Source: Kiritimatiellales bacterium (lineage in GTDB: Bacteria; Verrucomicrobiota; Kiritimatiellia; Kiritimatiellales; Pontiellaceae). Taken from it: a stretch of DNA of 64,000 bases. The notes under the pieces were generated by a model. It had not been told where the DNA came from. It saw only the letters and a list, made by a program, of their open reading frames with translations, and searched no databases. The stretch lies in NCBI GenBank assembly GCA_003246265.1, contig QKAU01000008.1, positions 44,408 through 108,407 of the forward strand, given 5' to 3'. Position 1 is the stretch's first letter. Each line of letters starts with the position of its first letter. The translations under genes and the position numbers were made by a program. Positions 1 to 64,000 of this stretch are shown in pieces.

Positions 1-912
1 ACGCACCCCTATGGTCAGATCGAAGCGATCCTGGGCATTGTAGATGGAGTTCTCGGAACGGTAGATCGAGTATCCCAGACTTCCGTTGATGCTGGTCCGG
101 GCGGTCGGATTGACCTGCAGGCCGGCCTGCAAATATGGCGTGGTCGAGTCCTCGGTGGAACCATAGTATTCAACATCGGAGAGGGTTCCACCGACACGGG
201 CATAACCCGTCACATCGGGGTTGAAGTTCTGGTCGATCCCCACCAGCGCGGTGATCGACTCGAAGCCGCCACGAGACCCTTCGTACTGGTGATCGACATA
301 GTTCAGCCCACCCATCAGCTGGGTGCGGTTTTCCACCAGCTGGTAGTTGAAGGAGCCATCGCCCCGCAACTGGTCGTAGTCGTTGTTCGCCGTTCCCTTG
401 CCATAGGCGTCGTCGTTCCAGACGCGCATCTCGTAGCCGGCCCCAACCCGCAGGGAGCTGAGGCTGGTAAGCGTATAGTCCAGGCTGCCATTCAGATCGT
501 TTTCAATAAACCGCTGGTCGATGACGCTCACCCCCGGCCCCGTCTGCCCTTCCTTGTCCTGGTAGCGGAAGCGGTCCCACAGCGAAATGAACGCCCGTTG
601 CGAAATCGCATGGTTGAAGCGGGCGTAGAGGTCCTGGTACATGATGTCGTTCGGCTCGGCATCGAACCGGTAGCGGAATTCCGGCTGCCAGTAGAGCATG
701 GCATCGGTCCGCGAAGAAAAGGTTGTCTTGGTCGACAGGTTGATGATGTCCGTGACGTATCCGGAACCCTGCTTGTCCTCCGTGGAGTAGATGTTGTCAT
801 CATACCCGACCCGCACATGGTTTTGGAACCGCACCACCCGTTCCTTGGCGGCATAACCATGCATCGCTGCAAATGCGACTACCGACAGAAAACAAGCAAA
901 TCGTTTATTCAT
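1..912 (-). CDS. Outer-membrane beta-barrel protein (putative beta-barrel porin 2-like), C-terminus truncated by window edge
   Basis: Open minus-strand frame from ATG at 912 (MNKRFACFLSVVAFAAMHGYAAKERVVRFQNHVRVGYDDNIYSTEDKQGSGYVTDIINLSTKTT...) running off position 1, so absent from the ORF track; signal peptide, GYDDNIYS motif and alternating beta-strand pattern. Confidence 0.75.
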   Translation of the reverse strand, partial: MNKRFACFLSVVAFAAMHGYAAKERVVRFQNHVRVGYDDNIYSTEDKQGSGYVTDIINLSTKTTFSSRTDAMLYWQPEFRYRFDAEPNDIMYQDLYARFNHAISQRAFISLWDRFRYQDKEGQTGPGVSVIDQRFIENDLNGSLDYTLTSLSSLRVGAGYEMRVWNDDAYGKGTANNDYDQLRGDGSFNYQLVENRTQLMGGLNYVDHQYEGSRGGFESITALVGIDQNFNPDVTGYARVGGTLSDVEYYGSTEDSTTPYLQAGLQVNPTARTSINGSLGYSIYRSENSIYNAQDRFDLTIGVR

Positions 913-965
913 CTTTCAAGCTCCCTTCAACAACCCAAGCAACCCACAACCCGCTACGCAACGCA

Positions 966-1463
966 TTATTCAGGAGTTGCATCCGACTCCAACAGACGCT
1001 TCCAAATCGCAAAGGGCGGATCCCATGCGCCCGTCGGGCCGCCGCCGGTGTTCGTCTTGGATTCCTTCCACTTTTCCACGATGCGGTCGCGCACTTCCTC
1101 CGGAACGGCGCCCGTGAAGGCGTCCACCGCACGCTGCAAAGCGGCCTTCACCTCGTCGGCACGCGCGGCAGCCAAGTCTTCATCGCCCCCTTCAACGGCC
1201 CGCTCCATGGCGGCATACGCGGCCTGGGCGTCGGCCATCGCGGCATCGATGGCGTCGATGCGCGTGCTGAAATCGGCCATGCCGTCCACGTTTCCGTCCA
1301 GCGCGGCCCCGGAGAGGTTGGCATTGGCCTGGATGGATAGCAGGGCGATCGAGGCAAGCTCACCGGCGGTCTGCGCCTTGTCGACGGCACCGGCCCCGGA
1401 AACCAACCCCAGCACGGCGATGCATGCTGCAAAGCGGATGTAATGGCAGGAACGATTCTTCAT
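966..1463 (-). CDS. Hypothetical secreted helical protein
   Basis: 165-aa ORF with N-terminal signal peptide; Ala-rich helical body. Confidence 0.7.
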   Translation of the reverse strand: MKNRSCHYIRFAACIAVLGLVSGAGAVDKAQTAGELASIALLSIQANANLSGAALDGNVDGMADFSTRIDAIDAAMADAQAAYAAMERAVEGGDEDLAAARADEVKAALQRAVDAFTGAVPEEVRDRIVEKWKESKTNTGGGPTGAWDPPFAIWKRLLESDATPE

Positions 1464-1473
1464 GTCCGACTCC

Positions 1474-2049
1474 TTATTTCGTATATTTCTCGGCGATCAG
1501 CGCCTTGACCCGTTCATAGTTGAACTGCACTTGCGACGCCGATGCGAGTGCATTCTGGAGGGCGGAACGGATGACATCCAGCGATTCCGTCTTCTCCGAG
1601 GCGACCGCCTCGACGTACATGATGCTGATCTGCACCACCTTGGCCCCCGAAATGGCTACGCCCGACCCAACCTTGGCAAGCAAAGCGTAGTCATCCGACA
1701 CCGATCCGTTGGTTACCGATGAAACCTTTTCGGCGCTCTTCTTGGCACCATCCAGCGACTCCACCGCAAGGCTCCAGTTTTCGGCCGCGGCCTGCAGCAT
1801 CTGCCTGACTTCGCCCATCAGCGGCGAATCCGCCGGGATCTGCTGCAACAGGGGCTTGCCCTTCTCGATGGCGGCACGCGCCTGGTTGACAGCGTTCTGG
1901 GCGGAGGCGACGGCGGATTGCACGCCGGCAAGCGAATCCGCCCCAGGCGCGGCATTCTGTTCCTGGGACCATGCATCCATGGAGGAAAGGGAGAGGACGA
2001 TGGCGGAGAGGGATCCGACTGCGAACTTGATGCAACTGCGGTTGTTCAT
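1474..2049 (-). CDS. Hypothetical secreted helical protein
   Basis: ORF 1474..2076; internal start MNNRSCIKFAVGSLSAIVLSLSSMDAWSQ gives a proper signal peptide; N-terminus resembles the neighbour at 966..1463. Confidence 0.7.
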   Translation of the reverse strand: MNNRSCIKFAVGSLSAIVLSLSSMDAWSQEQNAAPGADSLAGVQSAVASAQNAVNQARAAIEKGKPLLQQIPADSPLMGEVRQMLQAAAENWSLAVESLDGAKKSAEKVSSVTNGSVSDDYALLAKVGSGVAISGAKVVQISIMYVEAVASEKTESLDVIRSALQNALASASQVQFNYERVKALIAEKYTK

Positions 2050-2121
2050 ACTTCTGTTCCTCAAGTTAAGTACCATTACAAATATGAAAACAATCTTTGC
2101 TAAGCAAGAAAATCTAACGCA

Positions 2122-2571
2122 CTAAATTCGGTCCCTGTTGAGCACATCGAGCATGTGCTCGTAGGCCCCGGCATAGTCAACACCGTTCAATATACAGAAC
2201 TCCTCCCAGGATGCAACGCCTATGGGCAACTTTACTTTGCCCGCCGAATATTCGGCCCCGCCGGAGAGAACCAGCTCGATCTGCCCCATGGCACGGGCGC
2301 AATCCTTCATCGCAAACTCCTTGCCATTAATTACTTCCATCAGGCCAAAATAGATCCCCGCCTTGTTGAGGAAGGCAACGCATTCATTGAGCGTGGCTTC
2401 GGGTGCGACGTAGCCGGTGAAAAATCCGGAATGTTTGGCCAATATTATGGCCGCATCGGCATGCGTTGGCAGCTTCGTCGCCGCCGCCTCTTGCCCGCCA
2501 GCCGCCGATTCGACCGACAGGACGGCGAGCAAAACCGCCGCACGAACGATCAACCTGCCATGGAACCCCAT
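2122..2571 (-). CDS. Hypothetical secreted protein
   Basis: C-terminal part of ORF 2122..3534 starting MGFHGRLIVRAAVLLAVLSVESAAGGQ (signal peptide); the upstream extension is antisense to rnhC and rejected. Confidence 0.65.
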   Translation of the reverse strand: MGFHGRLIVRAAVLLAVLSVESAAGGQEAAATKLPTHADAAIILAKHSGFFTGYVAPEATLNECVAFLNKAGIYFGLMEVINGKEFAMKDCARAMGQIELVLSGGAEYSAGKVKLPIGVASWEEFCILNGVDYAGAYEHMLDVLNRDRI

Positions 2572-2655
2572 TGCCCACCTCGGTATAAAAGCGGCTTCAT
2601 GCCGGAAGAATCTTTTGCTACACAATGACGCCTGCATATCTACCATGGAACCCCA

Positions 2656-3603
2656 ATGACCGCCAATTCTTTTACTTTCAAACTCGATGAAGCGCAGCAG
2701 GCCGAACTCAGGCGCATCCTCGCCCAGTCCAAATATCGCCCCGAGCAGGTCCCCCACACCCAGGTGGCCGCATCGATCCCGGACTGCCGCATCAACCTCT
2801 ACACGTCGGGAAAGCTTCTCGTCCAGGGGAAGGCGGCCCACGAGTGGGTGACCTTTATCCTCGAGCCGGAGATCTTGAAGGAGGCGAGGACCGGCTACGA
2901 TCAAGTCCACGATCCCGAATCCGTCCAGCCCCACATGGGGATCGATGAGAGCGGCAAGGGGGACTTCTTCGGCCCGCTTGTGATTGCCTCCGCCTTTGTC
3001 GACGAAGGCTTGGTCGAAAAGCTCAAGGAGCTGGGAGTGCGCGACTCCAAGAAGATCGGCTCGGACAACGTGGCGCTGAACATGGCCCGCGACATCCGCA
3101 AGATCCTGGGGGATCGGTGCGCCTTGGTTACGATCGGCCCCCGCGCCTACAACCGGATGTATGCCAAGATCGCGAACGTCAACAAGATGCTGGCATGGGG
3201 CCATGCGCGGGCCATCGAGAACCTGCTCGAGAAGGTTCCCTCCTGCCCCCGCGCCCTGTCGGACAAGTTCGGGCCGACGCACCAGATCGAGCGGGCCCTC
3301 ATGGAAAAGGGGAAGCAGATCCGGCTGGACCAGCGCACCAAGGCCGAGTCGGACCCGGCCGTGGCCGCCGCCTCCATCCTGGCCCGCGCCGGCTTCATCC
3401 ATGCGATGAAAGCCATGGGGAAACAGCTCGGAACCGACATCCCCAAGGGCGCCTCTACCCAGGTGCGGCGCGCTGCGGAACGCTTGGTCGCCGACCATGG
3501 ACCCGCCATCCTGCTCGACACCGCCAAGTGCCACTTCCAGACCACCGACAAGGTGCTGGCCGAGGTGGGATACTCCCGCAAGGACCTCCCCTCCCCGGCT
3601 TGA
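2656..3603 (+). CDS. rnhC: Ribonuclease HIII
   Basis: 315 aa; N-terminal substrate-binding region plus GIDESGKGDFFGPLVIA and SKK...ARA motifs of RNase HII/HIII. Confidence 0.9.
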   Translation: MTANSFTFKLDEAQQAELRRILAQSKYRPEQVPHTQVAASIPDCRINLYTSGKLLVQGKAAHEWVTFILEPEILKEARTGYDQVHDPESVQPHMGIDESGKGDFFGPLVIASAFVDEGLVEKLKELGVRDSKKIGSDNVALNMARDIRKILGDRCALVTIGPRAYNRMYAKIANVNKMLAWGHARAIENLLEKVPSCPRALSDKFGPTHQIERALMEKGKQIRLDQRTKAESDPAVAAASILARAGFIHAMKAMGKQLGTDIPKGASTQVRRAAERLVADHGPAILLDTAKCHFQTTDKVLAEVGYSRKDLPSPA

Positions 3604-3680
3604 CCCGGCTCAGGCATGGGCGGAATCGCGGCGGAGTCGGGTTCCCGGGGAAGGATGAAGCCGCGGAACCAGGCGCAATC

Positions 3681-3723
3681 CCGCCCCCAGAAAAAGGAAA
3701 GTTCTCCTTGCCTGGCGGGGGCG
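3681..3723 (+). promoter_or_regulatory. Hairpin in the 5' leader of rpmE (candidate L31 leader RNA)
   Basis: ccgcccccag ... cctggcgggggcg with an inner aagga/tcctt stem; no T-run follows, 46 nt upstream of the rpmE start. Confidence 0.35.
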
Positions 3724-3768
3724 CATTGATTAAAAACCACGCTCCCAATTGAACACGAGGTTTTCACC

Positions 3769-3975
3769 ATGAAGTCAGAGATCCATCCCAACTATGGCGA
3801 AGCGGTCATCCGTTGCGCATGCGGCCACGAGGTCCACACCCGTTCGACCCGCAAGGAGATGCACGTCAACACCTGCTCGAGCTGCCACCCGTTCTTTACC
3901 GGACAGGCTAAGTTCATCGACACCGAAGGCCGCGTCGACCGCTTCAAGAAGCGTTTCGCCGAAGGCATGTATTAG
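3769..3975 (+). CDS. rpmE: 50S ribosomal protein L31 (Cys-containing type)
   Basis: [47 protein letters not shown]31 signature with Cys pairs. Confidence 0.95.
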
Positions 3976-3991
3976 CTTACCGCTTCCGTCG

Positions 3992-4025
3992 AAGGCCGAA
4001 CCCGCACCAGCCGGTTCGGCCTTTT
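3992..4025 (+). terminator. Rho-independent terminator after rpmE
   Basis: aaggccgaacc-cgcaccagcc-ggttcggccttttt stem-loop plus T-run. Confidence 0.85.
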
Positions 4026-4055
4026 TGCGTCCAGACCCCTTGCCCGCCTGATGCC

Positions 4056-5138
<1,083 letters not shown>

Positions 5139-5197
5139 GGAAAATTGCCTCAAGTTGGCGCTTCCCATGGCCCACCCCCCGCGCTAGGTATTTTCCC

Positions 5198-6811
5198 ATG
5201 AACCGGCATCCTTGCGACTTCCTCGTCATCGGCAGCGGACTGGCCGGCCTGACCTGCGCCATGGCGCTGGCCCGGCACGGGCGGGTGCTGGTCGCCAGCA
5301 AGGTCGACGCCCTCGAATGCAACAGCTTCTATGCCCAGGGCGGCATCGCCTGCGTCATCGATCCGGGCGATACGGTCGAAGCCCACATGCAGGACACGCT
5401 CGACACCGGGTGTGGCCTGGGCGATCCCGAAACGGTGCAGCGCATCGTTCGCGGCGGCTATGAGCGCATCGCGGAGCTCGAGCAGCTCGGGCTCGAATTC
5501 GAGCGCCGCAAGCGCAAGGGCAAGGAGAACGAATACGACCTCGGCCAGGAAGGCGGCCACTCGCACCGCCGCATCCTTCATGCCGGCGACATCACCGGAC
5601 AGGCGATGATGCAGGTGCTACTCGCCCAGGCCCGCGCGCACCCGAACATCCGGATCCTCGAAAACCTGATGGCCGTGGACCTCGTCACGACCGGATGGAT
5701 CCGGCATCCCGGACCCAACCGGTGCGTCGGCGCCTACTTCCTGGACCGGCACTCCGAAGAGATCTTCCCGATCCATGCCGCCTGCACCGTGCTGGCGACC
5801 GGGGGCCTCGGCAAGGTCTACCCCTACACCTCGAACCCCGACATCGCCACCGGCGACGGCGTGGCGATGGCCTGGCGTGCCGGACTGCCGATCCGCAACA
5901 TGGAGTTTGTGCAGTTCCACCCCACCTGCCTCTACCATCCCCACGCCAAATCCTTCCTCATCTCCGAAGCCGTGCGCGGCGAAGGGGCCGAACTCAAGGA
6001 CATCCGCGGACAGGCATTCATGCAGGAGTTCGACGATCGCGGCTCGCTGGCCACGCGCGATGTGACCGCCCGGGCCATCGACTTCGTCATGAAGAAGCAC
6101 GGAGACCCCTTCGTCTACCTCGACATCACCCACCGCTCCGAACCGTTCCTGCGGGAACGCTTCCCCAACCTCTACGCCGCCTGCCTGCGCTACGGCATCA
6201 ACATGGCCACCGATCCGATCCCCGTCGTGCCGGCCGCGCACTACTCCTGCGGCGGCGTGGTGGCCGGGGTCGACGGCGCCACGGCCCTGCCCGGGCTCTA
6301 CGCCTGCGGCGAAGTGGCGAGCACGGGTCTGCACGGGGCCAACCGGCTGGCCAGCAATTCGCTGCTCGAGGCCCTCGTCTGCGGGCACGAGACCGCGCTG
6401 GGCATCGCCCGGACATGGAAGGAGTACCGCGAAATCGTGCCCATCCCGGGCTGGAAGTGCGGCGAAGCGGTGTCGTCGGACGAGGCCGTCGTGGTCGAGC
6501 ACAACTGGAACGAAGTGCGCACCGCCATGTGGGACTACGTGGGCATTGTCCGCACCGACCGGCGGCTTGCCCGCGCCCGCGCCCGGATCCGCAACCTGCG
6601 CCAGGAGATCAAGCAGTACTACGGCGACTACCTCGTCACCTCCGACCTGCTGGAACTGCGCAACATCGCCGACGTGGCCGAACTGATCATCCGCTCCGCC
6701 GAGCAACGCAAGGAGAGCCGGGGGCTCCACTTCATGGCCGACCATCCCGAAACGGCCCCGGACGCCGCGGACACCGTCATCCACGACAGGCCGGGCGGCC
6801 CGCTGACCTGA
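5198..6811 (+). CDS. nadB: L-aspartate oxidase
   Basis: 537 aa; VIGSGLAGLTCAMALARHG FAD-binding motif, HxxxxxHAGDITG, HYSCGGVVAGVDGATALPGLYACGEVASTGLHGANRLASNSLLE. Confidence 0.95.
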   Translation: MNRHPCDFLVIGSGLAGLTCAMALARHGRVLVASKVDALECNSFYAQGGIACVIDPGDTVEAHMQDTLDTGCGLGDPETVQRIVRGGYERIAELEQLGLEFERRKRKGKENEYDLGQEGGHSHRRILHAGDITGQAMMQVLLAQARAHPNIRILENLMAVDLVTTGWIRHPGPNRCVGAYFLDRHSEEIFPIHAACTVLATGGLGKVYPYTSNPDIATGDGVAMAWRAGLPIRNMEFVQFHPTCLYHPHAKSFLISEAVRGEGAELKDIRGQAFMQEFDDRGSLATRDVTARAIDFVMKKHGDPFVYLDITHRSEPFLRERFPNLYAACLRYGINMATDPIPVVPAAHYSCGGVVAGVDGATALPGLYACGEVASTGLHGANRLASNSLLEALVCGHETALGIARTWKEYREIVPIPGWKCGEAVSSDEAVVVEHNWNEVRTAMWDYVGIVRTDRRLARARARIRNLRQEIKQYYGDYLVTSDLLELRNIADVAELIIRSAEQRKESRGLHFMADHPETAPDAADTVIHDRPGGPLT

Positions 6812-7042
6812 TCACATCCGCACTGCTTCGTTGAGCTCCCCGCACCGCGGGCACCGATCCATCGGCCGATTCCGCGCAAACGCATAGACGTGGCCGCAAT
6901 GGGCGCACTCGTAGATGCTTTCGCGCTCGCGCGCAGGTTTGTGCATGGAACGCAGGCTGTAGAACAGGGCAAGCAGCCCGGTTATCGCCAGCGGAACGCC
7001 CACGAAGAAAACCAGGACCAGATCGACCGGCAGCGGGATCAT
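6812..7042 (-). CDS. Small membrane protein with C-terminal zinc ribbon
   Basis: MIPLPVDLVLVFFVGVPLAITGLLALFYSLRSMHKPARERESIYECAHCGHVYAFARNRPMDRCPRCGELNEAVRM; one TM segment, two CxxC knuckles; start overlaps the upstream gene. Confidence 0.7.
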   Translation of the reverse strand: MIPLPVDLVLVFFVGVPLAITGLLALFYSLRSMHKPARERESIYECAHCGHVYAFARNRPMDRCPRCGELNEAVRM

Positions 7043-7773
7043 GGCGCCGTCCTCCCTGCCGCCGCGGGCTCGGGCGAAAGGATCTCGACGACGCCCTCGG
7101 CAGGCCCTCCGGACTTGAACCGCAACCCTCGCAGGAGCTGCAGAACCTGCATGTTCAACGCAGCCGATTCCAGCGGCTGGTCGAGGAACACATGCCCCAC
7201 CATGCCGTCGCCGGTCACGGTGATGGTCGCGCGAACCTCCCATGGCTTTGGCGTCTCCTGGTTCAGCGACGGCGGCAGGACGACCCCCCCCACCAGGCGC
7301 TCCTTCAGGCCGGCCGAAAGCACGACCCGGGCCGCGGCGGGACGCCGCTCCGCAACCGGGACTCCGGAGCCGGGCAACCCGGGCCCGTTCCCGACTCCGC
7401 CGCTAAGCATCAGTGAATCAGGTGCGAAAGATCCGTCGGCGTCGGCCTGCGCAGGATCGACTGCGAGGAACCGTTCGGTCCTGGAAGGCTTCGTGAAGGT
7501 CAGCCGGGTGCGTACGTCGCCCTCCCCCAACACCTGGCTGAACCCCACGGGGGTCGGCAACGAGAAGACCAGTGGCGAATTGATCATGCGCCCTTCCAGC
7601 CCCTGCGTATCGCGCATGCCGGCATAGGCCGCCAGATAGGTGGTGGCGGGAGCGGCCTGCACCGCGCCCATCCCATGGTTCCCGCGGGTACGGGCCGAGA
7701 GGAACAGCGCAAGGTGCAGCGCGACGGAAAGCAAAAGCGCCGCGACGATCCCCCGATGGAGCATCCCGCTCAC
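7039..7773 (-). CDS. TonB-like energy-transducer family protein
   Basis: N-terminal TM segment, C-terminal TonB-like pattern (VRATITVTGDGMVGHVFLDQPLESAALNMQVLQLLRGLRFK); lies directly after exbD. Confidence 0.6.
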   Translation of the reverse strand: MSGMLHRGIVAALLLSVALHLALFLSARTRGNHGMGAVQAAPATTYLAAYAGMRDTQGLEGRMINSPLVFSLPTPVGFSQVLGEGDVRTRLTFTKPSRTERFLAVDPAQADADGSFAPDSLMLSGGVGNGPGLPGSGVPVAERRPAAARVVLSAGLKERLVGGVVLPPSLNQETPKPWEVRATITVTGDGMVGHVFLDQPLESAALNMQVLQLLRGLRFKSGGPAEGVVEILSPEPAAAGRTAP

Positions 7774-8270
7774 GGCGTCGCGACCTCCGTCGCCGGGGCG
7801 GAGGTGCGGGTTGCGATGGAGACCTCGCGCACGCCGGCCTCAAGCGCCGCGTTCCAGGCCTTGACCACGGTGCCGTGCGGCACGCGCTCGTCGGCCTCGA
7901 TGATCAGCGGCGCACCGGGTTGCACGACCACGGCCTCCTTGAGCGCAAGGCGCAACCGATCCAGATCCAGGCGTTCGTCGTTGAAGTAGTACCATCCGCC
8001 CCGCGTGATCGACAGGACCATCGCCCCGAAGCGGGCTCCACCGGTGAACGGGGATTGCGGCAGGCTGATGTTGATGCCCGGCTGCAGCACGAACGGCGAG
8101 GCCGCGAGGAAGAATGCCAGGGCCAGAAGCGCGGAGTCGCAGAAGGCGACCGCGATCGAAAAGACCCCGGCCGGCTTGCGCGTCGGCTTCAAGCGACGCA
8201 ACTGGTGGCTCTGCTTGTGGGGGTCAAAGGGTTTCACGGCCGTCGGTTCCTTCGGCAGGGTTCCGGTCAT
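7770..8270 (-). CDS. exbD: Biopolymer transport protein ExbD/TolR family
   Basis: Single TM segment then INISLPQSP...LDRLRLALKEAV...LIIEADERVPHGTVVKAWNAALEAGVREVSIAT. Confidence 0.85.
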   Translation of the reverse strand: MTGTLPKEPTAVKPFDPHKQSHQLRRLKPTRKPAGVFSIAVAFCDSALLALAFFLAASPFVLQPGINISLPQSPFTGGARFGAMVLSITRGGWYYFNDERLDLDRLRLALKEAVVVQPGAPLIIEADERVPHGTVVKAWNAALEAGVREVSIATRTSAPATEVATP

Positions 8271-8868
8271 AGGCGAGGAAGCGGTAGAGCTCCTCGGCGG
8301 CGTACTCCATGTTCAGCGTGATCCGTTCAACGCGGCTGAGCAGGAAGTTGTAGCCGGCAAAGGATGGAATGGAAACGCAGAGCCCCACCGCCGTCGTGAG
8401 GAGCGCCTGCCAGATCCCCGCGGAGATGTCGCCGATCTCGGCCAGCGGGGCGTTCTGCTCCATGGCCATGAAGACGCGCACCAGCCCCAGGACCGTCCCC
8501 ATCAACCCCAGCAGCGGGGTGATCTGGGCGATCGTCAGCAGGCCTCCGAGATTCTTCTCGAGCCGCGGTATCTCCGAAAGCCCCGCCTTGGCGATCGTCT
8601 CCTTGAGCGCTTCCGGCTTTTCGTCGGCATGGAGCAGGCCGGTCCTCACGATGTGGGAGACGGGCCCCGGCGTCTGGTCGCAGATCGAGACCGCTTCCGC
8701 GGTGTTCCCGCGGTTGACCACCGTGTAGATCCCGCTCAGGAAATCCTCGTGCTTGATCTGCGCGCGGTGCAGATGGAAGACCCGTTCGAGGAACAGCGTC
8801 GCCGCAACGATGCTACACCCCATGATCGGCCACATGATCCATCCGCCCCTAACCATCAGCTCTAGCAT
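8224..8868 (-). CDS. exbB: MotA/TolQ/ExbB proton channel family protein
   Basis: 214 aa; LLTIAQITPLLGLMGTVLGLVRVF...GIWQALLTTAVGLCVSIPSFAGYNFL. Confidence 0.92.
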   Translation of the reverse strand: MLELMVRGGWIMWPIMGCSIVAATLFLERVFHLHRAQIKHEDFLSGIYTVVNRGNTAEAVSICDQTPGPVSHIVRTGLLHADEKPEALKETIAKAGLSEIPRLEKNLGGLLTIAQITPLLGLMGTVLGLVRVFMAMEQNAPLAEIGDISAGIWQALLTTAVGLCVSIPSFAGYNFLLSRVERITLNMEYAAEELYRFLAYDRNPAEGTDGRETL

Positions 8869-11389
8869 TGTCCGCCTCCTCGGCCTGCTGGAACAGCAGC
8901 CAGTTTTCGCTCCTGATCTTTTCGATGCGCTTCAGCGCCTCTTCCCGGGCCGGCACGTTGGCATCGACCACCCGCCCATAGATCCGCGCGGCCTCCACCC
9001 ACTCGCGGTTGCGCTCCTTGATGGCCGCGGCGCCGAAGGCGGCCCGGGTAAACCACATGACATTGCCGGACGAGCGTTCCGCATTCTCGCTGGCGAAGGT
9101 ATAGACCACGTCCATGTAGCGGCTGAACGCCTTGTCGGGCGAATTCATCTTTTCCAGGCAGCGCCCGACCTTGTACGCAGCCTGGAGGCGCAGGGAGACC
9201 GGGGCCGTGGGACGGTCGAGAATCGCCTGGTAGGAGTTCATGGCCTCGCCGTAGCGGCCCGGGTTTTCGGTTGCCATCGAAAACTGGCAGTCGCCCTTCC
9301 GGCCCCATGCGGCGTTCAGCAGCGGGCTGTCGGGGTAGTTCTTGATGATCTCCTCGAAGGCGAGGATGGCGCGCGAGAATTCGCCGAGCTCCGTCAGCGC
9401 ATCGCCCTGGGCGAAGCGGGTCTGGGGGAGGATGTCGCTCGAGGGATAGCCCTTGGCGACTTCGCTGTAACGCTCCACGGCGGTCGTGTAGTTCAGCTGG
9501 GCCGCGGCGGCCCGGCCGGCCCAGTACATTGCCCTGGGCGCAAGCTTGCTGGCGGAGAACTCCTGGGCCACGCGCAGGAAGAGCGGCTCCGCCTCCCTGT
9601 ACTGCCCCAGGTTGTAGTACTGTTCCGCCAACCAGAAAACCACTTCGGGCACCCACTCCGAATCGGGATAGGCGTCGATGAACTCGCGGCAGGTCTTGAC
9701 CGCCTCTTCGGGCTGGCCGAGGTAGTAGAGGCAGAATCCCCGCATGTAGGAGGCCTGCGGCGCCCAGGTACTCTCCGGGTAGCGGGCCAGCAGGAGATCG
9801 AACATCTTCTGCGCTTCGGCGTAGCGTCCCAGCTGGTACAGCACCAAACCCTGCTGGTGCTGGCAGAAGGCGGCCGTGGCCGAATTGGTGTAGGTCTGCC
9901 CGATCTGGGCATATTTCGCCAGCGCCTGGTCCCACTGCTGGCTGGCGCGCAGCACGTCTGCCGTGCGCAAGGCGGCCTCGTGGGCAAAGAGGCTCTGCGG
10001 GAAATCCGCCTCCAGGTTCCTGAAGATGCCGAGCGCATCGTTGAGCCTCCCCAGGTTTACAAGGGACAGGCCGAGCTGGTAGAGGGCGTTCGGCGCGTTC
10101 GCATGCCCCGGGAAACCGGTGGCGAAGGCGTAGTAGCGCTTTTCCGCCTCGTCGTACTTGCCGGTCAGGTAGTAGGCATCGGCGGCCTTGAACAGCGCAT
10201 CGGCCCGCATCGACGGGTCATCCAGCCCCTTGGACGCCTTGTCGAGCATCGCGGCGGCTTCCGCAAAGCGATCCATCCGCAGCAGGGCCATTCCCTTGCC
10301 GAGCCAGGCCCGGGCCAGACCGGCCTGGTTGTCGGCCACGTCGAGATAGATCTGGAAAGCTTCGTCCGCCTCCTTGAAGCGCTCCATCCGGAGGAGCACG
10401 CCGGCCTTCTCGAGCTGCAGCTCCGCGGCAATCGCCTCGTTCGGCGCCTCCGTCCGGCACTCCTCCAGCAGCTTGAGCGCCCCCGCGAGATCCCCCGTGC
10501 GCAGCAGCAGCCGGGCAAGCGTCAGCTTGAGCGGCACCCGCTGGTTGGCATCGGGCGACAACTCGATCGCCTGGCGCAGGGCGGCTGCCGCCCCGGGCAG
10601 GTTCCCCGCCGCCTCTTCCAGGGCCGCGCGGTCCACGCAGGCATCGATCCGGTAGGCAAGGCGGGTCTGCACGTTGGTGGCCAGCCCCTCGAAAATGGCG
10701 CGCGCGGCATCGAAGTTCTCGGTCGCGCCCTGCGTATAGAGCAGGTGCGCAAGCTTGAGCCGGGCCCGCTGCGCGGGCTGCGGGCCCGCCCCAGCCGCAA
10801 TCGATTCGTAGATTCCGATTGCCTCGGGAATGCGCTTCAGGCTGGCATAGGCTTCGGCCAGGTTGAACTGGTTCGCAATCCGGTCGGGGTGCTGGGGGAA
10901 TTCCCTGGCAAAGCGCTCAAACGTGGCGGCGGCGGTGGCATGGTCGCCTTCGGCCAGCTGCGCGCTCCCCTGCAGCCGCAGCGCCGCGGGGGCGAAACGG
11001 CTGCCCGCCATCTGGTCCACCGCGGATTGCAGCACGTCCAGCGCCTCGCCGAACTGCCTCAGTTCGTAGTAGGCACGGGCCTGCCAGTAGGTGAATCCGG
11101 GGGCGTCGCCGTATCGGGCCAGCAGATCGAGCATCTCCGAATAGCGCTTCTGTCCCCAGAGTGCGTGGACCAGCAGCAGCACGGCCTCGTTGGCATCGGC
11201 CTCGGCAACCTCCCCCTGGAGGGCGCCGCGGGCCTGTTGCTCGGCGAGAGAATAGAATCCGTCCTCGAGCGAGGCGCGGATGTTGGGGAACCGGGCGCTC
11301 ACCGGACGCGGAACCGGCTCCTGCGCCCCCGCACCGGTTCCCGCAAGGACCAGCAGGCAGGCTAGGATGGCTGAACAGGCGCTGCGCAT
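8849..11389 (-). CDS. Tetratricopeptide-repeat secreted protein
   Basis: 846 aa; signal peptide; many TPR-like units (e.g. GKYDEAEKRYYAFATGFPGHANAPNALYQLGLSLVNLGRLNDALGIFRNLEADFP). Confidence 0.85.
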   Translation of the reverse strand: MRSACSAILACLLVLAGTGAGAQEPVPRPVSARFPNIRASLEDGFYSLAEQQARGALQGEVAEADANEAVLLLVHALWGQKRYSEMLDLLARYGDAPGFTYWQARAYYELRQFGEALDVLQSAVDQMAGSRFAPAALRLQGSAQLAEGDHATAAATFERFAREFPQHPDRIANQFNLAEAYASLKRIPEAIGIYESIAAGAGPQPAQRARLKLAHLLYTQGATENFDAARAIFEGLATNVQTRLAYRIDACVDRAALEEAAGNLPGAAAALRQAIELSPDANQRVPLKLTLARLLLRTGDLAGALKLLEECRTEAPNEAIAAELQLEKAGVLLRMERFKEADEAFQIYLDVADNQAGLARAWLGKGMALLRMDRFAEAAAMLDKASKGLDDPSMRADALFKAADAYYLTGKYDEAEKRYYAFATGFPGHANAPNALYQLGLSLVNLGRLNDALGIFRNLEADFPQSLFAHEAALRTADVLRASQQWDQALAKYAQIGQTYTNSATAAFCQHQQGLVLYQLGRYAEAQKMFDLLLARYPESTWAPQASYMRGFCLYYLGQPEEAVKTCREFIDAYPDSEWVPEVVFWLAEQYYNLGQYREAEPLFLRVAQEFSASKLAPRAMYWAGRAAAAQLNYTTAVERYSEVAKGYPSSDILPQTRFAQGDALTELGEFSRAILAFEEIIKNYPDSPLLNAAWGRKGDCQFSMATENPGRYGEAMNSYQAILDRPTAPVSLRLQAAYKVGRCLEKMNSPDKAFSRYMDVVYTFASENAERSSGNVMWFTRAAFGAAAIKERNREWVEAARIYGRVVDANVPAREEALKRIEKIRSENWLLFQQAEEADNARADG

Positions 11390-11487
11390 AGGATTCCCAA
11401 GATTCCGGCCCCATTATTTCCGGTGGATGGAAAAATTAAAGCCTAATCGACCCCCGGGTGGCCCCGGCGGCCCAACCCCGCCCGAAA

Positions 11488-11514
11488 GAAAAAGGCGGAG
11501 CCAGCGGCTCCGCC
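11488..11514 (-). terminator. Rho-independent terminator of the rpoBC transcript
   Basis: On minus strand ggcggagcc-gct-ggctccgcc followed by T-run (aaagaaaaa on plus strand). Confidence 0.85.
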
Positions 11515-11538
11515 CTTGCGGTCGGGAAGGGTTTACGG

Positions 11539-15720
<4,182 letters not shown>

Positions 15721-15765
15721 GGGATTACCTCCGTAAACGGTCTATGGTGCGGATGGGCGTCAGGA

Positions 15766-19527
<3,762 letters not shown>

Positions 19528-19559
19528 TCCGCACCTTCAAGGTTATATTGGAGAACGCT

Positions 19560-19588
19560 TGTTCCCCTTTGGGTTTCAAAGGGGAACA
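19560..19588 (-). promoter_or_regulatory. Strong hairpin in the rplL-rpoB spacer (candidate attenuator or processing site)
   Basis: gttccccttt-gggtttc-aaaggggaac, perfect 10-bp stem plus one flanking pair; no T-run on the minus strand. Confidence 0.55.
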
Positions 19589-19645
19589 GCCATCAAGCCA
19601 TCTCGGGGATGGCGCAATCTATAAAAGCCAAGAAAACCGGGAGGT

Positions 19646-20059
19646 TTACTTGATTTCTACGGTTGCTCCAACACCCTCGAGCGTGGCTTTCATCGCTTCG
19701 GCATCGGCCTTGGAAAGGCCCTGCTTGATGGTCGCGGGAGCGCCATCGACCAGGTCCTTGGCTTCCTTCAGACCGAGACCGGTCAGGCCGCGGAGCTCCT
19801 TGATCACCTGGATCTTGGACGCACCGGCGGAGCTGAGCACGACGTCGAATTCGGTCTTTTCGGCCACGGCGGCCTCGCCGCCTTCGCCGGCCGGAGCCGC
19901 GGCCGCAATGGCGACCGGAGCGGCCGCGCTTACGCCCAGACGGTCTTCAAGCGCCTTGACGAGCTTGGAGAGCTCCAGCACGGAAATGGTTTCGATCCAA
20001 TCGACGAACTCGGCCATCTTGCCTTCGAGCTTTACTGCTTCTTTTACTTCTTCGGACAT
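19646..20059 (-). CDS. rplL: 50S ribosomal protein L7/L12
   Basis: Acidic protein, C-terminal [27 protein letters not shown]. Confidence 0.97.
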
Positions 20060-20101
20060 TGCGTACCTCCTAATCCTATACTCTTGCTTGATTCAAACTG
20101 C

Positions 20102-20632
20102 TTAAGCTGCCTGTTCCTTCTTCTCTTTCACCGCGTTCAGCACATAAACCAGGCTGGCAACCTTCTGGTTCATGACACCGACCAGCTGGCTGCACGGCGC
20201 CAACAGGGTGCCGAGCAGCATGGCCCTCAACACATCCTTCGAAGGAAGCTTGGCCAATTCCGCCACGTCTTCCGCACTGACGGCCTTGCCTTCCACAAAG
20301 CCGCCCTTGACGACGGGCTTCTTGTTCGCTGCGGTAAATTTCCGGATGACCTTCGCCACCTCGACCACGTCGCCCGAGCCGTAGATCATGGCGAGCTGCC
20401 CCTTGAGCAGGTCGCTCGCATCCGCCGGCAAGGCGCGGTTGAGCATGCGGTTTTTCATCACGTTGTACGATGCGCCGTTCTGGCGGAGCGACTTCTTCAG
20501 CTCGGTCGTCATGGACATGTCCATGCCGGTGTAGTCGGCCATGATCATGTACAGGGCGCCGGAGACGCGCTCGTCGATTTCGGCGGCCATCGCCTTCTTT
20601 TCGGGTCTCAGATTCATTTCGTCCGGTTTCAT
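20102..20632 (-). CDS. rplJ: 50S ribosomal protein L10
   Basis: 176 aa; position between rplA and rplL and L10 N-terminal domain (MADYTGMDMSMTTELKKSLRQNGASYNVMKNRML). Confidence 0.95.
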   Translation of the reverse strand: MKPDEMNLRPEKKAMAAEIDERVSGALYMIMADYTGMDMSMTTELKKSLRQNGASYNVMKNRMLNRALPADASDLLKGQLAMIYGSGDVVEVAKVIRKFTAANKKPVVKGGFVEGKAVSAEDVAELAKLPSKDVLRAMLLGTLLAPCSQLVGVMNQKVASLVYVLNAVKEKKEQAA

Positions 20633-20647
20633 CTCAACACCTATCCT

Positions 20648-21346
20648 TTACACGACGGTGACTTCACGCAGCGCCACGCGCAGGCCGGGGCCCATCGTGG
20701 TCGACACCGTGCAACGCTTGATGTAGGTCCCCTTGGCACTCGACGGCTTCGCATGGTTGATCGCGTCGACCACCGCCTTGGCGTTCTCCAGCAGGGCCGT
20801 CTTGTCGAACGACCGCTTGCCGAAGGGCACGGCGATGTTGCCGTTGCGGTCCATGCGGAATTCCACGCGACCCGCCTTGAGCTGGTTGACCGCCGCCGCG
20901 GTATCGTCGGTGACGGTACCGGTCTTGGGGTTGGGCATCAGCCCGCGCGGACCCAGCACACGGGCCACCTTGCGCACTTCCTTCATGGCGTCCGGCGTGG
21001 CGACGGCCGCATCGAAATCGGTCCAGCCGTCCTGCACCTTCTTGATCAGCTCTTCGAAACCCACCTCGGCGGCACCCGCCGCACGGGCGGCTTCGGCGGC
21101 CGGGCCGGTGGCGAACACGATGATCCGCACATCCTTGCCGGTGCCGTGGGGCAGCGCGACGGTTGAGCGGATGGCCTGGTCCGACTTCGTGGGATCCACG
21201 CCCATGCGAAACGCCATTTCGAAAGTCTCGTCGAACTTGGCGGTGGGGTTTTCCTTCAGGAACGAGATCGCCGTGTCAAACGTGTATTCCTCGTTCTTGG
21301 CCACCTTTTCGGCCACATTCCTGTATGTTTTTCCGTGAATTGCCAT
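20648..21346 (-). CDS. rplA: 50S ribosomal protein L1
   Basis: MAIHGKTYRNVAEKVAKNEEY...LGPRGLMPNPKTGTVTDD...SSAKGTYIKRCTVSTTMGPG; start trimmed from the longer ORF. Confidence 0.96.
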   Translation of the reverse strand: MAIHGKTYRNVAEKVAKNEEYTFDTAISFLKENPTAKFDETFEMAFRMGVDPTKSDQAIRSTVALPHGTGKDVRIIVFATGPAAEAARAAGAAEVGFEELIKKVQDGWTDFDAAVATPDAMKEVRKVARVLGPRGLMPNPKTGTVTDDTAAAVNQLKAGRVEFRMDRNGNIAVPFGKRSFDKTALLENAKAVVDAINHAKPSSAKGTYIKRCTVSTTMGPGLRVALREVTVV

Positions 21347-21348
21347 GA

Positions 21349-21771
21349 TTACACCACCTCGATTCCCATGCTGCGCGCCGTGCCCTCGATAACGCGCACC
21401 GCGGCATCGGTGTCGTTGGCGTTCAGGTCGTCCTTCTTGATCTCCACGATCTCCTCGATCTGGGCGCGGGTGACCTTGCCCACCTTGTCGCGGTTGGGCA
21501 CGCTGGAGCCCTTGGCCAGGCCGGCCGCCTTCCGGAGCAGTACCGACGCCGGGGGGCTCTTGGTTACAAATGTGAAACTGCGGTCGGTGTAGACGGTGAT
21601 CACCACCGGCACCACCATGCCGATCTGGCTCTGCGTGGCGGCGTTGTACGCCTTGCAGAATTCCATGATGTTCACACCATGCTGGCCCAGTGCCGGACCG
21701 ACCGGCGGGGCGGGGTTGGCCTGCCCGGCCGGGATTTGCAGCTTGATGTATCCTTTGATTTCCTTCGCCAT
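21349..21771 (-). CDS. rplK: 50S ribosomal protein L11
   Basis: [46 protein letters not shown]. Confidence 0.97.
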
Positions 21772-21789
21772 AACAAACCTCAATCCATT

Positions 21790-22344
21790 TTATTCGGCCG
21801 CGCGTTCCACCTGCCAGTATTCGAGCTCCACGGGGGCCGATCGCCCGAAGATGGAGACCGATATCTTCAGTCGTCCGCGTTCCGGATCCACCTCTTCGAT
21901 CACACCGCTGAAATTCATGAAGGGGCCGTCGGTAACCTTCACCGTCTCGCCCGGCTCGAACATCACCTTCGGAGCCACGGCTTCCTTCTTCTCCTCGATC
22001 TGGTGGACGATGGTGTTCACCTCGGACTCGCTCAGCGGCGCCGGACGCTCCCCGCCCAGGAAGCCGATGACGCCCGGCGTGTTCTGGATGAAGTACCAGG
22101 CCCGCCCGTTGACCGTTCCGCCCTCGTCGTACAGGTGGATGTCGATCAGCACGTAGCCTGGGAAGAACTTGCGGTTGACCGTGGTCTTCTTCCCCTGCTT
22201 CACCTCGGAAACCTTTTCCGAAGGGATCAGCACGTCGCCGATGATCTCCTCCATCTCCTCCTGCTGCACGCGGCTGGCGATGTTCTTGCGAACCTTCAGC
22301 TCGTGGCCGGAAAGCACATGTAAGATGAACCATTGCTTTGGCAT
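21790..22344 (-). CDS. nusG: Transcription termination/antitermination protein NusG
   Basis: MPKQWFILHVLSGHELKVRKNI...FFPGYVLIDI...FEPGETVKVTDGPFMNFSGVIEEVDPERGRLKISVSIFGR KOW motif. Confidence 0.96.
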   Translation of the reverse strand: MPKQWFILHVLSGHELKVRKNIASRVQQEEMEEIIGDVLIPSEKVSEVKQGKKTTVNRKFFPGYVLIDIHLYDEGGTVNGRAWYFIQNTPGVIGFLGGERPAPLSESEVNTIVHQIEEKKEAVAPKVMFEPGETVKVTDGPFMNFSGVIEEVDPERGRLKISVSIFGRSAPVELEYWQVERAAE

Positions 22345-22368
22345 GTATCCGTTTCCCCGAAAAACAAA

Positions 22369-22572
22369 CTACCGGATGATGAACCGGAGCAAGCCCATGT
22401 TCACCACGTCGCACAGTCCCACGAAGGCGCTCAGGATGACCACCGAGATGATCACCACCGCGGATTGTCCGAAGAGCTCCTTGCGCGTCGGCCAGGAACA
22501 CTTGAGCAGTTCGACCTTCACCTCCCCGACGAAGGTCCTGAGGTTCCCGACACCCTGGCTGAGTTTATTCAT
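22369..22572 (-). CDS. secE: Preprotein translocase subunit SecE
   Basis: 67 aa; VEVKVELLKCSWPTRKEL-type motif and one TM segment, next to nusG. Confidence 0.93.
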   Translation of the reverse strand: MNKLSQGVGNLRTFVGEVKVELLKCSWPTRKELFGQSAVVIISVVILSAFVGLCDVVNMGLLRFIIR

Positions 22573-22600
22573 CGTGCCTTCCAGTTTTCGATAGACATGG

Positions 22601-22673
22601 CAGGTGAGAAGGGAATCGAACCCCTAACCCCCGGTTTTGGAGACCGGCGCTCTGCCAATTGAGCTACTCACCT
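22601..22673 (-). tRNA. trnW: tRNA-Trp (CCA)
   Basis: AGGTGAGTAGCTCAATTGGCAGAGCGCCGGTCTCCAAAACCGGGGGTTAGGGGTTCGATTCCCTTCTCACCT; acceptor, anticodon and T stems all form. Confidence 0.95.
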
Positions 22674-22689
22674 GTGTAAATACGGGCAA

Positions 22690-22842
22690 CTACTTCGTTT
22701 CGCGATGCAGGGTATGCCGCTTGTCGCGCGGACAGTACTTCTTGATCTCGCGGCGCCCGGACTCCAGCTTCTTGTTCTTGGTGCCGGTGTAGTTGCGCTC
22801 CTTGCACTCGGTGCAGGCCAGCGTTATGATGTCCCGTGGCAT
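22690..22842 (-). CDS. rpmG: 50S ribosomal protein L33
   Basis: Below the ORF-track size cut-off: [50 protein letters not shown]. Confidence 0.95.
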
Positions 22843-22920
22843 CTCTCGTCCTTTCGGTACCGGCACGGGTGCAGGGCAGGAAGGTTGTTCCTGCCCCGCC
22901 CAGCCCGCGCCGCAGCGGCG

Positions 22921-24120
22921 CTACGCAATGATTTCGGTAACGCGGCCCGCACCCACGGTACGCCCGCCTTCGCGGATGGCGAAGCGCATGTGCTGCTCCA
23001 TCGCGATCGGGGTGATCAGTTCAACGTTCATCGTAACGTTGTCGCCGGGCATGACCATTTCCACCCCTTCGGGCAGCTGGATGTCGCCGGTTACGTCGGT
23101 CGTACGGAAGTAGAACTGCGGACGGTATCCCTTGAAGAACGGGGTATGGCGTCCACCTTCATCCTTGGACAGGACGTATACTTCGCCCTTGAACTTGGTG
23201 TGCGGCTTGATCGAGCCGGGCTTGGCCAGGACCTGGCCGCGCTGCACTTCCTCCTTGCGGGTACCGCGCAGCAGGATGCCGACGTTGTCGCCCGCCTGGC
23301 CCTGGTCCAGAAGCTTGCGGAACATTTCGACGCCGGTGCAGGTGGTCTTGATGGTGTCCTTGATCCCCACGATCTCGACTTCGTCGCCAACCTTGATGAT
23401 CCCGCGCTCGACGCGGCCGGTCACCACGGTTCCACGACCTTCGATCGAGAAGACGTCTTCGATCGGCATCAGGAACGCCTGGTCGGTGATGCGCTCGGGC
23501 TCCGGAATCCAGCTGTCGAGAGCGTCCATGAGCTCCTGGATGCAGGCGGCGCCGGGGCCGGTCGGATCCTTGATCGCGGAAAGGGCGGAGCCGCGGATGA
23601 TCGGGCTGTCTTCTTCGAACTCATACTTGGCAAGCAGTTCCTGGATCTCCATTTCGACGAGCTCGATGAGCTCTTCGTCGTCGACCAGGTCGCACTTGTT
23701 CAGGAACACGACGATCTTCGGTACGCCGACCTGGCGGGCCAGCAGGATGTGCTCGCGGGTCTGCGGCATCGGGCCGGAGGGCGCTTCGACCACGAGGATC
23801 GCGCCGTCCATCTGCGCGGCACCGGTGATCATGTTCTTGACGTAGTCGGCATGGCCGGGGCAGTCGACGTGCGCATAGTGGCGGTTGGCCGACTCGTATT
23901 CGACGTGCGAGGTGGCGATCGTCAGAATCTTCGTGGAGTCGCGGCGGCCCTGGGATTCAGAAGCCTTGGCCACTTCATCGTAGGCAATGTACTGCGAAAG
24001 GCCCTTGGCGGCCTGCACGCAGGTGATTGCGGCGGTGGTGGTCGTCTTGCCATGGTCAACGTGACCAATCGTGCCCACGTTTACGTGGGGCTTTGTCCGT
24101 TCGAACTTGTCCTTAGCCAT
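22921..24120 (-). CDS. tuf: Elongation factor Tu
   Basis: 399 aa; [40 protein letters not shown]. Confidence 0.99.
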
Positions 24121-24182
24121 TTTTCATTACCTCCTGAATCTCTCTCAGTTAATCTTTCTATTTCCAAAATCCGGATAAGTGG

Positions 24183-24255
<73 letters not shown>

Positions 24256-24428
24256 ATCGCCTATCCAACAAACAGACAAACAAACCCCGTTGCACACCGG
24301 TAATAAATGCGCTCACAGTGCTTGTCCCTTACAACTTCCGCCCCCTCCGCACCGTAGCTGGTTGGGCAAATAAGAGGGCGTACTCTATAGAAATCGGATT
24401 TGCTGTCAACCACCGATACGGAAAATTT

Positions 24429-25433
24429 TCAGCAAATTCGCGGTAGCGGATCAGCCGAGAGCAGCCCCAGGACCCGGGAGGTTCCGAGCCGGGTCCGAAC
24501 GATGGTTTTCCCCGGGAATGCGGTGGAAACCGCCCCGACGACGGCCGCCGATCGGCCGTAGGGGCTGGAGCGGAGGAGCTGCACGGCCCGGGCGGCCTGC
24601 CCGGGGGGCACGATGCAGACCATCTTGCCCTCGTTGGCACTGTAGAGCGGATCGAGGCCCAGCAGTTCGGCCACCCCCTGGACGGCCTCGGACAAAGGCA
24701 GCTCCCCCTCTTCGAGCACCACCCCCCAGGGACGGTCCTCCACCAGTTCGCAAAGGCTGGTTGCCAAACCGCCACGGGTCGGGTCCCGCATCCATTTCAC
24801 CTCCACCTCCGACCGGAGGGCGGATACCATGCCGTTGAGCGGGGCGCAATCGCTTCGAAGATCGGATGTTACGCGGAAACCGCTCCGCAATGTCAGCAGC
24901 GCCATTCCATGGTCGCCCAGTGTACCGCTAACGATGACCTGGTCGCCCGGGGCGATCGACTCCGGAAGCAGCGGCCGCTCCAGGGCACCGATGCCCGAGG
25001 TATTGATGAAGATGCCGTCCCCCTTCCCCTTCTCCACCACCTTCGTGTCGCCGCAGACGATCCGTACACCGGCTTCGCGGGCCTTGGCCGCCATGGAACA
25101 CACGATGCGTTCGAGCCGTTCCAGCTCCAGCCCGGCCTCAAGCACCACCCCCAGCGACAGCCATAGCGGACGGGCCCCCATGACGGCCAGATCGTTGACC
25201 GTACCGCAGACCGCCAGCGAACCGATATCGCCGCCGGGGAACTCCAGGGGGCTGACGACATAGGAGTCGGTGGTGAAGACCAGTTCCGCACTGGCGGGGG
25301 TCTCCAGCCGCGCACCGTCCTCCATGGTTGGGGGCCCCGCCTCCCCGAGGTGTCGGCAAAAGAGGTCGCGCACCAGCTGGCGCGTCAGCCGGCCGCCGGC
25401 ACCGTGGCCCAACATGACCAAAGGCGGATTCAT
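24429..25433 (-). CDS. hypE: Hydrogenase expression/formation protein HypE
   Basis: Starts MNPPLVMLGHGAGGRLTRQLVRDLF; TDSYVVSPLEFPGGDIGSLAVCGTVNDLAVMGA; DPTRGGLATSLCE; C-terminal DPLPRIC with the terminal Cys of HypE. Confidence 0.95.
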   Translation of the reverse strand: MNPPLVMLGHGAGGRLTRQLVRDLFCRHLGEAGPPTMEDGARLETPASAELVFTTDSYVVSPLEFPGGDIGSLAVCGTVNDLAVMGARPLWLSLGVVLEAGLELERLERIVCSMAAKAREAGVRIVCGDTKVVEKGKGDGIFINTSGIGALERPLLPESIAPGDQVIVSGTLGDHGMALLTLRSGFRVTSDLRSDCAPLNGMVSALRSEVEVKWMRDPTRGGLATSLCELVEDRPWGVVLEEGELPLSEAVQGVAELLGLDPLYSANEGKMVCIVPPGQAARAVQLLRSSPYGRSAAVVGAVSTAFPGKTIVRTRLGTSRVLGLLSADPLPRIC

Positions 25434-27298
25434 CAGTTTCGGGCACCGGCCGACTTGAGCAGGGCTATCATCTCCTGGTTGCCCTGCTTCACGGCACGGC
25501 GATAGGCCGTCGCCACCTCTTCGTAGGAACCGATCCGCATCATCTCCGAAAGCGTCAGTCCCCCGTGCATGGTGGCGTTCACGTCCGCCCGCAGCTGGAT
25601 CAGCGCCTTGGCGGATTCGATCTGGTTTTGGCTCACCGCATACATGAGCGGGGTGGCCCCGTAGGCGGAGCGGTCGTTGACCCGGGCCCCCTTGGAGACC
25701 AGGTAGCGGATCAGCTCCGGGTTTCCGCTGACTGCGGCGAAAAAGAGGGGCGTCAGCTTGCCTTCGCTCGACTCGGAGCGCCCGAAGAGCGAAACCTGGA
25801 GGTCCATGTAGCCCGTGTGGGCGTTTACATCCTCCCCCCTGACCTCCACCAGGTAGCGCGCAGCCGGAAGGTTCCCGCCTTCGCATACATCCATGAGCAG
25901 GGTGCGGCCTTCGGTGACGTCGACCCAGATCTTCTGCAGGTCGTAGTTCTTGAGGATCCAGAGGCTCGCTTCGTGATGGTCGCTGCACAGCACCTGGCGG
26001 ATGCGCCCCAGGGTGGTTCCGTCCGCCTTGGGTTCGGTCTCCATGGTGCGATAGATGTTGCGGAAGATCCTGGGTGCATACTTGGAAAAGAGGTCCAAGC
26101 TGCCGGCGAGCTTCACGAGGTCGAAGTTGTACAGGTTGAGTTCGGGGCACTTCCTCATGCCATAGACGAAAAGGGTATCGTTGCCCCGCTCCACCCCGCA
26201 CTCGATCATCTTCAGGTATTCAAACCTGGAATACGGCTGCATGCCGGAACGGAACTCGATGAGGGCGATCGCCTGTTCGGTTGCATCTTCGCGGATGAGC
26301 ACATCGATCACCTCGTCCAGATACTTGTAGTCAACCATGAGGCGGTGCTCGGCATCGAGCCTCCGCACAAAGGCCACCTCCATGGGGGACAGCGCGCCGT
26401 GCCATGCATCGAGGCGCAGCAACTGCCGGATGGCGAAATCGGAATGGGCCAGCAGCACCTCCATGAAGGCGTCGCCGAATCCGGTGGCCTGCAGGTCGAT
26501 CGGACCGAAGGGGTATTCGAGCTCGACCATCGTGCAGGCCAGCTCCTCGTCCTTCAGGATGCCGCAGAGGAAATCGCCCAGCTTGTGCATTATGGCCAGG
26601 GCGCTGTCCTCGATATGCACCACATCCTGTATCCTGGGCATGTAGCGAAGCAGGAACGCGATCCGCTCCCGGTCGTTGCCGGCCTGGGCCTCGCCGAGCT
26701 CCCGGGCGATGAACTCGCAATAGCGCACCTGGAAGGAGGTGCGCTCCGCCGAACCCACTGCATAGTAGCCTTCCGTCATGAACTGCTCGACATAGGCATC
26801 GAAGAACCGGACGTTGCGTTCGTCCACCGCCCTTTCCATGAACAGGGGAAGCGCCTCGTCCGGATGGTGTTCCACCAGGTAGTCCTTCCATACGCGGCCA
26901 TAGTTCCAGAACATCTTGAGGCCTTCCGGGGAAAGGTCCAGCTCCACGCCATGGTCCAGCGCCCAGAGGAATCCGTCGAACTCCTTGGTTTCCAGCGCCA
27001 GGGCATACACCTCCTCCGGCAACCGCTCCAACTTCGGACCGTATTCGGCGAGGAACGCCTGGACTTCGGGGGAGTCGGGCCACTTCCGCCCCACCAGCTC
27101 CGCCATGTCCCCGACCTGGCAGAGCGTCCGCATGCGCACTTGGTCGTCCACCATGCGCTCCGCGCTCTGGAGGCCCTTGCGCATCGCCTCGACCTTCCGG
27201 ACCTCCTCCGGCCGCTTGTCGCCGTCCGAACATCCCGCCAGCCATAGGAGGCCCAGCGGAAGAATCGCACAAAGCCAACACCTCAAAGACTTCGCCAT
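25433..27298 (-). CDS. Lipoprotein with C-terminal ankyrin repeats
   Basis: 621 aa; lipobox LAGC; ankyrin units TPLFFAAVSGNPELIRYLVSKGARVNDRSAYGATPLMYAVSQNQIESAKALIQLRADVNA. Confidence 0.85.
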   Translation of the reverse strand: MAKSLRCWLCAILPLGLLWLAGCSDGDKRPEEVRKVEAMRKGLQSAERMVDDQVRMRTLCQVGDMAELVGRKWPDSPEVQAFLAEYGPKLERLPEEVYALALETKEFDGFLWALDHGVELDLSPEGLKMFWNYGRVWKDYLVEHHPDEALPLFMERAVDERNVRFFDAYVEQFMTEGYYAVGSAERTSFQVRYCEFIARELGEAQAGNDRERIAFLLRYMPRIQDVVHIEDSALAIMHKLGDFLCGILKDEELACTMVELEYPFGPIDLQATGFGDAFMEVLLAHSDFAIRQLLRLDAWHGALSPMEVAFVRRLDAEHRLMVDYKYLDEVIDVLIREDATEQAIALIEFRSGMQPYSRFEYLKMIECGVERGNDTLFVYGMRKCPELNLYNFDLVKLAGSLDLFSKYAPRIFRNIYRTMETEPKADGTTLGRIRQVLCSDHHEASLWILKNYDLQKIWVDVTEGRTLLMDVCEGGNLPAARYLVEVRGEDVNAHTGYMDLQVSLFGRSESSEGKLTPLFFAAVSGNPELIRYLVSKGARVNDRSAYGATPLMYAVSQNQIESAKALIQLRADVNATMHGGLTLSEMMRIGSYEEVATAYRRAVKQGNQEMIALLKSAGARN

Positions 27299-27299
27299 T

Positions 27300-28391
27300 C
27301 TATCCCCCGTAAAGAAAAGCGGCGCTGCAAGCGCCCTCGTTGCTTACCATGCAGGATCCCACCGGGGTGTCCGGAGTGCAATCCGTTCCGAACAGCGGAC
27401 ACTGCCAAGGTTGCAGAATACCACAGAGGATCTCCCCGCACCTGCAACCGGCAGGTTCCCTGCTCTCCACGTTGATATCAAATCTCCGTTCCGCATCGAA
27501 AGCCGAAAACGTGCCGCGGATTCCATACCCTCCGCCGGGGATGACCCCCAGCCCGCGAAACTCCCCGTCGCGCTCCTCGAACACCTCTTCGATGACCTGT
27601 TGCGCCCGCAGGTTGCCCTCGGCGGAGACGGCTCGTCCATAGGCGTTCAGGTTGGCGCTCCCGTTCCGGGCCAGTTCGCCTACCAGCATATGGATGGCCC
27701 CAAGCAGGTCGAGGGGCTCGAATCCACCGACCGCCATGGGCACGCCATACCGGGCGCATAGGCCATCATAGGCCTTGGTCCCGATCACGGCCGTCACATG
27801 GCCCGGCGTGATGAACCCGTCGATGGCTGCCCGCCCCGAACCGAGCAGGGCATCCAGGACCGGTGGCACCCGCTTGGCCGACAGCAGCACCGAAAAGTTT
27901 ACAAGCGCCCGCTCCCGCGCCCGCAGCAGGGCGAGGCCGATGCCCGGCAAGGTCGTCTCGAAGCCGATGCCCAGGAGCACAACCTGCCGGTCGGGCCGTG
28001 CTTCGGCCCGCTCCACCGCCTGGAGGGGCGAATAGACGATCTCGATCCGGGCCCCCTGGGCCGCCGCGCCCTCGAGGCTCATGACCGTTCCGGGAACGCG
28101 CAGCAGGTCGCCGAAGGTGCAGAGCAGCGCACCATGGTCGAGCCCCAGCGATACCGCCGCATCGATGTAGCGGATCGGGGTAACGCAGACCGGACATCCG
28201 GGCCCCGAGACCAGCCGCACGCTTTCCGGCAGCAGGTCGCGCAGCCGGTATTTGTAGATCGTGTGCGTCTGCCCGCCGCACACCTCCATGATGCTGCATG
28301 GACGATCGCCGACCGCGCGCGTAATGGCCGCCGACAGCTTGCGCGCCACGTCCGGATCGCTGTAATCCCCAAGAAGGCTCATAATCGACAA
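27300..28391 (-). CDS. hypD: Hydrogenase formation protein HypD
   Basis: 363 aa; MEVCGGQTHTIYKYRLRDLLP, SGPGCPVCVTP, GFETTLPG, C-terminal Cys-rich motif. Confidence 0.96.
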   Translation of the reverse strand: MSIMSLLGDYSDPDVARKLSAAITRAVGDRPCSIMEVCGGQTHTIYKYRLRDLLPESVRLVSGPGCPVCVTPIRYIDAAVSLGLDHGALLCTFGDLLRVPGTVMSLEGAAAQGARIEIVYSPLQAVERAEARPDRQVVLLGIGFETTLPGIGLALLRARERALVNFSVLLSAKRVPPVLDALLGSGRAAIDGFITPGHVTAVIGTKAYDGLCARYGVPMAVGGFEPLDLLGAIHMLVGELARNGSANLNAYGRAVSAEGNLRAQQVIEEVFEERDGEFRGLGVIPGGGYGIRGTFSAFDAERRFDINVESREPAGCRCGEILCGILQPWQCPLFGTDCTPDTPVGSCMVSNEGACSAAFLYGG

Positions 28392-28402
28392 GGCCTGGCG
28401 GA

Positions 28403-28621
28403 CTAGCCCTCCTGAAGCTCGCTCCAGGCGGCGAGGGTTGCGCGGGCATCCTCCTCATCGAGGGTTTCGATGGCGATGCCCGTGTGGACCAGCACATGGT
28501 CGCCCACCGCCACCGGTCCGAGGAGCGCGGTGGAGAACTCGACCTGCACGCCGCATTGCTCGCCCACGGCCATCCGGCCGTCGAGCAGCTCCACCACGCG
28601 GACTGGTACAGCCAGGCACAT
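28403..28621 (-). CDS. hypC: HypC/HybG/HupF family hydrogenase formation chaperone
   Basis: MCLAVPVRVVELLDGRMAVGEQCGVQVEFSTALLGPVAVGDHVLVHTGIAIETLDEEDA; MCLAVP N-terminus is diagnostic. Confidence 0.95.
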   Translation of the reverse strand: MCLAVPVRVVELLDGRMAVGEQCGVQVEFSTALLGPVAVGDHVLVHTGIAIETLDEEDARATLAAWSELQEG

Positions 28622-28671
28622 GGTGGGAACGGTATTCCAAAACCGCGGCGATTGCAACCGGCGAACCCGGC

Positions 28672-29088
28672 CTACTCCCCGATGATCTTGACGAGGGCGC
28701 GCTTCCTGCGCCGGCCGTCGAGCTCGTAGTAGAAGATCGATTCCCACGGGCCGAAGTCGAGCCGCCCGCCGGTTACGGCCACCACCACCTCCCGGCCCAT
28801 CACGGTCCGCTTCAGGTGGGCGTCGGCATTGTCCTCGTAGCCGTTGTGGGCATATTGGTCGTAGGGTTTTTCGGGCGCGAGCTTTTCGAGCCAGTGTTCG
28901 AAGTCGGAATGCAGCCCGCTCTCGTTGTCGTTGATGAAGACCGAGGCGGTAATATGCATCGCGTTGACCAGGCAGAGCCCCTCCCTGATACCCGATTCGC
29001 GCAGGCATTCCTCGACCTGCGGAGTGATATGGATGATCTGCCGGCGGCGCGGGGCCTCGAACCACAGCTCCTTGCGGTAGGACTTCAC
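28672..29088 (-). CDS. YjbQ family protein (UPF0047, secondary thiamine-phosphate synthase-like)
   Basis: GTG start at 29088 overlapping the upstream stop; [81 protein letters not shown]. Confidence 0.9.
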
Positions 29089-30131
29089 GGCGCCACCGTC
29101 TCCAACGGAACCAGCACTTCGTTCAGGTACAGCTGCCGCACCAGGTCGCAGTCGAGCCGGTGGCCGGCCTTGTAGGAGGTGATCCTGCCGACAAACAGCC
29201 CGTTGTGGATCAGGGCGATGGCGGCCAGCAGGTCCAGCACGGCCCGGTGCCAGACGGCTTCGAGCGCCTTGTCTTCGTGCGGCAGGCGCGGCTCGTTCTT
29301 GTAGGCCTTCCTGCCGGCGATCGAGACGTTGTGCCGGTTGTAGCCGAGGTTGCGCACGTCGGCGAAGATCCGGCCGATCGTGGCGCAATAGAGGACCTTG
29401 CCGAACGAGGTGTTGGTGCGGGCCACGGAGGCCATGCGCACCAGTTCCTCGCACACGGGGAAGATGATGCGCTGCTGGCCGATGGCGGTCTTGAAGCTGA
29501 TGGCGCAATCGACCAGCAGCCGCGGGTTGGCCGGATCGTCGGGGGGGGCCAGCGTGACGAAATCGCCATAGCTTCCACCAATCGTCACGGGCTCGCGCAC
29601 GGTGACGTACTGCACGGGGCGCCGGGTTTCGATCCGGCCGCACTTGTCGAGCGCCTCCACCAGGTCGAGGCTGCCGCGCTCGAAGAGCGGCGGGTCGCCC
29701 GAATCGATCTTGATCATCAGGTTGTCGATGCCCATGCCCATGCGCAGCGAAACGATATGCTCGACCATGCGGACATAGTTGTGCGGATTGCCACTGCGCA
29801 GCACGATGTTGCTGACGATCTGGCCGGTGGTCCAGACATTGGCGATGCTCACGCGGATCGGCAGCGTGCGCGGCAGGTCCGTGCGATTGAGCCACCACCC
29901 CTCGAGGCTGGTCGGTTCGAAGGTGATGGTCCGGGTCGCCTTGCCCATGAAGGTCCCCGGCCCCGATACGGAGGCCGAATCCGCCAGCGTGGTCTGGTAC
30001 GTGCGGAGCGGCGGCACCGGCTTCCCGCCGAGGTCCCAGTCCACCGGTTGCCGGTCCATGGCTTCGCAGGAGGCCTTGATCGCCTCTTCGTCGCCCATCA
30101 GAATCGTTCCGGGTTGAATCATAAAATCCAT
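29085..30131 (-). CDS. lpxC: Divergent LpxC-family protein (UDP-3-O-acyl-N-acetylglucosamine deacetylase-like)
   Basis: 348 aa; [60 protein letters not shown]; see finding on altered metal-site spacing. Confidence 0.75.
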
Positions 30132-30214
30132 CCGTTCTGCTTTGAACTGCGCGAATCAATGGCCTACGTTTACTGGCTTCCCACGGGTAAGGCAACAAAA
30201 CAAAGGGGGCCGGT

Positions 30215-31789
30215 TTGAGGGAGGCCAGGATTGTGCGCTCGGTCGGCGTGGTCGGCGGTTTCACGCTGCTCAGCCGGGGGCTGGGGATGTTGCGCGACAT
30301 CCTGATCGCCTACCATTTCGGCACCTCCGTACTCGCCTCGGCCTTCTTCGTCGCCTTCACCATCCCCAACCTGTTCCGCCGGCTCTTCGGCGAGGGGGCG
30401 CTTGCGGCCTCCTTCATCCCGGTCTTCATCGAAACCCGCACCCACAAGGGCGATACCGCCGCATGGGACATGGCCGCCAAGGTCGTCACCATGGCCGCCG
30501 CGCTGCTGAGCGGGATCGCCGTATTGGGCGTCGTGCTCTTTTCGGCCGGGATGCACGTCCCGTGCATCTCCGAGCGATGGCTGGCCACCTTCGCGCTTTC
30601 CCGCGTGATGTTTCCGTACGTCCTGCTCATCTGCATGGCGGCCCTCTCCATGGCCGTGCTCAACTCCTTCCGGCATTTCGCGACGTCGGCCTTTGCGCCC
30701 AGCTTGCTCAACCTGATCCTGATCATCGCGATGGCCGCCCTCTTCCCACTCGCCGAACCCAGCCCGGATACCCGGGTCCGGATCCTCGCCTGGTCGGTGC
30801 TGCTCGCGGGCGTCGCGCAGGTGGCCATCCAGCTGCCGGCCCTCAAGCGCTTCGGCTGCCCGTTCCACTTCTCCAGCAAATGGAACGACCCGCAGGTGCG
30901 GAAGATGCTCGTCCTCATGGGCCCCGCCGCCCTCGGAATGGCCGTGACGCAGTTCAACGTCCTGATCGACCGCCTGCTCGCCATGTGGATCGGAGGATGG
31001 GCCCCCGCCGCGCTTTTCTATAGCGAACGGATGATCTATTTCCCGCTCGGCATCATCGCGACCGCATTGGGTACGGTGCTCCTGCCCACCTTCTCCGGCC
31101 ATGCCGCCCAGGGAGACCACGCCTCCATGAGCCGCACCATTGCCGCCTCCCTGCGGCACCTGGCCTTCATCATGACCCCCGCCGCCCTCGGATTGCTGGT
31201 GCTGGCACCGCAGGTGATGCGGACCCTTTTCGAGTGGAACGGGACGTTCGACGCGGAATCGACCTGGCTGAGCGCCCGCGCCCTGGCCTGCTATGCGCCG
31301 GGCCTGGTCGTTTTCAGTGCAGCCAAGGTCTTCGTGCCGGCCTTCTACGCCATGCAGGACACGAAGACCCCGGTCCGCATCGGGATCTGCACCGTCGCCT
31401 TGAACCTGGCGCTGAACATCCTCTTCATCCTTACCCTTCCAACCTACTGGAAGCATGCCGGCATGGCCTTCTCGACCGTCGCATCGGAAGCGGCGGGCAT
31501 GGCCGCGCTGGGTGCCATCCTCGCGCGTCGCACGCCGGGCATCCCGTGGCGCGGCATACTGGCGAGCGCTATGCGTTCGCTGGCCTGCGGCCTGGCCATG
31601 GCCGCGTGCGCATGGGCTGCCGCGCACTTTTCGCAGCCGTTCCTCGATGGGTACCTTCCCGTCAAGCTCGCGCAGGTCGCCGTGCTTCTGGTGGCCATCG
31701 GAACGGGCGTCGCCACCTATCTGGGAACGGCCCTCCTCCTGCTCCGGAACGAGCTGGGCGAAATCAAGACCGCGGTGCGCCGCAGGTAG
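30215..31789 (+). CDS. murJ: Lipid II flippase MurJ (MviN)
   Basis: 524 aa polytopic; [49 protein letters not shown]-type motif. Confidence 0.95.
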
Positions 31790-33068
31790 GTTCCAGCGCC
31801 CGCGCCCACTCGGCCACCTTTTCGATGTCGCCCGCCCCGATGACAAGCAGCAGGTCGCCTGCGCGCAACTCCTGGCGGATGCCGGCCCAGGCGGCTTCCA
31901 TGGAGGGGCACGCCTCCAGGCGATCCTGCCATCCGACGTCGAACCGCCGGACGAGATCGGCCGTCGTTCCGCCGGGCAGCGGGGCTTCCGAGGCGGCATA
32001 GACGGGCAGTAGCCAAAGCCGATCCAATCCTTCGAAACTGGCGGGGAACTCGGCTGCCAGCGCGCGCGTGCGGGTGTACCGGTGGGGCTGGAAGATGCCG
32101 AGCAGACGGCCGGGCTCCAACTCCAGCGCCGTCTGGATCAGCGCTGCGATTTCGGTCGGATGGTGCGCGTAGTCGGAGACGATGCGAACGCCGCCGCCTT
32201 CGAACACGGTCTCGAAGCGGCGGCGCACCGGACGGAACGATGCCAGCGCCCTGCGGACATCCCCCTCCTCCATCCACGGCCGGCATGCGGCCAGGGCGGC
32301 CGCCGCATTCCACTGGTTGTGCCGGCCGGGCACCGGCAGCTGGAAGGGAGGATCGGGAATCGCGAAAGGTTCGCCGTCCGGAAGGCCGCCGCAAAGCCGC
32401 GAGGCGATGGGGTCGTCGCCCCGGTAGAACACCTTCCTGCGTGTTTTTGCGATGAAGCGCTCGAAGCACCCGACGAAGGCGGATTCAGAGGCATGGTGCT
32501 CCATGTGATCGTACTCTATATTGGTGATCACGGCGTAGTCGGGCGAATAGCCGGCGATGGTCCCGTCCGACTCGTCGGCCTCGACCACCATCAGCGAATC
32601 GTCGCGTGCCACGCCATCCATCCCTGCGATCTCGCCCCCGATGCAGTATCCGCAACCCAGGACCTGGGCGATCATGGCCGTGGTGGTCGTCTTCCCGTGG
32701 GTCCCGCCGACCGCGATGCAGGTTCGGTCGCGCATGAGGGCAGGCAAGACATCACCGCGGCGCGACACCGGAATGCCGACCTCGTTGGCTCGGCGCACTT
32801 CGGGATGGCGGTCCGGAACCGCGGTGGAGCGTATGAGCCAGTCGACCGTGCCGTCGATGTGCGCGGCATCCTGCCCGGTCGCGACCGCGATGCCGTTGCG
32901 CTGGAGCCATCCGGTCAGCCGGTTCGGTACCAGGTCGCACCCGTCAACCTGCAGCCCGCGCGCCTTGAGCAGCCAGGCCAGCCCGGCCATGCCCACGCCG
33001 CCGATGCCCGCCAGGTGGACGCGCCCGCCGCGCCGGACCAGCCCCTCGGCCTGGTCGACCCGGTCCAT
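31764..33068 (-). CDS. murC: UDP-N-acetylmuramate--L-alanine ligase
   Basis: [62 protein letters not shown]. Confidence 0.95.
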   Translation of the reverse strand: MDRVDQAEGLVRRGGRVHLAGIGGVGMAGLAWLLKARGLQVDGCDLVPNRLTGWLQRNGIAVATGQDAAHIDGTVDWLIRSTAVPDRHPEVRRANEVGIPVSRRGDVLPALMRDRTCIAVGGTHGKTTTTAMIAQVLGCGYCIGGEIAGMDGVARDDSLMVVEADESDGTIAGYSPDYAVITNIEYDHMEHHASESAFVGCFERFIAKTRRKVFYRGDDPIASRLCGGLPDGEPFAIPDPPFQLPVPGRHNQWNAAAALAACRPWMEEGDVRRALASFRPVRRRFETVFEGGGVRIVSDYAHHPTEIAALIQTALELEPGRLLGIFQPHRYTRTRALAAEFPASFEGLDRLWLLPVYAASEAPLPGGTTADLVRRFDVGWQDRLEACPSMEAAWAGIRQELRAGDLLLVIGAGDIEKVAEWARALEPTCGAPRS

Positions 33069-33071
33069 GGT

Positions 33072-34169
33072 TCAGCCAGCCACCTTCTCCAGCAGGTCGG
33101 CCAGGCGGCCTGCGGCATTCCCCGGCGCACGCTTCTTCATGGCGATCCCCATGCGTTCGAGGCGGGCCGGCTTTTCGGATACATTAACCAGGTAGTCGCG
33201 CAGCCAGGTGGCCGTGAGGTCTTCCTGGGCGACGACGTCGGCAGCCCCGGCATCCTGGAGCACGCGCGCGTTGCCCATCTGGTGGTCGCGAACGGCATGG
33301 GGATAGGGCACAAGGAGGGCCGGCACGGAGAATGCGGCCATTTCCGCGCAGGTGGCGGCACCGGAGCGGCTGATGGCCAGGTCGGTTTCGATGTATTTCG
33401 CCGCCATGTCGCGAACAAACTGGTGGACGCGGGCGCGGCTGCCCAACCCGGCGTAGAGCGCCTCCACCGCGGCCTTGTCCTGAAGTCCCGCAATATGCTC
33501 GACCTCGAGGGCGACGCCTTTCTCGGCCGCCATGGCGATGGCGCGGGGCACGACATCGTTCAGCACCAGCGCCCCCCGGCTGCCGCCGACCACGAGGATG
33601 CGCAGCGGATCGCCGGGACGGCGAACCCGCTTCGGCTGCTCACTGGCCCGCTGCAGCTCGGGACGTAGCGGCATGCCGGTGACCACGATGTTGCCATGCT
33701 TCAGATAGTAGCTGGTCTTGTCGAAACTGACGGCGATGGTGTCGGCCTTGCGCGACAGCAGCGAAACGGCACGGCCCGGAAGCAGGTTGGCCTCGTGGAG
33801 GACATAGGGGATGCCCAGCCTGGCCGCCGCCTTGACGGGGCCGAAGGAAGCATAGCTGCCCATCGCGAGCACGACCTGCGGTGCCTGCTCGCGCATGGGG
33901 CCCAGGGAGAGCCGGTAGGCCTTGTAGAGCCGGCCCACCGTCCGCAGACTGCGCATGGACAATCCGAACTGGAATCCTTCCGAGGGAATGGTGATGATCT
34001 TCCCCGGCCAATCCTTGAGGGCATCGCTTTCGATATCCTTGCCGGCGGTCCAGAACGTGACGTCGTGGCCCCGCTCCATGAGGACGGCGCCGGTAGCCAG
34101 GCCAGGGAAAATATGTCCTCCCGTCCCTCCGCAGGCGATTGCGATATTCAGTTGTTTCCCCATGCCCAC
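33072..34169 (-). CDS. murG: UDP-N-acetylglucosamine--N-acetylmuramyl-(pentapeptide) pyrophosphoryl-undecaprenol GlcNAc transferase
   Basis: IAIACGGTGGHIFPGLA, MGSYASFGPVKAAARLGIPYVLHEANLLPG, ISRSGAATCAEMAAFSVPALLVPYPHAVRDHQMGNA. Confidence 0.95.
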   Translation of the reverse strand: MGMGKQLNIAIACGGTGGHIFPGLATGAVLMERGHDVTFWTAGKDIESDALKDWPGKIITIPSEGFQFGLSMRSLRTVGRLYKAYRLSLGPMREQAPQVVLAMGSYASFGPVKAAARLGIPYVLHEANLLPGRAVSLLSRKADTIAVSFDKTSYYLKHGNIVVTGMPLRPELQRASEQPKRVRRPGDPLRILVVGGSRGALVLNDVVPRAIAMAAEKGVALEVEHIAGLQDKAAVEALYAGLGSRARVHQFVRDMAAKYIETDLAISRSGAATCAEMAAFSVPALLVPYPHAVRDHQMGNARVLQDAGAADVVAQEDLTATWLRDYLVNVSEKPARLERMGIAMKKRAPGNAAGRLADLLEKVAG

Positions 34170-34288
34170 CTGGTTGTGCGTTCAATTGCGCGGCGTTCTA
34201 TCATCCACCCCGGGGATTGACACGCTAAATTGTTGATGAAACCGGTCCCGTTTCTATACTTCAAGGCAATCAACGCGGAGCATATGCC

Positions 34289-34762
34289 ATGGAAGATCTC
34301 GATCCGATCAAACTCAAAGCCGAACTCGACGCGTTCAAGCGTGAAAAGGAAAAGATCCGCAGGCTCATGGGGCAGATCGGCGGCAAGGACCAGGCCACGC
34401 ACGACAAGATCATCAACATCGTCTTCATCGCCGCCATCACCCTGCTGGCCATCAACGACATCCTTCACCATGTGTTCCACATGGATACGCCGCTGAGTGT
34501 CGAATTCTCCATCGGCCTCGCCGTCCTGCTGGTCTCCGTCAAGATCATCTGGATGATGCACAAGTCGACCAAGGTGGAGCACTTCCAGTTCTGGATCCTC
34601 AACTCCATCGAATTCCGGCTGAACGACGTGGCCAAGCAGTTGCGCAACCTCGAGAAGACCGTCATCGACTATCACACCGACGAGGAGGAGCTGGAGCAAC
34701 CTATCGTCCCGATCATCAGCGAGATGAGCGAGGAGGAGATCAGGAAGGCGGACGAGCCCTAG
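34289..34762 (+). CDS. Hypothetical membrane protein
   Basis: 157 aa; N-terminal coiled coil, two TM segments. Confidence 0.65.
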   Translation: MEDLDPIKLKAELDAFKREKEKIRRLMGQIGGKDQATHDKIINIVFIAAITLLAINDILHHVFHMDTPLSVEFSIGLAVLLVSVKIIWMMHKSTKVEHFQFWILNSIEFRLNDVAKQLRNLEKTVIDYHTDEEELEQPIVPIISEMSEEEIRKADEP

Positions 34763-34792
34763 CCCATCCGCCCCCGTGGCAGCCGGCAAGCG

Positions 34793-35380
34793 CTATTTTC
34801 GGGCGAAGATCCGCCGACCAACCAGCATCCCGCCCCCAAACACGGCAATGAGCGCCGCCACGGTCGGTTCGGGAATGACCTGGTTCCCCTGGATGTCGAT
34901 GTCGCCCCCGCCGATCAGGCCGCTCGTATTGTAGGCCGTGGGGCGCGGCGCCGTGTTGAACTCGATCAGGCTGGGTCCGGCGATCAGGTACTGCAGGTAG
35001 AAGTCGTCCAGATCCTTTGCCGAATTGTCGAACATGCGCACGAGAATGTATCCCGCATTGATGTCCGCCCCGCCCACATGGCCGTCGAGGTAGGTCTTGA
35101 TGGGCTGGTCCTGGTTGGACCACGTGCCCCAATAGCCCGAGGTGGTCAGGATCGAATCGAGCAGGAACTCGCCCGTTCCCAACGCCCCATCGATCCCTGC
35201 CTGGGCCACCGGAACCGATGCGGTCCAGATCAACTGGGCCAGCACCTGGTCGATGCCCACGGTCCCGCTGCTGCCGGCTGAGGTAACCACGCCACCGAAA
35301 TTGTCGAATTCCACATCCAGGTCGGCGGAGGCGACCCCCGCAGCCAAAATGATTTGCGCAAACAACAGCAACTTCTTCAT
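34793..35380 (-). CDS. PEP-CTERM sorting-domain protein
   Basis: Signal peptide MKKLLLFAQIILAAGVASA; C-terminus VIPEPTVAALIAVFGGGMLVGRRIFARK (PEP, TM, Arg cluster). Confidence 0.85.
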   Translation of the reverse strand: MKKLLLFAQIILAAGVASADLDVEFDNFGGVVTSAGSSGTVGIDQVLAQLIWTASVPVAQAGIDGALGTGEFLLDSILTTSGYWGTWSNQDQPIKTYLDGHVGGADINAGYILVRMFDNSAKDLDDFYLQYLIAGPSLIEFNTAPRPTAYNTSGLIGGGDIDIQGNQVIPEPTVAALIAVFGGGMLVGRRIFARK

Positions 35381-35410
35381 CACATGCTCCAAATCCCCGT
35401 TCACGAACGG

Positions 35411-36100
35411 CTAGTCAAGCCCGTAGGGCCGGGTGGCGATCCAGTTGGTGTTCGCCACCGATTCATACCAGAAACCTTCCCCGGCCGGCACCAGGAGGGT
35501 CTCGTTGCTCCACTTGGTCACCAGACCCTGCCCGAGGACGAATACCGGCCCGTACACCGACGAAACATAGTTGCTTCCATTCCAGACGTAGATCTTGTCG
35601 CCCGAAGAGGGGGCGAATCCGAGGTCGGCCACCTCGACATCGACGGGATAGGGATAGGAGCAGATCTGGAAGCCGGCGGAAATGGAATTGGTGAACGCGT
35701 CCTCCAGCGGCACCCCGCCCGAAAGGATGGACTCGGAGCCCCCGGACACTTCAACCCAGTAGCCCTGCCCGCTGCCGAGATCCAGGTTGGAGCTCCATTT
35801 GGTTACCAGTCCCTGGCCGAGCACGAATACCGGCCCATACAGGGATGATTCGTAGACGGATCCGTTCCACCGCCAGATTTTAGATCCGGTAGGAAGCGTG
35901 TCGCCGTAGACGGTGGCCGGAGTCAAGTTGGTGCCCTTCTGGAACTGCATGCCGCAAATGACGAAGTCGACCGGCTTGCTGATGCGCGTGAATCCGAAAA
36001 CCCCCAGCTGAACGGCGTTCTGGGCAACCGCGATCGTGGCAAGGGACGCGACCAGCGCGGGCAAAATACCATGTTTTGCTTGCATATGAGTCCTTTCCAT
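35411..36100 (-). CDS. Secreted protein with internal duplication
   Basis: Signal peptide; two copies of a GDKIYVWNGSNYVSSVYGPVFVLGQGLVTKW-type unit. Confidence 0.75.
   Translation of the reverse strand: MERTHMQAKHGILPALVASLATIAVAQNAVQLGVFGFTRISKPVDFVICGMQFQKGTNLTPATVYGDTLPTGSKIWRWNGSVYESSLYGPVFVLGQGLVTKWSSNLDLGSGQGYWVEVSGGSESILSGGVPLEDAFTNSISAGFQICSYPYPVDVEVADLGFAPSSGDKIYVWNGSNYVSSVYGPVFVLGQGLVTKWSNETLLVPAGEGFWYESVANTNWIATRPYGLD
35470..35890 (-). repeat. Two-copy intragenic repeat (about 130 bp units at 35470-35600 and 35760-35890)
   Basis: Shared DNA core including gacgaataccggccc(g/a)taca; protein core YGPVFVLGQGLVTKWS identical in both copies. Confidence 0.8.
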
Positions 36101-36221
36101 GAAAAGGGTCTACAAACACCGATCGCAGAGTTTTAATGGATAACGGTTTTCCGCCGCCGGGCAAAGCGTTTTCCATAAAAAAAATCCTTCCCAATGGGTC
36201 GCGGCACCCCCCGGTCCAGCC

Positions 36222-37091
36222 CTAGGCATCGCACGGCGACCGGAAGGCGACCAGCCCGTCTAGGGAGTCGGCTCCTGCCAGCACCATGAGCAACCGGTCG
36301 ATTCCCATGGCGACACCCCCGGAGGGCGGCATGCGCCCCACCGCTTCGACAAACCGCTCATCGATGGGGTAAACGGCTTTCCCGAGCTCCCGCCGCCGGT
36401 CCGCACACGCTTCGAATCGGCCGCGCTGCTCGCGGGCGTCAGTCAGTTCGGAATAGGCGTTTGCCAGTTCGATGCCGTCGATGTAGAGCTCCCACCGTTC
36501 GGCGACGAGGGGGTTGCCTGGCTTGCGGCGGGAGAGCGCCGCCGCCTCTGCGGGATAGTCGATCAGCACGACGGGGCCGGCTATCCGCCCCAAGGCCGGC
36601 TCGACCTTCTCCACCAGGTCGATGTCGAAGCGGTCGGCATCGTATTCCGCCACCGGATCCCACCCGGCAAATTCCCGAAAGGCTTCGGAGATCCCGAGGA
36701 GGGTCCACTCGCCGAATCCGCGGTTGCGCAGGGCCGCCACGGCCTCGACCAGCAAACGGGTCTCCTCCAGCATGTCCATGTAGTCCGCGTGGGAGCGGTA
36801 CCACTCCAGCATGGTATATTCGGGATGGTGCAGGCGTCCATATTCGCCCTGGCGGAAGCACTTGCCGATCTCGAAGATCCTCCCGTGCCCGGCGGCCAGC
36901 AGCTGCTTGTGGAAGATTTCCGGGGAGGTGCGCAGATAGTGGTCGCCGGCGGGTTCGGCATCGATGTGCAACTCCATGCAAGGCGTCTTTAGCCGGATGG
37001 GGGTTTCCACTTCGATGAAACCACGTTCATGAAAAAACGCCCGGATGCAGCGCATCAGGGCGTCTCTCAGCACTAGCGCGCCGGTGTCCAT
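36222..37091 (-). CDS. epmA: Elongation factor P--(R)-beta-lysine ligase (EpmA/GenX/PoxA family)
   Basis: Class II LysRS-like catalytic core without N-terminal OB domain: ETPIRLKTPCMELHIDAEPAGDHYLRTSPEIFHKQLLAAGHGRIFEIGKCFRQGEYGRLHHPEYTMLEWYR; next to efp. Confidence 0.93.
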   Translation of the reverse strand: MDTGALVLRDALMRCIRAFFHERGFIEVETPIRLKTPCMELHIDAEPAGDHYLRTSPEIFHKQLLAAGHGRIFEIGKCFRQGEYGRLHHPEYTMLEWYRSHADYMDMLEETRLLVEAVAALRNRGFGEWTLLGISEAFREFAGWDPVAEYDADRFDIDLVEKVEPALGRIAGPVVLIDYPAEAAALSRRKPGNPLVAERWELYIDGIELANAYSELTDAREQRGRFEACADRRRELGKAVYPIDERFVEAVGRMPPSGGVAMGIDRLLMVLAGADSLDGLVAFRSPCDA

Positions 37092-37657
37092 CAGCCCTTG
37101 GATACCCGGTCGGAATACTGCCCGTTCCGCGTGTCGATGCGCACGATGTCGCCTTCGTTGATGAAGATCGGCACGTTGAGTTCGTAGCCGTTGGCCAGCT
37201 TTGCCGGCTTCATGACGTTGTTCGCCGTATCGCCGCGGGCGCCCGGCTCGGTCTCCGCGATCGGCATCTCGACGAAGTTGGGCAGGGTGATGTCGAGGGC
37301 CCGTTCGTTGTGGAAAAGGATCTCGACCTTCATGTCGTCGACGATGAAATACTTGAGGTCTCCGAGCAGCTCGTCGTTGAGGCGGGCCTCCTCGAAGGTT
37401 TCATTGTCGGAAAAGACATAGTCGGCGCCGTCGATGTAGGAGAAGGTGAACTCGCGCGAGATCAGGGAGCAGCGGTTGACCTTGTCGCCGGAGCGGTAGG
37501 ACTTCTCGAACTGGTTTCCGGTGACGAGGTTCTTGATCTTGCAACGATAGATCGCCTGCCCCTTGCCAGGTTTCGAGAAATCGAAATTGGTAATGATGCA
37601 GGGATCGCCGTCGATCTCGATCTTCAGGCCTTTCTTGAGGTCGGATGCGTTGTACAT
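37091..37657 (-). CDS. efp: Elongation factor P
   Basis: 188 aa; SKPGKGQAIYRCKIKNLVTG with the modifiable Lys. Confidence 0.95.
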   Translation of the reverse strand: MYNASDLKKGLKIEIDGDPCIITNFDFSKPGKGQAIYRCKIKNLVTGNQFEKSYRSGDKVNRCSLISREFTFSYIDGADYVFSDNETFEEARLNDELLGDLKYFIVDDMKVEILFHNERALDITLPNFVEMPIAETEPGARGDTANNVMKPAKLANGYELNVPIFINEGDIVRIDTRNGQYSDRVSKG

Positions 37658-37878
37658 CGGTGTGGTTCCTTCTGGTTAAGTCGTTCAAAAGAGCGCGCAC
37701 TATGCCGAAAGCCCCCTCCCCTGCCAAGTGGTTTTTGCTGTTCCGGAAACCCTCCCGGCCATCCGCCGGAGACGGCCTGCCGCAACCCTCGGCCTGCCGG
37801 CTTGCAATTGCCTGGCGGGAGTGGTACCTATTGTGCCCAACCATCAACAGCGACCTAGCGCCAAATGGAGGACAATAC

Positions 37879-38550
37879 ATGAAGACGATGATTCGCAGCA
37901 CGGCCCGAATCGCCCTGGTGGCGGTTGTGGCCACCGCCCTCTCGGCACACGCCGGCGAGAAGAAGAACAAGCCCAGGAAGGTCGAAGACATCCTGGAGCA
38001 GATCGGCGGCGAGCACTGGAACGAAGACATGAAGGTCAGCTTCGTGGGTTCCGTGCCGGTCGGCGAAACCTTCTACCATGTATTCAGCGGCTACGTCGAC
38101 CCCGTCTACCGGATCATCATCTTCGACAACAAGCCCGAATACCTGGGCTACTACGAAAGCCAGTACGAACCGACCGGCACCGAAGAGGAAGCCGTGACCT
38201 TCTACGTGGCCGGCGTAACCCGCAAGATGACCCTCGGCAGCGGCGGCCCGGCGAAATCGACGGACGTCGCAGGCTACAATTCAAAGTTCGTGAAGGCGCC
38301 CGAGAAACCGGCGCCCGCCCAGGCGGCGGCCGCCAAGCCCGGCACCGCTACCGGCGTCGCGGTCGAGTACCGCGAGTGGAACATCACCCTCAAGGGCCGC
38401 GACAAGCCGATCCCCGTGCGCGCCATCTTCATCCAGAAGAAGGGCAACAAGGTCACCCTGAAGGATGAGAAGCGCGGGGTCGAAAACGACTTCGAACTGA
38501 GCACCCTTTCGAAGGAAGACCTCGAATACCTGAAGTCGATCGGCCAGTAG
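37879..38550 (+). CDS. Secreted protein with C-terminal SHD1-like domain
   Basis: RBS ggagg upstream of ATG 37879; signal peptide MKTMIRSTARIALVAVVATALSAHA; C-terminal YREWNITLKGRDKPIPVRAIFIQKKGNKVTLKDEKRGVENDFELSTLSKEDLEYLKS. Confidence 0.7.
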   Translation: MKTMIRSTARIALVAVVATALSAHAGEKKNKPRKVEDILEQIGGEHWNEDMKVSFVGSVPVGETFYHVFSGYVDPVYRIIIFDNKPEYLGYYESQYEPTGTEEEAVTFYVAGVTRKMTLGSGGPAKSTDVAGYNSKFVKAPEKPAPAQAAAAKPGTATGVAVEYREWNITLKGRDKPIPVRAIFIQKKGNKVTLKDEKRGVENDFELSTLSKEDLEYLKSIGQ

Positions 38551-38574
38551 CCGGGCATCGTCCCGCACGCCGGA

Positions 38575-38603
38575 AACCGTCCGCCGATGCGGGCGGTTTT
38601 TTT
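38575..38603 (+). terminator. Rho-independent terminator
   Basis: aaccgtccgc-cgat-gcgggcggttttttt. Confidence 0.9.
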
Positions 38604-38607
38604 ACGC

Positions 38608-39294
38608 CTACGAAGCAATGCGCTCCGACACCTCGACCTCGACCTGGGTCGCATCCGGGGCGGCGAAGGAGAATTCGATCTTGCGGGCACCGAACGCCCG
38701 GCTCAGCGACTCGATGGTGTTCCGGGCCGACTTCTGGACCTCGGACTGCATGTTCCCGATAAGCTCGATGGCCTGCTTTTCCGCATGGCGTTTGGCGGCA
38801 TCCACGAGCCGGTTCTTGTCCTCCTCCGAGAAGCGGCCGCCGATGAATCCGTTGAGCAGGTCCGGCAGTAGCCACGGCAGGAGCCGCGAGCCCTGTTCGT
38901 CGTAGAAACGGATATCCCGGATGTGGACCTCGTAGTCGCACGGGGGCATGGTGACCGCATAGGCTTCCGGTCCGGTCTCGACGATGTTGAACCCCGGGCT
39001 CTTGAGGTCGTAGCGGAAATCAATGGCGAATTCGAATATCATGGCCATCTTCTTGCCGCTCAGCACCCACCCGAGGTAGCGCGCACCGAATTCGCCCCAG
39101 CTGTGGTCGGTTTCGGTGACGATCTCCTTGGTTAGCACCTTATAGACGGAAAGCTGCCCGATGGCGCGCAGCTGCTCGATGCTGGAGAACACGCGGGTCT
39201 CCTTCGCGGCTCCCCGCCTCCTGGACTTCAACCATACCCATAGGGCACCGACCGCCACCAGCGCGGCCACCATGCCGATCAGGAATTCATTCAT
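38608..39294 (-). CDS. DUF4230 domain-containing membrane protein
   Basis: N-terminal TM then SSIEQLRAIGQLSVYKVLTKEIVTETDHSW; C-terminal helical AARNTIESLSRAFG... typical of DUF4230. Confidence 0.7.
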   Translation of the reverse strand: MNEFLIGMVAALVAVGALWVWLKSRRRGAAKETRVFSSIEQLRAIGQLSVYKVLTKEIVTETDHSWGEFGARYLGWVLSGKKMAMIFEFAIDFRYDLKSPGFNIVETGPEAYAVTMPPCDYEVHIRDIRFYDEQGSRLLPWLLPDLLNGFIGGRFSEEDKNRLVDAAKRHAEKQAIELIGNMQSEVQKSARNTIESLSRAFGARKIEFSFAAPDATQVEVEVSERIAS

Positions 39295-40058
39295 GGCTCC
39301 TCCACGGTTTCGCTACGCGCAACGTCTCCGACCACCTCGAAATCCACCACCAGCGGGAGATGGTCGGAGAGCTGCACGCGCGGCATTTCAAACCGGTTTA
39401 TCTTGATCTTCGGACTATGCAGAATGAAGTCGAGGTGGCGCTTCGGGTTGCGGCTCGGGAAGGAGGGATGCATGGCGCGGTCGGCGTTCTGCATGCCGCT
39501 TGCCGCAAGCAGCAGCTGGATCTCCCGCTCCCCGGTGAAGGCGTTGAAGTCGCCGGCGACGATGTAGGGCCGGTCGGTCTCCTTGATCATGTGGTAGAGG
39601 TGGAGGATCTGGTGCTGGCGGACCTTGTAGCTGAGCGCGAGATGCACGAGGAAGAAGGTGACGTGCTCCAGCTCCAGCTCCATCACGAGCTTCTTCATTC
39701 CGCGGTCGAAGTAGTGGAACCGCTCGTTATGGATCGTATCCTTGGCCAGGAAGGCATTGCCCTGCTTGTTGTATACCGGAATCCGCTGCCAACGCGATTC
39801 GACGCCGTACTTGGAGCAGTAGGTGTGGAAATGGCCCAGCTTGTCGGCGATCTGCTCCACCTGGCTTTTGCGGTCCGACCGGTAGGATCCGCTATCGACC
39901 TCGACCAGCCCCATCACGTCCGGATCGACCTCCCCGATGAATTCGATGATTTCGTCGAGGTGGTTCCGGGTGCGGCCCAGCATGCCGAGGAGCGGCAGCT
40001 TCTTCTGGTTGCCGTGGGTGGCGTAGCAGATGTTGTAGAGCAGGAAGCGCATGCCCAT
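39291..40058 (-). CDS. Endonuclease/exonuclease/phosphatase family protein
   Basis: MRFLLYNICYATHG, DPDVMGLVEVDSGS, VAGDFNAFTGEREIQ, RHLDFILHSPKI, SDHLPLVVDFEV. Confidence 0.88.
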   Translation of the reverse strand: MGMRFLLYNICYATHGNQKKLPLLGMLGRTRNHLDEIIEFIGEVDPDVMGLVEVDSGSYRSDRKSQVEQIADKLGHFHTYCSKYGVESRWQRIPVYNKQGNAFLAKDTIHNERFHYFDRGMKKLVMELELEHVTFFLVHLALSYKVRQHQILHLYHMIKETDRPYIVAGDFNAFTGEREIQLLLAASGMQNADRAMHPSFPSRNPKRHLDFILHSPKIKINRFEMPRVQLSDHLPLVVDFEVVGDVARSETVEEP

Positions 40059-40144
40059 AAATCTATCCCGTTCCCCCCGGATGGCAATACCCGCGCGCCA
40101 TTTTTCACTGTCCATGCCCGCCCCGCTCCCGCTACCATGGGGCC

Positions 40145-41644
40145 ATGGATCATCAGGCCGACCTCGGTTTTTCGTTCTGGGTGGTGCTCAGCACCGGCAT
40201 GCACCTGGCGGCCTTCGTTGCGGTGGCCCTCCATGCCCTGCAGCGGAGGCGGAACGCCAGCGCCACCATACTATGGCTCTTCACCGCATGGTCGCTGCCC
40301 TTCTTCGGCCCCCTGCTATACCTCTCTTTCGGCATCGACCGCGTCTCCCCCAAGGGCATGGCGAAAAAGGCGGCCAACGACCTGATGACGCAGCAGCGCG
40401 ACGTGCGGCACCAGGATGCCAGCGCCTTCTATGCCTGGCACTTCGATGCGCGCTCCAATGTCGAGGCGATCGAAAACCCGCTCAGCCGGCGGCTCAACCG
40501 CTCCATCGACGCGCTCACTCCCGACCACCCCCTGCTCGACAACAACGAGATCACCCCCCTGGCATGCGGCGACCAGGCCTACCCCATGATGCTTGCCGCC
40601 ATACGCGGGGCCCGCCAGCACATCCATCTGCAAAGCTTCATCATCCACCGCGACGATACGGGGCGCACGTTCCTCGACGCCCTCAAGGCCAAGGCCGAGG
40701 AGGGCGTCAAGGTCCGGCTGCTCTTCGACCGGTTCGGATCGACCCATGCCTACCTGGGCGGCATGTTCCGCCGCTACCGCAAGGTGCCGAACCTTGAAAT
40801 CTGCGGATGGACCCAGGCCAACCCCCTCAAGCGGCAGTTCCAGATCAACCTGCGCAACCATCGCAAGACCCTGGTGGTCGATGGCCACGTCGCCTTCTTC
40901 GGCGGCGTCAACATCGCCGCGGAAAACACCACGGCCGGCGGGCGGCAGGCCATACGCGACTACCACTTCAAGGTGGAGGGTCCACTGGTGCATGAACTCC
41001 AGCTCTCCTTCCTGCAGGACTGGTACTTCATGACGCGCCAGCCCATCGACGCCCTCGTCAACGCCCTCCACTTCCCCCGCATGCTATCCGTGGGGCGCGC
41101 CCGTGCCCGCCTCATCGACAGCGGCCCTTCGGATCCGCCGGGCATGATCGGCGAGGCCTTCTTCAACGCCATCATCATGGCCCAGCGGCAGGTCCTGCTG
41201 GCCACCCCCTATTTCGTGCCGACCACCGATATCCTCAAGGCGCTCCGCTCGGCCGCCCATCGCGGCGTCGACGTCCGCATCATCGTGCCCGGAAAGAACA
41301 ACCACCGCTACGCGGGCATGGCCGCAAAGGCCCTCTACGAAGAGTTGCTTTCGGCCGGAGCCCGCCTCTTCGAGCGGGCACCCCCCTTCATCCACGCCAA
41401 GGCGATGGTGGTCGACGACGCCGTTGCGCTGGTCGGCACCGCCAACCTCGATGTGCGGAGCCTGGAACTCAACTACGAGACCACCGTGCTGTTCGAGGAC
41501 GACGCCACCGTCAACCGGCTCAAGGCCATGGTGCTGGAGGATCTTGCGCAGAGCCGCGAACTCAACCTCAACGAATGGCTGCAGCGACCCGCCTTCCAGA
41601 AGCTGGCCGAAAACCTCTGCGCCCTCATGACCCCCGTGCTGTAG
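40145..41644 (+). CDS. cls: Cardiolipin synthase (phospholipase D family)
   Basis: Two HKD-type motifs HRKTLVVDGHVAFFGGVN and HAKAMVVDDAVALVGTANLD; N-terminal TM segments. Confidence 0.93.
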   Translation: MDHQADLGFSFWVVLSTGMHLAAFVAVALHALQRRRNASATILWLFTAWSLPFFGPLLYLSFGIDRVSPKGMAKKAANDLMTQQRDVRHQDASAFYAWHFDARSNVEAIENPLSRRLNRSIDALTPDHPLLDNNEITPLACGDQAYPMMLAAIRGARQHIHLQSFIIHRDDTGRTFLDALKAKAEEGVKVRLLFDRFGSTHAYLGGMFRRYRKVPNLEICGWTQANPLKRQFQINLRNHRKTLVVDGHVAFFGGVNIAAENTTAGGRQAIRDYHFKVEGPLVHELQLSFLQDWYFMTRQPIDALVNALHFPRMLSVGRARARLIDSGPSDPPGMIGEAFFNAIIMAQRQVLLATPYFVPTTDILKALRSAAHRGVDVRIIVPGKNNHRYAGMAAKALYEELLSAGARLFERAPPFIHAKAMVVDDAVALVGTANLDVRSLELNYETTVLFEDDATVNRLKAMVLEDLAQSRELNLNEWLQRPAFQKLAENLCALMTPVL

Positions 41645-41724
41645 CAAAATAAAGAGCGGGCCGTTTCGTTTTGCTTTTCCCCCATGCCCGACGTAGCGTG
41701 GCATGTTGAAGCAGGCGAAGCATC

Positions 41725-42330
41725 ATGGGTACCGAGGATCCCTACAGCACACGCGCCACCCTCATCCAGCGGGTGCAGAACCAGCGCGACAATGATTCGT
41801 GGGAGGAGTTCGTCCGTGTTTACCGCCGCTACATCTACGCCATCATCCGTAGCATGGGGATCTCGGAGCATGACAGCGACGACATCCTCCAGCAGGTCCT
41901 GCTGAACCTGTGGAACGGCCTGCCGAAGATGGAGTACGAAAGAATCACCCGCTTCCGGAGCTGGCTCGCCGTCGTCACCAAGAACTGCGTCACCGATTTC
42001 ATCCGCAAGCGTTGCCGCGACGCCAGCCGCCTTGAGAAGGCCGGGCAGGACGAAACCCTCACCTACCTCGATTCCATCCGCCTTCCGGAAATCGACGCCA
42101 TCGCCGAGCGCGAATGGGAGATCCACCTGACCAACCTGGCGCTGGAAAACATCGAACCCCTCTTCACCGGCAAGGCGGTCGAGGCCTTCCGCATGTCGTT
42201 GCAGGGCATGGAGGTCGACGAGATCTCCAGAGCGCTGGAGCTGAAGGGAAACTCGGTCTATCGCCTGAAGAATCGCGTCAAGGAGCGGCTGATCCAGGAG
42301 ATCCGCCATCTCCGCGACCAATTGGAATGA
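41725..42330 (+). CDS. ECF-type sigma-70 family RNA polymerase sigma factor
   Basis: Region 2 DSDDILQQVLLNLWNGLPK, FRSWLAVVTKNCVTDFIRKR; region 4 KAVEAFRMSLQGMEVDEISRALELKGNSVYRLKNRVKERL. Confidence 0.88.
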   Translation: MGTEDPYSTRATLIQRVQNQRDNDSWEEFVRVYRRYIYAIIRSMGISEHDSDDILQQVLLNLWNGLPKMEYERITRFRSWLAVVTKNCVTDFIRKRCRDASRLEKAGQDETLTYLDSIRLPEIDAIAEREWEIHLTNLALENIEPLFTGKAVEAFRMSLQGMEVDEISRALELKGNSVYRLKNRVKERLIQEIRHLRDQLE

Positions 42331-44413
42331 CCGGATCCGCCTGGGCCGTATCGACCACCTCCATGGCCTCCCGGAGCCCGCCAACCACCTTTTTTGGATA
42401 TTCCGCGACATCCAGGACGACGCGCTCCAGCTTCAGGTTCTCAAGCACCCGGTCAAGCCGGTCGCGGGGTTCGAAGCCTTTCCCCGACATCCTCAGCTCC
42501 TTGATCCCCAGACCGGCCAGGCGGTTGAGGTTGATGCCCTTGCCATAACTGATGTCCAGGGAATGGAGCTTGAAGGGCCCGAGGACGTTGCGGCGGTAGA
42601 CGCCAAGGATGTCGAACGAGAAATTGACGTAGCCGGTGCGCGACAGGTCGAGATGGTACCCTTCATCCGTACGAACCAGGAGCATCCGCCGCCGGTTGCT
42701 CCTGCGGGAGACGGCGTTGAGTCGGTCCAGCATCGCCTCGGCAAGGGGGAGGTACTCCTCCGGTGCGGCCGAGGCCGGCCGGCGCCGCATGTGGTGGTAG
42801 TAGAGGTAGTAGACCGTCATGGCGGGCAGGTCCCGCTGCTCGTTGATCAGGTCGGCCAGCTGCTGGTCGCCTAGCCGCCGCTTGTCCTGCGGCTTGATGG
42901 CGGCATACTTCCGGCTCGCTTCCACCAGGGGGCCGACGGCCTGCGCATCCTCCCCCGCGGCCTCGAAGCATTCCAAGGCGGCGGCGAACTCCTCGAGCAC
43001 GAAATGGAGGGTGCCCTTCTGCTCCAGCAGGTGCTGGCGCTTCACGGTATCGACGTTCTCCTCCAGCCCCGTCTCGAGCACGTGGATCATGGAGGGGGCG
43101 TTGACAAAGTCGCGGCTGCGCACGGTGTAGAGCACCGCCTCGCCCAGATCCTCGCCCAGCGACTGGGTGAGCTGCTGTTCCTTGAGGTAGAGCCGGAAAT
43201 TGGCCTCCGCCGCCTGCCGCGCGGCCACGGCCCGCTCCTTCTCGCGGTTGATGACGACCAGGGTGCCACTCACCACGAAGGCAAGCACCAGCAGGAAGAC
43301 GATGATCAGGAACGCGATCCGGTCGTGGCGCTGGAGCAGGAGCGAAGTCCGCGTCATCCATCCCGCCCGCTCGGCCAGGGTCGGGTATCCGGTCAGGTAG
43401 CGGTCGATCTCCTCCCGCAGCTCCAGTACGGAGGCATAGCGGCTGTCCGGCTCCAGCGAAAGCGCCTTGAGCGCTACGGCGGCCAGGCTCCTTGGAATGG
43501 TCCGGCCCGCCTTGCGGCGGCGGGGCGGAACGATTTTCCCTTCCCGCGTGTTCTGCACCACCTCGTTCGCCGACGCGCCCTCCACCGGAAGCTCGTACGT
43601 CAGCAGCATGTAGAGCAGCGCACCCAGGGCATAGATGTCGGTCCTCGGGGTCTTTTCCCCGTACGCCACGGTCTGCTCGGGCGCCATGAATCCGGGCGTC
43701 CCCTTCATGGTTCCGGAGAGGGTCATGTCGTTGAGCACGTCGGCGTCCAGGGCGTCGCCACGATCCTGCACCGCTTCGTCCGGGGCATGCAGCACCCGCG
43801 CAAGCCCCCAGTCGCATACACGCACTTCGCCAAAGGCGCCGACCCGGATATTGCCGGGCTTGATGTCCAGATGGATCACGTTGCGGGAGTGGGCATAGGC
43901 TATGGCGTCGCAGACCTTGGCATAGATGCCGAGCAGGGTTTCGAGCGGATGGCGCTGCCGGTAGTCGGCATCGCTTTCGCGCAGCCTTTCGACGATGGTC
44001 TTCAGGCTGTCGCCCTCCACCAGCTCCATCGAGAAGAACGGCATTCCGTTGCCGTCCAGCCCCATATTGTAGACCGGCATGATGTGCGGGTGGGCCAGGT
44101 TGGCGGTCAGGCGCGCCTCGCGCAGGAACTGCTCAAGCTCCTGCGGCTGGTCGGCGCGGACGGCCCGGGCCATGGCGACGCGGCGGTCCAGCCGCCGGTC
44201 GTGGACCAGCGCAATGCGCTTTTCGCCTCCTTCGGCCAGGGGGCCGACCTCCTCGTAGCGCCCACCGGCGTCGCGCAATGAATTGAGGATCGGCGTCAGC
44301 GACGCCAGCTCTTCGTCCGTAAGTCCCGCTCCTTCGGTGTCGTAGAACTCCCGCAACGTCTCCTGGCGGCGGCGGAACCGCTGCTCCAAATCCTTGTCCT
44401 TGTCGTCGGCCAT
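42278..44413 (-). CDS. Membrane serine/threonine protein kinase with atypical ATP site and C-terminal LRR-like region
   Basis: VIHLDIKPGNIRVGAFGEVRVCDWGLAR, GTPGFMAPEQ, TDIYALGALLYMLLT; TM LIIVFLLVLAFVVSGTLVV; C-terminal HSLDISYGKGINLNRLAGLGIKELRMSG. Confidence 0.92.
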   Translation of the reverse strand: MADDKDKDLEQRFRRRQETLREFYDTEGAGLTDEELASLTPILNSLRDAGGRYEEVGPLAEGGEKRIALVHDRRLDRRVAMARAVRADQPQELEQFLREARLTANLAHPHIMPVYNMGLDGNGMPFFSMELVEGDSLKTIVERLRESDADYRQRHPLETLLGIYAKVCDAIAYAHSRNVIHLDIKPGNIRVGAFGEVRVCDWGLARVLHAPDEAVQDRGDALDADVLNDMTLSGTMKGTPGFMAPEQTVAYGEKTPRTDIYALGALLYMLLTYELPVEGASANEVVQNTREGKIVPPRRRKAGRTIPRSLAAVALKALSLEPDSRYASVLELREEIDRYLTGYPTLAERAGWMTRTSLLLQRHDRIAFLIIVFLLVLAFVVSGTLVVINREKERAVAARQAAEANFRLYLKEQQLTQSLGEDLGEAVLYTVRSRDFVNAPSMIHVLETGLEENVDTVKRQHLLEQKGTLHFVLEEFAAALECFEAAGEDAQAVGPLVEASRKYAAIKPQDKRRLGDQQLADLINEQRDLPAMTVYYLYYHHMRRRPASAAPEEYLPLAEAMLDRLNAVSRRSNRRRMLLVRTDEGYHLDLSRTGYVNFSFDILGVYRRNVLGPFKLHSLDISYGKGINLNRLAGLGIKELRMSGKGFEPRDRLDRVLENLKLERVVLDVAEYPKKVVGGLREAMEVVDTAQADPVIPIGRGDGGSPGSAAP

Positions 44414-44547
44414 GCAATACCTCGGGCATCCAACGGTATATACGCCCAGGGGCCGGGAGGAAACCCCAGAAGACTGGAATCGGTCATTGGCCCCGCCTCC
44501 AGAAAGGGCTGTACAACGACCGGCAGCCCACGTTTAATGGCCCCATT

Positions 44548-46920
44548 ATGAAGATTCCCCGCATTGCGTTCCTCTCCCTTCTCCTGCCGGGCTTCGCGGC
44601 CGCCCTGGAATTCACCCAGCAGGGCGAATACCGCGGGTCTTCGGACTGCCTGGCCTGCCACGAGCGGTTCTACGAGCTCTGGAGCACCTCGCACCACGGC
44701 AAGGCGATGCAGGCCTTCAGCGCCGCCTTCGCCCGTTCGCTCGCGCCGATGGAGGCCCCCCTCGCGATCGGCGACCAGCGGTTCGTCGTCGAACTCAATG
44801 GAAGCGGCGGACTCCTGCGGCAGCTCGATGCCGATGGCACGGAGAAGGCGTACCCCATCCTGCACGCCCTCGGTGGAAAGAACGTCTACTTCTTCCTTGT
44901 TCCGCTCGACAAGGGCAAGCTCCAGGTCGCACCGCTGGCCTACAACGTCCACACGAAGATCTGGTACAACGCCACCGGTAGCATGGTGCGCCACTTCACC
45001 AACGGCCTGACCGACCAGGCGCTCGAATGGACCGACCGGCAACTGACCTTCAATACCGCCTGCCACGACTGCCACATCAGCCAGTTGCGGAAGAACTACG
45101 ACCCCGGGACCGACAGCTACACCACCACCTGGAAGGAAGCGGGCATCAACTGCGAAGTCTGCCACGGCCCCGCCGAGGCCCACATCAAGGCCGCGGAGCA
45201 GGCGGCCGCCAAAGGGGAAAAACTCGAAGACATGAAACTGGTCCGCTTCCACAAGGATCTCGACCACCGGCAGCGCGACGCCACCTGCGCGCCGTGCCAT
45301 GCCAAGATGTCCCCCCTGACCAGCGACTTCACCCCCGGCGAACTCTTCTTCGACCACTACGACCTGATCTCCTACGAAGATCCGGACTTCTGGCCCGACG
45401 GGCGCGACCTGGGCGAAAACTACACGCAAACCGGATGGATGGCCAACCCGTGCGCCAATTCCGGACAGCTCGAGTGCATCCACTGCCACACCTCGAGCGG
45501 GCGTTTCCGCTTCAAGGACAATCCCAACCAGTCCTGCCTGCCGTGCCACCAGGAACGGGTGGATAAGATCCTAGACCACTCGCACCACCAGGCCGAAGAC
45601 CGCGTCAACTGCGTCGACTGCCACATGCCGAAGACCGCGCAGGCGCACATGCACCGATCCGACCACACTTTCCGGCCCCCTTCGCCCGCCGCATCGATCG
45701 AATTCGGCTCTCCCAACGCCTGCAATCTTTGCCACAACAACAAGGAAGCCATCACCGGCGACTTCCACGGGCACCGCAAGGAGGACTTGGAGTGGGCCGA
45801 CCGCCATGTCAAGGCATGGCACGGCGAAGAGAGCGGTGCCAAGGTGCTCGAACTGGGCCGGATCATCGAAGCCTGCCGGGATGGCGACTGGGACCAGTTG
45901 CCCGCGATCCTCGCCTATCTGGAAAGCCCCGAATGCGATCCCGCCGCAGGCACCGCCATCCTGCGGCTGCTGGCGAACTGCCCCCACCCCGAAAAGTGGG
46001 ACGCCGTCCGCGGGCAGTTGTCGAATACCAACGAGTGGGTTCGCTCGGCCGCCGCGGCGGCCCTGCAGTACGACAGCTCCCCCGAAGCCACCCGGGCCCT
46101 CGTCAAAGGCGCCCAGGACCGCTTCCGCACCGTGCGCATCCGGGCTGCGGCGTCGCTGCTGGGCCGGGACCTCGCCGGCTATTCCGAGGCGGAGCGCAAG
46201 GCCTGCTCGGCCGCCCACGACGAATACTGGAATTCGCTGACCATCTGGCCCGACCGGTGGTCGACCCACTACAACCAGGGCATCTACTTCGACCGGATCG
46301 GCGATTCCAGCAAGTCGCTGGAGGCCTACAACAAGGCAATGGGGCTACGCGACGATGTGATACAGCCGATGATCAACGCCTCCATGGTCCATGCCCGGAG
46401 CGGCGACAGCACCAACGCCTACGTCCTGCTCCAGAAGGCCCTGGCCATTGAACCGCGAAGCGCGATGGTCAATTTCAACCTCGGTCTGCTCGAGGCCGAA
46501 TTCGACCATCTGGATGCAGCCGAGGCGCACCTGCGGGCCGCGCTGGCTGCCGAACCGCGCATGGCGCAGGCCGCCTACAACCTGGGCATCCTGCTCGGCC
46601 GCCGAAACGACCCGGAAGGCTTCAGGCAGCTGGAGTCGGCCGCCATGGAACTGCCCGAAAACTGGAACTACGCCTCCTCCTATCTCTACTTCATCGGCCA
46701 GGCGGGCCGGGGTACCGAAGCCGGGGGATTCCTACAGCGCATCATCGCCACCGGCAGGGCCGCCCCCGAGGCCTACTTTGCCCTGGCAGGCGAGTACGAG
46801 CGGGCCGGCCGCAGCGCCGAAGCGGCGGAAATCTACAAGCAGGCCAAGCTGGCCCGCCATCTTCCCATGGAGGCCAAGCGCCATGCGGCCCGCATGGAAC
46901 AGCGGCTGCGCGGCAACTAG
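44548..46920 (+). CDS. Eight-CXXCH multiheme cytochrome c fused to HEAT-like and TPR repeats
   Basis: CLACH, CHDCH, CEVCH, CAPCH, CIHCH, CLPCH, CVDCH, CNLCH; C-terminal TPRs SWSTHYNQGIYFDRIGDSSKSLEAYNKAMGL...; signal peptide. Confidence 0.93.
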   Translation: MKIPRIAFLSLLLPGFAAALEFTQQGEYRGSSDCLACHERFYELWSTSHHGKAMQAFSAAFARSLAPMEAPLAIGDQRFVVELNGSGGLLRQLDADGTEKAYPILHALGGKNVYFFLVPLDKGKLQVAPLAYNVHTKIWYNATGSMVRHFTNGLTDQALEWTDRQLTFNTACHDCHISQLRKNYDPGTDSYTTTWKEAGINCEVCHGPAEAHIKAAEQAAAKGEKLEDMKLVRFHKDLDHRQRDATCAPCHAKMSPLTSDFTPGELFFDHYDLISYEDPDFWPDGRDLGENYTQTGWMANPCANSGQLECIHCHTSSGRFRFKDNPNQSCLPCHQERVDKILDHSHHQAEDRVNCVDCHMPKTAQAHMHRSDHTFRPPSPAASIEFGSPNACNLCHNNKEAITGDFHGHRKEDLEWADRHVKAWHGEESGAKVLELGRIIEACRDGDWDQLPAILAYLESPECDPAAGTAILRLLANCPHPEKWDAVRGQLSNTNEWVRSAAAAALQYDSSPEATRALVKGAQDRFRTVRIRAAASLLGRDLAGYSEAERKACSAAHDEYWNSLTIWPDRWSTHYNQGIYFDRIGDSSKSLEAYNKAMGLRDDVIQPMINASMVHARSGDSTNAYVLLQKALAIEPRSAMVNFNLGLLEAEFDHLDAAEAHLRAALAAEPRMAQAAYNLGILLGRRNDPEGFRQLESAAMELPENWNYASSYLYFIGQAGRGTEAGGFLQRIIATGRAAPEAYFALAGEYERAGRSAEAAEIYKQAKLARHLPMEAKRHAARMEQRLRGN

Positions 46921-46941
46921 GCTCCCTCAAGGCAATCGCCC

Positions 46942-47649
46942 ATGGTCAGATTCCTGAAAATGCTGGCGGGACTCGCGCTGCTCCCTGGCTGCTGGGCGGT
47001 TTCGGCGGCGGTCTACACCCTCTACGGCACGTCGGTGGACACCGGCTCCGCCGCCGGGTGGGAGGCGTGGGCCTTGCCGATCGGCTTTGCCGCATGGGTG
47101 GCCACCTATTTCCTGCTGCCGCGGCCGGTCCGCGCCTATGTGCTGGGCCACGAGCTGACGCATGCGCTCTGGGCGCTGATGATGGGTGCCCGCATCGGGC
47201 GGATGAAGATCGGCAGGACGGGCGGCCACGTGATGCTCTCGAAGTCCAATTTCCTGATCACGCTCGCCCCCTACTTCTTCCCCTTCTACACCTTCCTGGT
47301 CATTGCCGCCTACTACCTCGCCGGCCTATGGATCGATGTCGAGGGAAGCCGGGCCTGGTGGCTGGTGGCCGTGGGGGCGACCTGGTCGTTCCACATCACC
47401 TTCACGCTGGGCATGCTCGCCCAACACCAGCCGGACGTGAAGGAGCATGGCAGGATCTTCTCCTATACCGTGATCTATATCGCGAATGTCCTGGCCATCG
47501 GATGCTGGCTGGTGGCGGTCGGGTCGCCGCGGCTCGCCAGCTTTGCCGACCTGCTCGGCACGGAAGGGACCATGGCCTACAGCTTTGCAGGACACCAGGC
47601 CGCGCTCGCCTGGGCATGGATCGCGAAATGGGGAGCCGGGATGCGTTGA
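46942..47649 (+). CDS. Polytopic membrane protein with HExxH motif (putative M50-like metallopeptidase)
   Basis: VLGHELTHALWALMMGARIGRMKIGRTGGHV within TM segments; no clear LDG motif seen. Confidence 0.6.
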   Translation: MVRFLKMLAGLALLPGCWAVSAAVYTLYGTSVDTGSAAGWEAWALPIGFAAWVATYFLLPRPVRAYVLGHELTHALWALMMGARIGRMKIGRTGGHVMLSKSNFLITLAPYFFPFYTFLVIAAYYLAGLWIDVEGSRAWWLVAVGATWSFHITFTLGMLAQHQPDVKEHGRIFSYTVIYIANVLAIGCWLVAVGSPRLASFADLLGTEGTMAYSFAGHQAALAWAWIAKWGAGMR

Positions 47650-47658
47650 GGGCGCTGG

Positions 47659-49434
47659 CTACTCGGAGAGCTCGAGCACCTCGGGGGCGATCTGCCGCAC
47701 CATTTCGTGGCAGAGCCTTTCCACATTCTCGGCGGAGGTCGAGATGAGCGCCTTCTGGGCGAGGACGATCGCTCCGGAGTAGTACAGGTTGCGGATTACA
47801 TCCTTCACCATCGGCACCTGGGAGGGGCTCACGCTCAGTTCGTCGACCCCAAGCCCTACCAGGAGAGGCACCAGCAACGGGTCGGCCGCCATCTGCCCGC
47901 ATACGCAGGTCCACATCCCGAACTTGTGGCTGACCTTCACCACATGGTCGATGAGGCGCACGATCGCCATGTGCGTCGGCTTGTAGAGGTGCGCCACGTT
48001 CTCGTTGCCGCGGTCGACCGCCATGGTGTACTGGATGAGGTCGTTCGTCCCCAGGCTGAAGAAGCGGACATGGGGTGCGAGCAGGTCGGCCACCAGCGCC
48101 GCAGACGGCACTTCGATCATCGTTCCGACAACGAGATCCTTGTTGAAGGGTATCCCCTTGGCCTCCAGCTCGCCCATGCTCTCCTTCAGCAGGGCATTCG
48201 CATCGACCAATTCCTGCACGCAGGAGATCATCGGGTACATCATGCGCACGTTGTCGTGCACGCTGGCGCGGAGGATGGCGCGCAGCTGGGTCTTGAACAG
48301 GGCCGGCCGGGTAAGGCAGAGGCGGATGGCCCGGTCGCCCAGGTAGGGGTTCAGTTCGTCTGCGGCCTTGATGCTGGCGGGAAGCTTGTCCGCCCCGAGG
48401 TCGAGTGTCCGGATGACGACCGGAGACGGATACTGGCTTTGCGCGGCCTGCGCATAGGCCGCGGCCTGCGCATCCTCGTCGGGCAGCGTTTCGGTCCCCA
48501 GGAAGAGGAACTCCGTGCGGAACAGCCCGATGCCCTTCGCACCGCGCGCGGCCACGGAATCCAGCTCGTCGAGCAATTCGATGTTGGCCGAGATCGGTAC
48601 CAGGTATCCATCCCGCGTTTCCGGCGGCTTGTCACGCAGGGCCGCCAGTTCCTGCAGGATCTGCACCTGGTCCTCGGCGCGTTTCTCGTATTCCGCCAGC
48701 CGGGCCTCGCTGGGGTGGACGACGACGATCCCCCTGCCGCCATCGATCAGAATCGGGTCGCCCGAATGGGCGACGGCCGTGACATTGTGCAGTCCGACCA
48801 CCGCCGGCACCTCGAGCGCCCGCGCCATGATGGCCGTATGCGACGTGGCGCTGCCCAGGTCGGTGACGAAGGCCTTGACGAGGTTGCGGTCGATGCTCGC
48901 CGTATCCGACGGGGAGAGGTCGTGCGCCACCACGATGCACGGCTCGGAAATCTTCTTCATCTGGTCGAGCGCCTCGCCCGCCAGGTTGGCCAGGATGCGC
49001 CGGGTGACGTCCCGGATGTCGGCCGCGCGTTCGGCAAGATAGGAATCCTCCACCTTCGAGAGCATGTCGGCATACCGGTTCGAGACGGAGAGCAGGACAG
49101 GTTCGACGTTCAGCATGTCGCGCTTGATCGTCCGGATCACATCCTCGATGAAGGTACGGTCGTCGACCACCAGCAGGTGGGCGTCGAAAATGCTGGCATG
49201 CTCGTCGCCCAGCACCTCGGCCACCTGTTTCTGGATGTGGCGGATCTGGTCGTGGGTGGCGATCAGCGCCTCTTCGAAGCGGGCGATTTCGATCGGCACC
49301 TCGTTCCTGGCGATCGTACGCGGCACCGCCGTATGGGCATGGGGGGCGATCAGCTGCGCCTTGCCCACGGCAATGCCCGGGGAAACCCCGATCCCCTTCA
49401 GCAGGATTTCGCTCTGCGCATGCGCGTCGTCCAC
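47659..49434 (-). CDS. ptsI: Phosphoenolpyruvate--protein phosphotransferase (Enzyme I)
   Basis: LKGIGVSPGIAVGKAQLI, DLGSATSHTAIMARALEVPAVVGL, GIGLFRTEFLF, SLGTNDLIQYTMAVDRGNE; GTG start at 49434. Confidence 0.95.
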   Translation of the reverse strand: MDDAHAQSEILLKGIGVSPGIAVGKAQLIAPHAHTAVPRTIARNEVPIEIARFEEALIATHDQIRHIQKQVAEVLGDEHASIFDAHLLVVDDRTFIEDVIRTIKRDMLNVEPVLLSVSNRYADMLSKVEDSYLAERAADIRDVTRRILANLAGEALDQMKKISEPCIVVAHDLSPSDTASIDRNLVKAFVTDLGSATSHTAIMARALEVPAVVGLHNVTAVAHSGDPILIDGGRGIVVVHPSEARLAEYEKRAEDQVQILQELAALRDKPPETRDGYLVPISANIELLDELDSVAARGAKGIGLFRTEFLFLGTETLPDEDAQAAAYAQAAQSQYPSPVVIRTLDLGADKLPASIKAADELNPYLGDRAIRLCLTRPALFKTQLRAILRASVHDNVRMMYPMISCVQELVDANALLKESMGELEAKGIPFNKDLVVGTMIEVPSAALVADLLAPHVRFFSLGTNDLIQYTMAVDRGNENVAHLYKPTHMAIVRLIDHVVKVSHKFGMWTCVCGQMAADPLLVPLLVGLGVDELSVSPSQVPMVKDVIRNLYYSGAIVLAQKALISTSAENVERLCHEMVRQIAPEVLELSE

Positions 49435-49439
49435 GGGAC

Positions 49440-49718
49440 TCAATCCTCGTAAAACTTCTTGGCGAACAACTCCTCGATTTCGGCCAGGGCCTCCTGCGCA
49501 TCCCCCCCCGTCGCAGTCACCTTTAGCTTGCTGCCCGGATAGCCCTCGATCGTCATCAGGCCCATGATGCTCTTGCACGAAACGGTATTGCCATCCTTTT
49601 CGACGAAAATATCGGCCTCGTACTTCGCGGCCGCCTTGACCAGCAGGGCGGCCGGGCGGGCATGGAGCCCGAGCTTGTTTTCGATCTTCAGGGTCTTGGA
49701 GATGGAGTGCTCAGCCAT
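49440..49718 (-). CDS. ptsH: Phosphocarrier protein HPr
   Basis: NKLGLHARPAALLVKAAAKY (active His) and VSCKSIMGLMTI (regulatory Ser). Confidence 0.95.
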   Translation of the reverse strand: MAEHSISKTLKIENKLGLHARPAALLVKAAAKYEADIFVEKDGNTVSCKSIMGLMTIEGYPGSKLKVTATGGDAQEALAEIEELFAKKFYED

Positions 49719-50649
49719 GGCGGTCCCGCCCTCCCGTCAACCGGCTGATGATCCGGTCGTCGAGCTCCTTCGCGGCGTCGTGGCCCAGCTCCTTCAGCTT
49801 CTGGTTCAGCGCGGCCACCTCGACGATGTTGGCCATGTCGCGCCCCGAGCGCACCGGGATGGCGATGCAGGGGATCTGGACCCCCATCAGGCTGACCGTC
49901 TGCGGGGATACCCCCGTGCGGTCCTCCTCCCCCGTGGGCAGCCTGAGTTCGATGACCAGGTCCAGTTCGGTCTGCCGGCGGATGGACGAGACGCCAAACA
50001 GGCTGGGTACATGGATGATGCCCAGTCCGCGGATCTCCATGTGGTAGCGGGTGATTTCGCTCGCCCAGCAGACGATTCGCCCCCGGCTGCTGCGGCGAAT
50101 CTCGGTGACGTCGTCGGAAACCAGGCTGTAGCCGCGTTCGATGAGCGAGAGGGCCGTCTCGCTCTTGCCGATGCCCGGATCGCCGCGCAGCAGCACGCCG
50201 ATCCCCATGATTTCCATGGTGGTACCCTGGATGCGCTCATGCGGCGCCGTCAGCTTTTCGAGCAGGACGGTACACTCGTTCATGAAGTTCATGGTCACCA
50301 TCGGCGTGCGCATGACGGGCACCTTGTAGCGTTCCGCCATTTCGATGATCTCCCGCGGCACCCGCCGGTTGCGGGTGACGACGATGCCGGGCACCTGCTG
50401 CTCGAACAGGGCCTCGATCCGCAGGCGCATCTCCTCGGCAGGCAGGCTCTTGAGGTAGGTGAACTCGGCCAGGCCGAAGATCTGTAGCCGGTGGTTCGCG
50501 AAGTACTGGAAGAACCCCGTCAGCGCCAACCCCGGCCGGTTCATCGCGGTCTCCTGCAGTTTCCGGTCGAGGTGGTCCCCGCCGGAAACCACGGAGAGCG
50601 ACAACCGTTCCGCGCCGTTGTCGAGCAAAGTCTTGATGCTAATCGCCAT
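49711..50649 (-). CDS. hprK: HPr kinase/phosphorylase
   Basis: GIGVLLRGDPGIGKSETALSLIERGYSLVSDDVTEI; EIRGLGIIHVPSLFGVSSIRRQTELDLVIEL. Confidence 0.96.
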   Translation of the reverse strand: MAISIKTLLDNGAERLSLSVVSGGDHLDRKLQETAMNRPGLALTGFFQYFANHRLQIFGLAEFTYLKSLPAEEMRLRIEALFEQQVPGIVVTRNRRVPREIIEMAERYKVPVMRTPMVTMNFMNECTVLLEKLTAPHERIQGTTMEIMGIGVLLRGDPGIGKSETALSLIERGYSLVSDDVTEIRRSSRGRIVCWASEITRYHMEIRGLGIIHVPSLFGVSSIRRQTELDLVIELRLPTGEEDRTGVSPQTVSLMGVQIPCIAIPVRSGRDMANIVEVAALNQKLKELGHDAAKELDDRIISRLTGGRDRHG

Positions 50650-50679
50650 GGTCTACCCCCTTTTTCCTTCCGCCGCGAG

Positions 50680-50976
50680 CTACTTGTGGTGCTCCTGGAT
50701 CTTGTCGCGCAGCTTGCGCATCTGGCGCTCGGCATGTTCGATGGAGCGGTCGATGGCGTCGTAGAGGTTCTCCGACGCTTCGGTCGAGGAGACACGGATA
50801 TGGCTGGCGGCCTGGATCACGATCTCCGAAACGCTCTCGAGCTTCACCTTGTCAAGGATGACATGCACGGATTCGATCCGGGGGAAGACGGACAAACAAC
50901 GCTCGAGCTTCTCCTCGACATGGGCCTTGATGTTGTCGGTTACGTTCACATGCCTTCCTGTAATGCTTACCTGCAT
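50680..50976 (-). CDS. hpf: Ribosome hibernation-promoting factor, short HPF/RaiA family
   Basis: MQVSITGRHVNVTDNIKAHVEEKLERCLSVFPRIESVHVILDK...DLYDAIDRSIEHAERQMRKL-type motif. Confidence 0.92.
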   Translation of the reverse strand: MQVSITGRHVNVTDNIKAHVEEKLERCLSVFPRIESVHVILDKVKLESVSEIVIQAASHIRVSSTEASENLYDAIDRSIEHAERQMRKLRDKIQEHHK

Positions 50977-50997
50977 GGCTTGCTCCTTTGTTGTTCC

Positions 50998-51735
50998 CTA
51001 CATGCTGAACCGCGGTCCCAGATAGAGTTCGCGGCTCACCTCGTCGTTCACTAGAAAATCGCTGTTGCCTTCCCGCAGCACCTGCCCCTCGCAGAGCAGG
51101 TAGGCGCGGTCGACCACCGCCAGCGTCTCGCGCACATTGTGGTCGGTGATCAGTACCCCGAGCCCCTTGTCGCGCAGGTCGCGCACGATATCCTGCACGT
51201 CGTGTACCGCCAGCGGATCCACCCCGCTGAACGGTTCGTCGAGCAGGATGATGGAAGGGTTGGTGACCAGCGCGCGCGTGATCTCGAGCCGGCGCCGTTC
51301 GCCGCCGCTGAGGGTATAGGCCTTCTGCTTCGCCAGGTGGCCGATCTTGAGTTCGTCGAGCAGCAGCCCGAGCCGGCGCCGGCGCTCCTTGCCGGAGATC
51401 GGCAGGGTTTCGAGGATGGCCATCACGTTCTCCTGGACCGTGAGCTTGCGGAAGATGGACGGTTCCTGCGAGAGGTAGCCCATGCCCATCCTCGACCGCT
51501 TGTACATCGGCACGTTGGTCACGTTCCTCCCCTGGAAGAAAACCTTCCCCGAGGTGGGCCGCACCAGGCCGACGATCATGTAGAAGCTGGTGGTCTTACC
51601 GGCGCCGTTGGGTCCCAGCAGGCCTACGATCTCGCCCGCCTTGACATTGATATCGACTTCCCGCACGACCTTGCGGCCCTTGTAGGCCTTGACCAGTTTC
51701 TGCGTTTGGATCAGATAGCTCTCTTCCGCTGCCAT
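50998..51735 (-). CDS. lptB: LPS export ABC transporter ATP-binding protein LptB
   Basis: GLLGPNGAGKTTSFYMIVGL, TLSGGERRRLEITRAL, ILLDEPFSGVDPLAVHDVQ, VLITDHNVRETL. Confidence 0.97.
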   Translation of the reverse strand: MAAEESYLIQTQKLVKAYKGRKVVREVDINVKAGEIVGLLGPNGAGKTTSFYMIVGLVRPTSGKVFFQGRNVTNVPMYKRSRMGMGYLSQEPSIFRKLTVQENVMAILETLPISGKERRRRLGLLLDELKIGHLAKQKAYTLSGGERRRLEITRALVTNPSIILLDEPFSGVDPLAVHDVQDIVRDLRDKGLGVLITDHNVRETLAVVDRAYLLCEGQVLREGNSDFLVNDEVSRELYLGPRFSM

Positions 51736-52791
51736 TTAGTCGTTCAAGTCCTTCAGGAACTTCGCCCTGGTTGCCTCGTCCAGATACAACAGGACGCGCG
51801 CATTGGGTTCGCACACCATGGCCCGCGTCGCCTGCCAGAATAGGATCCGGTCGCCCGTCATTACGTTCAATCCCTGCTTGACCATCGGCTCCTCTTCCAG
51901 CGTGAATTTTCCTTCATCCACATGGTAGGTGGCACGCCCGGCCAGCGCCTTCCTGTCGTCTGATTGGATTATTACCTCTTCACGCGCTTCGATCCAATCC
52001 AATTCGCCGTCCTCTTTGAGATGGATGACCACCTCCCCGCAATCCATCGCCGCGCGCGGATCGCGGACCCGCACGTTTCCGACCAGCCGCGCCAGCCGCG
52101 CGCCCTCGTCGTACTCCACCCGTCCGGCGCGGATTTCCGTGTCGATCTTCGTCCCCTGCACCCCTTCGCCGGCAAGGCCGGGCGCGCTGGTCACCACGAG
52201 CAAGGCATTCGGCTCGCAAACCATCTTTCGGGTTCCCCGCGTCCAGAAGCGTATGCGCTCGCCCGAAAGCCGGTTTTCCCCCTCCTCCACCCGCGCACGG
52301 CCCCGCAGCTCGACCATGCTTTCGGCATAGTCGTAGAAGGCGGCCTCGGCCACCGCGGCGCGGTTCGTCGCCGCAAAAGCCACTCCGCCCGAGGCTTCCA
52401 CGGATTCCACCTCGTTGGACGCCGAAAAGCGCCCGGAGAGGCGTTCCGCCTCAAGCCGGCCCTGGTCGTCGACCACCACGACGTCGTGCTCCAGCTGCAC
52501 CTGGCGCTGGTCGTAGTCGAACAGCAGCCGTTCGCCGGTCAACAGGGTCTCGCCGGGCCGGCGCTCGCGCGCCTTCATCGCCTCCAGCTGGCGGGCAAAG
52601 GGCGCAAAGGTATCGTCCTGGAGCCGTTCGCCCTTCCCGTCCGCCGCCGCGGCCGAAACAACCGGAGTCCCGCCGGGAACGGTATCGGCGGGCAACTGCC
52701 CGGCATCGTCCGGAGCGCTCCGTTCCCGTTTCGAGCAGGCGGACAGCAGGACGCATCCGCACAGCAGCATCCTGCCCAGGCGACGCGTCAT
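51736..52791 (-). CDS. lptA: LptA/OstA-domain lipoprotein with duplicated domain
   Basis: Lipobox LSAC; repeated SGERIRFWTRGTRKMVCEPNALLVV / TGDRILFWQATRAMVCEPNARVLLYL; adjacent to lptB and lptC. Confidence 0.8.
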   Translation of the reverse strand: MTRRLGRMLLCGCVLLSACSKRERSAPDDAGQLPADTVPGGTPVVSAAAADGKGERLQDDTFAPFARQLEAMKARERRPGETLLTGERLLFDYDQRQVQLEHDVVVVDDQGRLEAERLSGRFSASNEVESVEASGGVAFAATNRAAVAEAAFYDYAESMVELRGRARVEEGENRLSGERIRFWTRGTRKMVCEPNALLVVTSAPGLAGEGVQGTKIDTEIRAGRVEYDEGARLARLVGNVRVRDPRAAMDCGEVVIHLKEDGELDWIEAREEVIIQSDDRKALAGRATYHVDEGKFTLEEEPMVKQGLNVMTGDRILFWQATRAMVCEPNARVLLYLDEATRAKFLKDLND

Positions 52792-53276
52792 GGAACGACC
52801 TCCCCAAGCCGTCGGGCCGAGGCCTTGACCAGCACCTTGGAGTCGTGGAGGATCTCCAGCCGGTTATGGGCGGAGGAGAAGCGGAATCCGCGCCCGGCGA
52901 TGGTCATCTGGTCCAGATCGATCAGCACATCCCCTTCGGATTCGACGCGAAGGACTTTGCGCCCTCCCTCCTCGACCACCTCGGTGGTGCATCGCGGGGC
53001 GTAGAGGGTCATGAATACGGCGCCGTCGCGGTAGGCGTCGATCCGCAGCTCCTCCACCTCCGCCCTGCCCCCCTCGACCACGCGGACATGGCCGCCGTGG
53101 AGCTGGGCCTGGAGGTTCCCCTGCTCGTCGTAGTACGGAGCCCGGACCCCCGAAATCTCCATTCCGGCCGCCATGTACTCGTCGAGCTTGCCGGAGGAGG
53201 GGCGCGCGGCATCCTGCGCCCCCGCAACACCCCATGCCGCAAGCAGGGCCACGACTGGAAACACCGCACGATTCAT
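52788..53276 (-). CDS. lptC: LptC-like LPS export periplasmic protein
   Basis: ATG 53276; secreted 162 aa with ISGVRAPYYDEQGNLQAQLHGGHVRVVEGGRAEVEELRIDAYRDG; position upstream of lptA-lptB. Confidence 0.7.
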   Translation of the reverse strand: MNRAVFPVVALLAAWGVAGAQDAARPSSGKLDEYMAAGMEISGVRAPYYDEQGNLQAQLHGGHVRVVEGGRAEVEELRIDAYRDGAVFMTLYAPRCTTEVVEEGGRKVLRVESEGDVLIDLDQMTIAGRGFRFSSAHNRLEILHDSKVLVKASARRLGEVVP

Positions 53277-53367
53277 GGATGCCCTTCTACCAGATGGAAG
53301 CAAGGACCGCAAAGCAAACCCCGGAGGGTTCTTTGCGGTCCTTGCGGACGGGCCGTTTTCCGGCGGT

Positions 53368-55020
53368 TCAACCCACTTCGACCAGGCTCGGCGTGTACTC
53401 TTCCGGCGGCACGAAACCGAGCAGCGTGAGGCAGGTTGCCGCAAGGTTCGCAATGCCGGGGCCTTCGAGCTCCGCCTTGCGGGCCGTGGAAGTGCCGGAG
53501 GGATCGTAGACGATGGCTGGAACCGGATTGAGCGAGTGGGAGGTCTTCGGCAGGCACTTGCCTTCATCGTCGAGCTTCAGCGCCCCGGTCTTCTTGTCGA
53601 GTTCGCACATGTCGTCGGAGTTGCCGTGGTCGGCCGAGCAGACCATGATGCCCTTCGCCTGCTCCAGCGCCTTCATGATCCGGCCGACCCCTTCGTCGAC
53701 CGCCTCGACCGCCAGCTTGACGGCATCCACCACCCCGGTATGGCCGACCATGTCGCCATTGGGATAGTTGAGGCGGATGAAGCGGTACTGGCCGCTTGCG
53801 ATGGCCTGGACCACCTCGTCGGTGATCTCGTCGGCCTTCATCCGCGGGGCGTTCTCGAACGGGCAGTTGTCCGACTTGATCTCCCGCCAGGTTTCGGTCG
53901 CGAACTTGCCGGAGTTGTTGCCGTTGAAGAAGTAGGTGACGTGGCCGTACTTCTGCGTTTCGGAAATGGCGAACTGGCTGACGCCGGCGTTGGAAAGGTA
54001 CTGGCTCATGGTCCGGTCGATGGCCGGCGGGGATACCAGGTACTTTTCCGGCACGCCAAGATCGCCGTCGTACTGCATCATCCCGGCATACTCCACCTTC
54101 GGCTTCGGCCCGCGGTCGAATTCGGCCAGCTCCTCGGCCTCGAACGCCTTGGTGATCTCCAGCGACCGGTCGCCGCGGAAGTTGAAGAAGATCACGCTGT
54201 CGCCGTCCACGACCGGACCCACGGGCGCCCCGTCGCGCTCGATCACGAAGGCGGGCAGATCCTGGTCCAGGATGCCGGGCTTCTCCCTGCGGAAGGTCTC
54301 TACCGCCTCCCGCATGGAGGCGAAACGGCGCGCGTCGCCGCGGACATGGGCCTTCCAGCCGCGCTCCACCATGCTCCAGTCGGCGTTGTAGCGGTCCATC
54401 GTAATGTTCATGCGTCCGCCGCCGGAGGCGATGCGGTAGTCGACGGCACCGCCGGCATTGATCGCCGCCAGGAACGTTTCGAAGCGTTCCACATAGAGCA
54501 GCGCGGAGGTGGGCGGCACGTCGCGGCCATCGATCAGCGCATGGACGCGGGCCTTCTTTACGCCCTCTTCCTTGGCGCGGCGCAGCATCGCCTCGAGGTG
54601 GTTGAGGTGGGAGTGGACATTCCCGTCCGAAAACAGGCCGATGAAGTGGAGCGTCGACCCCTGCTCCTTCACGTTGGCTACCAGCTCCTTCCAGACGTTG
54701 TCGGCAAACATCGATCCCGAAGCGATGGCCTGGCTGACCAGCGCCGCGCCCTGGGAGAATACGCGCCCGCAGCCGATCGCATTGTGGCCGACTTCCGAAT
54801 TGCCCATGTCGGAATCGTCGGGCAGTCCGACCGCCTTGCCGTGCGCCTTGAGCTCGGTGTAGACCGCCGCGTTGTCGCGCAGCCAGTCGAGGTTCGGGGT
54901 ATGGGCGATCTTCACATAGTCGCTCTGCGGGTTTTGGCCGATGCCCACGCCATCCATGATGACCAGCACGACCGGCCCCTCGGGTCCGCCAAAAGCCTCG
55001 TTCTTCCTAAGTTGTTCCAT
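53368..55020 (-). CDS. gpmI: 2,3-bisphosphoglycerate-independent phosphoglycerate mutase
   Basis: VLVIMDGVGIG, DSDMGNSEVGHNAIGCGRVFSQGA, DGRDVPPTSA, ADHGNSDDM. Confidence 0.95.
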   Translation of the reverse strand: MEQLRKNEAFGGPEGPVVLVIMDGVGIGQNPQSDYVKIAHTPNLDWLRDNAAVYTELKAHGKAVGLPDDSDMGNSEVGHNAIGCGRVFSQGAALVSQAIASGSMFADNVWKELVANVKEQGSTLHFIGLFSDGNVHSHLNHLEAMLRRAKEEGVKKARVHALIDGRDVPPTSALLYVERFETFLAAINAGGAVDYRIASGGGRMNITMDRYNADWSMVERGWKAHVRGDARRFASMREAVETFRREKPGILDQDLPAFVIERDGAPVGPVVDGDSVIFFNFRGDRSLEITKAFEAEELAEFDRGPKPKVEYAGMMQYDGDLGVPEKYLVSPPAIDRTMSQYLSNAGVSQFAISETQKYGHVTYFFNGNNSGKFATETWREIKSDNCPFENAPRMKADEITDEVVQAIASGQYRFIRLNYPNGDMVGHTGVVDAVKLAVEAVDEGVGRIMKALEQAKGIMVCSADHGNSDDMCELDKKTGALKLDDEGKCLPKTSHSLNPVPAIVYDPSGTSTARKAELEGPGIANLAATCLTLLGFVPPEEYTPSLVEVG

Positions 55021-55198
55021 GATGATCCTCCTGAAGGTTGCCTTGGGTTGGAAAACGCGGGGCAATATGCCTTGCCCCGCCGCAGGGGGCAACGAAATAA
55101 ACCCTCCACACCCGTCGGGCGCCCTTTCCGGCAGAATGCCGTTGTGCCGACCCCCGCGTTGCGCCATATTGCGCCCTGTTCCAAGCCCGGAAAACCGC

Positions 55199-56029
55199 AT
55201 GAAGAAGACCCGTTTCCAGATTGAATACGAACAGGATGGCCTGCGCCTCTTCGAGGTGCTCGCCGGGAAGCTGGACATTTCCAAGAAGCAGGCCCAGGCG
55301 CTGATCGACGCCAAGCGGGTCCTGGTCAACGGACAGCGCATCTGGATACGCACCCACGGCCTCAAGGAGGACGATGTGGTCGAAGTCCTCGCCGACCTCC
55401 AGGCGGACGCCCCCTCCGGACGCATCGCCATCCTCTGGCAGGACGCCGACTACCTTATCGTCAACAAGCCCCCCTTCATGCTCACCAACGCGTCCGACGA
55501 AAGCCTGGAGGCCCGGCTGCGCAGGCAGGAGAAGAACCGCGACATCTGCGCCGTCCACCGGCTCGACAAGGAGACCTCCGGATGCCTCCTCTTCGCCAGG
55601 AGCGCCGCGGCGAAGCAGGCCGCGATCCCCCTTTTCGAGGGGCAGGACATCATGAAGATCTACCGGGCCATCGCCCTCGGCAAATTCTCCAAGAACTGGA
55701 ACGAAATCCGGGCCGACATCGACGGCTATATGTCCACCACGCTGGTCAAGCTGCTCGACACCAACCGGCAGGCGAGCTACCTCGAACTGCGCATCGAGAC
55801 CGGCCGCACCCACCAGATCCGCCGCCACCTGGCGCAAAAGCGCCACCCGGTGCTGGGCGACAAGAAGTATGCGGGAACCGGTTCCGACGTATCGCTCGCC
55901 CAGCCGCGCCAGATGCTCCACGCCTACCGCCTCGTCTTCCCCCATCCAAAGACCCGGCAAACCATCCGAGCGACCGCCCCTCTGCCCGGCGACTTCAAGA
56001 AATGCCTCGCGCAGCTGAAGCTTCACTGA
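55199..56029 (+). CDS. RluA-family pseudouridine synthase with S4 domain
   Basis: VHRLDKETSGCLLFARS, GRTHQIRRHLAQKRHPVLGDKKY; N-terminal S4-like segment. Confidence 0.92.
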   Translation: MKKTRFQIEYEQDGLRLFEVLAGKLDISKKQAQALIDAKRVLVNGQRIWIRTHGLKEDDVVEVLADLQADAPSGRIAILWQDADYLIVNKPPFMLTNASDESLEARLRRQEKNRDICAVHRLDKETSGCLLFARSAAAKQAAIPLFEGQDIMKIYRAIALGKFSKNWNEIRADIDGYMSTTLVKLLDTNRQASYLELRIETGRTHQIRRHLAQKRHPVLGDKKYAGTGSDVSLAQPRQMLHAYRLVFPHPKTRQTIRATAPLPGDFKKCLAQLKLH

Positions 56030-56063
56030 TCCCGGATGCAGCCCGGAGAAGGAGGGCCCCGCG

Positions 56064-56636
56064 ATGGAAACCATGCGCGCGTTCATCGCCGTCGACGTCG
56101 GCGAAGAGGTCCGGGTAAAACTGGCCGAAGTGCAGCGGTACCTGGGGCGCCGCCATGCCGCGGTGCGCTGGACCCGCCCCGAAACCATCCACCTCACCCT
56201 GGCGTTCCTGGGCGACATGCCAACCGGACAGCTCCCCGCCCTGTCGACGGCGTTGGACCAGCGGATCGCGGGTCTTGCCCCGTTCGGACTCGACGTCGGG
56301 GGGCTGGGCTATTTCGGCCCCGCACGGAGTCCACGCGTCGTCTGGGCAGGCATCACCCCATCCCCGGAGCTGGAACAGCTACGGCAGCGCATCGTCGAGG
56401 CGCTGCGCCAGACGGGAACCGCGTTCGATGAAAAACCCTTCGCGCCGCACCTGACGCTGGGCCGCGTCAAATCGCCCAAGGGGATCGCCGGGCTGGTCCA
56501 GCGTCTGGAGCAGGATGCGGACAGGGAGATCGGCCATGCCCCCATCCGGGAGGCGTGCCTGTTCAGGAGCGAACTCGGTTCCGGCGGTGCCCGGCACACG
56601 CTTCTGCATGCGGCAACGCTGGGCGGCGGAAGCTAG
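56064..56636 (+). CDS. thpR: RNA 2',3'-cyclic phosphodiesterase
   Basis: RAFIAVDV, TIHLTLAFLGD and APHLTLGRVK HxT-type motifs. Confidence 0.92.
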   Translation: METMRAFIAVDVGEEVRVKLAEVQRYLGRRHAAVRWTRPETIHLTLAFLGDMPTGQLPALSTALDQRIAGLAPFGLDVGGLGYFGPARSPRVVWAGITPSPELEQLRQRIVEALRQTGTAFDEKPFAPHLTLGRVKSPKGIAGLVQRLEQDADREIGHAPIREACLFRSELGSGGARHTLLHAATLGGGS

Positions 56637-57403
56637 GGAAGCCCTGCCGGCGTCGTGAAGTCGTACTGCGTCCCCACCTTGCGCTCCAGGCCGTCCGCAT
56701 AGCGCCCGATGATCTCCACCGCTTCGGCACGCCGGACGGGCGGCAGGGCCGCGATCCACCCATCGATGTCGATCCGTAGCCAGCCTTCGCGCCGGGCGTT
56801 GGGCGCGGTGTGCCGGACGATGTCGGGATACTCGTCCGGAAACGCGGCGCGCAGTTCCGCCATCATGCGGTACGAAAGAGCGTACGGCTCGCGGCGCGAG
56901 CGGGCGAAGTGGCGCTTCCACGCCCCCCAGTCCACGCCAAGGTGTTCGCAGGCCTGCTCGGAGAAGAGCGTGGCCAATCCCTCCATGTACCAGTCGGTGA
57001 TGCGCGGGTTGAGCAGATGCGCGCACTCGTGGGCCAGCAAGGCATGGTAGTCGGGGTGGCCGGGATCGACGCCGATGTAGACGACGAAGAGCCCGTTGGT
57101 CGCATCGGCGCACTCGGTCAGCGAGAAATCCTCGCCGATGCGGTAGCGGCGCGCGGCCAGCGTCTTCCTCGAGCGGCGCAGCAACACGGTGGCGACCGGC
57201 TCGGCAGGCTCGCCGAACTCCGCGGCAGCCATGGCGAAGGCGCGGTCGACGAAGGCGCGCGAAGCTTCATCCTCGATGGGCAGGTAGGCGTCGTGCCACG
57301 GCCCCGGCGGCTTGACGGGCGCCAGTTCCATGCAGCCCGAAAAGAGCAACGGCAGGAGCATGACCGCCCCTGCCGTCCCTATCGATGCCCAGCGCATGGC
57401 CAC
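56633..57403 (-). CDS. Lipoprotein with gluzincin-like HExxH motif
   Basis: Lipobox FSGC; ALLAHECAHLLNPRITDWYMEGLATLFSE (HExxH followed by Glu in WYMEG). Confidence 0.65.
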   Translation of the reverse strand: MAMRWASIGTAGAVMLLPLLFSGCMELAPVKPPGPWHDAYLPIEDEASRAFVDRAFAMAAAEFGEPAEPVATVLLRRSRKTLAARRYRIGEDFSLTECADATNGLFVVYIGVDPGHPDYHALLAHECAHLLNPRITDWYMEGLATLFSEQACEHLGVDWGAWKRHFARSRREPYALSYRMMAELRAAFPDEYPDIVRHTAPNARREGWLRIDIDGWIAALPPVRRAEAVEIIGRYADGLERKVGTQYDFTTPAGLP

Positions 57404-57406
57404 CGG

Positions 57407-57958
57407 CTAGAGATCGTCCTCGACGGGATCCGTCTTCCGGACCGGTTCGCCGACGATCTCCTGCACCCGGATGGTAATGTTGTGGATCTCCTCGATGCCC
57501 AGCGATTCGCGGACGCTTTCGCGCACCCTGCGGCGGAGCACCTGCGAAAGCTCGGGAATTTTGTTGCCGGACTGGACCTTGACATGGATCGCGATGTCGA
57601 GCCCCTCCCTGCCCTGGTCCAGACGGCTTTCGATGCTCTTGATGGCAGCAAACTCCCTGCCGACCCGCTCGATGAAATCCTGGATGGCCCGGGTGCTGAT
57701 GCCCACGCTGCCCTCTTCGGACGGGAAGTCGATGAAGTGCTCCCGCTTCCGTCGGCAGCCGCCGACCCAGCGCAGCACCACGGAAAGGATGAGTACGGTG
57801 CCCAGCCCTGCGCAGACGAACCACAGCTTGACCGCCTCGCCGATGATCTCCCGGTTCTCCTTCATGGACGGGTGGCTGCAATAGAGCAGCCCGCCCCCCA
57901 TGAGCAGGAGCAGCAGGGTCATCACAAAATCGCCCAACCGACCCGAACGCGCCTTCAT
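57407..57958 (-). CDS. AmaP-like/Asp23-associated membrane protein
   Basis: Two N-terminal TM segments then Asp23-like alpha/beta tail; immediately upstream is an Asp23-family gene. Confidence 0.65.
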   Translation of the reverse strand: MKARSGRLGDFVMTLLLLLMGGGLLYCSHPSMKENREIIGEAVKLWFVCAGLGTVLILSVVLRWVGGCRRKREHFIDFPSEEGSVGISTRAIQDFIERVGREFAAIKSIESRLDQGREGLDIAIHVKVQSGNKIPELSQVLRRRVRESVRESLGIEEIHNITIRVQEIVGEPVRKTDPVEDDL

Positions 57959-57962
57959 GTCC

Positions 57963-58385
57963 CTAGCCCTCGGCCTTCTTTTCGGCCATGTTGCGAATGC
58001 CCTGGACGACGACGTTCACGGCATAGACGCTCTTGCCGGTCATCGCCTCCACCGCCTCCTTGACCGCCTGCTGCAGCTGCACGCAGACATCGGGGATGTG
58101 CACGCCGTATTCCAGCACCACCGAGAGGTTGATCGTGAGCAGTTCCTCGTTCTCGGTCTCGACGCGGATGCCCTTGTCCTTCGACTTCTTGCCGATGATG
58201 CCGGCCAGATCGTCCGCGAGCGAACCCTGCAGCTCGACGACGCCGGGCACCTTCTTGGCGGTTTCGTGGGCGATGACGGCGATTACGTTGTTGTAGATGC
58301 GGATCTGGCCGTACTCGGAACCGGTCGCTTCCGTTACGACGATGTCCTGCGTGTCGGCCACCGCGCTGCCTGCCTGGTCTCTCAT
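57963..58385 (-). CDS. Asp23/Gls24 family envelope stress response protein
   Basis: GQIRIYNNVIAVIAHETAKKVPGVVELQGSLADDLAG...GVHIPDVCVQLQQAVKEAVEAMTGKSVYAVNVVVQGI. Confidence 0.9.
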   Translation of the reverse strand: MRDQAGSAVADTQDIVVTEATGSEYGQIRIYNNVIAVIAHETAKKVPGVVELQGSLADDLAGIIGKKSKDKGIRVETENEELLTINLSVVLEYGVHIPDVCVQLQQAVKEAVEAMTGKSVYAVNVVVQGIRNMAEKKAEG

Positions 58386-58405
58386 TGCCTTGCTCCTTTC
58401 AATGC

Positions 58406-59767
<1,362 letters not shown>

Positions 59768-59777
59768 GGCGGCCCCC

Positions 59778-60239
59778 TTACTTGGGTTCAACGAGGAAGA
59801 GCGGCTGGCCGTATTGGACCGGGGTGGCGTCGTCGACAAGAATCTTCCTGATGGTTCCCTTGACCTCGGCCTTGATCTCGTTCATCACCTTCATCGCCTC
59901 CACGATGCAGACCACCGAGTCCTCGGTGATTTCGGAACCGATCTGCACGAAATTATCGGCATCGGGGGAGGGTTTGCGATAGAAGGTGCCGACGATCGGC
60001 GAGGGGATCTCGACCAGGCCGTTGTTGTCGTCCTCCGCGGCGGCGGGGGCGCTGGAGGCGGCGGGCGCTAGGGCGGCAGGCATCGCGGCGGGGGCGGCCG
60101 CCGGGGCGGCGTAGACGATCTGGGGTTCCCCGCTTCCGCGCTTCATGGTCAGTGCAAAATCGCTGTCCTTCAGCGCAAATTCGGTAAGGTCGTTGTCCTT
60201 CATCAGCTCGACGATGCGCTTGATGTCCTTGATTTCCAT
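59778..60239 (-). CDS. accB: Acetyl-CoA carboxylase biotin carboxyl carrier protein
   Basis: MEIKDIKRIVELMKDNDLTEFALKDSDF...VCIVEAMKVMNEIKAEVKG. Confidence 0.96.
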   Translation of the reverse strand: MEIKDIKRIVELMKDNDLTEFALKDSDFALTMKRGSGEPQIVYAAPAAAPAAMPAALAPAASSAPAAAEDDNNGLVEIPSPIVGTFYRKPSPDADNFVQIGSEITEDSVVCIVEAMKVMNEIKAEVKGTIRKILVDDATPVQYGQPLFLVEPK

Positions 60240-60394
60240 AGTCACCCTCTCCTGGTTGTGAAATGTGCTATCTCTGGGCACTAAACTAAATTTCCGCCGC
60301 CTTGCCTAGCCCGAATCACGGCCGAGTCCCAGGGTCTCCCGGCCCCGCCGAAACAGGCCGCAAAGGATTTACCTGGGCCCCGGAAGCACCTACC

Positions 60395-60970
60395 ATGCGC
60401 CCCATGAGCGACACCCCAGCCACCCTGCCGGAAACCTGGCCCGATGAACACGGGGACTATCTCTTCCAGTACGCCTATCTTCGCCTGCGGAACCAAGCCG
60501 CCGCCGAAGATGCCGTGCAGGAAACCTTCCTCGCCGGACTTCAGGCGCTGGGGCGCTACGACGGCAAGACGCCTGTCCGCTACTGGCTGCGGGGCATCCT
60601 GCGGCACAAGGTGGTAGACCATATCCGGAAGGCTTCGCGGGAGGTGGCCGTGGACGACATAGAGGGCGGGGAGATCCTTGGAAGCCTGAAGTTCAAGGCC
60701 TTCGGCATCCCGAGCCAGCACCCGGCCCCCTGGAAGTTCGATCCGAAGCACGCCTACGAACAGAAGGAGTTCTGGGAAGTCTTCTACGGCTGCATGGCAA
60801 AACTCTCCGGCCCGATGGCGATCGCCTTCACCCTGCGGGAACTCGAAGGGCTCTCCACCGGAGAAATCTGTAAGGAACTCCGGATCCGGCCGAACAACCT
60901 GTGGGTCCTGCTCCACCGCGCCCGGACGCAGCTCAAGGCCTGCCTCGAAGCCAACTGGAGCAGGACATGA
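60395..60970 (+). CDS. ECF-type sigma-70 family RNA polymerase sigma factor
   Basis: LRNQAAAEDAVQETFLAGLQAL, YWLRGILRHKVVDHIRK, region 4 FTLRELEGLSTGEICKELRIRPNNLWVLLHRARTQLKACLE. Confidence 0.9.
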   Translation: MRPMSDTPATLPETWPDEHGDYLFQYAYLRLRNQAAAEDAVQETFLAGLQALGRYDGKTPVRYWLRGILRHKVVDHIRKASREVAVDDIEGGEILGSLKFKAFGIPSQHPAPWKFDPKHAYEQKEFWEVFYGCMAKLSGPMAIAFTLRELEGLSTGEICKELRIRPNNLWVLLHRARTQLKACLEANWSRT

Positions 60971-60983
60971 CGGAGAACGAACG

Positions 60984-61238
60984 ATGATCATGTGCAAGCA
61001 AGTGGCCAAGGCGCTCTCCAGGGAGCGGTACTACGAAATGCCCTGGCACCGGCGGATTCCGATGTTCGTCCACATCCGCCTCTGCGTCATGTGCGGCAAG
61101 TACCACCAACAAGTGGTCGATTTCCAGAAAGGTTTTCGGGGATTCCTCGAACAGGAGGGTAAAGGAGAGCTCGATGCGGGCATGCACCTTTCCCCCGAGG
61201 CGCGGAAACGCATGAAGGACCAGTTGGAAACACCATGA
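60984..61238 (+). CDS. Zinc-finger (zf-HC2-like) putative anti-sigma factor
   Basis: 84 aa; CKQVAKALSRE ... HIRLCVMCGKYHQQ, directly after the sigma gene. Confidence 0.75.
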   Translation: MIMCKQVAKALSRERYYEMPWHRRIPMFVHIRLCVMCGKYHQQVVDFQKGFRGFLEQEGKGELDAGMHLSPEARKRMKDQLETP

Positions 61239-62101
61239 AAAGCGCCCTTTCCATCGCAGCATTGAACGGTTCATCCTTCAGTATTCCCCTGCTGTTCATG
61301 CACGCATGCTGTGCTGGAATCTTTTTCGTCAGGGGTGGATGGCCCGCCTTCGTCGTATTTGCCTCAACCTACCTGCTTCACGTGTTCGCCCTGACCGCGG
61401 GATACCACCGCTATTTCTCGCACAAGTCGTTCAGCACCAGCCGCGTGTTCCAGTTCATCCTTGCGCTGCTCGGAACCACGGCGGCGCAGCGCGATCCACT
61501 CTGGTGGGCAAGCCACCACCGCATGCATCACCTGAACGCGGACACGGAGAACGATCCCCATTCCCCGCGACACCACGGTTTCTGGTGGGCACACATGGGC
61601 TGGGTCATGAAGCGCGAATGGATGGAAACCCGCTTCGACAGGATCAAGGATTTCGCGAAATACCCGGAACTCTTGTGGCTCAACCGCCATCCCTATGCAC
61701 CCGCCTTCGGATTCGCCTGCCTCCTGCTCGGACTCGGCGCGCTGCTCAACCGCCTCCATCCCGGCTGGGGTGTTTCCGGTTGGCAGTTCGTCTTCTACGG
61801 CTTCTTCCTGAGCACCGTCGCTGTCTACCATGTCACCTTCTGCATCAACTCCGTCGCCCACATGTTTGGGAAGAAGCGCTACGACATCGACGACGACAGC
61901 CGCAACAACTGGCTGCTCGGACTGCTGGCCATGGGCGAAGGTTGGCACAACAACCACCACCGCTACGCCGTCTGCGCCCGGCAAGGCTTCCGCTGGTGGG
62001 AAATCGACCTGACCTATGCCATCCTTCGCCTGCTGCAATGGATGGGCATCGTCTGGGACATCCGCGAACCGCCCCGAAGCATCCTGGAAGGAGGTGCCTG
62101 A
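61235..62101 (+). CDS. Acyl-CoA/acyl-lipid delta-9-type fatty acid desaturase
   Basis: Three His boxes: GYHRYFSH, HRMHH, WHNNHH; polytopic membrane protein. Confidence 0.93.
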   Translation: MKSALSIAALNGSSFSIPLLFMHACCAGIFFVRGGWPAFVVFASTYLLHVFALTAGYHRYFSHKSFSTSRVFQFILALLGTTAAQRDPLWWASHHRMHHLNADTENDPHSPRHHGFWWAHMGWVMKREWMETRFDRIKDFAKYPELLWLNRHPYAPAFGFACLLLGLGALLNRLHPGWGVSGWQFVFYGFFLSTVAVYHVTFCINSVAHMFGKKRYDIDDDSRNNWLLGLLAMGEGWHNNHHRYAVCARQGFRWWEIDLTYAILRLLQWMGIVWDIREPPRSILEGGA

Positions 62102-63117
62102 TGGATCTCCTGCGACTCGCCGAAACGGGGCGCATGCCCGATGCAGCCCTTCGAGCCGGCATCCGCAAGCTGCTGCGGGACCGCCTCCGGATGGAGTCGC
62201 GGGCCTCGAGAGCTGGGCAGCTCGAAGCCCTTTACCGCTTCGCCGCGGCGATGGAAGACCAACCGGTGGCGATCGCCACCGACACCGCCAACGAACAGCA
62301 CTACGAGCTTCCGGCGGGTTTTTTCCAGACCTTCATGGGGCCGCATCTCAAATACAGCTGCGGCTACTGGCCGCTCCCGGAGACCCCCTTGGCCGGGTCC
62401 GAGGAGGAAATGCTGCGCCTGACCTGCGCGCGGGCAGGAATCGAGGACGGCATGGACATCCTGGAGCTCGGCTGCGGCTGGGGCTCGCTTTCGCTCTGGA
62501 TGGCGCAGCACTACCCCAATTGCAGTATCACCGCCGTATCGAACTCCGGCTCCCAGAAGCGGTTCATTGATGCGCGCGGCATGCCGAACCTCGAGGTCGT
62601 CACGGCGGACATGAACCGGTTCTCGGCCCAACGGACCTTCGACCGCGTCGTCTCCGTCGAAATGTTCGAGCACATGCGAAACTGGCCGGAGCTGCTGCGC
62701 CGGATCAACCGCTGGCTGAAGGACGACGGGCGTCTTTTCCTCCATATCTTCGTGCACCGGGAACTCGCCTACCTGTTCAACGGATCCGGAAAAACCAACT
62801 GGATGGCCGAACACTTCTTCAAAGAGGGCATGATGCCCTCCGAGGGGTTGCTGTTCATGCTCAACGACGACCTGCTCGTCGTAAACCACTGGTGCGTCAA
62901 CGGCAGGCACTATGCAAAAACCCTGCGCGCCTGGCTCGATGCAATCGACCGCAACCGCGACGCCGCCATTGCAATCCTCGCCCGGCAGCTTGGCCCGTAC
63001 GAAGCCGTCCTGCAGTTCGGACGCTGGCGCATCTTCTTCATGGCCTGCGAGGAACTGTTTGGATTCAAGGAGGGCAACGAATGGTACGTGGCACATTATC
63101 TATTGGAAAAACGCTGA
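62101..63117 (+). CDS. Cyclopropane-fatty-acyl-phospholipid synthase/coclaurine-N-methyltransferase-like SAM-dependent methyltransferase
   Basis: HYELPAGFFQTFMGPHLKYSCGYW, MDILELGCGWGSLSLWMA, VSVEMFEHMRNW. Confidence 0.9.
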   Translation: MDLLRLAETGRMPDAALRAGIRKLLRDRLRMESRASRAGQLEALYRFAAAMEDQPVAIATDTANEQHYELPAGFFQTFMGPHLKYSCGYWPLPETPLAGSEEEMLRLTCARAGIEDGMDILELGCGWGSLSLWMAQHYPNCSITAVSNSGSQKRFIDARGMPNLEVVTADMNRFSAQRTFDRVVSVEMFEHMRNWPELLRRINRWLKDDGRLFLHIFVHRELAYLFNGSGKTNWMAEHFFKEGMMPSEGLLFMLNDDLLVVNHWCVNGRHYAKTLRAWLDAIDRNRDAAIAILARQLGPYEAVLQFGRWRIFFMACEELFGFKEGNEWYVAHYLLEKR

Positions 63118-63689
63118 CCGCCCTAGCGGCGGCTGGAGCACTCATGGCAACGGGATGCGCAAGTAGATCGAAAGCAATCGACCTCGGCGAACACAAGGCC
63201 GCGCTGGAACGCACGGCGGCCATGGCGTTGCTCGAACCCGGTAGCGGAACCGAAAAGGCGGCGCTGCAGCGGTTCGACGAGTTCTACGCCGTCTATTCGG
63301 CCGAGCAGATCCGGAAAAGCGTGCGCAACGTCTATGCGGAAAACGCGTGGTTCGGAGACCCCTTCCACCAGGTTCAGGGGATCGATGCGATCGAAAGCTA
63401 CTTCCTCGCGATGGCCGAACCGGTCGAAAACTGCACCTTCCGGGTAGACCACATGCAGCGCAGCGGCATCGACTACTTTGCGCGCTGGACGATGGTGCTC
63501 GAATCGAAGGCTGCCAAGGGAGGCCCAATCGAGGCGATTGGCTTCTCACACGTGCGCTTCGATGCCGAGGGAAAGATCGTGTTCCAGCAGGACTACTGGG
63601 ACACCAGCGCGATGTTCGACCGCCTGCCGCTAGTCGGTTTTTGGACGCGGCTTGTGAAGGGGCGTATCATGAAAGGAATCGGGGAATGA
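63081..63689 (+). CDS. SnoaL/NTF2-like lipoprotein
   Basis: RBS aggaggg then ATG 63081; signal peptide with [51 protein letters not shown]. Confidence 0.75.
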
Positions 63690-64000
63690 AGGTCATCGCA
63701 CGGCTAGCCACGGCCTGCCTGTTCGCGGCAGGCTGCACATCGTCCGAACAAAGGGAGGTCCCCATGGAAGGATTCCATGCCATAGCGGTCCGCACCATCG
63801 ACGGCGAATCCACCACGATGGGCGCCTTCGCGGGCAAGGTGCTGCTGATCGTCAACACCGCCAGCAAGTGCGGATTCACCGGACAGTATGCCGGCCTCGA
63901 GACGCTCTACCAAAAGTACCGCGAACAGGACTTCGCCGTACTGGGCTTCCCCTCCAACGACTTCCTCGGGCAGGAGCCGGGGAGCAACGAACAGATCGCC
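63686..64000 (+). CDS. Glutathione peroxidase family protein (predicted exported), truncated by window edge
   Basis: ATG 63686 overlapping previous stop; [20 protein letters not shown]...[54 protein letters not shown]. Confidence 0.92.

Follow-up and report, generated by a model that had tools for sequence, protein, structure and literature searches.

The absence of the beta-3 (VAIK) lysine is a usual mark of a pseudokinase (PMC12599244), and a 2007 survey of the microbial kinome named the WNKs as the only functional ePK family without K72 (PMC1821047). In WNKs, K55 (PKA numbering) is needed for catalysis and contacts ATP as K72 does (PMC1821047). A 2025 review of bacterial pseudokinases describes lysine migration only for the eukaryotic WNKs and for POMK, and contains no family like the one we report here (PMC12599244). 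In the literature that we searched, bacterial WNK-like kinases are not reported, and the 42-family bacterial kinase atlas may contain an earlier description. The bacterial pseudokinase families ActPs1-3, GLW, CP1, DYD and DLHK also lack the beta-3 lysine, but they lose further motifs or have this lysine replaced by arginine, and no loop lysine has been described for them, whereas the clade analyzed here has a loop lysine and retains all other catalytic residues. In CAK-chloro (Arg55) and POMK (Lys), a positive charge has likewise shifted to the glycine-rich loop; both are distant families without the alpha-C glutamate, which is invariant in the clade described here.

The layout of the kinase that we analyzed is that of the Hanks-type receptor kinases PknB and StkP, with which it shares its kinase domain (1mru, E = 3.6e-34; best Foldseek matches) and the order of an N-terminal kinase, a transmembrane helix and an external C-terminal domain. 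PknB, however, has the beta-3 lysine and HRD, whereas our kinase has no PASTA repeats and has its putative catalytic lysine displaced. As in the locus presented here, the ECF43 pairs EcfP/PknT and EcfK/PknS consist of an ECF sigma gene beside a gene for a transmembrane Ser/Thr kinase, and these pairs act by direct phosphorylation (PMC8999054, PMC13147305); EcfP lacks the acidic DAED motif (PMC8999054), and phosphorylation of EcfK has been reported at Thr106 (PMC13147305).

A putative receptor kinase with a lysine in its glycine-rich loop

The locus lies in a window of 64,000 nucleotides, i.e., the whole stretch of DNA that was analyzed, from a Kiritimatiellales bacterium. Its features are as follows, with residue numbers referring to the kinase.

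42278..44413, minus strand: transmembrane Ser/Thr kinase (P0001), 711 aa, ATG start, with a proposed displaced catalytic lysine
43439..44242, minus strand: protein kinase domain, residues 58-325
44219..44230, minus strand: glycine-rich loop GGEK, residues 62-65, including Lys65, the proposed displaced catalytic lysine (codon 44219-44221)
44168..44179, minus strand: beta-3 VAMA, residues 79-82, with Ala82 in the place of the VAIK lysine
44117..44119, minus strand: helix-C Glu99, within FLREA
43850..43873, minus strand: catalytic loop HLDIKPGN, residues 181-188, with Leu182 in place of the HRD arginine
43844..43846, minus strand: Arg190, at the position under the adenine
43805..43813, minus strand: metal-binding DWG, residues 201-203
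43694..43705, minus strand: activation-segment KGTP, residues 237-240, before APE
43250..43318, minus strand: predicted transmembrane helix, residues ~366-388
42281..43249, minus strand: predicted periplasmic region, residues 389-711
41725..42330, plus strand: ECF-type sigma-70 factor, 201 aa (Sigma70_r2; TIGR02937, sigma70-ECF), convergent with the kinase gene

The Pfam profile PF00069 matches the translated open reading frame with 104.5 bits against a curated cut-off of 31.7 (E = 8e-30), identifying a Hanks-type kinase, and every motif named in the preliminary description of this DNA is present in it (GGEK, VAMA, Glu99, HLDIKPGN, DWG, and APE at residues 244-246). The glycine-rich loop reads LAEGGEK, with Lys65 at the third glycine position. 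An AlphaFold2 model of residues 1-370, built with 118 aligned sequences (mean pLDDT 88; above 90 through the N-lobe and mostly 90-99 in the kinase domain), has a PknB-like fold, in which strand beta-2 begins at K65, placed with high confidence, and beta-3 contains A82. PknB, StkP, Stk1 and PknA are the closest solved structures in both sequence and fold. The chlamydial PknD equivalog (NF009651) is the best NCBIfam relative only, and was rejected as an assignment, with 226 bits against a cut-off of 839.

The preliminary description had also claimed a transmembrane helix followed by a large external region with an LRR-like ending. One helix is indeed predicted, at the hydropathy maximum, and an AlphaFold2 model of residues 357-711 (pLDDT 86) contains a long helix, TPR-like helices and a small beta/LRR-like cap. 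The LRR-like ending is plausible but weak, with a paralogue (L002) matching LRR_4 just under the Pfam cut-off (E = 9e-6). For the C-terminal region of the kinase itself, a Pfam search gave no match and a Foldseek comparison of the model with the PDB gave no confident match, and on these two results we reject a carbohydrate-binding fold in this kinase's own external domain.

Conservation of the loop lysine and coupled changes among relatives

Our scan of bacterial genomes identified 18 close relatives of the kinase, all in Kiritimatiellales/Pontiellaceae, the class of which is placed in Verrucomicrobiota (PMC7356697). Residues G62, G63, E64, K65, V79, A80, M81, A82, E99, H181, L182, D183, K185, N188 and D201 are invariant in 19 of 19 aligned orthologues. 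Two paralogues in the same genome represent both arrangements: L002 has GGMK and VAMA, i.e., a loop lysine and a beta-3 alanine (hereafter "swapped"), and L003 has GSFG and VAIK with HRD, i.e., it is conventional. A fourth kinase in this genome (L195, C62:48058-48891) has HSDIKPAN and DYG, with an N-lobe that is not alignable with the others.

Profile searches and retrieved regions gave a comparison set of 145 non-redundant kinases (<90% identity), of which 91 are swapped, 53 are conventional, with a beta-3 lysine and, in place of the loop lysine, G, A, S or V, and one is a degenerate Streptomyces sequence (L023). Neither double-lysine nor lysine-free forms were found among the 144 swapped and conventional kinases. 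We also ran a DNA pattern, GG[E/M]K at a set spacing from [V/I]AMA, on 388 genomes of the kinase's phylum; 98 genomes matched, the reversed-pattern control was almost empty, and 21 of the 30 pattern loci that we retrieved were kinases. When loci found by this pattern are left out, the 112 relatives divide into 59 swapped and 53 conventional kinases, with zero exceptions. The swapped kinases come from one phylum and at least 16 of its families, with identity to the window kinase down to ~40%, and are a large bacterial group that is apparently undescribed. In all 91, the catalytic aspartate (D183), the catalytic-loop lysine and asparagine (K185 and N188), the metal-binding aspartate (D201) and the alpha-C glutamate (E99) are present, the last being invariant across all aligned kinases.

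These alignments bear out the earlier claim that the beta-3 lysine is missing. VAMA aligns column by column and without gaps with the VAMK, VALK or VAIK of relatives, Ala82 stands at the place of the lysine (Ala in 91 of 91 swapped and Lys in 53 of 53 conventional kinases), and a conventional lysine hidden elsewhere in beta-3 is thereby ruled out. The WNKs lack this lysine too and are nevertheless counted among the Hanks-type (PF00069) kinases. The preliminary description had also proposed asking whether the loop lysine is conserved together with the loss of the VAIK lysine. It is so conserved in 19 of 19 orthologues and 91 of 91 divergent relatives, and this invariance rules out chance or a sequencing oddity.

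The viral contigs that we searched contain only two distant relatives, neither of them swapped. One relative (L052), with a TATV loop, VAMK, HLDLEPEN and HWG, is likely a true pseudokinase belonging to the same superfamily. A swapped kinase at G131 C19:12915-13784 (L032, L058) contains an in-frame TAG inside its domain, and is a pseudogene, an error or a case of recoding.

The positions that differ most from conventional DWG relatives are A82 and K65, followed by 190, L182, T289, K237 and K254. HLD is found in 88 of 91 swapped kinases, as opposed to HRD in 48 of the 54 remaining relatives; DWG is present in 89 of 91; and Lys237 of KGTP is coupled to the swap (75 of 91 swapped kinases vs 5 of 54 others). 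Residue 190, which is equivalent to PKA L173 and forms the floor of the adenine pocket, is polar in 89 of 91 swapped kinases and in none of the conventional relatives. The residues found here are Gln (43), Arg (21), His (15), Asn (6), Lys (2), Ser (1) and Tyr (1), with Ile in two kinases, L002 and L031, a swapped lineage that branches early in our careful tree.

Some of the coupled changes occur without the swap, and the adenine-floor change accompanies it. For example, L135, L138 and L140 (families f58 and f83) have HLD, T289 and Lys or Arg at 237 (K/R-GTP), yet they have GGMG, VAMK and a hydrophobic floor; going by their motifs, they look like part-way forms beside the swapped clade. In L141 and L142 (family f46), the lysine is swapped (GGEK/VALA) but HRD is retained.

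In a quick tree built without the trait columns, all swapped sequences lie on one side of a branch with support of 69, and in a careful tree the swap needs two changes, with the HLD intermediates falling beside or inside the swapped group and the union of both supported at 85/91. The AU test does not reject a single clade of swapped sequences (p = 0.476). The swap takes one to two changes on the tree, and one gain, possibly plus one reversal, is enough to account for it, with the order of steps not fixed by the tree. Since so few changes explain the swap, the sequence counts given above are not counts of independent events, and the argument from them lies in the absence of later loss. As a tentative reading, the remodelled active site (loop Lys, beta-3 Ala, the Leu of HLD, the polar floor and KGTP) may have evolved once in the phylum, with part-way forms surviving, and produced an active clade that combines altered nucleotide recognition with a WNK-like lysine. 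The conventional and part-way relatives make the order of the steps in lysine migration testable by residue swapping.

Likeness to WNK kinases and readings of the active site

The earlier claim that the loop lysine occupies a WNK-like position held up on direct alignment: a 24-residue segment of WNK1 (PDB chains) and LAEGGEKRIALVHDRRLDRRVAMA of the kinase align without gaps, with K233 matching K65 and C250 matching A82. Both proteins have a lysine at the third glycine of the loop, none in beta-3, and an identical 13-residue spacing, and the alpha-C glutamate and the catalytic Asp/Asn/Asp are retained in WNK1 and in the bacterial clade. They differ in the residue at the beta-3 lysine position (Cys in WNK1, Ala in all 91 bacterial swapped kinases), in the catalytic and metal-binding motifs (HRD and DLG in WNK1, as checked in the PDB, vs predominantly HLD and DWG), and two residues after the catalytic-loop asparagine, where WNK1 has Phe and the bacterial clade a polar residue. 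In addition, the bacterial kinase, unlike WNKs, is a membrane receptor closest to PknB in sequence and fold. Because PknB is closest, and because HLD stands for HRD and DWG for DLG, the likeness to WNK is convergence and not membership of the WNK family, and the bacterial clade would be an independent second case of WNK-type displacement, probably active. The suggestion made previously that the kinase might be sensitive to chloride, as WNKs are, did not find support: the WNK chloride site includes Leu369 of DLG, and WNK1 L369F (DFG+1) is chloride-insensitive (PMC13397483). Chloride sensing through a DLG-type site is unlikely in the bacterial clade, because the bulkier Trp of DWG sits at the Leu369 position.

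We consider it likely that the window encodes a Ser/Thr receptor kinase that is anchored in the membrane and belongs to a bacterial clade of its own, with a WNK-type displaced lysine, and that this kinase acts on the adjacent ECF sigma factor. By this mechanism, Lys65, at the third glycine of the loop and the start of beta-2, would grip the ATP phosphates and pair with Glu99, replacing the beta-3 lysine, the vacated place of which would be occupied by Ala82, and D183, N188 and D201 would keep their usual catalytic and metal-binding roles. The C-terminal domain, on the periplasmic side, would sense an external cue, plausibly a polysaccharide product in such a habitat, and the cytoplasmic kinase would act on the ECF sigma factor of the adjacent gene, so that its regulon is switched on.

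The main doubt about this mechanism is the polar floor residue. Such a residue is uncommon at an ATP site; the clade might use nucleotides differently or not at all, and the residue suggests that nucleotide recognition has changed too. Conventional relatives and HLD intermediates alike have a hydrophobic floor, so that the floor changed along with the lysine swap, and the Phe at this position makes the likeness to WNK1 incomplete. The kinase might accordingly be active with Lys65 as something other than a plain substitute for K72, i.e., the nucleotide would bind in a different pose, or would not be ATP, and Q, R, H or N at 190 would form a new base/phosphate site together with Lys65. We regard this as unlikely, since the C-spine Ala80 and Met129 before the hinge are invariant, Glu99 is retained for the salt bridge, and the early-branching swapped lineage (L002, L031) has an Ile floor.

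The preliminary description had left two readings side by side, a rearranged active kinase and a pseudokinase. As a pseudokinase, the protein would have lost catalysis with its beta-3 lysine, and would act as an allosteric scaffold for the sigma factor, holding or releasing it, with the loop lysine serving in structure or phosphate binding only. The absence of the beta-3 lysine, a usual pseudokinase mark (PMC12599244), is consistent with this, as are the lost HRD arginine, the polar adenine floor and the acidic motif present in the partner sigma factor. Against it, E99, D183, K185, N188 and D201 remain invariant even in sequences only ~40% identical to the window kinase, whereas in the majority of described bacterial pseudokinase families several motifs are degraded, and the lysine reappears at one fixed site with zero exceptions. 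Because the loop lysine and beta-3 alanine are exceptionless in 91 kinases and the other catalytic residues are kept, this conservation favors an active kinase, and we judge a pseudokinase improbable. It also warns that annotation rules treating every kinase without the VAIK lysine as dead would be wrong for many bacterial genes.

That these proteins are true WNK relatives, with bacteria having acquired the gene from eukaryotes or having been the source of WNKs, is very improbable in spite of the identical lysine position and spacing, and we reject it on sequence and fold ranks, with PknB, StkP, Stk1 and PknA as the best PDB matches and no WNK among the best 60 by sequence or the best 50 by fold, with HLD, DWG and Ala in place of the HRD, DLG and Cys of WNKs, and with conventional and part-way relatives found inside the same phylum.

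The sigma-factor partner and a putative external signal

The convergent sigma gene overlaps the 3′ end of the kinase gene by 53 bases. This adjacency, which is of the ECF43 type, recurs among the relatives: an ECF sigma gene adjoins 45 of 91 swapped kinases, a lower bound as flanks are short in many loci, compared with 4 of 54 others, and about half of the swapped kinases are without a neighboring sigma factor of such type in the DNA examined. Three gene orders occur: the sigma gene is downstream and convergent, or it shares the strand of the kinase gene and lies either upstream or downstream of it. The kinase probably controls the neighboring sigma factor. The large clade, the coupling of the HRD-to-HLD change and the polar floor, and the recognition of the overlapping convergent gene as a conserved ECF sigma partner all go beyond the preliminary description.

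The pairs described here differ from the ECF43 pairs in their varying gene orders, in the displaced kinase lysine, and in that the partner sigma factors retain an acidic DAED-like motif (DSDD, DTED or DAED-like) in nearly all cases. Activation of the EcfP type, by filling in for a missing acidic motif, is thus not supported, and any activating phosphorylation must therefore act elsewhere, as for example at Thr106 in EcfK.

Paralogous sigma-kinase pairs (L016, L017, L020, L021 and L139) are located near genes for sulfatases, GH95, a SASA esterase and an MFS sugar transporter, and Pontiella is described as very rich in sulfatases (PMC7356697). Because the pairs adjoin sulfatase, GH95 and sugar-transporter genes, and because of this sulfatase richness, we infer that they sense polysaccharides. 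An F5/8 type C domain, a carbohydrate-binding fold, is present in the external region of two swapped sigma-linked relatives only (L163 and L170), and suggests sugar sensing in these. Our analysis points to a sigma-factor signaling system in polysaccharide-degrading bacteria. On the other side of the kinase gene, and divergent from it, a gene on the plus strand (44548-46920) encodes a multihaem cytochrome c with HEAT and TPR repeats.
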